A DNA stretch of 38,148 nucleotides from an uncultured Spirochaetota bacterium (lineage in GTDB: Bacteria > Spirochaetota > Spirochaetia > Treponematales > UBA12059). Both the position numbers and the translations under genes were made by a program. Below are positions 1 through 38,148 of this stretch, one piece after another (within the stretch, counting starts at the first letter, position 1; every line of letters begins with the position of its first letter). The stretch spans positions 1-38,148 of the forward strand of contig CALMRC010000095.1 in NCBI GenBank assembly GCA_937873275.1, given 5' to 3'. Under the pieces are notes generated by a model, which was not told the origin of the DNA, made no database searches, and saw only the letters and a list, made by a program, of their open reading frames with translations.

Positions 1-666
1 GTAAAGATCGCCCGGACCTTCGCCGCCTACGACGTCCCCCTGATCGATCTCATCCAGGAAGGCAACCTGGGCCTCATCAAGGCCGCCGAGAAGTTCGACG
101 ACCGCAAGAACGTGCGGTTCTCCACCTACGCCTCCTGGTGGATCAAGCAGTCCATCACCCGGTCCCTGGTGAACAGCCGCCGGGCCATCCGCCTCCCGCA
201 CCGCAAGGAGGAGCTCCTCAAGCGGATCCAGCGGACCTACAACGCCCTGACCCAGACCCTCCAGACCGAGCCTTCCAGCGCCGACATCGCCCGGGACCTC
301 CGGGTCTCCGAGGAATCCGTGACCTCGGTCCTGGAGATGTCCGGGAGTCTCGTTTCCCTGGACGCCGAGGACGGGGAGGATTCGGGCTCGGTGATCGACA
401 TCGTGGAGGATGTGACCTACGAGCCCTCCCGGCAGCTGGACGAGGTCTGCGCCCGGGAGAAGGTCCTGCGGATGCTGGAGCTGCTCCTGGAGAAGGAGCG
501 GCGGATCCTGCTCTACCGGTTCGAGTTCTTCGGGGGGGAACGGTACACCCTGAAGCAGATCGGCTCGGAGCTGGGCATCTCCCCGGAGACGGTGCGGCAG
601 ATCGAGAAGCGCGCCCTGTCCAAGCTCCGGGAGCAGGCTTCCTACGCGGAGTACGCGGCGATCTGA
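1..666 (+). CDS. RNA polymerase sigma-70 family factor, C-terminal part
   Basis: The reading frame is open from the first base, so the N-terminus lies outside the window; 221 residues are visible. It carries sigma region 2 (LIQEGNLGLIKAAEKFD, then FSTYASWWIKQSI), which binds core polymerase and the -10 box, a region 3 segment (about residues 75-150), and region 4 with a helix-turn-helix (TLKQIGSELGISPETVRQIEKRA) that reads the -35 box. Region 2 is of the RpoD/RpoS group, but the motif after WWIKQSI is IRLPHRKEE where primary sigma factors usually have IRIPVHM. I therefore favour an alternative group 2 (RpoS-like) factor over the housekeeping one. That choice is an inference; membership of the sigma-70 family is clear. 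No strong terminator follows, only a possible stem at 669-721. Confidence 0.93.
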   Translation, partial: VKIARTFAAYDVPLIDLIQEGNLGLIKAAEKFDDRKNVRFSTYASWWIKQSITRSLVNSRRAIRLPHRKEELLKRIQRTYNALTQTLQTEPSSADIARDLRVSEESVTSVLEMSGSLVSLDAEDGEDSGSVIDIVEDVTYEPSRQLDEVCAREKVLRMLELLLEKERRILLYRFEFFGGERYTLKQIGSELGISPETVRQIEKRALSKLREQASYAEYAAI

Positions 667-668
667 TC

Positions 669-721
669 GGATCCGGATTTCCCGGAGAGGTTTTAGAATC
701 CGAACCGGGGAGTCCGGATCC
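669..721 (+). other. Possible stem-loop after the sigma factor gene
   Basis: Nine-base arms GGATCCGGA (669-677) and TCCGGATCC (713-721) enclose a shorter inner CCCGG/CCGGG pair. No T-run follows, so a role in termination or 3'-end protection is only a guess. The rest of 667-800 shows no gene. Confidence 0.35.
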
Positions 722-802
722 CCAAGCTTCCCAAGTTCGACGTTCCTTCCCAGTTCATGGGGGCGATGGACGCCGATTCTTCCCGACAGGACCTTCTTTT
801 TC

Positions 803-830
803 TTGACACCCCGGGTCACGGTGCTACAAT
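803..830 (+). promoter_or_regulatory. Sigma-70 promoter of the sugar ABC/GH4 locus
   Basis: TTGACA (803-808) and TACAAT (825-830) are separated by 16 bases. The predicted start site near 837 falls inside the palindrome at 834-857. This is the best-formed promoter ahead of the binding-protein gene at 921. Confidence 0.85.
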
Positions 831-833
831 TGA

Positions 834-857
834 GGTAGGTGTTGCGCAACACCTACC
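834..857. promoter_or_regulatory. Perfect 24-bp palindromic operator, LacI type
   Basis: The half-site GGTAGGTGTTGC (834-845) is followed directly by its exact reverse complement (846-857), giving an uninterrupted palindrome centred on GCGC. LacI-family operators are typically palindromes with a central CG. It starts 3 bases after the -10 box and covers the expected transcription start, the classic place for repression. The likely ligand is the LacI-type regulator encoded at 5519-6544. A simple terminator is unlikely because no T-run follows. Confidence 0.82.
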
Positions 858-920
858 CGCGGACCGCGAAGTCGCGGACGCGGCCAAGCAAGTCCGGAAG
901 GACCCAAAGGGGGGTAGAAA

Positions 921-2201
921 ATGAAGAAAGTGGTTTCCACGCTCGCGGTTGCAGGGCTGGTGCTTGCCCTCTTGATGACGGCCTCCTGCGCCAAGAAAGA
1001 AGCTCCGAAACCTCAGGACGTTTCGGTCAACATGTTCCAGCTCAAGGTGGAGATCAAGGACGCCCTGGACGGGTACGCGGCAGCCTACTCGGCGGCCCAC
1101 CCGGGCGTCACCGTCAAGGTCGAGACCTTGGGCGGGGGCGGCGATTACGGCGGAGCGCTGAAGGCGAAGTCCCAGGCCGGGCAGATGCCGGACATCTTCC
1201 AGATCGAAGGCATGGGCCACTACGAGGTGTGGAAGGATTACATCGCGGACCTCAGCGGCGAGCCTTGGGTGAAGGACACGGACCTCGCCTTGAAAGTGGA
1301 CGGGAAGGTCGTCGGGTTCCCGGTGGCCATCGAGGGGTACGGGCTCGCGTACAACGCGGACATCCTGGCCAAGGCGGGCATCGATCCCGCGTCGCTCACG
1401 ACCCGCGCGGCCTACGAGAAGGCGTTCAAGACCCTGGACGCGAAGAAGAAGGAGCTCGGGATCTCCGCTCCCGTCTCCATGGCCGCCTCCGTTGCGGGCG
1501 GGATGTGGTGGGTCGCGGGTCAGCACAACCTGGCCTGCTATTGGGGCGGCGGGCTGGCCTTCGACGACACCAGCGTCATCCGGAAGGCGCTGCAGGGCGA
1601 GATGGACGAGCCCCGCTTCACCCAGTACGCCAAGTACGTCCAGCTGCTGTTCAAGTACGCGGACCGGAACATCCTGCTGAACGGCAGCTACGACGACCAG
1701 GTCGGAGCGTTCGCCCAGGGCAAGACGGCGTTCCTCCATCAGGGGAACTGGGTGGATCCCAACCTCAAGCAGTTGGGCGTGACGTTCAAGATAGGGTACG
1801 CGCCCCACGCGTTCCTGGACACCGAGGAGAAGGGCCTGTACCTCTTCGCCCCCAGCTGGTACGTCGTGAACAGCAAGAGCCCGAACGCCCAGGCCGCGAA
1901 GGCCTTCCTGGCCGCCATGGCGACCACTCCGGAAGGGCATGACTACATGGTCAACAAGGCCGGCATGATCCCCGCGTTCAAGTCCGTGACCCTCAAGCCC
2001 AGCGGCCAGCTCAGCCAGGAGCTGATGGCGGCCAACGCCCGGGGCGGCAACTACGGCGTCTTCTTCGGGATGCTACCCGACGGCGCCGGCCAGAACGTCT
2101 TCGCTCCCGTGTACGACCTGTTCGCGCAGAATCCGGCCAACCTTTCCCAGTTCATCGCGGACATGAAGAAGGCGATCGCCGGATTGCCCGGCATGAAGTG
2201 A
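921..2201 (+). CDS. Carbohydrate ABC transporter substrate-binding lipoprotein
   Basis: A 426-residue family 1 (MalE/UgpB-like) extracellular solute-binding protein that should capture a sugar or oligosaccharide outside the cytoplasmic membrane. The N-terminus is a lipoprotein signal: a Lys-Lys start, a hydrophobic stretch and a TASC lipobox with the lipidated Cys at residue 23. A charged linker and an aromatic-rich two-lobe body follow. The ATG is preceded by a G-rich ribosome site (about 908-914) at normal spacing. It is first in the locus, right after the promoter and palindromic operator, and a stem-loop separates it from the permease genes. The substrate cannot be read from the sequence; the downstream GH4 enzyme points to a uronic-acid-containing or galactoside oligosaccharide. 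Confidence 0.93.
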   Translation: MKKVVSTLAVAGLVLALLMTASCAKKEAPKPQDVSVNMFQLKVEIKDALDGYAAAYSAAHPGVTVKVETLGGGGDYGGALKAKSQAGQMPDIFQIEGMGHYEVWKDYIADLSGEPWVKDTDLALKVDGKVVGFPVAIEGYGLAYNADILAKAGIDPASLTTRAAYEKAFKTLDAKKKELGISAPVSMAASVAGGMWWVAGQHNLACYWGGGLAFDDTSVIRKALQGEMDEPRFTQYAKYVQLLFKYADRNILLNGSYDDQVGAFAQGKTAFLHQGNWVDPNLKQLGVTFKIGYAPHAFLDTEEKGLYLFAPSWYVVNSKSPNAQAAKAFLAAMATTPEGHDYMVNKAGMIPAFKSVTLKPSGQLSQELMAANARGGNYGVFFGMLPDGAGQNVFAPVYDLFAQNPANLSQFIADMKKAIAGLPGMK

Positions 2202-2209
2202 TCATCCGA

Positions 2210-2265
2210 CCGGGAGGCCGTCCGGCGGGCCGATTCATCCTGCCGGACGGTCCCCGGCCTCCCGG
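2210..2265 (+). other. Intercistronic stem-loop between binding protein and permease genes
   Basis: CCGGGAGGCC (2210-2219) pairs with GGCCTCCCGG (2256-2265), and inside it GTCCGGC (2220-2226) pairs with GCCGGAC (2242-2248); the right arm carries a 7-base bulge. There is no T-run. In MalE-type operons such stems protect the 5' message, raising binding-protein yield over the permeases. That role is inferred here. Confidence 0.65.
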
Positions 2266-2298
2266 CAGCCCGGGGAGGACGCGAAGGAGGGAACCGAG

Positions 2299-3186
2299 AT
2301 GCGGAAGAAGACCCTGGTGAACATGCTGTTTCTTGCGCCCTGCGTCTTCGCCTTCGTTATGATCATCATCATCCCGTTCTTCCTGGGCCTCTACTACTCC
2401 ATGACCGATTGGAACGGGGTCAACCCGGACGTGGCGTTCGTGGGACTCCGTAATTTCAAGAGCCTGTTTTCGGCCCCGGATTTCATCTACTCGTTCCTGG
2501 CGACCCTGGGGTATACCCTCATCAACATCGTCCTGGTCAACGTGGTAAGTTTTATCCTCTCCCTCATCGTGACCAGCAAGATCCGGTTCCGCAATTTCTT
2601 CCGGGCGGGCTTTTTCGTGCCCTACCTGATCGGCGGCATCGTCCTGGGATACATCTGGCAGTTCATCCTGAACAGCATCCTGGTGGACCTGGGCGAGGCG
2701 CTGTCCCTGGAGTTCCTCCAATCCTCCTTCCTCAGCCGGTCGAACAGCGTCATCTGGGCCATGTCCGCGGTGAATACCTGGCAATACGCCGGGTACATCA
2801 TGCTGATCTACATCGCGGCCATCCAGAGCATACCGGCTTCTCTCATGGAGGCCGCGACCGTCGACGGGGCCGGGTACCTCACCCGGGTCTTCAAGATTCT
2901 CATCCCCATGATGGCCAACGCCTTCACGATATCCCTCTTCCTAACCCTGACGACCTCGTTCAAGCAGTTCGACATGAACTTCACGTTGACGAACGGAGGC
3001 CCCGCCACGAGGTTCCTGGACCAACCGGTCAAGGCCAGCCAGCTCCTGGCGATGAACATCTTCAATACGGCGACCGCCAACCGCATGGCGGAGGCCCAGG
3101 CTAAGGCGGTCGTGCTGTTCGTCTCCCTCGTCGTCGTGGCCTTGATCCAGGTCTCCATCAACAAGAAGAAAGAGGTGGAGATGTGA
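2299..3186 (+). CDS. Sugar ABC transporter permease, MalF/UgpA type
   Basis: A 295-residue inner-membrane protein with about six hydrophobic segments, starting with a very hydrophobic one at residues 8-30. The EAA loop that docks the ATPase is present at residues 184-200 (EAATVDGAGYLTRVFKI). With the second permease it should form the channel for the solute delivered by the lipoprotein upstream. The ATG follows a strong ribosome site (GAAGGAGGG) at good spacing. The stop codon overlaps the start of the next permease, indicating translational coupling. No ATPase gene lies in this locus, so the pair probably uses a shared MsmK-like ATPase encoded elsewhere; that is an inference from its absence here. 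Confidence 0.94.
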   Translation: MRKKTLVNMLFLAPCVFAFVMIIIIPFFLGLYYSMTDWNGVNPDVAFVGLRNFKSLFSAPDFIYSFLATLGYTLINIVLVNVVSFILSLIVTSKIRFRNFFRAGFFVPYLIGGIVLGYIWQFILNSILVDLGEALSLEFLQSSFLSRSNSVIWAMSAVNTWQYAGYIMLIYIAAIQSIPASLMEAATVDGAGYLTRVFKILIPMMANAFTISLFLTLTTSFKQFDMNFTLTNGGPATRFLDQPVKASQLLAMNIFNTATANRMAEAQAKAVVLFVSLVVVALIQVSINKKKEVEM

Positions 3187-4073
3187 TGGACACGTCTCGA
3201 AGATCCCCGAAAGCCGGGAATCACGGACCGGCGGGCATCCCCGCCCTGGAGCTCATAACCTTCCTGCTGTTCCTGCTGTTCATGTTCCCCTTCGCGCTGG
3301 TGGTCCTGAACTCCGCCAAGACCTCCCGGGAGATCATCTTCAACGCCGTCGCCTGGCCCTCCCAGTGGAGACAGCTGCTGGTCAACGTCGGACTCATCTT
3401 CCGGAACCCCACGGTCGACTATCTCGGGGCCTTCGTGGACAGCACGGTCATCACCGCCCTGTCCCTGGCGGTGATCATCCTGTTCTCCTCCATGGCGGCC
3501 TGGATACTCGTCCGGAACCGCACGGCCTGGTCCACGGCGTTGTTCATGGCCTTCGTGGCGGCCATGGTCATACCCTTCCAGGTCCTCATGTACCCCCTGG
3601 TTCGATGGATGCGGGTCATGGGGGACTTCGCCGGAATCAAGCTCCTGGGGACCGTCCCGGGCATCGTCTTCGCCTACCTGGGCTTCGGAGCGCCCCTGTC
3701 GATCTTCGTGTTCCACGGTTTCATCAAGAACATCCCCTACGAGCTGGAGGAGGCCGCGACCATCGACGGATGCGGCCGGGCCCGCATCTTCTTCGAGATC
3801 GTCTTCCCGCTTCTAAAGCCCATCATCGTGACGGTCATGATCCTGAACGGAATATGGATCTGGAACGATTACCTGCTTCCTCTGCTCGTGCTCGGATCGA
3901 ACGGGGTCGTCCAGACGATACCCATCGCGGTGACGGCCTTCGCGGGGGCCTACCTCAAGCAGTGGGACCTAATCCTCACGTCGACCCTCATTGCCATCCT
4001 CCCGGTGGTCCTTCTATATTTGTTCGCCCAGCGCTACATCATCAAGGGAATGCTGGAAGGTTCGATAAAATAA
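3186..4073 (+). CDS. Sugar ABC transporter permease, MalG/UgpE type
   Basis: A 295-residue second permease subunit with about six membrane segments and an EAA loop at residues 189-205 (EAATIDGCGRARIFFEI). I chose the ATG at 3186 because its first base is the last base of the upstream stop codon, and GAGGTGG at 3172-3178 then sits 7 bases ahead. A GTG at 3183 is the only near alternative. It ends in the usual MalG-like way, with a basic segment (QRYIIKGMLEGSIK). The gene lies between the first permease and the GH4 glycosidase gene and should be co-transcribed with both. Confidence 0.93.
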   Translation: MDTSRRSPKAGNHGPAGIPALELITFLLFLLFMFPFALVVLNSAKTSREIIFNAVAWPSQWRQLLVNVGLIFRNPTVDYLGAFVDSTVITALSLAVIILFSSMAAWILVRNRTAWSTALFMAFVAAMVIPFQVLMYPLVRWMRVMGDFAGIKLLGTVPGIVFAYLGFGAPLSIFVFHGFIKNIPYELEEAATIDGCGRARIFFEIVFPLLKPIIVTVMILNGIWIWNDYLLPLLVLGSNGVVQTIPIAVTAFAGAYLKQWDLILTSTLIAILPVVLLYLFAQRYIIKGMLEGSIK

Positions 4074-4129
4074 CCGACACGCGGCTCGCCTCCCTTCGGA
4101 GGGCCGGGAACGTCAAGGAGTATCAAGGT

Positions 4130-5485
4130 ATGAAGATCGTGCTGGTCGGGGCGGGAAGCGCCCAATTCGGCTATGGGACCCTCGGGGACATCTTCTGCAG
4201 CAGCACCCTGGCGGGCAGCGAAATCGTCCTTCTGGACATCAACGCCCGGGCCCTGGAGGGAGTCCTCGGGACGGCCCGGGAGTTCATCCAGAAGAACGGC
4301 CTTACGTTCACGGTAAGCGCCACGACGGACCGCCGGGCCGCGTTCAAGGGGGCCCGATTCATCATCTCCTCCATCGAGGTGGGCAACCGGTTCCAGCTCT
4401 GGGACGAGGACTGGAAGATCCCCCTCCAGTACGGTTTCCGGCAGGTCTACGGTGAAAACGGGGGACCCGGAGGGGTGTTCCACTCGCTTCGCATCGTTCC
4501 CCCGATCCTGGAAATCGTCCGGGACGCCATGGAGCTCTGCCCCGAGGCCTGGATCTTCAACTACTCCAACCCCATGACCGCCATCGTGACGACGGTGAAA
4601 CGGGCCTTCCCCGAGGCCCGCTTCGTCGGTCTCTGCCACGAGATAGGATGGCTCTCCCGCTGGCTTCCCCGGATGCTGGGCATGGACGAGAAGGACTTGA
4701 GCTTCACCGCCGCCGGGCTCAACCACTTCAGCTGCATGATCGAGCTCACCGAGTCCTCGACCGGGAGGGACCTGTATCCCGAGGTGAGGAAGCGCGCCCG
4801 CGACTTTTTCCTTCGCGAGCCGGGCTACAGCGACGTGTACGGGGATTTCCTGCGCACCGGGGTCCTGACCGGCCATGAGCAGTTCGAAAAGGAGATCCCG
4901 GACCGCACGAGCCGGTTCGAGTGGGCGGACCGGAGGCTCGTGGAGTTCATGCTCGAGAACTACGGGCTCCTGCCGATCACCACGGACAGCCACTTCGGGG
5001 AATATCTGGGATGGGCATGGGACGTGGTGGACCATCGGGGCATCCTGGATTTCTACGACTACTACCGTGCCATGCTGACCCAGCCGGGGAAACCGGAAAT
5101 CCGCCTACAGACCCTGGAGAGGGTCGTCCCGATCATCGACGGCATCCTGGGGGGAGAAGTTTTCCGGGAGTCCGCGGTCAACGTGCTCAACGACGGTCTG
5201 CTGGAGGACCTGCCGTCCTGGATCGCCGTGGAAGTGCCCGCCGTCGTCGATCGACGGGGGGTGACGGGGATGAAGGTTTCCGGCCTGCCCAAGGGATACC
5301 TGGCCCTCCTCCGGAATTACACGGGGGTCTACGACCTGACCGCGGAGGCGGTGATCCGGGGCAAGAAGGAGCTCGTAGTCCAGGCCCTGCTGGCCAACCC
5401 CGTGGTGCACCAGGTCCGGGGCATCCGCGCGATGGTGGACCGGATGATCGACCAGCAGAGCCGGTGGCTGGGATACCTGACCTAG
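4130..5485 (+). CDS. Glycoside hydrolase family 4 enzyme, alpha-galacturonidase (LplD)-like
   Basis: A 451-residue cytoplasmic GH4 enzyme. This family cleaves glycosides by an NAD- and metal-dependent oxidation-elimination route. The N-terminal Rossmann motif is GAGSAQFG (residues 8-15), the NP motif is NYSNPM, and the metal ligands are Cys169 in CHEIG and His199 in GLNHF. The four residues starting at the catalytic Cys track with substrate in GH4: CHSV in alpha-galactosidases, CNxP in phospho-glycosidases, CHEV in alpha-galacturonidases. CHEI here is nearest to the last. The start at 4130 follows AAGGAG at 4115-4120; the frame is open far upstream but overlaps the permease gene. It lies 56 bases after the permease and 33 before the LacI gene, so imported oligosaccharides are the likely substrate. 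Exact specificity is inferred. Confidence 0.9.
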   Translation: MKIVLVGAGSAQFGYGTLGDIFCSSTLAGSEIVLLDINARALEGVLGTAREFIQKNGLTFTVSATTDRRAAFKGARFIISSIEVGNRFQLWDEDWKIPLQYGFRQVYGENGGPGGVFHSLRIVPPILEIVRDAMELCPEAWIFNYSNPMTAIVTTVKRAFPEARFVGLCHEIGWLSRWLPRMLGMDEKDLSFTAAGLNHFSCMIELTESSTGRDLYPEVRKRARDFFLREPGYSDVYGDFLRTGVLTGHEQFEKEIPDRTSRFEWADRRLVEFMLENYGLLPITTDSHFGEYLGWAWDVVDHRGILDFYDYYRAMLTQPGKPEIRLQTLERVVPIIDGILGGEVFRESAVNVLNDGLLEDLPSWIAVEVPAVVDRRGVTGMKVSGLPKGYLALLRNYTGVYDLTAEAVIRGKKELVVQALLANPVVHQVRGIRAMVDRMIDQQSRWLGYLT

Positions 5486-5518
5486 GCGGTCCTTCCGCCC
5501 GGCACGAACGGATACGGC

Positions 5519-6544
5519 ATGCCGACCATCAAGGAGATCGCACGAAAGGCGGGCGTAAGCCCCACGACGGTTTCGAACGTCCTCCACGGGAGGACCGCGC
5601 GCGTGTCCCCGGAGACGCGGCGGCGGGTCGAAGCCTTCCTGAAGGATGAGGAATACGCCCCCAACATGGGGGCCGTCATCCTGGCGCAAAGCAACTCGCG
5701 GATCATCGGGGTCATCGTCTTCATGGAACCCCGCAGGGACGAGACGGTCCTGGAGGATCCGTTTTCCTCCACCATCCTGGGAGCCATGGAGAAGGAGATC
5801 CGCGAAAACGGCTATTTCCTCATGTTGCATGCCACCAGCGACGAGGACGAGGTGATCCGCCTAGCCCGGACCTGGAAGCTGGACGGGCTGGTCCTCCTGT
5901 GGGTGCCCGCCGCCCTGTGCCGGGCGATCCGCGGGAGCATCGAGACGCCGGTGGTGTTCGTGGACACCTATTTCGAGGGGAAGGACCGGGGATTCCATAG
6001 AATCGGGTTGGACGACTTCCAGGGAGGATACCGGGTCGCGGACTACGTGCTGTCCCGGGGGCACCGCCGGGTCCTGTTCCTGGCCAACGACGACGTGCAT
6101 CCCGGAGGGGATCGGTTCCGGTTTGAAGGGTGCCGCAAAGCCTTCGCCGACAAGGGATTGGATTTCGGGGAGGACCGGTTCGCCGTGGTATCCAAGGATC
6201 CGGGGGAGCGGCGCGAGCTGTACGGGCGCATCTCCCGGCGCCCCCTGGAGTATACGGCCCTGCTCTTCTCCTCGGACTACTACGCCGCCGAAGCCGTATC
6301 CTTCCTGGGGGATCACGGCACGCGGGTTCCCCGGGACGTTTCCGTCACGGGATTCGACGACAACATCTTCGCCCGGCTGATCCGGCCCCGCCTGACGACG
6401 ATCCACCAGGACGTGTACGGGAAAGGGCGGGCGGCGGTGGGCATGCTGATGAAGCTGATCCGGGGAATCGGGCCCGTCGAGACGGAGATCCGGCTGCCGG
6501 TGCGCCTGGTGGAGCGGGAATCCGTCGCTCCCGCGGCCGATTGA
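5519..6544 (+). CDS. LacI-family transcriptional regulator
   Basis: A 341-residue LacI/GalR repressor. Residues 3-24 form the DNA-binding helix-turn-helix (TIKEIARKAGVSPTTVSNVL), followed by the hinge helix region and a periplasmic-binding-protein-like effector domain (RIIGVIVF near residue 61; the typical VTGFDD segment near residue 278). It closes the transporter/GH4 locus, and the palindrome at 834-857 is the obvious operator candidate. The start ATG lies 33 bases after the GH4 stop. The hinge-helix end of the DNA domain reads NMGAVILA where many members have NxxARxL, a small departure worth noting. The effector is unknown but is probably the transported sugar or a breakdown product. Confidence 0.94.
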   Translation: MPTIKEIARKAGVSPTTVSNVLHGRTARVSPETRRRVEAFLKDEEYAPNMGAVILAQSNSRIIGVIVFMEPRRDETVLEDPFSSTILGAMEKEIRENGYFLMLHATSDEDEVIRLARTWKLDGLVLLWVPAALCRAIRGSIETPVVFVDTYFEGKDRGFHRIGLDDFQGGYRVADYVLSRGHRRVLFLANDDVHPGGDRFRFEGCRKAFADKGLDFGEDRFAVVSKDPGERRELYGRISRRPLEYTALLFSSDYYAAEAVSFLGDHGTRVPRDVSVTGFDDNIFARLIRPRLTTIHQDVYGKGRAAVGMLMKLIRGIGPVETEIRLPVRLVERESVAPAAD

Positions 6545-6611
6545 GTATCTTTTTATCGAATTTCTAAAAACTCCAATTGCACGGGCGGCAATTTTCCGTT
6601 ACAATTTCAGC

Positions 6612-6640
6612 TTGACCGTTCCGCGGCCGATCATTACATA
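6612..6640 (+). promoter_or_regulatory. Predicted sigma-70 promoter of the HD-GYP gene
   Basis: TTGACC (6612-6617), 17 bases, TACATA (6635-6640). It lies in the AT-richer gap after the LacI gene. A weak stem (AATTGC 6575-6580 with GCAATT 6588-6593, then TTT) just upstream may end the preceding transcript. Confidence 0.55.
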
Positions 6641-6715
6641 GGATAGGCCGCAGATATCAGGGCACCGTTCCGCGTGCAACGTGCGCGGACGGACCCGGGC
6701 TCGGAATGGGGAGCG

Positions 6716-7948
6716 ATGCCGCTAGAGCACACGGACATTCAGTCCATCATCCAGATCGACTCGGAACTCAACAAGATCCGCGACTACGACCTCCTGCTGG
6801 AGCGCATCCTGCTGGAGGCCCGCAGGGTGGTGAACGCGGACGCGGGCTCCATCTACATCAAGGAGGGCGAGACCCTCGCCATCAAGTATTCCCAAAACGA
6901 CACGAAGCAGAAGGCCCTGCCCCCGGGGGAGAAGCTCATCTACAGCATCTTCACCATCCCGGTGAACGAAAAGACCATCTCCGGGTACGTGGCCAAGACG
7001 GGGGAATTCGTCAACATACCGGACGTGTACAACCTTCCCCCGAGCTGCCCCTTCAGCTACGACACCAAGTTCGACACGATCTCCAAGTACAAATCCACCT
7101 CCATGATGACCATACCCCTCAAGACCCAGAACAACGTGGTTCTGGGGGTGATCCAGGTCATCAACGCCAAGGACGACCGGGGCAACGTGGTCCCGTTCAG
7201 CCAGGACGACGAGATCCTGGTCACCCATTTCGCCTCCAACGCGACCGTGGCCCTCCAGCGGGCCTACCTGACCCGGGCCATGATCCTCCGGATGATCCGC
7301 ATGGCGGAGATGCGGGACCCCAAGGAGACGGGGGCCCACGTCAACCGCGTAGCCGGCTACGCCGTGGAGATCTACGACCGCTGGGCCTTCAAGCGGGGGA
7401 TTCCGGAGAAGGAGCGGGACAAGCAGAAGGACCTCCTGAAGCTCGCCGCCATGCTCCACGACGTGGGCAAGGTGGCCATCAGCGACATGATCCTCAAGAA
7501 GCCCGCCCGGTTCACCGAGGACGAGTACCGGATCATGCAGACCCACACGATCTACGGGGCCCAGCTCTTCGACGATCCCCAGTCCGACCTGGACACCGTC
7601 GCCGCGGAGGTCGCCCTGACCCACCACGAGTGCTGGAACGGCAAGGGAGGCTATCCGGGCTGGGTGGAGCCCGCCACCGGAAAGATCCTGAAGAAGCGCA
7701 AGGACGGGAGCCCCCGTACCCGCAAGGGCGAGGAGATTCCCCTCTGGGGCCGGATCGTGGCCATCGCGGACGTCTACGACGCCCTGATCTGCCGGCGGGT
7801 CTACAAGGAACCCTGGGACGAGGACAAGGTCTACGCGGAGCTCCGGTCCCTGGGGGGGGTGAAGTTCGATCCCGAGCTCATCGAGATCTTCTTCGAAATC
7901 CTGCCGCGGATCCAGCAGATCCGGGAACGCAACCCCGACGCGGAGTAG
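6716..7948 (+). CDS. GAF domain / HD-GYP c-di-GMP phosphodiesterase
   Basis: A 410-residue cytoplasmic protein. An N-terminal GAF domain (about residues 15-185; DAGSIYI, a TISGYVA loop and GVIQVINAKDD) is a likely small-molecule or redox sensor. It controls an HD-GYP domain (about 195-400), which hydrolyses cyclic di-GMP. The HD-GYP signature is complete: HVNR, H248-D249 in HDVGK, a second HH pair, GYP at 312-314 and IADVYDAL. An insert of roughly 25 residues rich in Lys and Arg follows GYP. I chose the ATG at 6716 because the GAF domain begins right after it; a GTG at 6674 would add 14 atypical residues. The gene appears to be monocistronic, with its own promoter at 6612-6640 and the alaS promoter following. 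Confidence 0.92.
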   Translation: MPLEHTDIQSIIQIDSELNKIRDYDLLLERILLEARRVVNADAGSIYIKEGETLAIKYSQNDTKQKALPPGEKLIYSIFTIPVNEKTISGYVAKTGEFVNIPDVYNLPPSCPFSYDTKFDTISKYKSTSMMTIPLKTQNNVVLGVIQVINAKDDRGNVVPFSQDDEILVTHFASNATVALQRAYLTRAMILRMIRMAEMRDPKETGAHVNRVAGYAVEIYDRWAFKRGIPEKERDKQKDLLKLAAMLHDVGKVAISDMILKKPARFTEDEYRIMQTHTIYGAQLFDDPQSDLDTVAAEVALTHHECWNGKGGYPGWVEPATGKILKKRKDGSPRTRKGEEIPLWGRIVAIADVYDALICRRVYKEPWDEDKVYAELRSLGGVKFDPELIEIFFEILPRIQQIRERNPDAE

Positions 7949-7957
7949 CCCCGATCC

Positions 7958-7987
7958 TTGACCAGGGCCTCGGGGCTGTTCTACACT
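7958..7987 (+). promoter_or_regulatory. Predicted alaS promoter, start site next to the ATG
   Basis: TTGACC (7958-7963), 18 bases, TACACT (7982-7987). The alaS ATG begins at 7995, only 8 bases after the -10 box, so the predicted first transcribed base is at or beside the start codon, and no ribosome site is present. Confidence 0.65.
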
Positions 7988-7994
7988 CCCCGCC

Positions 7995-9785
7995 ATGATC
8001 ACCATCCACGAACTCCGCAGTAAATACATAGAGTTCTTCAAGTCCAAGGGCCACGCCGAGATCTCCGGGAAGTCCCTCATTCCCGAGAACGACCCGACGG
8101 TCCTGTTCACCACCGCGGGCATGCATCCTCTTGTGCCCTACCTCCTGGGCGAGCCCCACCCGGCGGGCAAGCGGCTCACGGACTACCAGAAGTGCATCCG
8201 CACCGGGGACATCGACGCCGTGGGCGACCCCAGCCACCTCACCTTCTTCGAGATGCTGGGCAACTGGTCCCTGGGGGACTACTTCAAGGAGGAGGCCCTG
8301 GCCTGGAGCTTCGAGTTCCTGACGGACCCGAAGTGGCTGGGCATAGCCAAGGACAAGCTCTCCGTGACGGTCTTCGCCGGGGAGGAGGGGATACCCCGGG
8401 ACGACGTCTCCGCGGAGATCTGGAAGAAACTGGGCATCCCCGCCGAGCGGATCCACTACCTGCCCCGGGAGGACAACTGGTGGGGCCCCGCCGGGGAGAC
8501 CGGCCCCTGCGGCCCGGACAGCGAGATGTTCGTGGACACGGGGAAGGCCGCCTGCGGCCCGGACTGCCGCCCGGGCTGCCACTGCGGCAAGTACTTCGAG
8601 GTCTGGAACGACGTGTTCATGCAGTACAACAAGGACTCCGAGGGCCGCTACACCCCCTTGAAGGCCCCCTGCGTGGACACCGGCATGGGCATCGAGCGCA
8701 CCGTGGCCATGCTCCAGGGCAAGAAGAGCGTCTACGACACCGAGGCCTTCACGGACGTCCTGGCCGCCATCGGCCGGGCCTGCGGGAAGACCTACGCCTC
8801 CGGGGACGACTCGGGCAAGTCCTTCCGGATCATCGCGGACCACGCCCGCACCTCGACCTTCATCCTGGGGGATCCCCGGGCGGTCACCCCCTCCAACGTG
8901 GGGGCGGGCTACGTCCTCAGGCGAATCATCCGCCGGGCCGTGCGCCACGGCCGGAAGCTGGGCATCGAGGGCAGCTTCCTCCCGGGGATCGCCGAGGTGG
9001 TGATCGCCGTCTACCGGGGACCCTACCCGGAGCTCGAGGAGAACCGGGGCCGGATCCTGGAGGAGCTGGCCAAGGAGGAGACCAAATTCCTGGAGACCCT
9101 CCAGAAGGGGGAGCACGAGTTCGAGAAGATGCTCCCCAACCTGCTCAAAAACCCCCGGAAGGTCATGTCCGGCCGCCTGGCCTTCAAGCTCTACGACACC
9201 TACGGCTTCCCCATCGAGCTGACCGAGGAGCTGGCCGCGGAGAACGGAATGACCGTGGACCGGCCGGAGTTCGACGAGGCCTTCAAGAAGCACCAGGAGC
9301 TCTCCCGGGCCGGCAGCGAGCAGGTTTTCAAGGGGGGACTCGCGGACCACGGGGAGGCCGCGATCCGGTACCACACCGCCACCCACCTGCTGCACAAGGC
9401 CCTCCGGATGGTCCTGGGGGACCACGTGGCCCAGAAGGGGTCCAACATCACCGCGGAGCGCCTTCGCTTCGACTTCTCCCACCCCGATCCCATGACCCCG
9501 GAGCAGATCCGCCGGGTCGAGGAGATCGTGAACGAGCAGATCCGCCGGGACCTTCCTGTATCCATGAAGGTGCAGAGCCTCGCGGAGGCGAAGGCGGAGG
9601 GTGCCATCGCCCTGTTCGGGGAGAAGTACGAGGAATCCGTGAAGGTCTACAGCATCGGCGACTTCTCCAAGGAAGTCTGCGGGGGGCCCCACGTGGAGCG
9701 CACCGGGGTGCTGGGGAAATTCGTGATCCAGAAGGAGCAGAGCTCCAGCGCCGGGGTACGCCGGATCCGGGCCGTCCTGGAGTAG
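7995..9785 (+). CDS. alaS: Alanyl-tRNA synthetase, short form lacking the C-Ala domain
   Basis: A 596-residue class II synthetase that charges tRNA-Ala with alanine; most bacterial AlaRS are about 870 residues. The catalytic part is intact (FTTAGMHPLVPYL, then GDPSHLTFFEMLGNWSLGDYF). A Cys/His-rich insert (CGPDCRPGCHCGKYF) resembles a small metal knob. The editing domain that removes mischarged Ser/Gly keeps its ligand sets His460/His464 (HTATH) and Cys562/His566 (CGGPH). The protein stops after editing, with no C-terminal oligomerisation/tRNA-elbow domain. Borrelia and Treponema have this short form, so it is a lineage trait and not a truncation; the 64 bases after the stop encode nothing resembling the missing domain. 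The ATG has no ribosome site and lies 8 bases after a -10 box. Confidence 0.96.
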   Translation: MITIHELRSKYIEFFKSKGHAEISGKSLIPENDPTVLFTTAGMHPLVPYLLGEPHPAGKRLTDYQKCIRTGDIDAVGDPSHLTFFEMLGNWSLGDYFKEEALAWSFEFLTDPKWLGIAKDKLSVTVFAGEEGIPRDDVSAEIWKKLGIPAERIHYLPREDNWWGPAGETGPCGPDSEMFVDTGKAACGPDCRPGCHCGKYFEVWNDVFMQYNKDSEGRYTPLKAPCVDTGMGIERTVAMLQGKKSVYDTEAFTDVLAAIGRACGKTYASGDDSGKSFRIIADHARTSTFILGDPRAVTPSNVGAGYVLRRIIRRAVRHGRKLGIEGSFLPGIAEVVIAVYRGPYPELEENRGRILEELAKEETKFLETLQKGEHEFEKMLPNLLKNPRKVMSGRLAFKLYDTYGFPIELTEELAAENGMTVDRPEFDEAFKKHQELSRAGSEQVFKGGLADHGEAAIRYHTATHLLHKALRMVLGDHVAQKGSNITAERLRFDFSHPDPMTPEQIRRVEEIVNEQIRRDLPVSMKVQSLAEAKAEGAIALFGEKYEESVKVYSIGDFSKEVCGGPHVERTGVLGKFVIQKEQSSSAGVRRIRAVLE

Positions 9786-9814
9786 GTCGGGAGCCGATTC
9801 CGGCGGATCCCGTC

Positions 9815-9845
9815 TGGACAATCCCGACGTTCTCCGGGATACTGT
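9815..9845 (+). promoter_or_regulatory. Predicted promoter of the PAS histidine kinase gene
   Basis: TGGACA (9815-9820) with GATACT (9838-9843, 17-base spacer) or TACTGT (9840-9845). The ATG at 9850 lies only 5-7 bases beyond, with no ribosome site, again suggesting a leaderless message. Confidence 0.5.
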
Positions 9846-9849
9846 AAGA

Positions 9850-11247
9850 ATGGAGATTCCGACCGGGGTAACCCTGCTTTCCCGGGATGGGGCGGGGGAT
9901 CTCGAGCAACACCTCCGGGAAGCCGGGTTCGACGTGGCCCTCGTGACGGAGCCCGATTCCGTACCCTCGGGCGTCGTGATCCTGGACCTACTCCGGGCCG
10001 ACCGGGCCCGGGAATGGCTCCACGAGACGATGGACCTCCCGAGGGTCCTGCGGGCCCGGGGAAACACCGTCGTGGCGGCGGTCGTCCCCGAGGTGTTCGA
10101 CGACGACCGGAACGCGATCGGCGTGTCCGGGGCGCATTCCTACATCCTTCGGGACGACCCCCCCCGGAGCGTGCGGGCCACGGTCCTGGCGGCGGTCAGC
10201 CGGCGGGACCAGGACGAGCGCCTCCGCAAAAGCGAGGAGCGGTACCGCCTCCTCGCCGAGAACGCCGGGGACGTGATCTGGACCTGGAACCTCCGGACCC
10301 GGGCCTACGACTTCATCAGCCCCTCGATCCGGCGGCTCCGGGGGATTTCCGTGGCGGAGGCCCTGGAGGAAACCATGGAGGAGTCCATGACGCCGGATTC
10401 CTTCCGGAACGCCATGGGCAAGCTCCAAGCGGGACTCGAGTCCCTGGCCCGGGGCGTCCGGCCGCCTCCGATCACCGATTACTATGAACAGCCCTGCAAG
10501 GACGGCACCCGGAAGACCGTGGAGATCACGACGTCGGTCATCTACGACGAGGCGGGGAGCCCTACCCACGTGCTGGGGGTCTCCCGGGACGCCACGGACC
10601 GGGTCCGGGACAAGGAAGCCCTGGAGTCCTCCCTCCGTAGGAGCGAGCTCCTGTTCCGGGAGCTGGAGCACCGGGTCAAGAACACCCTGGCCATGATCGC
10701 GAGCCTGCTGTCCCTGGCGTCGAGCCACGTACGAGACCCCGCGGACGAGATCCTCTTCGAGGAATCCCAGAGCCGAATCCAGGCCCTGGCCATGGTCTAC
10801 GACAAGCTCCTGAAATCCTCGGACGTGGCCCGCATCGACCTGGGCGCCTACCTGGAGGACCTGTGCCGCTCCGTGGCCTCCGCCTTCTCCCGGGAGGGCG
10901 GACCGGTGGACCTCCGGGTGGAGCGGGACGAGGTTACGGTGAACTCCAAACGGGCCGCCCTGGTCGGTCTGGCGGTGAACGAGCTGGTGACCAACGCCCT
11001 GAAGTACGCCCGCCGGCCCGGCCGGGTCCTGATCCTGGGACTCGAGGTCCGCCTCGGTCCGGGCACCCTGGTCATCCGGTTTTCCGACGACGGCCCGGGC
11101 CTCCCGGAGGGAGTCCGGCCGGAGGACGCCGAGGGGCTGGGGTTCCTCCTGATCCGGAGCCTCGTGTCCCAGCTGGGCGGAACCTTCGCCGCGGAACCCG
11201 GGGGGACCGGGGCGGCCTTCCGGATCACGGTGCCTGTGGAAGACTGA
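9850..11247 (+). CDS. PAS-domain sensor histidine kinase, HisKA_2/HWE-like
   Basis: A 465-residue soluble kinase without membrane segments. Residues 1-120 look like a degenerate receiver fold (VVILDLL, then a SYILRDD end). A PAS domain spans about 130-258 (SEERYRLLAENAGDVIWTWN, ending VLGVSRDATDR). The dimerisation/phosphotransfer region has the HisKA_2 signature ELEHRVKN with the likely phospho-acceptor His274, and the ATPase domain has NELVTNALKYA, DDGPGLPEG and GLGFLLI. HisKA_2 kinases usually pass phosphate to separate response regulators; none is encoded nearby. It is convergent with the minus-strand gene at 11271-11771. The stimulus is unknown, although PAS domains often bind haem, flavin or small ligands. 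Confidence 0.9.
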   Translation: MEIPTGVTLLSRDGAGDLEQHLREAGFDVALVTEPDSVPSGVVILDLLRADRAREWLHETMDLPRVLRARGNTVVAAVVPEVFDDDRNAIGVSGAHSYILRDDPPRSVRATVLAAVSRRDQDERLRKSEERYRLLAENAGDVIWTWNLRTRAYDFISPSIRRLRGISVAEALEETMEESMTPDSFRNAMGKLQAGLESLARGVRPPPITDYYEQPCKDGTRKTVEITTSVIYDEAGSPTHVLGVSRDATDRVRDKEALESSLRRSELLFRELEHRVKNTLAMIASLLSLASSHVRDPADEILFEESQSRIQALAMVYDKLLKSSDVARIDLGAYLEDLCRSVASAFSREGGPVDLRVERDEVTVNSKRAALVGLAVNELVTNALKYARRPGRVLILGLEVRLGPGTLVIRFSDDGPGLPEGVRPEDAEGLGFLLIRSLVSQLGGTFAAEPGGTGAAFRITVPVED

Positions 11248-11270
11248 CCGGCCGATCCGGCTGTCCGGGC

Positions 11271-11771
11271 TCAGGCCTCCGGCTCGGTCGCGACCCCGTC
11301 CCCGGCCAGGCGCCTCCAGACCTGGGCGGCCCAGCGTCCGTCCTCCCGGACCCGCCGGAGGATGTAGGGGCCGGAACATTCCACCCCTTCCCACCAGGCC
11401 TGCCTCGCGAACGCCTCCAGGAGTTCCCGCCAATCCTCCGGCGGCCCGGCCCGACCCTGGAGGAATCCGTAGGCCCCGGCTTCCAGTCGGACCGCGTCGG
11501 GACCGCCCTGGTCCGTCGATCCGGGTCCGGGACCCACGGCGGACGGGCCGGCTCCGGCGGCACGGGGGCTCTCGGGGAAGGGCCGGGCCCGGGGGCCTTC
11601 GGAGGGGTCCTGACGGACCACCGAATCCGCCTCGTAGAGCACCACCTCCTCATAGCCCTCGGGCGGGTCGGCCCGCTCGGGGAAGGGCCGGCTCTCGCGG
11701 TTAGCCGTCGTAGCGGAACGGTACAGGAGGGGGGCGTGGAGCCGCAGGATCTTCAATTCGATGTCGGACAT
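11271..11771 (-). CDS. Hypothetical protein, 166 residues
   Basis: I do not recognise this protein. It has no signal peptide or membrane segment. The N-terminus (SDIELKILRLHAPLLYRS) and the C-terminal third (GAYGFLQGRAG, QAWWEGVECSGPYILRRVRED) look like folded protein, joined by a Pro/Gly/Ala-rich linker of about 50 residues. Reality is supported by a ribosome site (AGGATA, about 6 bases before the ATG), by its place in an otherwise empty 500-base stretch, and by its divergence from the folP operon with about 100 bases between the start codons. No better frame exists on the plus strand here. The WW and PYILRR segments might serve as search seeds. Confidence 0.62.
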   Translation of the reverse strand: MSDIELKILRLHAPLLYRSATTANRESRPFPERADPPEGYEEVVLYEADSVVRQDPSEGPRARPFPESPRAAGAGPSAVGPGPGSTDQGGPDAVRLEAGAYGFLQGRAGPPEDWRELLEAFARQAWWEGVECSGPYILRRVREDGRWAAQVWRRLAGDGVATEPEA

Positions 11772-11815
11772 GCCCTATCCTGCCCGGTCCGCCGCGGTTC
11801 CGCAAGGCCCCGGTG

Positions 11816-11843
11816 TTCCGATTCCGCCGAAATTGTGTATACT
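11816..11843 (+). promoter_or_regulatory. Predicted promoter of the folP-cdaA-truA operon
   Basis: TATACT (11838-11843) is a good -10 box. The matching -35 (TTCCGA, 11816-11821, 16-base spacer) is weak. A strong ribosome site (AAAGGAGGG, 11858-11866) follows about 15 bases downstream. Confidence 0.55.
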
Positions 11844-11873
11844 TTGCCCGCGACCCGAAAGGAGGGTAGACCC

Positions 11874-12764
11874 CTGGAAAACCGTCCCGGCTCCCCGGCC
11901 TCCCTGCCCCTTCCCCGGGGACGATCCCTGCCCCTGGGCGGGACGCGGCACGTGATGGGGATCCTCAACGTCACCCCGGATTCCTTCTGGGCGGGCAGCC
12001 GGGTTCCGGAGGCGGACGCCGCGGCCCGGACGGCCCTGTCGATGCTCCGGGCCGGGGCCTCCATCCTGGACATCGGGGGGGAATCCACCCGGCCGGGTTC
12101 GGCCTACCTGTCCCCGGAGGAGGAGCTTTCCCGGGTGGTGCCCGCCGTGCGGGCCGTCCGGGCCGCCGCGGCCGCGGAGGGGCTGGACCCGGTCCTGTCC
12201 GTGGACACCCGGAAGGCGACGGTCGCCCGGGCCGCCCTGGAGGCGGGTGCGGACATGGTCAACGACGTCTCCGCCCTGGAGGACGACCCGGGACTGGCCG
12301 GTCTCTGCGCGGAACTGGGGGTCCCCGTCGTCCTGATGCACAAGAAGGGCGTCCCCTCGACCATGCAGGACGCCCCGTGGTACGGGGATTGCGCCTCCGA
12401 GGTGCGGGATTACCTCCTGGCCGCCGCGGACCGGGCCCGGGCGGCGGGGATCCCGGGCGACCGGATCCTCCTGGATCCCGGGATCGGGTTCGGGAAGCGC
12501 CTGGAGGACAACCTGGACCTCCTGGCTCGGCTTGCGGACTTGCGCGCGGGCGGATATCCTGTCGTGGTGGGCCTGTCCCGCAAGTCCTTCCTGGGCGCCC
12601 TGACGGGAAAGCCCGTGGAGGAACGCCTGGCGGGGTCGATCGCGGCCGCCTGCGCCGCCTTCCTGGGGGGCGCGGACGTGTTCCGGGTCCACGACGTCCC
12701 GGAAACCGCGGACGCCCTGAGGGTGCTCGGGGCCATCCTGGGCCGGAAGCCCCGGGAAGGGTAG
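11874..12764 (+). CDS. folP: Dihydropteroate synthase
   Basis: A TIM-barrel enzyme of folate synthesis that joins p-aminobenzoate to dihydropterin pyrophosphate. It carries the signatures MGILNVTPDSF, DIGGESTRPGS, SVDTRK, NDVSALE, a LMHKKG segment, LLDPGIGFGK and GLSRKSFLG. The start is unusual. The ribosome site GGAGGG (11861-11866) points to a CTG at 11874, giving 296 residues with about 27 ahead of MGILNV, the usual length. No ATG, GTG or TTG lies in frame between that site and GTG 11952/ATG 11955, which would begin right at the conserved motif without a ribosome site. It is the first gene of the operon; cdaA starts 11 bases after its stop. Confidence 0.93.
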   Translation: MENRPGSPASLPLPRGRSLPLGGTRHVMGILNVTPDSFWAGSRVPEADAAARTALSMLRAGASILDIGGESTRPGSAYLSPEEELSRVVPAVRAVRAAAAAEGLDPVLSVDTRKATVARAALEAGADMVNDVSALEDDPGLAGLCAELGVPVVLMHKKGVPSTMQDAPWYGDCASEVRDYLLAAADRARAAGIPGDRILLDPGIGFGKRLEDNLDLLARLADLRAGGYPVVVGLSRKSFLGALTGKPVEERLAGSIAAACAAFLGGADVFRVHDVPETADALRVLGAILGRKPREG

Positions 12765-12775
12765 GAAACGTTCAC

Positions 12776-13579
12776 ATGGGATGGAATGCCGTCACGGAGC
12801 TGTACGGGACCTTCCTGCGCCCCGCCCTCGACATCCTCATCCTCTCCTTCCTGGTGTACAAGACGTGGCAGATCCTGGTCCGGACCCAGGCCGTCCAGCT
12901 GGTCAAGGGCGCCGTCTTCATGGCCGTCATCTACGCGGCGTCGTTCTTCCTGCGCCTGGACACCCTCACCTGGATCCTGAACATCCTGGCCCCGGGTCTC
13001 GTCATCGCCCTGGCCATCGTGTTCCAGCCGGAGCTCCGGAAGATCTTCATGCGGATCGGCCAGGGCAGCTTCTTCCGGGCCGGCCGTCGGCCCCGGTCGA
13101 CCCAGCTGGATTCCGTCCTCAGCGCGGCGGAGGTCCTGGCGACCCGGCGGAGGGGTGCCCTGATCGTCTTCGCCCGGAGCGTGGGGCTCAAGAACATCAT
13201 CGACACCGGGACTCGGCTGGGGGCGGAGATCTCCTCCAGCCTCGTCCTCACGGTCTTCGGCCACGACACCCCCCTGCACGACGGGGCCATGGTGATCGCC
13301 GAGGGGCGCATCGTGGCCGCCGGGTGCTTCCTGCCCTTGTCGGAGCAGCAGGACATCCGCCGGAGCTTCGGGACCCGGCACCGCGCGGCCCTGGGGCTTT
13401 CGGAGGAATCCGACGCGGTGGTCCTGGTCGTCTCGGAGGAGACCGGGGCCCTTTCCCTGGCCTACGACGCGAAGCTCCACTACAACCTTACGGTCTCCCT
13501 GGTCCAGCGCCGCCTGGCGGCCCTCCTGGATTTTTCCGAGGCCCCCGCCGCGGAGGAGGAGGGCGTCGATGAGCCGTAA
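12776..13579 (+). CDS. cdaA: Diadenylate cyclase CdaA (c-di-AMP synthase)
   Basis: A 267-residue membrane enzyme that makes cyclic di-AMP from two ATP, a messenger for potassium, osmotic and cell-wall control. There are three hydrophobic segments in residues 10-85, then the DAC domain. The catalytic DGA motif is at 169-171 (LHDGAMVI) and the RHR motif at 201-203 (TRHRAALGLSE). The ATG lies 11 bases after the folP stop, and the end overlaps cdaR by 11 bases. The cdaA-cdaR pair is the classic arrangement in Firmicutes and spirochaetes, but glmM, often third, is replaced here by acpS. The acidic tail after residue 250 is short and probably disordered. Confidence 0.95.
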   Translation: MGWNAVTELYGTFLRPALDILILSFLVYKTWQILVRTQAVQLVKGAVFMAVIYAASFFLRLDTLTWILNILAPGLVIALAIVFQPELRKIFMRIGQGSFFRAGRRPRSTQLDSVLSAAEVLATRRRGALIVFARSVGLKNIIDTGTRLGAEISSSLVLTVFGHDTPLHDGAMVIAEGRIVAAGCFLPLSEQQDIRRSFGTRHRAALGLSEESDAVVLVVSEETGALSLAYDAKLHYNLTVSLVQRRLAALLDFSEAPAAEEEGVDEP

Positions 13580-14525
13580 GCCCCTCCCGGAGCGGATCCT
13601 GGAGAACTGGCCCGCCAAGGTGCTCTCCTTCATGGCCGCGGTCCTCCTGTTCGCCTTCAACCAGCTGAATCGTCTGGAGGAGCGGCCCATGGCCGTGCCC
13701 CTCCGCCTGGTCGGGAGCGAGGACCTGGCCCCCTCGAGTCCTTATCCCCGGACCGTCCGGATCGTGCTGAAGGGGGAGGCCAACTCGATCTTCGCGATCC
13801 AGGAGGGGGACCTGGAAGCGGTCCTGGATCTTTCGGCCTTCAAGGCCGAGGGGGTCTACCGGGTGCCCGTGGTCGTGGAGAAGCGGGGCAGCGCCTTCGG
13901 GATCGATCCTCTGGAGATCCGGGTCGATCCTTCGGAGGTCGCCATCGCCCTGGAGCAGAGGATCACCCGGTCGGTGCCCGTGGTCCCCAGCTTCCGGGGC
14001 TTCCTGGATCCGGGGTTCGAGCTGGCCTCCTCGGAGCTCATTCCCCCGACCGCGGAGATCGAGGGCCCCGCCAGCCTCGTGCGCAAGGCCTCGGACGTGA
14101 CGACGGAGTTCATCGAGCTGTCCGGCCGGAGCGAGGACTTCAACGCCGTGGTCCGGCTCCAGCAGAGGGACCCCCTCCTGGCCTTCACGGGTCCCGGGAC
14201 GGTGGAGTTCCGGGCCAAGATCCAGAAAGCCCTAGCCTACCGGAGCTTCGAGGGCCTGTCCATCCAGGTCGAGGGCCTGGGACCCGGCCTGTCCCTCTCG
14301 GGGGATCTTCCCCCCGGAACCCTCCGGGTCTCGGGATCCCGGAGCGACCTCTCCTTCCCGCTTCCCCCCGCGGGGGTCCTGTACGTGGACCTTTCCCTCA
14401 TCGACGAGCCGGGGGTCTATACGGTTCCCGTCGGGGTCCGGCTTCCCCCGGGAATCCGTCCCGAGGACTGGACCCCCGGGGCGGTGACCCTGGCCGTAGT
14501 TCGAAGCACGGAGGAATCCCGATGA
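13569..14525 (+). CDS. cdaR: CdaR-like YbbR-domain protein
   Basis: A 318-residue protein with one N-terminal membrane anchor (about residues 17-35, AKVLSFMAAVLLFAFNQL) and an extracytoplasmic part made of YbbR-type beta repeats, about three of them from residue 40 to the end. CdaR binds CdaA and adjusts its c-di-AMP output. Family membership rests on position, topology and the typical start ENWPAKVLSF. The gene overlaps cdaA by 11 bases and acpS by 4 (ATGA), so the three are probably translated together. No cytoplasmic domain is present after the anchor. Which direction CdaR regulates CdaA in this organism cannot be seen. Confidence 0.88.
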   Translation: MSRKPLPERILENWPAKVLSFMAAVLLFAFNQLNRLEERPMAVPLRLVGSEDLAPSSPYPRTVRIVLKGEANSIFAIQEGDLEAVLDLSAFKAEGVYRVPVVVEKRGSAFGIDPLEIRVDPSEVAIALEQRITRSVPVVPSFRGFLDPGFELASSELIPPTAEIEGPASLVRKASDVTTEFIELSGRSEDFNAVVRLQQRDPLLAFTGPGTVEFRAKIQKALAYRSFEGLSIQVEGLGPGLSLSGDLPPGTLRVSGSRSDLSFPLPPAGVLYVDLSLIDEPGVYTVPVGVRLPPGIRPEDWTPGAVTLAVVRSTEESR

Positions 14526-14899
14526 TCCTGGGAATCGGTGTCGACGTCGTGCACGTCCGGCGGATCGAGCACTGGCTCTCGGTCCCCGGCCTTCCGGAAC
14601 GGTTCTTCCATCCCGAGGAGCTCTCCGCGGCCCGTAGCCGGGGGAATACCCTGAGCCTGTCCCTCGCGGCCCGGTTCGCCGCCAAGGAGGCCTTCGGGAA
14701 GGCCCTGGGCACGGGTCTGACGGGAATCAAGCTCCGGGATATCCAGGTGGAGAACACCCCCTACGGCCGGCCGGACATCGTGCTGTCCGGGACGGCCCTG
14801 GAGAAGTTCCGGGCCGCCGGGGGGGGCAGGGTCCTCCTGTCCCTGACCCACGAGCGGGACAACGCCATCGCCATGGTGGTGATCGAGGACGCTACATGA
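14522..14899 (+). CDS. acpS: Holo-[acyl-carrier-protein] synthase
   Basis: A 125-residue enzyme that moves 4'-phosphopantetheine from coenzyme A onto acyl carrier protein, activating fatty acid synthesis. The family signatures are complete: GIGVDVVHVRRIE near the start with the metal-binding Asp, RFAAKEAFGKALGTG in the middle and a SLTHERDNAIAMVV end. Length is typical. The start overlaps the cdaR stop and the end overlaps the DUF2225 gene, both as ATGA, consistent with tight coupling. No unusual features. Confidence 0.96.
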   Translation: MILGIGVDVVHVRRIEHWLSVPGLPERFFHPEELSAARSRGNTLSLSLAARFAAKEAFGKALGTGLTGIKLRDIQVENTPYGRPDIVLSGTALEKFRAAGGGRVLLSLTHERDNAIAMVVIEDAT

Positions 14900-15780
14900 A
14901 GATCGCAGTGCCCAAGGGAAAGGACGACAAGGAGAAGAAGATCACCTTCTTCTCCAAGGAGGCCGTGCGCTGTCCGGTATGCGGGGCCGCCTTCCACCGG
15001 GAGGAGCTCTTCTCCGGACGGGTGAACGCCGGGGACCTGACGGACGAGCTCCATCGGAGGTACATCCCCATGCGGGACTTCGGGGAGGTCCATCCCCTGG
15101 CCTACGACGTCACCGTATGCCCCTCCTGCTTCTACGCGGCCCTGCGGTCCGATTTTTCCTCGGCCCCCCCGAAGGCCCTGGAGGTCCTGGAGCGGGACAC
15201 CTCCGGCCGGATAGCCCGGGCCCAGAAGGTCTTCGAGGGGCTGGACTTCCAGGGATCCCGACGGATCCTGGAGGGGGCGGCCAGCTATTACCTGGCGGTC
15301 CTTTGCTACGAGCACTTCCCCAAGGACTTTTCCCCGACCCTGAAAGGCGCGATGTGCTGTCTCCGGGCCGCCTGGCTCTGCGGCTACCTCCACGAAAAGG
15401 CTCCGAACGAGAACTTCGACTACCTGTCCCGGGTCTTCTACCGGAAGGCCCGGGTCCTCTACCGCGGCTCCATCGATCGGGAGCAGTCGGGGAAGGAACC
15501 CATCGGGGGAGCCCGGTGGATGGGTCCGGACACGGACAAGAACTACGGCTACGAGGGGGTCCTCTACCTGGCCGGGGTCCTGGAGCTCAAGTACGGCAAC
15601 CGGGGGGACCCGGCCTACCGGGAGAAGGTTCTGGACGAGTCCAAGCGCACCATCGCCAAGATGTTCGGCTTGGGCAAGCGTTCCAAGGCCAAGCCGGGAC
15701 CCCTTCTGGACAAGGCTCGGGACCTCTACGACCGAATCAAGGCGGAGCTCCACCAGGACGACGATTCCGACGATGAGTGA
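14896..15780 (+). CDS. DUF2225 family protein
   Basis: A 294-residue soluble protein matching the DUF2225 family in size and pattern. Two Cys pairs, CPVCG (near residue 28) and CPSC (near 75), could form a zinc site, and the rest is helical with TPR-like spacing (AWLCGYLHEKAPNENFDYL). The family is common in spirochaetes and clostridia and has no established function. It overlaps acpS by 4 bases and truA by 8, so it is made together with the lipid and RNA-modification enzymes around it. The Lys/Asp-rich ends are low complexity. The family call is from memory of the pattern and not from a search. Confidence 0.8.
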   Translation: MKIAVPKGKDDKEKKITFFSKEAVRCPVCGAAFHREELFSGRVNAGDLTDELHRRYIPMRDFGEVHPLAYDVTVCPSCFYAALRSDFSSAPPKALEVLERDTSGRIARAQKVFEGLDFQGSRRILEGAASYYLAVLCYEHFPKDFSPTLKGAMCCLRAAWLCGYLHEKAPNENFDYLSRVFYRKARVLYRGSIDREQSGKEPIGGARWMGPDTDKNYGYEGVLYLAGVLELKYGNRGDPAYREKVLDESKRTIAKMFGLGKRSKAKPGPLLDKARDLYDRIKAELHQDDDSDDE

Positions 15781-16564
15781 GCGGACCATACGCCTGGACC
15801 TGTCCTACGACGGGACGGATTTCTCGGGCTGGCAGCGGCAGAGGAACGCCCGGTCCGTCCAGGAGGAGCTGGAGACGGCCCTGGCGGCCCTCCACGGCCA
15901 CCCGGTGGAGGCGATCGGGGCGGGACGGACGGACGCGGGGGTCCACGCCCGGATGCAGACGGCCCATTTCCGGACGGACCTGCCCTCGATCCCCGGAGAC
16001 CGCTTCCGCCTGGCCCTGAACCGGTTCCTTCCGCGGGATATCCGGATCCAGGAGTCCCGGGAGGCGGATCCGGATTTCCACGCCCGGTACGACGCCCGCC
16101 TGCGGAGCTACCGGTATTTCATCGAGCCTTCCCGGGAATGTCCCCCCTGGCGGGCCCGGTACGCCTGGCACCTCCGCCGCCGCCCGGATTTGGGCTCCCT
16201 GAACGCCATGGCCTCGTCCCTGATCGGGGAGACGGACTTCACGGCCTTCTCCAGCGCCCGGGATCCCGCGGAAAACCGGTACCGCTACGTATACTCCGCC
16301 TCCTGGAGATACGAGGACGGCCAGGCGGTCTTCGAGATCTCCGCGAACGCCTTCCTCTGGCGCATGGTCCGGTCCCTGGTGGGCTCCATGGTCGAGTACG
16401 AAGGGGAGGGACGGGACCCCTCCTGGATGCGGGAGGTACTGGAATCCCGGGACCGTAGCCGCGCCGGCTCCACGGCCCCGGCCTGCGGTCTCTTCCTCTG
16501 GAACGTCGAATACTACCGGCAGCCCACCCGCTCCAGTCGATACGGGGATGATTTTTCAGATTGA
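15773..16564 (+). CDS. truA: tRNA pseudouridine(38-40) synthase
   Basis: A 263-residue enzyme that converts uridines 38-40 of the tRNA anticodon stem to pseudouridine. Landmarks are LSYDGTDFSGWQRQ at the start, the catalytic motif GAGRTDAGVHA with Asp54, DFTAFSSARDP in the middle and FLWRMVRSLVGSM near the end. It overlaps the DUF2225 stop by 8 bases and is the last gene of the folP operon; its 3' end meets the inverted-repeat element at 16598-16783. The final 15 residues are unremarkable. Confidence 0.96.
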   Translation: MSERTIRLDLSYDGTDFSGWQRQRNARSVQEELETALAALHGHPVEAIGAGRTDAGVHARMQTAHFRTDLPSIPGDRFRLALNRFLPRDIRIQESREADPDFHARYDARLRSYRYFIEPSRECPPWRARYAWHLRRRPDLGSLNAMASSLIGETDFTAFSSARDPAENRYRYVYSASWRYEDGQAVFEISANAFLWRMVRSLVGSMVEYEGEGRDPSWMREVLESRDRSRAGSTAPACGLFLWNVEYYRQPTRSSRYGDDFSD

Positions 16565-16597
16565 AGTGCGTCAGCGAGGGACCCATTAATAATTGAA

Positions 16598-16783
16598 CCA
16601 CAGAGGCACAGAGTACACAGAGAAAGAGAAATATGTAAATGTAGACAGAGTAACGGGATAAATTGGACCGCAGGATGGAGCGTCGCGATGTCCCCATCGC
16701 AATTCATCCTGTTCATCCTTGGGCAATCTTGTTCATCTTGTCCCCTTCTCCCGTTTTTACTCTGTGTCTCTGTGCCTCTGTGG
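16598..16783. repeat. Long imperfect inverted-repeat (MITE-like) element
   Basis: Terminal arms at 16598-16622 and 16759-16783 are nearly perfect reverse complements (CCACAGAGGCACAGAG on one side). Inside, ACAGAGTAA/CGGGA at 16644-16657 matches 16749-16765 inverted. At the centre CAGGATG (16671-16677) pairs with CATCCTG (16705-16711) and GCGATG (16685-16690) with CATCGC (16695-16700). The arms are built of loose 8-9 base units (CACAGAG). It encodes no protein and fills the gap between the convergent truA and mscS, so it may also act as a two-way terminator. It is far more AT-rich than its surroundings. Confidence 0.8.
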
Positions 16784-16804
16784 CGCATTGTTATAAAAGG
16801 CGGC

Positions 16805-17650
16805 CTATCCCTTTTTCTGGTACACCGTCAGGGTCTGGAAGGCGAATTCGACCCCCTCCTCGTCGAACCGGCGCTTTATGTCGACGTGCATGGAGTTCTT
16901 CACGTCCACGAAATCGTCCTTCGCGAACCAGACGCCGAAGAAGAGGTTGATCCCGCTGTCCCCGAAGCCCTCGACGATGAAAATGGGGGCCGGGTTCCGG
17001 AGCACCCAGGGGTTAGAATCCGCCGTCTCCGCCAGGATGCGCCGGGCCTTCTCGATGTCGTCCCGGTAGGTGATGGACAGGTTGATGTTCAGGCGGCGGA
17101 TCGGGTATCGGGTCACGTTGGTGATGTTCGACTTGACCAGGGTCTCGTTGGGGATCCGGACCAGCCGGTTGTCGAAGGTCTTGAGCTTCACGGAGAGCAT
17201 GTCGATGGAGTCCACGATCCCCACGGTCCCGCCCCCCACGTCCAGGACGTCCCCCACGGCGTAGGCCTTCTCGGTCAGCAGGAAGATGCCGCTGATCAGG
17301 TTGGAAATGGAGGTCTGGGCCGCGAAGCCGATCGCGATTCCCGCGATGCCGGCGGCTCCCAGGAGGGCGGAAAGGTCCAGGCCCGCCGCGTTGGCCAGGT
17401 TCACCGCCACCAGGAAGAATCCCGTGTAGCGGACGAACTTGACTAGAAGCTCCGAGGTCCGGGGGGACAGGGTCTTCCGGGTCAGGCGGCCCGTTATTCC
17501 CGTCGCGATCCGCACCACGATCAGCCCGAGCGCCAGGATGCCCGCGAGCTTGAGGGCCGTTCCCAGGGCCTCCAGGGTGAGCAGGTTGTTCAGGGATTCC
17601 TTCAGGTTCAGGTTCTCGAGAGCCCGGACTGCGGGGTTGGTACCCTGCAT
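16805..17650 (-). CDS. mscS: Small-conductance mechanosensitive channel, MscS family
   Basis: A 281-residue inner-membrane channel that opens under membrane tension to release solutes during osmotic downshock. It has membrane segments at about residues 28-50 and 70-90, the pore-lining helix at 95-125 with the Gly/Ala-packed pattern LLGAAGIAGIAIGFAAQT, the beta domain (VGDVLDVGGGTVGIVDSI, then RIPNETLV) and a cytoplasmic alpha/beta end. Length is typical of E. coli-type MscS. A strong ribosome site (AAGGAGG) precedes the ATG. It follows the DUF432 gene by 23 bases on the same strand and is probably co-transcribed with it. Confidence 0.95.
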   Translation of the reverse strand: MQGTNPAVRALENLNLKESLNNLLTLEALGTALKLAGILALGLIVVRIATGITGRLTRKTLSPRTSELLVKFVRYTGFFLVAVNLANAAGLDLSALLGAAGIAGIAIGFAAQTSISNLISGIFLLTEKAYAVGDVLDVGGGTVGIVDSIDMLSVKLKTFDNRLVRIPNETLVKSNITNVTRYPIRRLNINLSITYRDDIEKARRILAETADSNPWVLRNPAPIFIVEGFGDSGINLFFGVWFAKDDFVDVKNSMHVDIKRRFDEEGVEFAFQTLTVYQKKG

Positions 17651-17673
17651 GGCGGTTCCTCCTTGGGGTTGCC

Positions 17674-18444
17674 TCAGATGCCCGTGATGTACCGGAGCAG
17701 ATCCATGCCCCGGGTGAAGAACCGTTCCTCGGGGCCCTTACGCGCCGGGTGGCGCACCTCCATCCTGCCCAGCAGGGGATCCATGCCCCGCTTCGGCTTG
17801 ACCTGCACGCCGTCCGCGGTGAAGGAGCACAGGACCCGGTCGGTGGCGTAGATGCCTTCCCCGCCGTAGACGGACAGGATGTCCGTAGGAATGCAGAGGC
17901 GGGAAAGATTCATTCCCTCGGCCATGTCGTTCCGCACGGATACCGGGCACACCGCCACGGCGGGGGAGGGGTTCCCGAGGAACCGGCCCAACTCCTCCGC
18001 GGCGTTGAAATCGGACACGACGGCCTCGCAGAGGATGCCCTCCTGGGGGCTTCCGAACCAGGAGTTCTTCCGGCGTTGCAGGGGGACGGAAGCCAGGATC
18101 GTCCCCGCCGCGGCCAGGATCTCCGCCTGAAGGGGAAGGAACACGTACCCGTCCAGCTCCACTCCCGGGAGGATGGAGATCGTCGGTTCCAACTGGACCT
18201 CGTAGGGCCGGGGGGAGAGGGCCGGGCGGAGGGTAAGCTCGGCGGCCCCCAGCAGGGCCGAGTACCGCCATTCCAGGTCCTTGGGAGGATTCCGGAGGGC
18301 CGAGGCCGGGGCGGGCCGCAGGGGGCGGTCCGGGTACTCCACGGCGATTCCCCACAGGACACCCTCGGCGCGGAAGTAGATGCCGGCGCCCGGGAAGCGG
18401 ATCCCGTAGGTGGTTCCGGGCGAGAGGGTGAAGGTGGACCACAT
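17674..18444 (-). CDS. DUF432-like protein upstream of mscS
   Basis: A 256-residue soluble protein rich in beta-type hydrophobic stretches, with no signal peptide or membrane segment. Size and pattern (TLSPGTTYGIRFPG at the start, LPLQAEILAAAGTILASVPL mid-protein, GIYATDRVLC late) fit DUF432, a family of unknown function. My recollection is that it often neighbours MscS genes, and here mscS follows after 23 bases. A link to channel function or osmotic stress is inferred from this context only. A GGAGG ribosome site precedes the ATG. The family call would need a profile search. Confidence 0.7.
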   Translation of the reverse strand: MWSTFTLSPGTTYGIRFPGAGIYFRAEGVLWGIAVEYPDRPLRPAPASALRNPPKDLEWRYSALLGAAELTLRPALSPRPYEVQLEPTISILPGVELDGYVFLPLQAEILAAAGTILASVPLQRRKNSWFGSPQEGILCEAVVSDFNAAEELGRFLGNPSPAVAVCPVSVRNDMAEGMNLSRLCIPTDILSVYGGEGIYATDRVLCSFTADGVQVKPKRGMDPLLGRMEVRHPARKGPEERFFTRGMDLLRYITGI

Positions 18445-18521
18445 GGCTTCCTCCGGTGCTCCGGACGCTTCGCCTTCCGCGGTCGGGAGGCGTCGCCCGG
18501 GTTCGATATCGGCCGGCTCGG

Positions 18522-18550
18522 TTGTCCGGGTGCCGGGAAACCCGTATACT
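18522..18550 (+). promoter_or_regulatory. Predicted promoter of the pseudouridine synthase gene
   Basis: TTGTCC (18522-18527), 17 bases, TATACT (18545-18550), leaving a leader of about 75 bases before the ATG at 18634. The remainder of this 189-base divergent gap shows no gene. Confidence 0.6.
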
Positions 18551-18633
18551 CGGATCCGCGCGGCCAGTCCTTACGATACAGGATATTCCGGACGGGCTCA
18601 ACCGTCGGAACCGGAAACCGCGCGGGAAGGGAT

Positions 18634-19626
18634 ATGGAATCCTTCGAAGGGACCGTCGAGGGACCCGGGGGCACCCGGCTCGACGTCTACGTGGCGGAAA
18701 CCCTGGGGCTCCTGACGCGATCCCAGTTCAAGGCCCGCCTGCGCTCCGCCCGGGTGAACGGCAAGCCCGTCAAGGCCTCCCGCATCCTCAAGACCGGGGA
18801 TTCCCTGTCCCTGTCCTGGGAGGAGGAACCTCCTTCGGGCCTGGAGCCCGAGGACATCCCCCTGACGGTCCTGTACGAGGACGCCCGGACGATCGTCCTG
18901 GACAAGGCCCAGGGCATGGTGACCCATCCCGCCCACGGGAACTGGCGGGGAACCCTGGCCAACGCCCTGGCCGGCCGGCTCTCGGCGGCCCGGAGGTCGC
19001 GGGACGAGGGGGGCCCCGATGGGCGGTCCTCCGGCGCCCCGGACCGCGCCGGGATCGTCCACCGTCTGGACAAGGACACCTCGGGGGTGATCATCGCCGC
19101 CAAGGACGCGGAAGCCCAGGAGTACCTCTCGGCCCAGTTCCGGGACCGTCGGGTCCTCAAGGAGTACCTGGCCCTCGTCGCGGCCCCCCTTCCCGCCCCG
19201 GCCGGCCGGGTGGAGGGCCGCATGGGCCGGGATCCCCGGGACCGGAAGCGGTTCGCCCCCGTGGAGAAGGGCGGCAAGACGGCCGTGACGGACTGGAAGG
19301 TGCTCCAGGAGTACGGCCCCTACCGGCTGGTGGCCCTGCGGCCCCGGACCGGCCGGACCCACCAGCTCCGAGTCCACATGAAGGCCCTGGGTTCCCCCAT
19401 CCTCGGGGATCCCCTCTACGGTCGCCGGGATCCGAGGTTCCCCGAGGCCACCCTGATGCTCCATGCCCGGCGGCTCCGCATTCTCCTGCCCGGCCATGCC
19501 GAGCCGTCCACCTTCACCGCGGAGGTCCCGGAACACTTCCGCCGGGCCCTGGCGGCCCTCCGAAGGGAGTTTCCGGATGGTCTCCAGGATACATCCAACA
19601 GGATGGACAAGATTTCGTCGGATTAA
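18634..19626 (+). CDS. RluA/RluD-family pseudouridine synthase
   Basis: A 330-residue enzyme that makes pseudouridine in ribosomal RNA. It has an S4 RNA-binding domain (about residues 12-65: TRLDVYVAETL, RVNGKPVKAS) and a catalytic domain with the signature HRLDKDTSG and nucleophile Asp146. RPRTGRTHQLRVHM and the final GDPLYG segment are also typical. The start ATG follows GGGAAGGG. The last 11 or so codons (from 19593) and the stop codon are supplied by the inverted-repeat element at 19593-19705, so the C-terminal tail TSNRMDKISSD is not native sequence. Which rRNA position is modified (RluA-, C- or D-like) cannot be decided. Confidence 0.93.
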   Translation: MESFEGTVEGPGGTRLDVYVAETLGLLTRSQFKARLRSARVNGKPVKASRILKTGDSLSLSWEEEPPSGLEPEDIPLTVLYEDARTIVLDKAQGMVTHPAHGNWRGTLANALAGRLSAARRSRDEGGPDGRSSGAPDRAGIVHRLDKDTSGVIIAAKDAEAQEYLSAQFRDRRVLKEYLALVAAPLPAPAGRVEGRMGRDPRDRKRFAPVEKGGKTAVTDWKVLQEYGPYRLVALRPRTGRTHQLRVHMKALGSPILGDPLYGRRDPRFPEATLMLHARRLRILLPGHAEPSTFTAEVPEHFRRALAALRREFPDGLQDTSNRMDKISSD

Positions 19627-19705
19627 CAAGATTGGGGTTGAACGGGAAATATTTTTTTCTCAATTCCATCATGCATCTTGTAGGATCTTGTAAATCTTGT
19701 TGGAT
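19593..19705. repeat. Inverted-repeat element with ACAAGAT-type units
   Basis: The left arm begins ATCCAACA (19593-19600) and the right arm ends with its complement TGTTGGAT (19698-19705). Both arms carry several ACAAGAT or ATCTTGT units about 9 bases apart. The arms align with a few mismatches and fold into a long hairpin around an AT-rich loop with a T-run. It overlaps the last codons of the pseudouridine synthase gene and is clearly AT-rich against a GC-rich background. It resembles the element at 16598-16783 in design and shares words such as CAGGATG, but it is not the same sequence. Confidence 0.75.
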
Positions 19706-19720
19706 TTATGAAATAAACGC

Positions 19721-19740
19721 GCCCCGCCGGAAGGCGGGGC
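19721..19740 (-). terminator. Terminator of the RRM gene
   Basis: GCCCCGCC (19721-19728), loop GGAA, GGCGGGGC (19733-19740). Read on the minus strand it is followed by GCGTTTATTTCAT, a T-rich tail, so it should end transcripts from the RRM gene. Confidence 0.75.
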
Positions 19741-19777
19741 GTCGGAATCCGTCGCGGGCCCGGAGGCCGCCGGGGAA

Positions 19778-20068
19778 TCAGTATCGGCGGGGGCGGTCCC
19801 CGTAGCCCCCGGAGGAACGGGGCTTGTCCAGGGCTTCGCTGACGCGCAGCTGGCGACCCTCGAATTCCTTGCCGTCCAGGGCCTGGATGGCGGACTGGGC
19901 GGCCGCCTCGTCGGTCATCTCCACGAAGGCGAAGCCCTTGGATCGACCCGTGACGCGGTCCATCACGACGTTCACGGACTCCACCTCCCCGTATTGGGAG
20001 AAGAGATTGCTCAGGCCGGATTCGGTGGTGGAGAAGCTGATGTTCCCCACATAGATCTTTTTAGCCAT
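19778..20068 (-). CDS. RRM-type RNA-binding protein
   Basis: A 96-residue protein made of one RNA recognition motif. RNP2 is IYVGNI (residues 5-10) and RNP1 is KGFAFVEM (44-51), with the aromatic residues that stack on RNA bases. A short basic, Gly/Ser/Arg/Tyr tail (RSSGGYGDRPRRY) follows. I chose the ATG at 20068 since the motif starts at once and the frame upstream is leader sequence. Bacterial single-RRM proteins of this size, in cyanobacteria and others, are often cold-induced RNA chaperones; that role is inferred. It has its own promoter (20163-20191), a leader of about 85 bases with a 9-bp hairpin, and a terminator at 19721-19740. Confidence 0.92.
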   Translation of the reverse strand: MAKKIYVGNISFSTTESGLSNLFSQYGEVESVNVVMDRVTGRSKGFAFVEMTDEAAAQSAIQALDGKEFEGRQLRVSEALDKPRSSGGYGDRPRRY

Positions 20069-20110
20069 TCCGGAGATCCTCGGGGTGGGGGCTGCAGGGC
20101 CCCGCCGATT

Positions 20111-20131
20111 CGATCCGCCTAGGGCGGATCG
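20111..20131 (-). promoter_or_regulatory. Hairpin in the RRM gene leader
   Basis: CGATCCGCC (20111-20119) and GGCGGATCG (20123-20131) form a 9-bp stem with a 3-base loop, midway between the predicted start of transcription (about 20157) and the ATG at 20068. There is no T-run, so it is more likely a leader RNA structure or protein-binding site than a terminator. Confidence 0.5.
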
Positions 20132-20162
20132 ACGTCGTTTCGAAAGGAACGGACGCGATATA

Positions 20163-20191
20163 ACTATAGACCTGCCCTCGGGAGCCGTCAA
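20163..20191 (-). promoter_or_regulatory. Promoter of the RRM gene
   Basis: On the minus strand, TTGACG (20191-20186), 17 bases, TATAGT (20168-20163). It diverges from the rny promoter, whose -35 box begins 20 bases away. Confidence 0.75.
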
Positions 20192-20210
20192 TTCCGATCC
20201 AGGTTCTTTC

Positions 20211-20238
20211 TTGACAAATGGTAGTCGATTCGTATAAT
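20211..20238 (+). promoter_or_regulatory. Consensus promoter of rny
   Basis: TTGACA (20211-20216), 16 bases, TATAAT (20233-20238): both boxes match the sigma-70 consensus exactly. The ribosome site AGGAGGAG precedes the ATG at 20267. Confidence 0.9.
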
Positions 20239-20266
20239 CAATTCCTAATAGTAAGCAGGAGGAGCC

Positions 20267-21796
20267 ATGAAGGCTATGGTGTATTTAGCCCTTCCTCTTA
20301 CTGGTTTGATCCTGGGATGGACGATCCGCTGGCTGTATGCCAGATTTCAACTTTCCTCGGCCGAGCAGTCGGCCGAGCGAATAAAACAGGAAGCGGTCAA
20401 GCAAGCCGAGGCCGAGAAGAGGGAGATCCTCGTCGAGGCCAAGGACCAACTCATTCGGGAGAGAAACCAGCAAGAGCGTGAGGTTCGGGAGCGCAGGGCC
20501 GAGCTCCAGAGATTCGAGCGACGGATACTTCAGAAAGAAGAGAGCCTCGACAAGAAGATCCAATCCCTGGACAAGCAGGAGCAGACCCTCCTGGCCCGGG
20601 AGAAGGACGCCCAGGACAAGGAACAGTTCCTGGCGGGCCAGGAGGAGCGGTACCGAAAGGAACTGGAGCGCATCTCCGGCCTGTCCGCCGAGGACGCCAA
20701 GAAGATCATCATCCAGGGCCTGGAGAACGAGGCCAAGCGCGACGCCCAGGTCATCATCAACAAGATCGAGCAGGAAGCCCAGGTAGCGTCGGACCGGCGG
20801 GCCCGGGACATCCTGGTCACCACCATCCAGAGGTTGGCCACGGAAGTGACCACCGAGGTCACGGTCACCAGCGTCAGCCTGCCCTCGGACGAGATGAAGG
20901 GCCGGATCATCGGCCGGGAGGGGCGGAACATCCGCACCCTGGAGACCCTGACCGGAGTGGACGTCATCATCGACGACACCCCGGAGGCGGTCGTCATCTC
21001 CTGTTTCGACCCGGTGCGCCGGGAGATCGCGCGGGTTTCCCTGGAACGGCTCATCTCGGACGGGCGTATCCACCCCGCCCGGATCGAGGAGGTCGTCCAG
21101 AAGGTCACCCGGGAGATCAGCCAGAAGATCTTCGAGGAGGGGGAGAAGGTCGTCTTCGACCTGGGCCTCCACAACATGAATCCCGAGCTGATCAAGGCCC
21201 TGGGACGACTCCACTACCGCACCAGCTACGGCCAGAACGTCCTGGCCCACTCCAAGGAAGTGGCGGTCATCGCGGGCATGCTGGCCGCGGAGATCGGCCT
21301 CAACCGGGAGATCGCCAAGCGCGGGGCCCTGCTCCACGACATCGGCAAGGGCATCGAGACGGATTCGGACCAGAACCACGCGGAGGTCGGCATGGAGCTG
21401 GCCCGCAAGCTCGGGGAGGATCCCCGGGTCATCAACGCGATCGGTTCCCACCACGCGGACGTGGAGCCCTCCTGCCCGGAGAGCGTCATCGTCCAGATGG
21501 CGGACGCGATCAGCGCCGCCCGGCCGGGCGCCCGGCGGGAGACCCTGGACAATTACATCAAGCGGCTGGAGAACCTTGAGAACATCGCGGAGAGTTTCTC
21601 CGGAGTGGACAAGGCCTACGCCATCCAGGCCGGCCGGGAGCTCCGCATCCTGGTGAACAACGAGCAGGTCTCGGACGAGGACGCCAAGGACCTCTGCAAG
21701 TCCATCGCCAAGAAGATCGAGACGGACCTGCGCTACCCCGGACGGATCAAGGTCACGATCATCCGGGAAACCCGCATCGTCGAGTACGCGCGCTAG
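20267..21796 (+). CDS. rny: Ribonuclease Y
   Basis: A 509-residue membrane-anchored endoribonuclease that starts the decay of many messages. It has an N-terminal membrane helix (about residues 3-22), a long Glu/Lys/Arg-rich coiled coil (about 30-150), a KH RNA-binding domain (GRIIGREGRNIRTLE, near 220), and an HD domain with metal-binding His357-Asp358 (LLHDIGKG) and a later HHAD segment. Length and order match the family. It is driven by a consensus promoter and a strong ribosome site. A hairpin cluster and a strong terminator separate it from the ymdB-type gene; rny and ymdB are neighbours in Bacillus too. The first codons use rarer AT-rich synonyms compared with the body. Confidence 0.97.
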   Translation: MKAMVYLALPLTGLILGWTIRWLYARFQLSSAEQSAERIKQEAVKQAEAEKREILVEAKDQLIRERNQQEREVRERRAELQRFERRILQKEESLDKKIQSLDKQEQTLLAREKDAQDKEQFLAGQEERYRKELERISGLSAEDAKKIIIQGLENEAKRDAQVIINKIEQEAQVASDRRARDILVTTIQRLATEVTTEVTVTSVSLPSDEMKGRIIGREGRNIRTLETLTGVDVIIDDTPEAVVISCFDPVRREIARVSLERLISDGRIHPARIEEVVQKVTREISQKIFEEGEKVVFDLGLHNMNPELIKALGRLHYRTSYGQNVLAHSKEVAVIAGMLAAEIGLNREIAKRGALLHDIGKGIETDSDQNHAEVGMELARKLGEDPRVINAIGSHHADVEPSCPESVIVQMADAISAARPGARRETLDNYIKRLENLENIAESFSGVDKAYAIQAGRELRILVNNEQVSDEDAKDLCKSIAKKIETDLRYPGRIKVTIIRETRIVEYAR

Positions 21797-21860
21797 AGCG
21801 TCCTCGACGATGCGGATCGGAATCCTCCGGATTCCGGCTGGCGACGAAAGCGAGTACGCG

Positions 21861-21891
21861 CGATGAAAAAGCGCTGAGCGCTTTTTCATCG
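21861..21891. repeat. 14-bp palindromic hairpin after rny
   Basis: CGATGAAAAAGCGC (21861-21874), loop TGA, and its exact complement (21878-21891). Read in either direction the stem ends in a run of five T, so it may end transcripts on both strands. It is the first of three hairpins in 180 bases. Confidence 0.75.
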
Positions 21892-21896
21892 CGGCC

Positions 21897-21917
21897 ACGA
21901 AGCCCTTCGGGCTTCGT
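21897..21917. repeat. REP-like palindrome, copy 1
   Basis: ACGAAGCCC (21897-21905), loop TTC, GGGCTTCGT (21909-21917). The core GAAGCCCTNCGGGCTTC recurs at 30356-30372 in an unrelated gap, also next to another strong hairpin and followed by a similar GATC-containing tail. Confidence 0.65.
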
Positions 21918-21941
21918 CGAGGTTTGCGGATCGACAAGCGA

Positions 21942-21973
21942 GGGAGCGGCGCGGGGCGCCGCTCCCGTTTTTT
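21942..21973 (+). terminator. Strong intrinsic terminator after rny
   Basis: An 11-bp GC stem, GGGAGCGGCGC (21942-21952) with its complement at 21956-21966, loop GGG, then GTTTTTT. It is placed to end rny transcripts before the ymdB-type gene at 22003. Confidence 0.9.
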
Positions 21974-22002
21974 GGGCCCCCTGGCGGGCCGAGGGGAACT
22001 AC

Positions 22003-22791
22003 GTGCAGGAAACCGTCCGGGTTCTGATGCTGGGAGACGTGATCGGGGATCCGGGCCTGCGGGCGCTCTTCGCGGGGCTGCCGGGACTGATCAAGAAGAC
22101 ACGGGCGGACCTCGTGGTGGCCAACGGGGAGAACGCGGCGGGAGGCTTCGGCATCAACCGGGAAGCCGCGGAGCGGATGTTTTCCGTGGGAATAGACGTC
22201 ATCACCACGGGGAACCACGTCTGGGAGAAGAAGGACGCCGGGGCCCTCCTGGACTCGGATCCCCGGATCCTTCGGCCCGCCAACTACCCGCCCGGGGCGC
22301 CGGGCTCGGGATTCCGGGCCTTCGAGAAGGACGGGGTGTCTTGGCTGGTCCTGTCCCTGCAGGGCCGGGAGCGCCTGTATCCCATCGACTGCCCCTTCCG
22401 GACCGCCAAGGACATCCTCAAGCACCATCGCGGGGCGATCGCGGTCGTGGATTTCCACGCGGAGTCCACGGAGGAGAAGGAGGCCCTGGGCTTCCACCTG
22501 GACAGCGAGGTCTCCGTCGTGGCGGGGACCCACACCCACGTCCAGACCGCGGACGAACGCGTCCTGCCCGGCGGGACGGGCTACATCACGGACCTCGGCA
22601 TGTCCGGTCCCGGGGATTCGGTGATCGGGGTCAAGACCGATATCTGTCTCCGGCGCAGCCTGACCCAGATGCCCCTCAAGATGGAGTCCGCCGAGGGGGA
22701 GGCGGGGATCCAGGGGGCCCTCTTCGAGGTGGAAGTCCGCACCCGGAAGGCCCGGAGCGTCGTACGGATCCGAGCCGAAATCACCCCGTGA
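22003..22791 (+). CDS. ymdB: YmdB-family metallophosphoesterase
   Basis: A 262-residue metal-dependent phosphodiesterase of the TIGR00282/YmdB family. Bacillus YmdB hydrolyses 2',3'-cyclic nucleotides and affects biofilm and motility programmes. The full motif set is present: MLGDVIGDPG, ANGENAAGG, TTGNHVWEKKD, VDFHAESTEEKEALG and GTHTHVQTADE, which supply the two-metal site. The start is GTG at 22003, with GAGGGG (21991-21996) 6 bases ahead. It follows rny, as in Bacillus, but a strong terminator lies between, so it must be transcribed separately or by read-through. No promoter of high quality is visible in the 30 bases between terminator and start. Confidence 0.93.
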   Translation: MQETVRVLMLGDVIGDPGLRALFAGLPGLIKKTRADLVVANGENAAGGFGINREAAERMFSVGIDVITTGNHVWEKKDAGALLDSDPRILRPANYPPGAPGSGFRAFEKDGVSWLVLSLQGRERLYPIDCPFRTAKDILKHHRGAIAVVDFHAESTEEKEALGFHLDSEVSVVAGTHTHVQTADERVLPGGTGYITDLGMSGPGDSVIGVKTDICLRRSLTQMPLKMESAEGEAGIQGALFEVEVRTRKARSVVRIRAEITP

Positions 22792-22811
22792 GGGCGTCCC
22801 GTTCCTTGCCT

Positions 22812-22835
22812 TGGGGTCCGGGAATGACGTATAGT
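22812..22835 (+). promoter_or_regulatory. Predicted promoter of the chemoreceptor-like gene
   Basis: TATAGT (22830-22835) is a clear -10 box. TTGCCT, near 22806-22811, is the -35 candidate at about 18 bases. The ATG at 22846 lies 10 bases after the -10 box and no ribosome site is visible, so the message would have almost no leader. Confidence 0.5.
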
Positions 22836-22845
22836 TGAACCTAGC

Positions 22846-24552
22846 ATGAGCGACCAGCTGGAACGCGGCGTTTCCTCCCTGATAGATCGTCTCCACGAGA
22901 CCGAGCGAGGGATCGAGACCACGTACCTTTCCCTCGGCGAGCTTTTTCCCCGGCTGGTCGCGGAGACGGACGCCAGCGCCCGGACCGCGGGGGATTCCCT
23001 GGCCGCGATACTCCGCTCCCTGGACGGAAGCGCCAAACGGGGGGTCGAGGACTTTCTGGCTTCCGCCTCCGCCTTTTTCGGAAGCCTGCGGGATAGGGAC
23101 AAGAGCTTCCTGGCCAGCGTCAACTCCGGGATCGAGAGGATCGCGGCCCTGGACGAGATCATCGCCCGGGTCCGGTCCGACTCGGAGGAGATGGAGATCG
23201 TCTCCCTGAACGCCCTGACCGCCGCCCTGAAGTCCGGATCCGCGGGCCGGGGCTTCTCCGTCATCACCGACGAGCTCAAGCAGATCTCCTTCCGGACCAT
23301 CTCGGTCACCGAGGACATCACCGCCCAGGGCCGCAAGCTCCTGGAATCCTTCCGGTCCCTGGGGGCGATCCTCTCCGAATTGGACGCACTCCAGGAGCGC
23401 TTTTTCGAGGAGATCCGGGAGACCCTGTCCGGGGGATTCGCCGGCTTGGAGTCCCGGGTCCAGGAAGCGGCCTCCGCCTTCGGGTCCCTCTCCCGGGAGG
23501 CCGCGGGGGTGCGGGATCCCATCCTTGGGATCATGCAGGGGGTCCAGGTCCAGGACATCCTGCGGCAGTCCATCGACCACGTGATCCTGTCCCTCCGGGA
23601 GGTCTTCAAGGACCCGACCGTATCCCGGAAGGACGAGCTGGTATTCACCGCCGCCGTCGCGGACCTCTCCGTGTCGGTGCTCTCGGACGTCATCGACCGG
23701 ATCGAGGGGGGCGTCGAGGACATGGGGCGCCACATCGACGGGGTGGTGGGCGTCGTCGAGGGACTGGAGGACCGTCGGCAGCGGACCGTCAATATCTGCG
23801 AGGACATCGAGTCCGGTTCCGGGGACGCCGCCGGCAAGGCGGAAACCTATCTCTCCCTGAAGGGCCGGGCCCTGTCGGCGGGCCGGAGCCTCTCGGCCCA
23901 GGTCCGCCAGCTGAACGATTCCTTCAAGGCCCTCTCGTCCCTCCTGGGCAAATTCCAGAACATCGTCGTGGCCTCCCGGATCGAGATCGCCCGGACCCGG
24001 GCCCTGTCCGTGGTCTCCAACACCGTCGCGGGGATGATCGAGATCACCGAGAACCTGGGACGGGACGTCGGGCAGGCGACGGATCTCACCAAGACCTTCA
24101 TCAAGACCGCCAGCGCCGAGATCCTTGCCTACGACAAGGTCCAGGAAAGCAACGACGAGAGGCTCTCCCTTGCGGTGCGGCGGATGGAGGACGAGCTCGG
24201 GCGCCTGAAATCCGCCCGGGAGAGGGTCCGGGATTCCATCGCGTCCTTCCGGCTCTACACGCCCCAGTTCCTGGAGCTCATCCGGACCGCCCGGTCGTCC
24301 CTGGACCGGCTCTCGGGATACAAGGATACCCTGGTCCGGCTTCGGGACGAGATCGGCACCTTGAAGCGCCGGGCGACCCTGGAGGCCGAGGGTATCGAGG
24401 GCGGGGGGGACGACCTGCACTCCATCCGGAACGAACGGCTCCGGCGCATGGTGGAGCGGTTCACCATCTTCACCCACAAGAAGACAGCCGGCGTGCTGGG
24501 GGACTTCAGCGTGGAGGAAGGCGTGGAATCCGGCGAAGTCACCCTGTTCTGA
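22846..24552 (+). CDS. Soluble, divergent methyl-accepting chemotaxis-like protein
   Basis: A 568-residue, nearly all-helical protein with no signal peptide or membrane segment. Residues 116-150 resemble the signalling tip of chemoreceptors (SLNALTAALKSG, then GRGFSVITDELKQIS, against the usual LALNAAIEAARAGE and GFAVVAxEVRxLA) but are clearly degenerate: Leu-Lys-Ser replaces the usual Glu-Ala-Ala-Arg. A second motif, QVQDILRQ (234-241), resembles the FQDxxRQ found in CheZ and some receptors. The second half (270-560) repeats the coiled-coil character (LSVVSNTVAGMIEI, RRMEDELGRLKSA). The cheD gene begins 6 bases after its stop, so a deamidase partner is likely. It may be a cytoplasmic receptor or an array scaffold; the function is inferred. 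Confidence 0.75.
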   Translation: MSDQLERGVSSLIDRLHETERGIETTYLSLGELFPRLVAETDASARTAGDSLAAILRSLDGSAKRGVEDFLASASAFFGSLRDRDKSFLASVNSGIERIAALDEIIARVRSDSEEMEIVSLNALTAALKSGSAGRGFSVITDELKQISFRTISVTEDITAQGRKLLESFRSLGAILSELDALQERFFEEIRETLSGGFAGLESRVQEAASAFGSLSREAAGVRDPILGIMQGVQVQDILRQSIDHVILSLREVFKDPTVSRKDELVFTAAVADLSVSVLSDVIDRIEGGVEDMGRHIDGVVGVVEGLEDRRQRTVNICEDIESGSGDAAGKAETYLSLKGRALSAGRSLSAQVRQLNDSFKALSSLLGKFQNIVVASRIEIARTRALSVVSNTVAGMIEITENLGRDVGQATDLTKTFIKTASAEILAYDKVQESNDERLSLAVRRMEDELGRLKSARERVRDSIASFRLYTPQFLELIRTARSSLDRLSGYKDTLVRLRDEIGTLKRRATLEAEGIEGGGDDLHSIRNERLRRMVERFTIFTHKKTAGVLGDFSVEEGVESGEVTLF

Positions 24553-24558
24553 CGATCC

Positions 24559-25167
24559 ATGTACCGCTGCGAGATCCGGGGATTCCCGGTGCCCGTCGTC
24601 ACCCTCCATCCCGGCGAGTACTTTTCCACCGACGAGGACCTGATCCTCTCCACGGTCCTGGGGTCCTGCGTGGCGGTGGCCCTCTTCGATCCGGCGCGGG
24701 GGATCGGGGGGTTGAACCATTTCATGCTTCCGGGGTCCGTGGACGCGGCCCGGCCGCTCCTATCCGACGCCGCCCGGTACGGAATGTACGCCATGGAACT
24801 CTTGATCAACGACCTCCTGAAGAAGGGCGTCCGGAAGCAGGATCTCCGGGCCAAGGTGTTCGGCGCCGCGTCCCTCCTGGAATTCTCCGGGGGCGTCTCG
24901 GGCCGGATCTCGGACAGCAACATCCGGTTCACCTTTTCCTACCTGGAGGACGAGGGGATCCCGGTCCTCGCCCGGGACGTGGGGGGAGCCCTTCCCCGGA
25001 AGATCTTCCTCTATTCCCGTACCGGTAAGGTTCTGCTCAAGCGCATACCCCGGACCCGGCTGACCGCCATCCGGAAGGAGGAGTCCGGCTTCCTGCGGGA
25101 GATCCGGACCCGGGAAGCGGGACCGGTGGTGCTGTTCGGCGGGGACGGACCGGAGCCGGGCGCCTAG
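24559..25167 (+). CDS. cheD: Chemoreceptor glutamine deamidase CheD
   Basis: A 202-residue cytoplasmic enzyme that converts receptor glutamines to glutamate and, in Bacillus and Thermotoga, works with CheC. The papain-like site is visible: Cys37 in [10 protein letters not shown], His54 in GGLNHFMLP exactly 17 residues later, as in Thermotoga CheD, with Ser31/Thr32 for the third residue. A Phe-Gly-Ala block ([12 protein letters not shown]) and [21 protein letters not shown] complete the fold. The C-terminal 30 residues or so extend past the usual end. It is the second gene after the chemoreceptor-like protein, 6 bases away. Its stop codon overlaps the stop of the convergent cysE within CTAG (25164-25167). 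Confidence 0.93.
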
Positions 25168-26090
25168 TCCGGGTCCTCGCACCCGGGGACCGGGGGGGCG
25201 GCTCCATCCTCGCATTCCAGGATGAAGTCCCCCTGGGGCATGTAGACCCGGGAGCGGGGGGGCACGGACCGGGTCAGCCAGACGTTGCCCCCGATTACGG
25301 AGCCCCGGCCGATGACGGTTTCGCCTCCCAGGATGGTGGCCCCCGAGTAGATCGTCACGTCGTCCTCGATGGTGGGATGGCGCTTGACGTCCCCCTCGCT
25401 CTTCCGGACCGAGAGGGCCCCCAGGGTGACCCCCTGGTAGATCTTGACCCGGTCCCCGATGACCGCCGTCTCCCCGATGACCACCCCGGTGCCGTGGTCG
25501 ATGAAGAACCTCCGTCCGATCCGGGCTCCGGGATGGATGTCGATCCCGGTCTTGCCGTGGAGGTATTCGCTCATCATGCGGGGAAGCAGGGGAATTCGGC
25601 GCTCCCAGAACCAGTGGGCGAAGCGGTGGGCCACGATGGCCTCCATGCCGGGATAGGAGAGGATGACCTCCTCCACGCTCTTGGCCGCGGGGTCCCCGGC
25701 GAAGGCCGCGGCGACGTCCTCCATGAGGACGGACCGGATCTCCGGCAGGGATTCCAGGAAGTCGTAGGCCAGGTCCCGGGCCTCCATGTGGCAGGCCGCG
25801 GGGCAGCCCCGGCCGGTCTCCATCCGGAGCCGGTAGTCCAGGCTGCGCTCCAGCTCCCGGACCAGGTTCCGGGCGGTTCGGTGGACGATCTCCCCGATCA
25901 GGAAGTCCGCGTTGGTGTCCACGATGCCGTCCTCCCGGCGGTAGCCCGGGAAGGCCAGGGTCTCCAGGTCGTCCACGATGGAGGCCACGCTCTGCTTGGA
26001 GGGGAGGTTGGGGCCGTCGGAGTGGTTGATCCCCCCCGCCTCCTCGTAGGAGGCCAGGAGCTTGCGGATGGTCGAAGCCAAGGCTTCCAT
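25164..26090 (-). CDS. cysE: Serine O-acetyltransferase, long N-terminal form
   Basis: A 308-residue enzyme that makes O-acetylserine from serine and acetyl-CoA, the first step of cysteine synthesis. The N-terminal half is helical (residues 1-150). The C-terminal half is a left-handed beta helix of hexapeptide repeats, with the catalytic segment [16 protein letters not shown] and [10 protein letters not shown]. The region with a Cys pair, [14 protein letters not shown], near residue 98 is unlike E. coli CysE and typical of the longer form in Bacteroides and spirochaetes. The usual C-terminal Ile that binds cysteine synthase is absent; the protein ends in an acidic, Pro-rich tail ([16 protein letters not shown]). 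It lies 28 bases downstream of the MFS gene on the same strand. Confidence 0.93.
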
Positions 26091-26118
26091 CAGGGCGCCT
26101 CCCGTTCCCGTCGGCGGA

Positions 26119-27429
26119 TCAAGCCCCGGCCTCCGTTCCCGCCGAGGCTCGCTCGGGTTCTCCCGCCCGCACGAACCCCATGACCGCGAAGGCCGCGGCC
26201 ATGCAGACCGCGCAGAAGGCGAAGATCCCCCGGTACCCGGCCAGGTCGATGAGCCCGCCCGTGAGGGGGGGCGAGAGGATGGCGGCCCCCTGGCTGAAGG
26301 TGTAGTAGAGGCCCGTATAGATTCCCACGGTGCCGTACCGGGACATCTGCCAGAGCATGGGGAAGGAATTCGTGACGACGGTTACCCAGAACAGGCCGAA
26401 GAGGAAGAGGATGCCCCAGAAGAGGTAGACCTTGGGCATGCCCGAGAGCCCCAGGGCGGACGCCAGGGGATCCAGGAAGAAGAGCAGGGATACCAGGACC
26501 GTCAGGGCCGCCAGGGCGATCCGTATGGCCCGCCTCCGGCCTATCCGGTGGGCCACGTAGCCGGAGGGTATCGCGAAGAGGGCGTAGGCGATGCCCACCA
26601 TGCCCGCCGCGAAGGCGGCCCGGCCCTGGGAAACCCCCAGGACCTCGATGCTGTACTTCCCGATGAAGGGCAGGACCCCCTGGTACCCCAGGAACCAGAG
26701 GAAGAGGGACGCCAGGATGAGGAGGGCGCTCTTGTCCGGTCCCCCCGCTATGGCGGCCAGGGATTCCCGCAGGGGCACCCGCCGCTCCGCCGCGGCTTCC
26801 CCGGCGCCCCGTTCCCGCACGAAGGCGAAGAGCAGGGCCACCGCGACCACTACGAGGGCGCCGGCTATGGGGAAGGGGAGGCGGCCCTTGGTCGGACCCA
26901 GGACCGGAAGGACGATGTCCAGGTCCATGAGCCGGGCCAACCCCAGGGTCCCAACGATGCTGGCGATGCCGCCCATGGTGTTGATGACCCCGTTGGCCTC
27001 GGATCGGAACTCCCCCGGCACGATGTCCGGCATGAGGGCCACCACGGGTCCCCGGGCCGCCTGCTTCCAGATGTTGAGGAGGAAGATCCCCGCCACCAGG
27101 GCCGCCAGGGAGACCGCCGCCGCGTAGGGCAGCCAGGCGAAGCTGAGGGCCGTGAGGGGCAGGGTGACCAGGATGAACGGCATCCGCCGGCCGATGGGCG
27201 TACGGATCTTGTCGGACCAGACCGCGACGAGGGGGATCAGGAATAGGGCGAAGATGTTGTCCAGGGTCATCACGGCCCCCACGATGCCCATGGAGGGGAT
27301 GTAGCGCCCCAGGAAGACCGGCACGTAGGTGTCGTACAGGGGATCCATGAGCCCCATGGTGAAGAACCCGAAGCCGATCAGGAAGGTCAGGCCCAGGTAG
27401 GGCCGGAATCCTTTTTGTACCTTGGACAT
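26119..27429 (-). CDS. MFS sugar transporter, SLC45/sucrose-symporter-like
   Basis: A 436-residue inner-membrane transporter with about 12 hydrophobic segments. The loop between segments 2 and 3 has the form [16 protein letters not shown], characteristic of the sucrose/SLC45-type sugar:proton symporters, and the later [10 protein letters not shown] loop is the matching repeat between segments 8 and 9. galK lies upstream on the same strand, so galactose or a galactoside is a likely cargo; that is inferred from context. A ribosome site (AAAGGAGCG) precedes the ATG, and directly upstream lies a seven-unit heptad repeat (27447-27495). The tail after residue 420 is short and hydrophilic. Confidence 0.88.
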
Positions 27430-27446
27430 CGTGAACGCTCCTTTCG

Positions 27447-27495
27447 GACTCAGTGGTCGGTTGTCGGTGGTCGGTGTTCAGGACTCAGGACCAAC
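27447..27495 (-). repeat. Degenerate 7-base repeat tract, seven units
   Basis: Seven consecutive 7-base units, for example TGGTCGG (27454, 27468) and GACTCAG (27447, 27482). On the minus strand the units take the form CCGACCA, CCGACAA or CTGAGTC, each starting C-Y-G. It ends 17 bases before the start codon of the MFS gene, on the same strand, inside its promoter or leader. The rest of the 172-base gap holds only a GC hairpin (27576-27597). Confidence 0.8.
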
Positions 27496-27575
27496 CGGAC
27501 GGCGGTGGATCGTTCCCGTCGTTCGGTAACCGACCCGCCCCTCGGAAGCAACGGAGACCGCAGGTCTTCGCCGCC

Positions 27576-27597
27576 GCGAGCCGTGCGCGCGGCTCGC
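27576..27597 (-). other. GC hairpin just after galK
   Basis: GCGAGCCG (27576-27583), 6-base loop, CGGCTCGC (27590-27597), 5 bases beyond the galK stop. There is no T-run on either side, so intrinsic termination is uncertain; it may protect the galK message 3' end. Confidence 0.45.
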
Positions 27598-27601
27598 GCC
27601 G

Positions 27602-28870
27602 TCACCGCAGTTCCCCCGCCCCTTCTTCCCGTATCCGCAGCCGGGTGACGCAGCCGGGGCCCAGGATCCTCTCCATGAGAGCACGGTACTCCTTGAACCC
27701 GTCCTGGGGGACCCAGGCCAGGAGGGTTCCCTCGAAGCCGCCTCCGTGGACCCGGCAGGCCCCCCGCTTGCCCAGGAAGGTCTGGGTGAGGGCCAGGGCC
27801 AGGGCCAGGGCCTGGTTCCGGGGATCCCCGGGGGAGACGACGTTCTGGAGGTACATCCAGGAGGAGATCCCGGAACGGCGCGTCAGCTTGAGGAAGCGCT
27901 TCATCCGACCGTCCTCCAGGGCCTTGCCCATGGCCAGGACCCGCTCGTTCTCCTCCAGGAAATGGAGGGTCCGGAGGGCGGCCCGGTCCCCCGCGGCCTG
28001 CCGGACCTCGGGCATCTTCCGGAGGAGCTGGGAGGCTTCCAGCCCGCGGAGGGCCTCCTTTCCGAACACCGAGGCCGCGTCCCTCATCTCCCCCGGGATG
28101 GCGGCGTACTCGGCCGTCCGGTCCTCGTGGCTCCCCCCCGTGGCCACCACGGCCAGGGCGTATCCTTCCTTCTCGATTTCCGCCTCGATCCGGCGGATCC
28201 GGGGGGAGCCGGGATTCTCGAAGTCGATGAGCAGGACCCCCCCCGCGGCGGAGGCGGACTGATCCATGAGACCGCAGGGTTTTCCGAAGTGCCGGTTTTC
28301 CGCCCTTTGGCCGATCCGGGCCAGCTCCTCGGGGGGTACGGCTCCGCGGTTGTACAGGCCCGAAAGGACCGCGCCCAGGAGGACCTCCAGGGCCGCGGAG
28401 CTGGACAGCCCCGAGCCCGCCGGCACCCGGGAATTCAGGATCCCCTTGAATCCGCCCGTCCGGTATCCCGCCTCGGCGAATCCCTCGGCCACGCCCCGGA
28501 TCAAGGCTTCCGTGGATCCTCGCTCGGATTCCACCGGTTCCAGCCGGTCGAAATCCACCCGGAAGGGGTGGTCCCAGCCGTCGGACCAAAGCTCCACCTC
28601 CGTAGTTTCCGAGGGCACGACGGCGGCGGCGATGTCCAGGGTCACGGCCGCGCAGAGGACGCGGCCCCGGTTATGGTCGGTGTGGTTGCCCCCGAGCTCG
28701 GTGCGCCCCGGGGCGGAGAACAGGCGGGGAGCGCCGCCGAAGGCCTGGACGGCCCGCTCCGAGAGATCCTGGTATCGCTTCGTCTGGGCGGACAGATCCG
28801 CCTTGCCGTAGAGGTCCTCGAGTAGCTTTCGGAAATTTTTTGAATCGAGGCTGGGTGCGGTAGCGTCCAT
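27602..28870 (-). CDS. galK: Galactokinase
   Basis: A 422-residue GHMP-family kinase that phosphorylates galactose at C1, the entry step of the Leloir pathway. Motif 1 reads SAPGRTELGGNHTDHN, the ATP-binding motif 2 is PAGSGLSSSAALEV and motif 3 is CRVHGGGFEGT. The substrate loop GGNHTDHN differs from the GEHTDYN of E. coli GalK (Asn for Glu at the first acid), matching a divergent galactokinase branch. The N-terminal 40 residues precede the core and are longer than in E. coli. A GGAGG ribosome site precedes the ATG. The neighbouring MFS transporter downstream suggests a sugar-use pair. galT and galE are not in the window. Confidence 0.92.
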   Translation of the reverse strand: MDATAPSLDSKNFRKLLEDLYGKADLSAQTKRYQDLSERAVQAFGGAPRLFSAPGRTELGGNHTDHNRGRVLCAAVTLDIAAAVVPSETTEVELWSDGWDHPFRVDFDRLEPVESERGSTEALIRGVAEGFAEAGYRTGGFKGILNSRVPAGSGLSSSAALEVLLGAVLSGLYNRGAVPPEELARIGQRAENRHFGKPCGLMDQSASAAGGVLLIDFENPGSPRIRRIEAEIEKEGYALAVVATGGSHEDRTAEYAAIPGEMRDAASVFGKEALRGLEASQLLRKMPEVRQAAGDRAALRTLHFLEENERVLAMGKALEDGRMKRFLKLTRRSGISSWMYLQNVVSPGDPRNQALALALALTQTFLGKRGACRVHGGGFEGTLLAWVPQDGFKEYRALMERILGPGCVTRLRIREEGAGELR

Positions 28871-28952
28871 GAAACCCTCCCGCCGCGTCCCCGGCCGGAC
28901 GCCGGTCGGGACGAGAATACCATCCGGGAGGCTGAAAGGGAAGGTCCGTGTG

Positions 28953-28973
28953 TCAGGACTCAGGACTCAGGAG
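28953..28973 (-). repeat. Short heptad repeat upstream of galK
   Basis: Three 7-base units: TCAGGAC twice (28953, 28960) and TCAGGAG (28967). The TCAGGAC unit also occurs inside the tract at 27447-27495. The tract lies 83 bases before the galK start, on the same (minus) strand by the C-Y-G reading. Nothing else is recognisable between it and 29059. Confidence 0.7.
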
Positions 28974-29059
28974 GGCTCTACCGGGCGGTCGAGGGATGGG
29001 AGTCCCTCCGCAAGCCCGGTCGGCCCTATGTCCTGCAGCCCGAGTCCCGTTGCCGTCGT

Positions 29060-29254
29060 TCAGGCGGACAGCTCTGCGATGTAGCCGGTGCGGACGCAGG
29101 TGTCGAAGAGCTCCTTGGTCATGAACTCCTCCCGGACGTCCTCCCAGTCCTCGTGGCTGTGGACGATCCGGACGAAATATCCGTTCTCGATCTCGTTGAT
29201 CAGCTCGAGGACGGAGGGCGCCTGGCTGGTACCCCGGATGGCGAACTGTTTCAT
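29060..29254 (-). CDS. Small hypothetical protein, 64 residues
   Basis: I do not recognise this protein, but it looks real: the ribosome site AGGAGG sits 6 bases before the ATG, codon use matches its neighbours, and the sequence is a compact mix of charged and aromatic residues (SVLELINEIENGYFVRIV, then SHEDWEDVREEF) ending in TKELFDTCVRTGYIAELS. It is acidic, cytoplasmic and has a single Cys. Size and charge suggest a small regulator or subunit, with no evidence for which. It stands alone between the FMN-binding gene and galK on the same strand, with a possible promoter at 29282-29309. Confidence 0.72.
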   Translation of the reverse strand: MKQFAIRGTSQAPSVLELINEIENGYFVRIVHSHEDWEDVREEFMTKELFDTCVRTGYIAELSA

Positions 29255-29281
29255 GCACTTCCTCCTGGTCGGGCCTCCGGA

Positions 29282-29309
29282 TCGGTATCCGCGGCCGCGC
29301 TTGCTTCAA
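29282..29309 (-). promoter_or_regulatory. Possible promoter of the 64-residue gene
   Basis: On the minus strand, TTGAAG (29309-29304), 16 bases, TACCGA (29287-29282). The -10 box is weak. Confidence 0.4.
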
Positions 29310-29380
29310 TTCTCGGAGGAAGAGGAATCGGGGCTTAGGGGCATTTCCCCGGCGACCCGGGTACCCGGCCCGGGAATGAA

Positions 29381-29407
29381 AACGCCCGGGACCGCGTCCC
29401 GGGCGTT
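29381..29407 (-). terminator. Terminator of the FMN-binding gene
   Basis: A 12-bp stem, AACGCCCGGGAC (29381-29392) with its complement (29396-29407), 3-base loop. On the minus strand it runs into TTTTCATT. It lies 40 bases after the stop codon. Confidence 0.85.
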
Positions 29408-29447
29408 CCTGTGGGGGGGGCCGGGAATCCGGCCCTCCGTCCGATGC

Positions 29448-30245
29448 TTACTGGGCGGCCTTGAGGGCTTCCGCGGCGACCTTGAAGAACTCGCCCACGG
29501 TGACGGAAACGCCGGAGATGGCGTCCGTCTTGCCGTCCCCCTTGACGGGGATCTTGGAGACTTCCTGGGACTTGACCAGGGCGGCGGCCATGCGGTCCGC
29601 CTGGACGTTCCACTCGCCCTGCTTGGCGTTCATCTTGTAGGCGCCCTTGATGGCGCGGACGTACTTGCTGTCCCCGCCGGCCTTGTTGACCGCGTTGGAA
29701 ACGGCGCTAACGACGCGGCCGTTGACCACGGTGATCAGGGCCGTGGCGGCGAATCCGCTCTTGTCGAACTCGGCGGCCTTGGCGTAGAACCACCCGTCCT
29801 TCTTGTAGGATCCCTTGGCGACGGGGCCCGCGGCCAGGGCCTTGGGGACCAGGTCGAGGAAATCCTTGACGGTGATGGAGACGCCGGAGATGGCGTCGGT
29901 CTTGCCGTCCGACTTGACGGCGATCTTGGAGACGTCGCCGACCTTCACGAGTTCCGCTTCCACCCGGGCGGCCTGGACGTCCCACTCGCCCTGCTTGGCG
30001 ACCTTGGCCATGCCGTACTGCCCCGCGGCCGCGACGGTCTTCTTGTCCGCGAGCCCGAGGTTGTTGACGCCGTTCCAGGTGGCGGAGACGATCTTTCCGC
30101 CCTTCACCTCGAGGACCGCCTGATAGCGCCAGCCGCTCTTGGCGAATTCCGTCTGCTCGGCGAAGTACCAGCCGTCCTTGGGCGCCTGGGCGAAAACCGT
30201 ACCCGCGACGGCCAGGATCAGCGCGATCGCAAGAATCTTCTTCAT
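29448..30245 (-). CDS. Secreted tandem FMN-binding-domain protein
   Basis: A 265-residue exported protein. The signal peptide (MKKILAIALILAVAGTVFAQ) is cleaved near residue 20 and has no lipobox Cys. Two FMN_bind-like repeats follow (about residues 22-135 and 145-265), each beginning DGW(Y/F)xAxxxEFxKSG and ending DGKTDAISGVS(I/V)TV. Such domains carry FMN linked to a Thr or Ser by ApbE and pass electrons outside the cell membrane. The usual SGAT is SGVS here in both repeats, so the acceptor would be Ser or the Thr two residues later. I chose the ATG at 30245, after AAGGAG; ten extra residues upstream are unlikely. ApbE is not encoded here. The flavin role is inferred; an immunogen-like structural role is the alternative. 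Confidence 0.82.
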   Translation of the reverse strand: MKKILAIALILAVAGTVFAQAPKDGWYFAEQTEFAKSGWRYQAVLEVKGGKIVSATWNGVNNLGLADKKTVAAAGQYGMAKVAKQGEWDVQAARVEAELVKVGDVSKIAVKSDGKTDAISGVSITVKDFLDLVPKALAAGPVAKGSYKKDGWFYAKAAEFDKSGFAATALITVVNGRVVSAVSNAVNKAGGDSKYVRAIKGAYKMNAKQGEWNVQADRMAAALVKSQEVSKIPVKGDGKTDAISGVSVTVGEFFKVAAEALKAAQ

Positions 30246-30281
30246 AATGACCGCTCCTTCCAAAGGGGAATGCAATAAAAC

Positions 30282-30320
30282 TATATAGATATAGTGAACA
30301 TCGAATGTCCATTATGTCAA
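30282..30320 (-). promoter_or_regulatory. AT-rich promoter region of the FMN-binding gene
   Basis: On the minus strand, TTGACA (30320-30315) and TGGACA (30311-30306) are alternative -35 boxes, with TATATA (30287-30282) as the -10, 18 bases after the second. The area stands out as AT-rich and suggests strong expression. Confidence 0.6.
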
Positions 30321-30323
30321 GGG

Positions 30324-30350
30324 CCCGGCGGCGGACATGCCGCCGCCGGG
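30324..30350. repeat. 11-bp GC hairpin next to REP-like copy 2
   Basis: CCCGGCGGCGG (30324-30334), loop ACATG, and its exact complement (30340-30350). It lies just upstream of the FMN-binding gene promoter and 5 bases from the next palindrome. Confidence 0.6.
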
Positions 30351-30355
30351 GCAAT

Positions 30356-30372
30356 GAAGCCCTGCGGGCTTC
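30356..30372. repeat. REP-like palindrome, copy 2
   Basis: GAAGCCC (30356-30362), loop TGC, GGGCTTC (30366-30372). It differs from the core of the copy at 21897-21917 by one loop base, and both are followed within about 20 bases by a GATC-containing tail. Confidence 0.6.
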
Positions 30373-30389
30373 GCCGATCCAAATAAAAT

Positions 30390-30438
30390 GGTATCCGTGA
30401 TCCGTGAACGGTATACAGTACCCGATTACCGATTCCTG
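30390..30438 (+). repeat. Degenerate 7-base repeat tract upstream of the aminotransferase, part 1
   Basis: Seven 7-base units. In the phase starting at 30395 each begins with C: CCGTGAT, CCGTGAA, CGGTATA, CAGTACC and so on. A spacer of 40 bases without units separates it from the second tract. Confidence 0.7.
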
Positions 30439-30478
30439 CCATCGATGCGTGGAAGTCGGCCGCGAACTGGCATCCCTT

Positions 30479-30513
30479 CCGTCCACTGTCCACCGTTCAC
30501 CGTCCCGTTGACA
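30479..30513 (+). repeat. Degenerate 7-base repeat tract upstream of the aminotransferase, part 2
   Basis: Five units: CCGTCCA (30479), CTGTCCA (30486), CCGTTCA (30493), CCGTCCC (30500), GTTGACA (30507). The last unit contains the predicted -35 box TTGACA. It ends 57 bases before the aminotransferase ATG, in the same direction. Confidence 0.8.
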
Positions 30514-30534
30514 TGGGCCGGAACCTCATATACC
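30508..30534 (+). promoter_or_regulatory. Predicted promoter of the aminotransferase gene
   Basis: TTGACA (30508-30513) and TATACC (30529-30534), with a short 15-base spacer; TACCGT at 17 bases is a poorer alternative. The -35 box is part of the heptad tract. Confidence 0.5.
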
Positions 30535-30570
30535 GTGGACTGCAAGAATTACCCTTTCCAGGAGGCCTCC

Positions 30571-31881
30571 ATGAATCCCCTCGCGGAAGATTTGAACCGG
30601 ACCCTCGCGGGAACCTGCGCCGCCCGCCTGCTCTCGGCTTCGGGTACCCGCATGTATTTCCCCAAGGGCATCCTCTCCCAGTCCGCGGAAGCTTCGGAAA
30701 AGGCCAAGGTTTTCAACGCCACGATCGGCATGTCCTACACCGGCGGCAAACCCATGATCCTGGACGCGATCCGGAACCACCTGCCGGGCCTTACGCCCTC
30801 CGAGGCGGTCGCCTACGCCCCGACCGCGGGCGTGCCGGGACTCCGGAAGCGCTGGAAGGAGGAGCTCGTCCGGAAGAATCCCTCCCTCCAGGGCGTTCCG
30901 CTTTCCCTGCCCGTGGTCGTGCCCGGGCTCACCGCCGGGGTGTCCTTCCTGGCGGACCTATTCGTGGATCCGGGCGACGCCGTCGTGCTTCCGGACCTCT
31001 TCTGGCCGAACTACCGGCTGATCCTGGAGGAACGGAAGGGCGCCCGTCTGGCCACGTACCCCATGTTCACGCCCGGGGTAGGCGCCGGCCGGGGCTTCAA
31101 CGTGGACGGTTTCCGGGCCGCCCTGGAGACCGAGAGCCGGACCCGGGGCAAGATCGTGACCATCCTGAACTTCCCGAACAATCCCACCGGGTATTCCCCG
31201 ACCCTCGCGGAGGCGGACGCCATCGTCGCCGCCCTGGAGCAGGTGGCCGCCGGGGGCGTGGACATCCTGGTGGTATCGGACGACGCGTACTTCGGCCTGC
31301 AGTACGAGCAGGGCACTCTCCGGGAGTCCCTCTTCGCCCGCCTGGCGGGGCGGAACCCCCGCATCCTGGCCGCCAAGGTGGACGGGCAGACCAAGGAGGA
31401 CTATGTCTGGGGCTTCCGCTCGGGCTTCCTGACTTTCGGCTGCCCGGGCCTCCAGGAGGACCAGTACGAGGCCCTGGTCAAGAAGGTGATGGGGGTGGTC
31501 CGGTCCTGCGTGTCCAGCTCCGCGGCCCCCACCCAGTACATCCTCCAGAAGGCCCTGGACACCCCGGGCTACGAGGAGCAGAAGGCCCGATTCCGGAAGA
31601 TCCTGGAGGAACGGTACCGGAAGGTCCGGGACTACCTGGCCGCCCATCCCGCCCCGGCCTGCCTGCGGCCCCTGCCCTTCAACTCCGGGTACTTCATGAG
31701 TTTCGAGTGCGACGGGATCTCCGCGGAGACCCTCCGGAAGAAGCTCCTGGAGGAGAAGGGGATCGGCGTCATCGCCCTGCAGGAGAAGTGGCTCCGGGTG
31801 GCCTTCTCCAGCGTGGAGGCGGAGGATGTCGAACCCCTCTACACGGAGATCTTCGCCGCCGCGAAGGCCCTGATGGGTTGA
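30571..31881 (+). CDS. PLP-dependent class I/II aminotransferase
   Basis: A 436-residue cytoplasmic enzyme that should transfer amino groups between an amino acid and a 2-oxo acid. Fold type I landmarks are the PLP-ring contacts (APTAGVPGLRKRW, then VVVPGLTAG), NFPNNPTGYS, SDDAYFGLQY, and the segment DGQTKEDYVWGFRSGF, which holds the Schiff-base Lys and a nearby Arg. The C-terminal arm RVAFSSVEAEDVEPL is typical. The ATG follows the strong ribosome site AGGAGG. The substrate is not clear: the Lys context differs from AspC and HisC and suggests one of the less studied subgroups. It is preceded by heptad repeats and followed after 27 bases by the RlpA gene. Confidence 0.9.
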   Translation: MNPLAEDLNRTLAGTCAARLLSASGTRMYFPKGILSQSAEASEKAKVFNATIGMSYTGGKPMILDAIRNHLPGLTPSEAVAYAPTAGVPGLRKRWKEELVRKNPSLQGVPLSLPVVVPGLTAGVSFLADLFVDPGDAVVLPDLFWPNYRLILEERKGARLATYPMFTPGVGAGRGFNVDGFRAALETESRTRGKIVTILNFPNNPTGYSPTLAEADAIVAALEQVAAGGVDILVVSDDAYFGLQYEQGTLRESLFARLAGRNPRILAAKVDGQTKEDYVWGFRSGFLTFGCPGLQEDQYEALVKKVMGVVRSCVSSSAAPTQYILQKALDTPGYEEQKARFRKILEERYRKVRDYLAAHPAPACLRPLPFNSGYFMSFECDGISAETLRKKLLEEKGIGVIALQEKWLRVAFSSVEAEDVEPLYTEIFAAAKALMG

Positions 31882-31908
31882 CGCACCGGCGCCGATACTG
31901 AATCCAGG

Positions 31909-32559
31909 ATGTATCGGAATACCGCGGCCCTTCTCGCCCTGACCTTCTGTCTCCTCGCCCGGTCCCTGTCCGCCGCGGAGGCGGAGACCGGGGAGGCGTC
32001 CTGGTACGGGCCCGGCTTCCACGGCCGGCTCACCGCGAACGGGGAGGTCTTCGACAAGGAGGCCCTGACCGCCGCCCACCGGACCCTGCCCTTCGGGACG
32101 GTCGTACGGGTCCGGAACCTGGACAACGGCCGGGAGGCGGTGCTCCGGATCAACGACCGGGGCCCCTTCGCCCGGGGCCGCATCCTGGACGTGTCCGAGG
32201 CGGGGGCCCGGGTCCTGGGGATGGTCGAGTCGGGGACCGCCCGGGTCCGGATCGAGATCCTCCGGCTCGGGGAGGCCCCGAAGGCCGCCGGCCCGGCGGG
32301 GGCTTCCGCCACCTCGGGCGCCGCCGTCCCCGTCGTGACCGTCCGCATCCAGGTAGCCTCCTACCGGGACGCCGGAAACGCCGGGCGAGCGGCGGAACGG
32401 CTCCGGCTGTCCGGGCTTTCCCCCTCCCTGGAGACCGAAGGCTCCTTCACCCGGGTCGTCCTGGCGGGCGTTCCGCCCGGCGAGAAGGACGCCCTGGTCA
32501 AGCGCCTGTCGGAACTTGGATTTCCCGGGGTCCTGGTGCGGACGGAGACCCGGTACTGA
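31909..32559 (+). CDS. RlpA-like double-psi beta-barrel protein with SPOR domain
   Basis: A 216-residue exported protein. The signal peptide covers residues 1-24 (ending in SLSAAEA, with no lipobox Cys). An RlpA-type barrel spans about 25-120 (GEASWYGPGFHGRLTANGEVF, AAHRTLPFGTVVRV, INDRGPF and DVSEAGA). A Pro/Ala linker then leads to a SPOR domain (about 140-216, VRIQVASYRDAGNAGRAAERL), which binds denuded peptidoglycan at division sites. RlpA proteins are lytic transglycosylases in Pseudomonas, and the catalytic Asp region (INDRGPF) is kept. The ATG has a CCAGG ribosome site. A strong two-way terminator follows. Unlike E. coli RlpA it is not a lipoprotein. Confidence 0.92.
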   Translation: MYRNTAALLALTFCLLARSLSAAEAETGEASWYGPGFHGRLTANGEVFDKEALTAAHRTLPFGTVVRVRNLDNGREAVLRINDRGPFARGRILDVSEAGARVLGMVESGTARVRIEILRLGEAPKAAGPAGASATSGAAVPVVTVRIQVASYRDAGNAGRAAERLRLSGLSPSLETEGSFTRVVLAGVPPGEKDALVKRLSELGFPGVLVRTETRY

Positions 32560-32576
32560 ACGGTGTCCGGGATACG

Positions 32577-32608
32577 AAAAAGCCGCCGGGAGGGACCGGC
32601 GGCTTTTT
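32577..32608. terminator. Bidirectional terminator between rlpA-like and decarboxylase genes
   Basis: A 13-bp stem, AAAAAGCCGCCGG (32577-32589) with its complement (32596-32608), 6-base loop. It has a T-run on both strands and ends both converging genes. Confidence 0.92.
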
Positions 32609-32628
32609 TCAGGTTCCGAGGGGGAGGA

Positions 32629-33804
32629 TCACTCCAGGACGTAGGCCTTGAGGGGCGGGAATCCGTTGAAGTAGACGGAGCTGTAGCTCTGGGTATACGC
32701 CCCGGTGGTCAGGATGAAGGCCCGGTCCCCGATGCGGGCGCTGGTGGGCATCATGTAGGTGGTCTTCTCGTACAGGATGTCCATGGAGTCGCAGGTCGGT
32801 CCCGCCAGGATAACGTCCACCTGCTTGCCCGAGCCCTTGAAGAAGATCGGGTACTTGATCGCCTCGTCCAGGGTCTCGATCAGGCCCCCGAACTTCCCGA
32901 TGTCCAGGAAGACCCAGGGGTACAGGTCGTGCAGGGATTTTCGGGCGATGTTCACGATCTCCGTCACGATCACCCCGCAGTCCCCCGCCATGGACCGGCC
33001 GGGCTCGATGACGACCCGGGGCCAGCGGCCGTCGAAGTTGTTGAGAAGGTAGTTCTTGATGTCCTCGGCATAGGCCTCGATGGTGTTCGTCGGCTCCAGG
33101 TAGTTGGAGGGGAAGCCTCCGCCCATGTTGACCATCTGGAGCTCTATTCCGTGCTCCTCCCGGGCCCACTTGAAGATCCCCCCCGTGGTCGTGAGGGCGG
33201 TGGACCACTGACCGATGTCCCGCTGCTGGCTGCCCACGTGGAAGGAGATTCCGTAGGGCTCCAGCCCGAGGTCCTTGGCCCGGAGGACGAGGCGGCGGGT
33301 CTCGTCGGGATGGCATCCGAACTTGCGGGACAGGGGCCAGTCCGCCCCGAGTCCCTCGGTCAGGATCCGGAAGAAGACCCGGGATCCCGGGGCGGCCCGG
33401 GCGATCTTTTCCACGTCCGCGGTGGAGTCCGTCGCGTACAGCCGTATGCCCTTCTCGTAGAAGTAGGCGATATCCTTTTCTTTCTTGATCGTATTGCCGT
33501 AGCTCATCCTGTCCGGGGAGACGCCGAGCCGAAGGAGCTGATCCAGTTCGTACCGGGTGGCCACGTCGAAGCTGGAGCCCAGGTCCCGGAGGGTGGAGAC
33601 CACCTCGTCCATGGGATTTGCCTTCACGGCGTAATAGACCTCCGCGTAGGGCAGGAGGGCCCGGAGCTGGGCGTATTTCTTCTTGACGATGTCGAGATCG
33701 ACGATCAGGCAAGGGGTTTCCTTGTCGCTGGCGAACCGCTCAATCCGCTCGAACTGTTCCTGAGACATGTAATTCTCGAGCGGAAAACGGTACTGATCCT
33801 CCAT
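32629..33804 (-). CDS. Ornithine/lysine decarboxylase, fold type III
   Basis: A 391-residue PLP enzyme related to eukaryotic ornithine decarboxylase; it should make putrescine (or cadaverine) for polyamine synthesis. PLP-Lys61 lies in YYAVKANP. GISFHVGSQQ, MVNMGGGFPSN, EPGRSMAG (PLP phosphate contacts) and GPTCDSMDIL (Cys of the partner subunit's active site) are all present. The ATG at 33804 follows GAGGT; a longer frame upstream is not supported. Its promoter is TTGACA/TATGCT at 33858-33887. The specificity helix cannot be read reliably, so ODC, LDC and dual-function enzymes remain possible. It is convergent with the RlpA gene and shares its terminator. Confidence 0.92.
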   Translation of the reverse strand: MEDQYRFPLENYMSQEQFERIERFASDKETPCLIVDLDIVKKKYAQLRALLPYAEVYYAVKANPMDEVVSTLRDLGSSFDVATRYELDQLLRLGVSPDRMSYGNTIKKEKDIAYFYEKGIRLYATDSTADVEKIARAAPGSRVFFRILTEGLGADWPLSRKFGCHPDETRRLVLRAKDLGLEPYGISFHVGSQQRDIGQWSTALTTTGGIFKWAREEHGIELQMVNMGGGFPSNYLEPTNTIEAYAEDIKNYLLNNFDGRWPRVVIEPGRSMAGDCGVIVTEIVNIARKSLHDLYPWVFLDIGKFGGLIETLDEAIKYPIFFKGSGKQVDVILAGPTCDSMDILYEKTTYMMPTSARIGDRAFILTTGAYTQSYSSVYFNGFPPLKAYVLE

Positions 33805-33857
33805 GGGCCTACCTCTGTGGGTATCGGATGACCGTCCTGTAAAAACGGCATAGCGGG

Positions 33858-33887
33858 AGCATAGGGATGGGCTTGCCACTTTGTCAA
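33858..33887 (-). promoter_or_regulatory. Promoter of the decarboxylase gene
   Basis: On the minus strand, TTGACA (33887-33882), 18 bases, TATGCT (33863-33858). It overlaps the likely promoter of the divergent membrane-protein gene (TTGCCA 33873-33878, TAAACC 33896-33901), so the two may interfere. Confidence 0.75.
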
Positions 33888-33908
33888 GGATGCGGTAAAC
33901 CGTCGAAT

Positions 33909-34676
33909 ATGACAGGCTTTTTCATCAAAAAGGCGTTTTTCGACGGGTGGGATCATCTCTGGGGCCTGGTCGCCCTGAACCTGGGTTCCCTGGCCCTCCT
34001 GTCGGCTTTCGTGCTGGTTCCCTCCGCCCTGGGGATCCCCGGAGGCTGGCTCTGGGCTGTCCTGGGCTTCCTGGCCCTGGCCGCCTACCACCTTGTCTGT
34101 TCGGCTGCCCTCCGGGAGGCCGCGGAATACCGGAACCTTTCCGTGCGCGCCTTCCGGGATGCCCTGCGGGAGCACGGGGCGGCCGGATTGGCCTTCGGGG
34201 CGGTCCTGGCCCTCCTCGGGGTCCTCTTCCTGACCGCCGTCCCCTTCTACCTCTCCCGGGGCGGAATCCTGGCCTGGTTCGCGGCGGGGACCCTGTTCTG
34301 GTGCTCCCTGATCCTCCTCCTGGCCCTCCAGTGGTTCCCCGCCGTCCGGGCCCTGCTCCCCGGCCCGCTCCGGTCCTCGGTCCGGAAGTGCTTCCTCCTC
34401 CTGGCGGACAACCTGGGCTTCTCGGTCTTCCTCTTCCTGTATACCTTGGCGGGTCTCGTCCTCTCGGTCTTCTCCGCCTTCCTGGCTCCCGGGATCGCCG
34501 GGGCCGCCCTGGGAACCGTGGACGCCCTGCGGCTCCTCCTCAAGAAGTACGACTGGCTGGAGGCCCACCCCGGGACGGACCGGCGGAGGATCCCCTGGGA
34601 GGACCTGCTCGAGGAGGAGCGGGAGCTGATCGGGAAGCGCACCCTGAAAGGAATGATCTTCCCCTGGAAGGAATAA
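33909..34676 (+). CDS. Hypothetical integral membrane protein
   Basis: A 255-residue protein with about five hydrophobic segments (near residues 18-40, 48-66, 90-115, 120-145 and 175-205) and a charged C-terminal domain of about 50 residues (LLKKYDWLEAHP, then EDLLEEERELIGKRTLKGM). The N-terminus (FFIKKAFFDGWDHLWGLV) recalls the DUF624/YesL-like membrane proteins, but this is not firm. I chose the ATG at 33909 since the hydrophobic start follows directly; an upstream ATG would add 14 unlikely residues. The gene stands 66 bases before the PilZ gene. Function is unknown. Confidence 0.72.
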   Translation: MTGFFIKKAFFDGWDHLWGLVALNLGSLALLSAFVLVPSALGIPGGWLWAVLGFLALAAYHLVCSAALREAAEYRNLSVRAFRDALREHGAAGLAFGAVLALLGVLFLTAVPFYLSRGGILAWFAAGTLFWCSLILLLALQWFPAVRALLPGPLRSSVRKCFLLLADNLGFSVFLFLYTLAGLVLSVFSAFLAPGIAGAALGTVDALRLLLKKYDWLEAHPGTDRRRIPWEDLLEEERELIGKRTLKGMIFPWKE

Positions 34677-34704
34677 GCTCTTCCGCGGCCGAGGGGAGCT
34701 TCGG

Positions 34705-34734
34705 TTGACCTCGGCGCCCCGGATGGCCTATAGT
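34705..34734 (+). promoter_or_regulatory. Promoter of the PilZ-TPR-phosphoesterase operon
   Basis: TTGACC (34705-34710), 18 bases, TATAGT (34729-34734). The PilZ ATG at 34743 lies 8 bases after the -10 box, with no ribosome site: a likely leaderless message. Confidence 0.7.
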
Positions 34735-34742
34735 CGAGCCGT

Positions 34743-35621
34743 ATGGCCATACTCACAAGCCAGCAGATCTCAAAATACTACGACACATTCCGGACGATCG
34801 ACGTCACCTTCACCAAGGAAGTCATAAAATCCACGGCTCTCCAGCCCCAGCAGGTATGCCTGAAATGCGTCGGGGAGCAGTGGCCCTGCGTAATCTATTC
34901 CACCTCCTTCTCCGGCGCGAAGATCCTGGCCAGCGCCAAGAGCGTCCTGGGCGAGCGGATCAAGCGCGCCAACAACATGGTCAGCCTGCGGTTCTCCTTC
35001 AAGATCTCGGACAAGGCCGATCCCCGGGCTTTCTTCGTGGCCGGCAAGGTGACCGGCTTCGCCCCGTACGCCCAGTCGAACGGCGACCTGCAGTTCATCA
35101 ACATCCAGTACACTCAGCGGCCCCCGGACGACCTCATCGAGATCCTGGGGCGCCTGCTGGAGGCCAACGTGAACTCCGCCCGGCGGCGGGACGAGCGGAT
35201 CCTCCTGACCGCGGACGCCATGCGGCGGATCGGCCTTCAGTCCAAGGACACCTTCGTCTTCATCCAGGGGGTGCCCCGGAAGTGCATCGTCCGGGACCTG
35301 TCCTTCGGGGGGGGCAAGGTGATCCTGGTGGGCCTGGCCAAATTCCTGGTGGGCCGGGACTGTCTCCTGCGGCTGGAATTCGACGAGCCCCGGGAGGCCC
35401 TGGACATCAAGGGAAAGGTCGTCCGCTACGAGGACGTCGAGGGACGGAAGGATTTGGCCGCCCTGGCCATCCAGTTCGACGAGCAGCAGGTTCCCATGAA
35501 CTACAAGATTCATGTCAACGATTACATCGTCCAGACCCGGGGACCCAAGACCGAGGACAATCCGGAGGCTTCCGGCCCGGGAGCGGTCCCGAAGGGCGGC
35601 GGAGAAACCGATGGAAGATGA
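34743..35621 (+). CDS. PilZ-domain c-di-GMP receptor, spirochaete two-part type
   Basis: A 292-residue cytoplasmic protein. The C-terminal half has a PilZ domain with the c-di-GMP-binding pattern RRRDERI (near residue 150) and DLSFGGGKV (near 185). The N-terminal half (residues 1-130) resembles a PilZ-like companion domain seen in spirochaete PlzA-type proteins. C-di-GMP binding is expected from the motifs. The last 30 residues are disordered (Pro/Gly/Glu). Its stop lies 8 bases inside the TPR gene, so the two are co-translated. A promoter without a leader drives it. Spirochaete PilZ proteins affect motility and host adaptation; that extension to this protein is inference. Confidence 0.9.
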   Translation: MAILTSQQISKYYDTFRTIDVTFTKEVIKSTALQPQQVCLKCVGEQWPCVIYSTSFSGAKILASAKSVLGERIKRANNMVSLRFSFKISDKADPRAFFVAGKVTGFAPYAQSNGDLQFINIQYTQRPPDDLIEILGRLLEANVNSARRRDERILLTADAMRRIGLQSKDTFVFIQGVPRKCIVRDLSFGGGKVILVGLAKFLVGRDCLLRLEFDEPREALDIKGKVVRYEDVEGRKDLAALAIQFDEQQVPMNYKIHVNDYIVQTRGPKTEDNPEASGPGAVPKGGGETDGR

Positions 35622-36738
35622 CGACGAGTCCCGGCTCCGGAACATAGTCTTCGTGCGGCTTCCCGAGGATTTCGCACGGTCCGTCGAGGGGTTCCGGCTG
35701 GATCCCTCCGTTCCCTTGCCCGTGGAGACCGGGGGGGACCCGGAGCGGTTCCGGCCCGGGGACCTGGTCCTGGAGGCCATCCTCGCGGGGATGCTGCGGG
35801 TCCTGGCCTACCGCCCCGACCATCCCGACGCGGCCTACTACCGCCGCTTCGTCTCGACCGTGAAACCGGCCATCCTGGCCGAGCTTTCGGAGGCGGGGAT
35901 CCTCAAGAGCCGCAACGGGGACCTGGACGTGGCGGAGGAGATCTTCCGGGCCCTGATCGGGCTGGATCCGGACCGGCCGGAGTCCTACCTCAACCTGGCC
36001 ACGGTGTACGAGAAGCGGGCGGAGGAGTACGGGAGGCTCGACAATCCCGGGCTGGAGGAGGAGTTCTCCCAGCGGGCCTTCGACCTCTACCGTCGGCTCC
36101 TGGCCTTCGAGCCCCCGGTCCCGGACGCCTATTACGAGGCGGCCTTCTTCCACCTGAAAAACCGCGGGTACGACCGTGCCCGGGAGCTTTTCGAGACCTA
36201 CGCGACCCTCGGGGCCGACCCGGAGAGGACCGCCCGGGCCCGGGAGATCGTCCGGAAGCTTCGGGCCCAGGGCAACCTGGACAACCTGTTCAAGGAAGCC
36301 TACGACTTCATCCGACTCGGCCGGGAGGAGGAGGGCATCGGGAAGGCCCGGGAGTTCCTGAAGGCCTACCCCAAGGTCTGGAACGGCTGGTTCCTCCTGG
36401 GCTGGGGCAACCGGCGGCTGGGACGCTGGGCGGAGGGCCGGGAGGCCTTCGAGAAGGCCCTGGAACTGGGCGCCGAGGACGCGGACACCCTCAACGAGCT
36501 GGCCATCTGCCTCCTGGAGCTCGGGGAGTACCGGGAATGCCGCCGTCGGCTGGAGGCGGCCCTCCGGCTGGAACCCGACAACGTGAAGATCATCTCCAAC
36601 CTGGGGACCCTCGCCCTGAAGCAGGGCCGGCCGGACGAGGCCGAGCGGTTCTTCCGGACGGCCCTGGACCTGGATCCCCGGGATCCCCTCGCCAAGAGTC
36701 TCCTGGAATCCCTGGCGGGCGATGGCCGCTCCGGCTGA
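35611..36738 (+). CDS. TPR-repeat protein
   Basis: A 375-residue protein without signal peptide or membrane segment. The N-terminal 100 residues are not repeats. From about residue 95 at least six tetratricopeptide-like helix pairs follow, for example AEEIFRALIGLDPDRPESYLN, YDRARELFETYATLGADPER and GRWAEGREAFEKALELGAED; the last two units are the clearest. Such proteins are scaffolds for other proteins. The ATG at 35611 has GGAG 7 bases ahead and overlaps the PilZ gene by 11 bases; its end overlaps the phosphoesterase gene by 17. A role in a c-di-GMP output complex with its two neighbours is inferred. Confidence 0.88.
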   Translation: MEDDDESRLRNIVFVRLPEDFARSVEGFRLDPSVPLPVETGGDPERFRPGDLVLEAILAGMLRVLAYRPDHPDAAYYRRFVSTVKPAILAELSEAGILKSRNGDLDVAEEIFRALIGLDPDRPESYLNLATVYEKRAEEYGRLDNPGLEEEFSQRAFDLYRRLLAFEPPVPDAYYEAAFFHLKNRGYDRARELFETYATLGADPERTARAREIVRKLRAQGNLDNLFKEAYDFIRLGREEEGIGKAREFLKAYPKVWNGWFLLGWGNRRLGRWAEGREAFEKALELGAEDADTLNELAICLLELGEYRECRRRLEAALRLEPDNVKIISNLGTLALKQGRPDEAERFFRTALDLDPRDPLAKSLLESLAGDGRSG

Positions 36739-37765
36739 GTCCCCACCCTCCGGGCCCGCCCGGGGCCGCCGGACGGACGACCTCCTTCGGCGCGCCCGCC
36801 GGGCGGAGTCCAAGCCCTCCCTTCCGGACAGTACGGAACTCACGGAGGTTCTCCGGGCCGCCGCGGAAACCCGCGCCTCGGATCCGGCGGTCCGTCCCCG
36901 GAAGGCTTCCGGCGCGCCCGGGGGCCTGGTCTCCCTGCCCGGGCATCTTCCCGCCCTGGTGCTCCCGGACCTGCATACCCGGGCGGGGCTCCTCCGGAGG
37001 GCCCTGGAGAGGATCCCCCCGGGAGAAACCCGCCCCGTCCTGGAACTCCTGGAGGCGGGAGATGCGTTCCTCCTCCTCCTGGGCGACCTCTTCCATTCCG
37101 AGGGGCCCGACGCCCCGGCCCGGTGGGAGCGGGCCTACCGGGAAGCCTGGACGGGCTTCGCCCTCCACGAGGACATGGACGCGGAGATGGCCCGGGCCCT
37201 TTCGGCCCTCGACGTCCTGGCCCGCGTCCTGGTCCGGTTTCCCGGCCGGGCGGCCTGCCTGAAGGGGAACCACGACAATTCCCGGAACCGCGAGGGTTCC
37301 GGGGACCACGGATTCTATAAATTCGCCGACGAGGGGGCGATGTGCGCCGCCTGGCTGGCGGCCTTCACGCCCCCGGAATTCCGGGACGCCCTGGCCGGGT
37401 TCGAAGGCTCCCTGCCTTTGGCGGCCCGGGGCGCACGGTTCGCGGCCAGCCACGCGGAACCGGCCTTCCCCCGTTCGGAGGCGGACCTGGTCGAGGCGGC
37501 CCCGGAGACCGTCGAAGCCCTGACCTGGACCGCGAACGGCCAGGCCCTTCCGGGATCCGTGGAGGCCTGCCTCGAAGCCCTCCTGGGCTCCGGGGCCGCC
37601 GGCTCGGGGGCCCGATGGATCTCGGGCCACCGGCCCGTGGAGGGCCGGTATTCCCTGCGCGCGGAGGGCCTCCTGGTCCAGATCCACGCCCCCTTCCGGT
37701 TCCAGGGGGCCTGGGTCCGCCCCGATCGACCCTTCGACCCGGAAACGGATATCCTGGACCTTTGA
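36722..37765 (+). CDS. Calcineurin-like metallophosphoesterase
   Basis: A 347-residue cytoplasmic protein with a two-metal phosphoesterase core. The motifs are LVLPDLHTR, LLGDLFHSE, LKGNHDN, SHAEP and ISGHRPVEG, in the standard order. About 80 residues precede the core (Ser/Pro/Arg-rich, probably flexible). Motif 1 is DLH instead of the common DxH with Asp-x-His-Gly, still able to bind metal. The start at 36722 overlaps the TPR stop by 17 bases; there is no clear ribosome site, in keeping with translational coupling. The substrate could be a protein phosphate, nucleotide or phospholipid. It ends the PilZ-TPR operon. Confidence 0.88.
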   Translation: MAAPAESPPSGPARGRRTDDLLRRARRAESKPSLPDSTELTEVLRAAAETRASDPAVRPRKASGAPGGLVSLPGHLPALVLPDLHTRAGLLRRALERIPPGETRPVLELLEAGDAFLLLLGDLFHSEGPDAPARWERAYREAWTGFALHEDMDAEMARALSALDVLARVLVRFPGRAACLKGNHDNSRNREGSGDHGFYKFADEGAMCAAWLAAFTPPEFRDALAGFEGSLPLAARGARFAASHAEPAFPRSEADLVEAAPETVEALTWTANGQALPGSVEACLEALLGSGAAGSGARWISGHRPVEGRYSLRAEGLLVQIHAPFRFQGAWVRPDRPFDPETDILDL

Positions 37766-37830
37766 CCGGCGAGGGGATCGAGGGTCCGGCCCGGCCCGCG
37801 CCCCCACCCCCGCGAGGAACTCCCGATTTT

Positions 37831-37872
37831 CCGTCCACCGACCACTGTTTACCGTCCACTGTTTACCGACCC
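37831..37872 (+). repeat. Degenerate 7-base repeat tract, six units
   Basis: Units CCGTCCA (37831, 37852), CCGACCA (37838), CTGTTTA (37845, 37859) and CCGACCC (37866). It ends 25 bases before the start codon of the last gene and has the same direction; the candidate -35 box TTTACC (37862-37867) is made of repeat sequence. It is close kin to the tract at 30479-30513. Confidence 0.85.
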
Positions 37873-37891
37873 CCGCCCCGTGTCGTATCAT
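37862..37891 (+). promoter_or_regulatory. Possible promoter of the last gene
   Basis: TTTACC (37862-37867), 18 bases, TATCAT (37886-37891); the ATG at 37898 begins 6 bases after. The match is moderate. Confidence 0.4.
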
Positions 37892-37897
37892 GTTCCC

Positions 37898-38148
37898 ATG
37901 GCTGGTTCGAAACGAGGCTCCCGATCCTCCTCCGGTTCCCGGGGCGGGGCGGGCTGCCTGATATGGCTCATCGCCCTCTGCGTCGTCTTCGTGCTGATCT
38001 TCGCCAACCTGGGCCGGATCCGCCGGACCCTGGAGTCCACCAAATTCCTGGACATCCTGGCCACCCAGGGGGGGAGGACTCCCGCCGTCCCGGCCCCCGC
38101 GCCCATCGCCCCCGCCATGATCGGCAAGCCCAGTCCCGACGCGGAAAC
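37898..38148 (+). CDS. Membrane-anchored protein, N-terminal part
   Basis: The frame runs off the window end; 83 codons are visible. A basic, Ser/Gly-rich start (MAGSKRGSRSSSGSRGG) precedes one membrane segment (about residues 19-37, CLIWLIALCVVFVLIFAN). A short polar stretch and an Ala/Pro-rich linker (near residues 60-75) follow. This layout is that of a single-pass protein with an extracytoplasmic domain still to come. The product cannot be named. No ribosome site is seen before the ATG. Confidence 0.65.
   Translation, partial: MAGSKRGSRSSSGSRGGAGCLIWLIALCVVFVLIFANLGRIRRTLESTKFLDILATQGGRTPAVPAPAPIAPAMIGKPSPDAE

Follow-up and report, generated by a model that had tools for sequence, protein, structure and literature searches.

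The nearest known counterparts of the locus analysed here include the spirochaetal c-di-GMP receptors of the PlzA class. In the accessible parts of the literature, PlzA of B. burgdorferi and TDE0214 of T. denticola are both linked to motility, and no TPR partner is mentioned for either (PMC4013479, PMC8323883, PMC10519070). The same parts describe B. burgdorferi plzA mutants as reduced in swarming and PlzA as devoid of the YcgR N-domain (PMC4013479), table a c-di-GMP affinity of 1.73 uM and motility roles for TDE0214 (PMC10519070) and, in one study, suggest that apo-PlzA depends on a partner protein or other interactor (PMC8323883). For phosphatases, the accessible text on the Sulfolobus Arn network lists the FHA protein ArnA, the vWA protein ArnB, the kinase ArnC and PP2A (PMC6509490). 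Eukaryotic PP5 joins TPR helices to a PPP-like catalytic domain within one chain. V. vulnificus rcbAB is reportedly a TPR operon whose proteins affect c-di-GMP signalling; TPR proteins and c-di-GMP signalling are what it has in common with our locus, a likeness of description and not of sequence.

The PilZ receptor gene and its putative promoter

We analysed a 38,148-nucleotide stretch of DNA from an uncultured Spirochaetota bacterium (the whole of it is called the window here), in which genes for a PilZ protein, a TPR protein and a metallophosphoesterase (MPE) follow each other on the same strand (Table 1). The ORF coordinates bear out the three-gene arrangement reported in an earlier note on this DNA, with overlaps of 11 bases between PilZ and TPR (35611-35621) and 17 bases between TPR and MPE (36722-36738). 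A longer version of the TPR ORF could start from an alternative ATG at 35512. The co-directional membrane-protein ORF upstream was absent from the earlier note.

Table 1. Coordinates of genes, promoter and motifs at the PilZ-TPR-MPE locus of the window.
Feature	Position	Strand	Remarks
Membrane-protein ORF	33867-34676	+	co-directional, 5' of PilZ; ends 66 bases upstream
Sigma-70-type promoter, TTGACC-18-TATAGT	34705..34734	+	10/12 consensus match
PilZ ORF	34743-35621	+	292 aa
RxxxR motif, R148-R152	35184..35198	+	R148 invariant, R152 at least 90% (60 aligned rows)
DxSxxG motif, D185-G190	35295..35312	+	S187 and G190 invariant, D185 at least 90% (60 aligned rows)
TPR ORF	35611-36738	+	375 aa counted from the conserved start
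MPE ORF	36722-37765	+	347 aa
MPE metal motif DxH (D83, H85)	36968..36976	+	invariant in 45 rows
MPE metal motif GD..H (D122, H125)	37082..37096	+	invariant; occupies the place of PPP GDxVDRG
MPE metal motif GNH (N183, H184)	37265..37273	+	invariant; aligned with PP1 GNHE
MPE metal ligand H244	37451..37453	+	invariant
MPE metal motif GH (H303)	37625..37630	+	invariant

Judged from its sequence, the first gene product is a PilZN3-PilZ c-di-GMP receptor of the PlzA class. Pfam assigned PilZN3 (PF20424, 2.4e-60) and PilZ (PF07238, 8.9e-11) and nothing else, so that no YcgR-type PilZN N-domain was found. PilZN3, the N-terminal domain of the class, scored 202.9 bits (cut-off 27.4), and the family profile matched Borrelia PlzA (7mie) at 6.6e-68. 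The two-domain architecture and the c-di-GMP motifs RxxxR and DxSxxG, which are intact, are common to the window protein and B. burgdorferi PlzA, in keeping with its earlier reading as a putative c-di-GMP reader. Against the PlzA equivalog NF047404 it reached 79.8 bits, far under the curated cut-off of 450, and TDE0214 is likened to it by class and description, not by sequence. With the flagellar brake YcgR it shares being a PilZ protein tied to flagellated genomes; it differs by its PilZN3 N-domain and its TPR partner. Since the window's own genome holds 28 GGDEF matches, c-di-GMP is probably produced.

A single promoter had been proposed for the three genes, and the sigma-70-type site listed in Table 1 agrees with this at the level of a consensus match. 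Its -10 element ends 8 nt ahead of the PilZ ATG. With transcription starting 6-7 nt after a -10 element, the PilZ mRNA is predicted to be leaderless or nearly so (a leader of 0 to about 9 nt). A site matching the consensus at no fewer than nine of 12 positions and ending 5-16 nt before the start codon was present at 47 of 65 PilZ loci, at 3 of 68 TPR genes and at 3 of 46 MPE genes; the remaining 18 PilZ loci did not show the near-leaderless arrangement. In a control that let the start be any ATG among the first 60 codons, the site preceded 44 of 59 PilZ genes and 7 of 250 starts of other genes, drawn from 19 further gene families of the PilZ loci themselves. Shine-Dalgarno matches of at least 4 were found at 49 of 68 TPR genes and at only 12 of 65 PilZ genes, and Borrelia-type loci carry a Shine-Dalgarno sequence at PilZ in place of the near-leaderless promoter. 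Searches of the open-licence literature found no published trace of a near-leaderless plzA.

The PilZ-TPR pair across Spirochaetota

The TPR product matched many Pfam TPR models, and its structural model (pLDDT 96) consists of helical repeats following a short N-terminal strand region. A fold search returned generic TPR superhelices only; the role of scaffold ascribed to the protein is plausible.

We searched each gene in 392 Spirochaetota genomes and found PilZN3 in 176, TPR in 188 (at E 1e-25) and MPE in 103. Among the matches listed (149 of the 176 PilZN3 genomes, 150 of the 188 TPR genomes), PilZ and TPR were adjacent and co-oriented in 115 of the 118 genomes having both. The three exceptions are one pair that really is adjacent (G212, locus L052), one TPR gene at a contig edge (G283, L117) and one genome with the two genes on different contigs (G342). 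TPR directly followed PilZ in 53 of 60 fetched PilZ loci (all except L046, L061, L094, L096, L097, L098 and L099), and the 53 pairs overlapped or touched in 16 cases and were spaced by at most 30 bases in 37 and at most 100 bases in 50. Using lineage labels assigned from gene content and genome size (Borrelia-, Borreliella- and Sphaerochaetaceae-like, class Spirochaetia), the pair was kept in all five Borrelia-like loci (L101-L105) and missing from the Borreliella-like loci L118 and L099; a search for a TPR remnant in Borreliella-like loci found none. In the open-licence literature there was no published trace of the pair. At individual loci we observed flaB immediately after PilZ, with no TPR (L094), and a stop-split PilZ followed by a mere TPR fragment, possibly a decaying pair (L050:5158-6302, G177).

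The pair persists although its flanking genes differ among lineages. The deep-branch order is infC-rplT-zapA-PilZ-TPR-flaB-flaB-flaG-fliD, with gene names read from the sequence and not from database matches; of the 60 PilZ loci, 14 had a zapA-like gene just upstream and, up to 2.5 kb downstream, 16 had flaB and 14 had fliD. In the window's family, by contrast, an RlpA-like gene, a decarboxylase and the membrane protein lie upstream and glycine-cleavage-like genes downstream. PilZ-TPR is a deep, ancient unit and the three-gene set a local addition. The earlier note had treated all three genes as one coupled operon and had regarded separation in most relatives as evidence against this. The PilZ-TPR part of that reading stands. 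The trio as one conserved system does not, since among the matches listed only 4 of the 84 genomes that have both PilZ and MPE carry them no more than 3 kb apart; the unit had been drawn too wide. A c-di-GMP-gated phosphatase is conceivable only as a possible lineage-specific elaboration.

Within class Spirochaetia (213 genomes, counted as genomes and not as independent events), PilZN3 occurred in 168 of the 172 genomes that have flagellin and in none of the 41 that lack it; for TPR the corresponding numbers were 140 and 39. The flagellin-less set covers 41 of the 42 genomes without flagellin: 20 that were listed and 21 class members absent from the flagellin matches. In the class, PilZ is thus confined to flagellin genomes and TPR is kept without flagellin, which ties PilZ to flagella and points to another, older role of TPR. 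Flagellated class genomes never had TPR without PilZN3, and all eight PilZN3 genomes outside the class carried TPR, which was not within about 5 kb of PilZ in the three outside-class loci examined (L096-L098). Some flagellated lineages, namely Borreliella-like genomes and the small-genome G056, have PilZ but no TPR, so PilZ is able to function on its own. Most of the 107 positions conserved in TPRs with a PilZ partner were retained after PilZ loss; F179 was the only one to differ in each of the three groups lacking PilZ, so that no PilZ-specific surface stands out on the TPR protein.

One genome, G370 (about 95% complete), encodes no flagellin and no PilZN3 anywhere and retains TPR-MPE. Its locus has the order of the window minus PilZ, with TPR directly after the membrane-protein homologue, and tblastn matches to a PilZ remnant there were at chance level only. 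In Sphaerochaetaceae-like genomes TPR remains after infC-rplT; at one such locus (L106:5692-7433) it overlaps a gene that we take to be tsaE-like, a hint of a housekeeping role.

The phosphoesterase and its kinase-cassette relatives

The window MPE gave no Pfam match, and 33 of 45 relatives matched PF00149 (Metallophos). Its structural model (pLDDT 94) has the fold of PPP catalytic domains, with the catalytic domain of PP5 as best structural match (VIA Z 24.2, 257 aligned, 2.9 A), PP1 at Z 23.6 and a best Foldseek E of 6.5e-10. The calcineurin-type metal-site motifs DxH, GD, GNH, H and GH were all invariant in the 45 aligned MPEs, as was G121. PPP Ser/Thr phosphatases bear the signatures GDxHG and GDxVDRG; the window MPE reads PDLHAR and GDLFHSE. 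As it has no GDxVDRG, we call it PPP-like and regard a protein substrate as uncertain. The same difference (GDxxHSE for GDxVDRG) separates it from PP5, which the TPR-MPE pair resembles in combining TPR helices with a PPP-like domain, albeit in two overlapping ORFs and not one chain. A function as c-di-GMP phosphodiesterase seemed less plausible and was set aside on the grounds of the modelled PPP-like fold and the kinship with kinase cassettes.

Among the matches listed, an MPE stood beside TPR in 5 of 78 genomes; six genomes or records with a TPR-linked MPE are known in total. In an unrooted tree of 52 MPEs (L008, L040, L048, L059 and L100 left out as duplicates), all TPR-linked copies formed one clade (100/99) with the Treponema record L009, in which a TPR end lies upstream of the MPE (91% identical). 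The MPE is a single-origin addition on the TPR side of the pair. Linked MPEs span two families, with 40-79% identity to the window protein, and the window genome has a second copy that the tree places among solo copies.

Immediately after the MPE, 46 of 46 solo loci carry a gene of one homologous family, and the four members tested are protein kinases (PF00069, about 1e-53). An FHA or unnamed small gene usually comes before the solo MPE. Near linked MPEs, no kinase match was found in the window, where none lies directly downstream as in the FHA-phosphatase-Ser/Thr-kinase cassette, or in L008, L009, L040, L048, L059 and L100. Given the invariable place of solo copies before a kinase-family gene, the window MPE is, by sequence kinship, probably a relocated PPP-like cassette phosphatase; as the tree is unrooted, we can only infer the direction, from cassette to TPR. 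At E 1e-40 the cassette kinase had no match in G378, G308 and G370, all of which kept the linked MPE. The linked MPE has thus outlived the kinase cassette and, once, PilZ, with TPR as its only constant neighbour, and this is what chiefly speaks for TPR and the phosphatase as a pair.

The cassette of FHA or small gene, PPP-like phosphatase and Ser/Thr kinase is widespread in Spirochaetota (L014-L039 minus L025, L119-L139), in some cases with FHA and VWA-FHA genes further downstream; searches of the open-licence literature found no published trace of it. As far as the accessible text on Arn goes, FHA, VWA, Ser/Thr kinase and PP2A-type phosphatase occur together there as in the solo cassettes L119-L120. 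The window MPE differs in being bacterial and outside such a cassette, and any motility role of it would be conjectural. A phage origin of the locus was rejected, as there was no phage match.

A receptor-adaptor model and its alternatives

The sequence comparisons establish the order, motifs and conservation of the genes, their patterns of loss, the phylogeny and the kinship with the cassette. We favour, with modest confidence, a two-gene c-di-GMP receptor-adaptor core to which one branch added a TPR-bound 'split PP5' phosphatase. The PlzA-class PilZN3-PilZ receptor and the TPR protein dedicated to it would share a single transcript. Translation of PilZ would begin at a near-leaderless start, and that of TPR would be coupled to it through re-initiation close to where the PilZ gene ends. 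PilZ carrying its ligand would, in flagellated spirochaetes, most likely dock on TPR and alter the scaffold's cargo, and the output would be flagellar motility. TPR would have an additional, older role independent of PilZ and flagella. A PPP-like cassette-related phosphatase would, in one branch of the order, have become fixed behind TPR, probably as a TPR-bound protein phosphatase, that is, PP5 split over two genes. The physical contacts, protein substrates and c-di-GMP control in this model are what we infer. Its most complete form, in which TPR is the effector platform of a PlzA-type receptor with a near-leaderless mRNA and the captured phosphatase makes a c-di-GMP-switched two-gene PP5 analogue, is tentative and, taken as a whole, unlikely.

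Other readings of the phosphatase have to be weighed. It may have landed behind TPR by chance and be co-expressed without contact, as the single origin of the linked copies and the location of most of the family elsewhere would allow. However, TPR-MPE adjacency was kept across two families at the divergence given above, in three genomes without the cassette kinase and in G370 after PilZ loss, and we regard such hitch-hiking as possible, if on the unlikely side. The overlapping genes behind one promoter-like site, the intact PilZ and MPE motifs and the probable presence of c-di-GMP would suit a single c-di-GMP-gated phosphatase complex of all three proteins as the function of the operon. This is rather unlikely, given how rarely MPE lies beside PilZ, the PilZ-TPR pairs without a neighbouring MPE almost everywhere and TPR-MPE without PilZ in G370.

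For the pair itself, adjacency could be nothing but inherited gene order without joint function. TPR stays in 39 of 41 genomes without PilZ or flagellin and PilZ stays without TPR in Borreliella-like genomes, as such inheritance would allow. Yet the pair held while neighbours on both sides changed, no flagellated class genome had TPR without PilZN3, and PilZN3 genomes outside the class had TPR in 8/8 cases, though at a distance in L096-L098; mere inheritance is therefore improbable in our view.

On the favoured receptor-adaptor reading, a TPR gene beside the PlzA-class receptor in nearly every genome with both is an obvious partner candidate. It is missing from the Lyme lineage, the site of most PlzA work and the one whose Borreliella-like loci have no TPR gene, and is present in the relapsing-fever-type Borrelia loci examined. 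The loss patterns make the idea of a TPR partner testable. If true, the phosphatase branch would link c-di-GMP with Ser/Thr phosphorylation.
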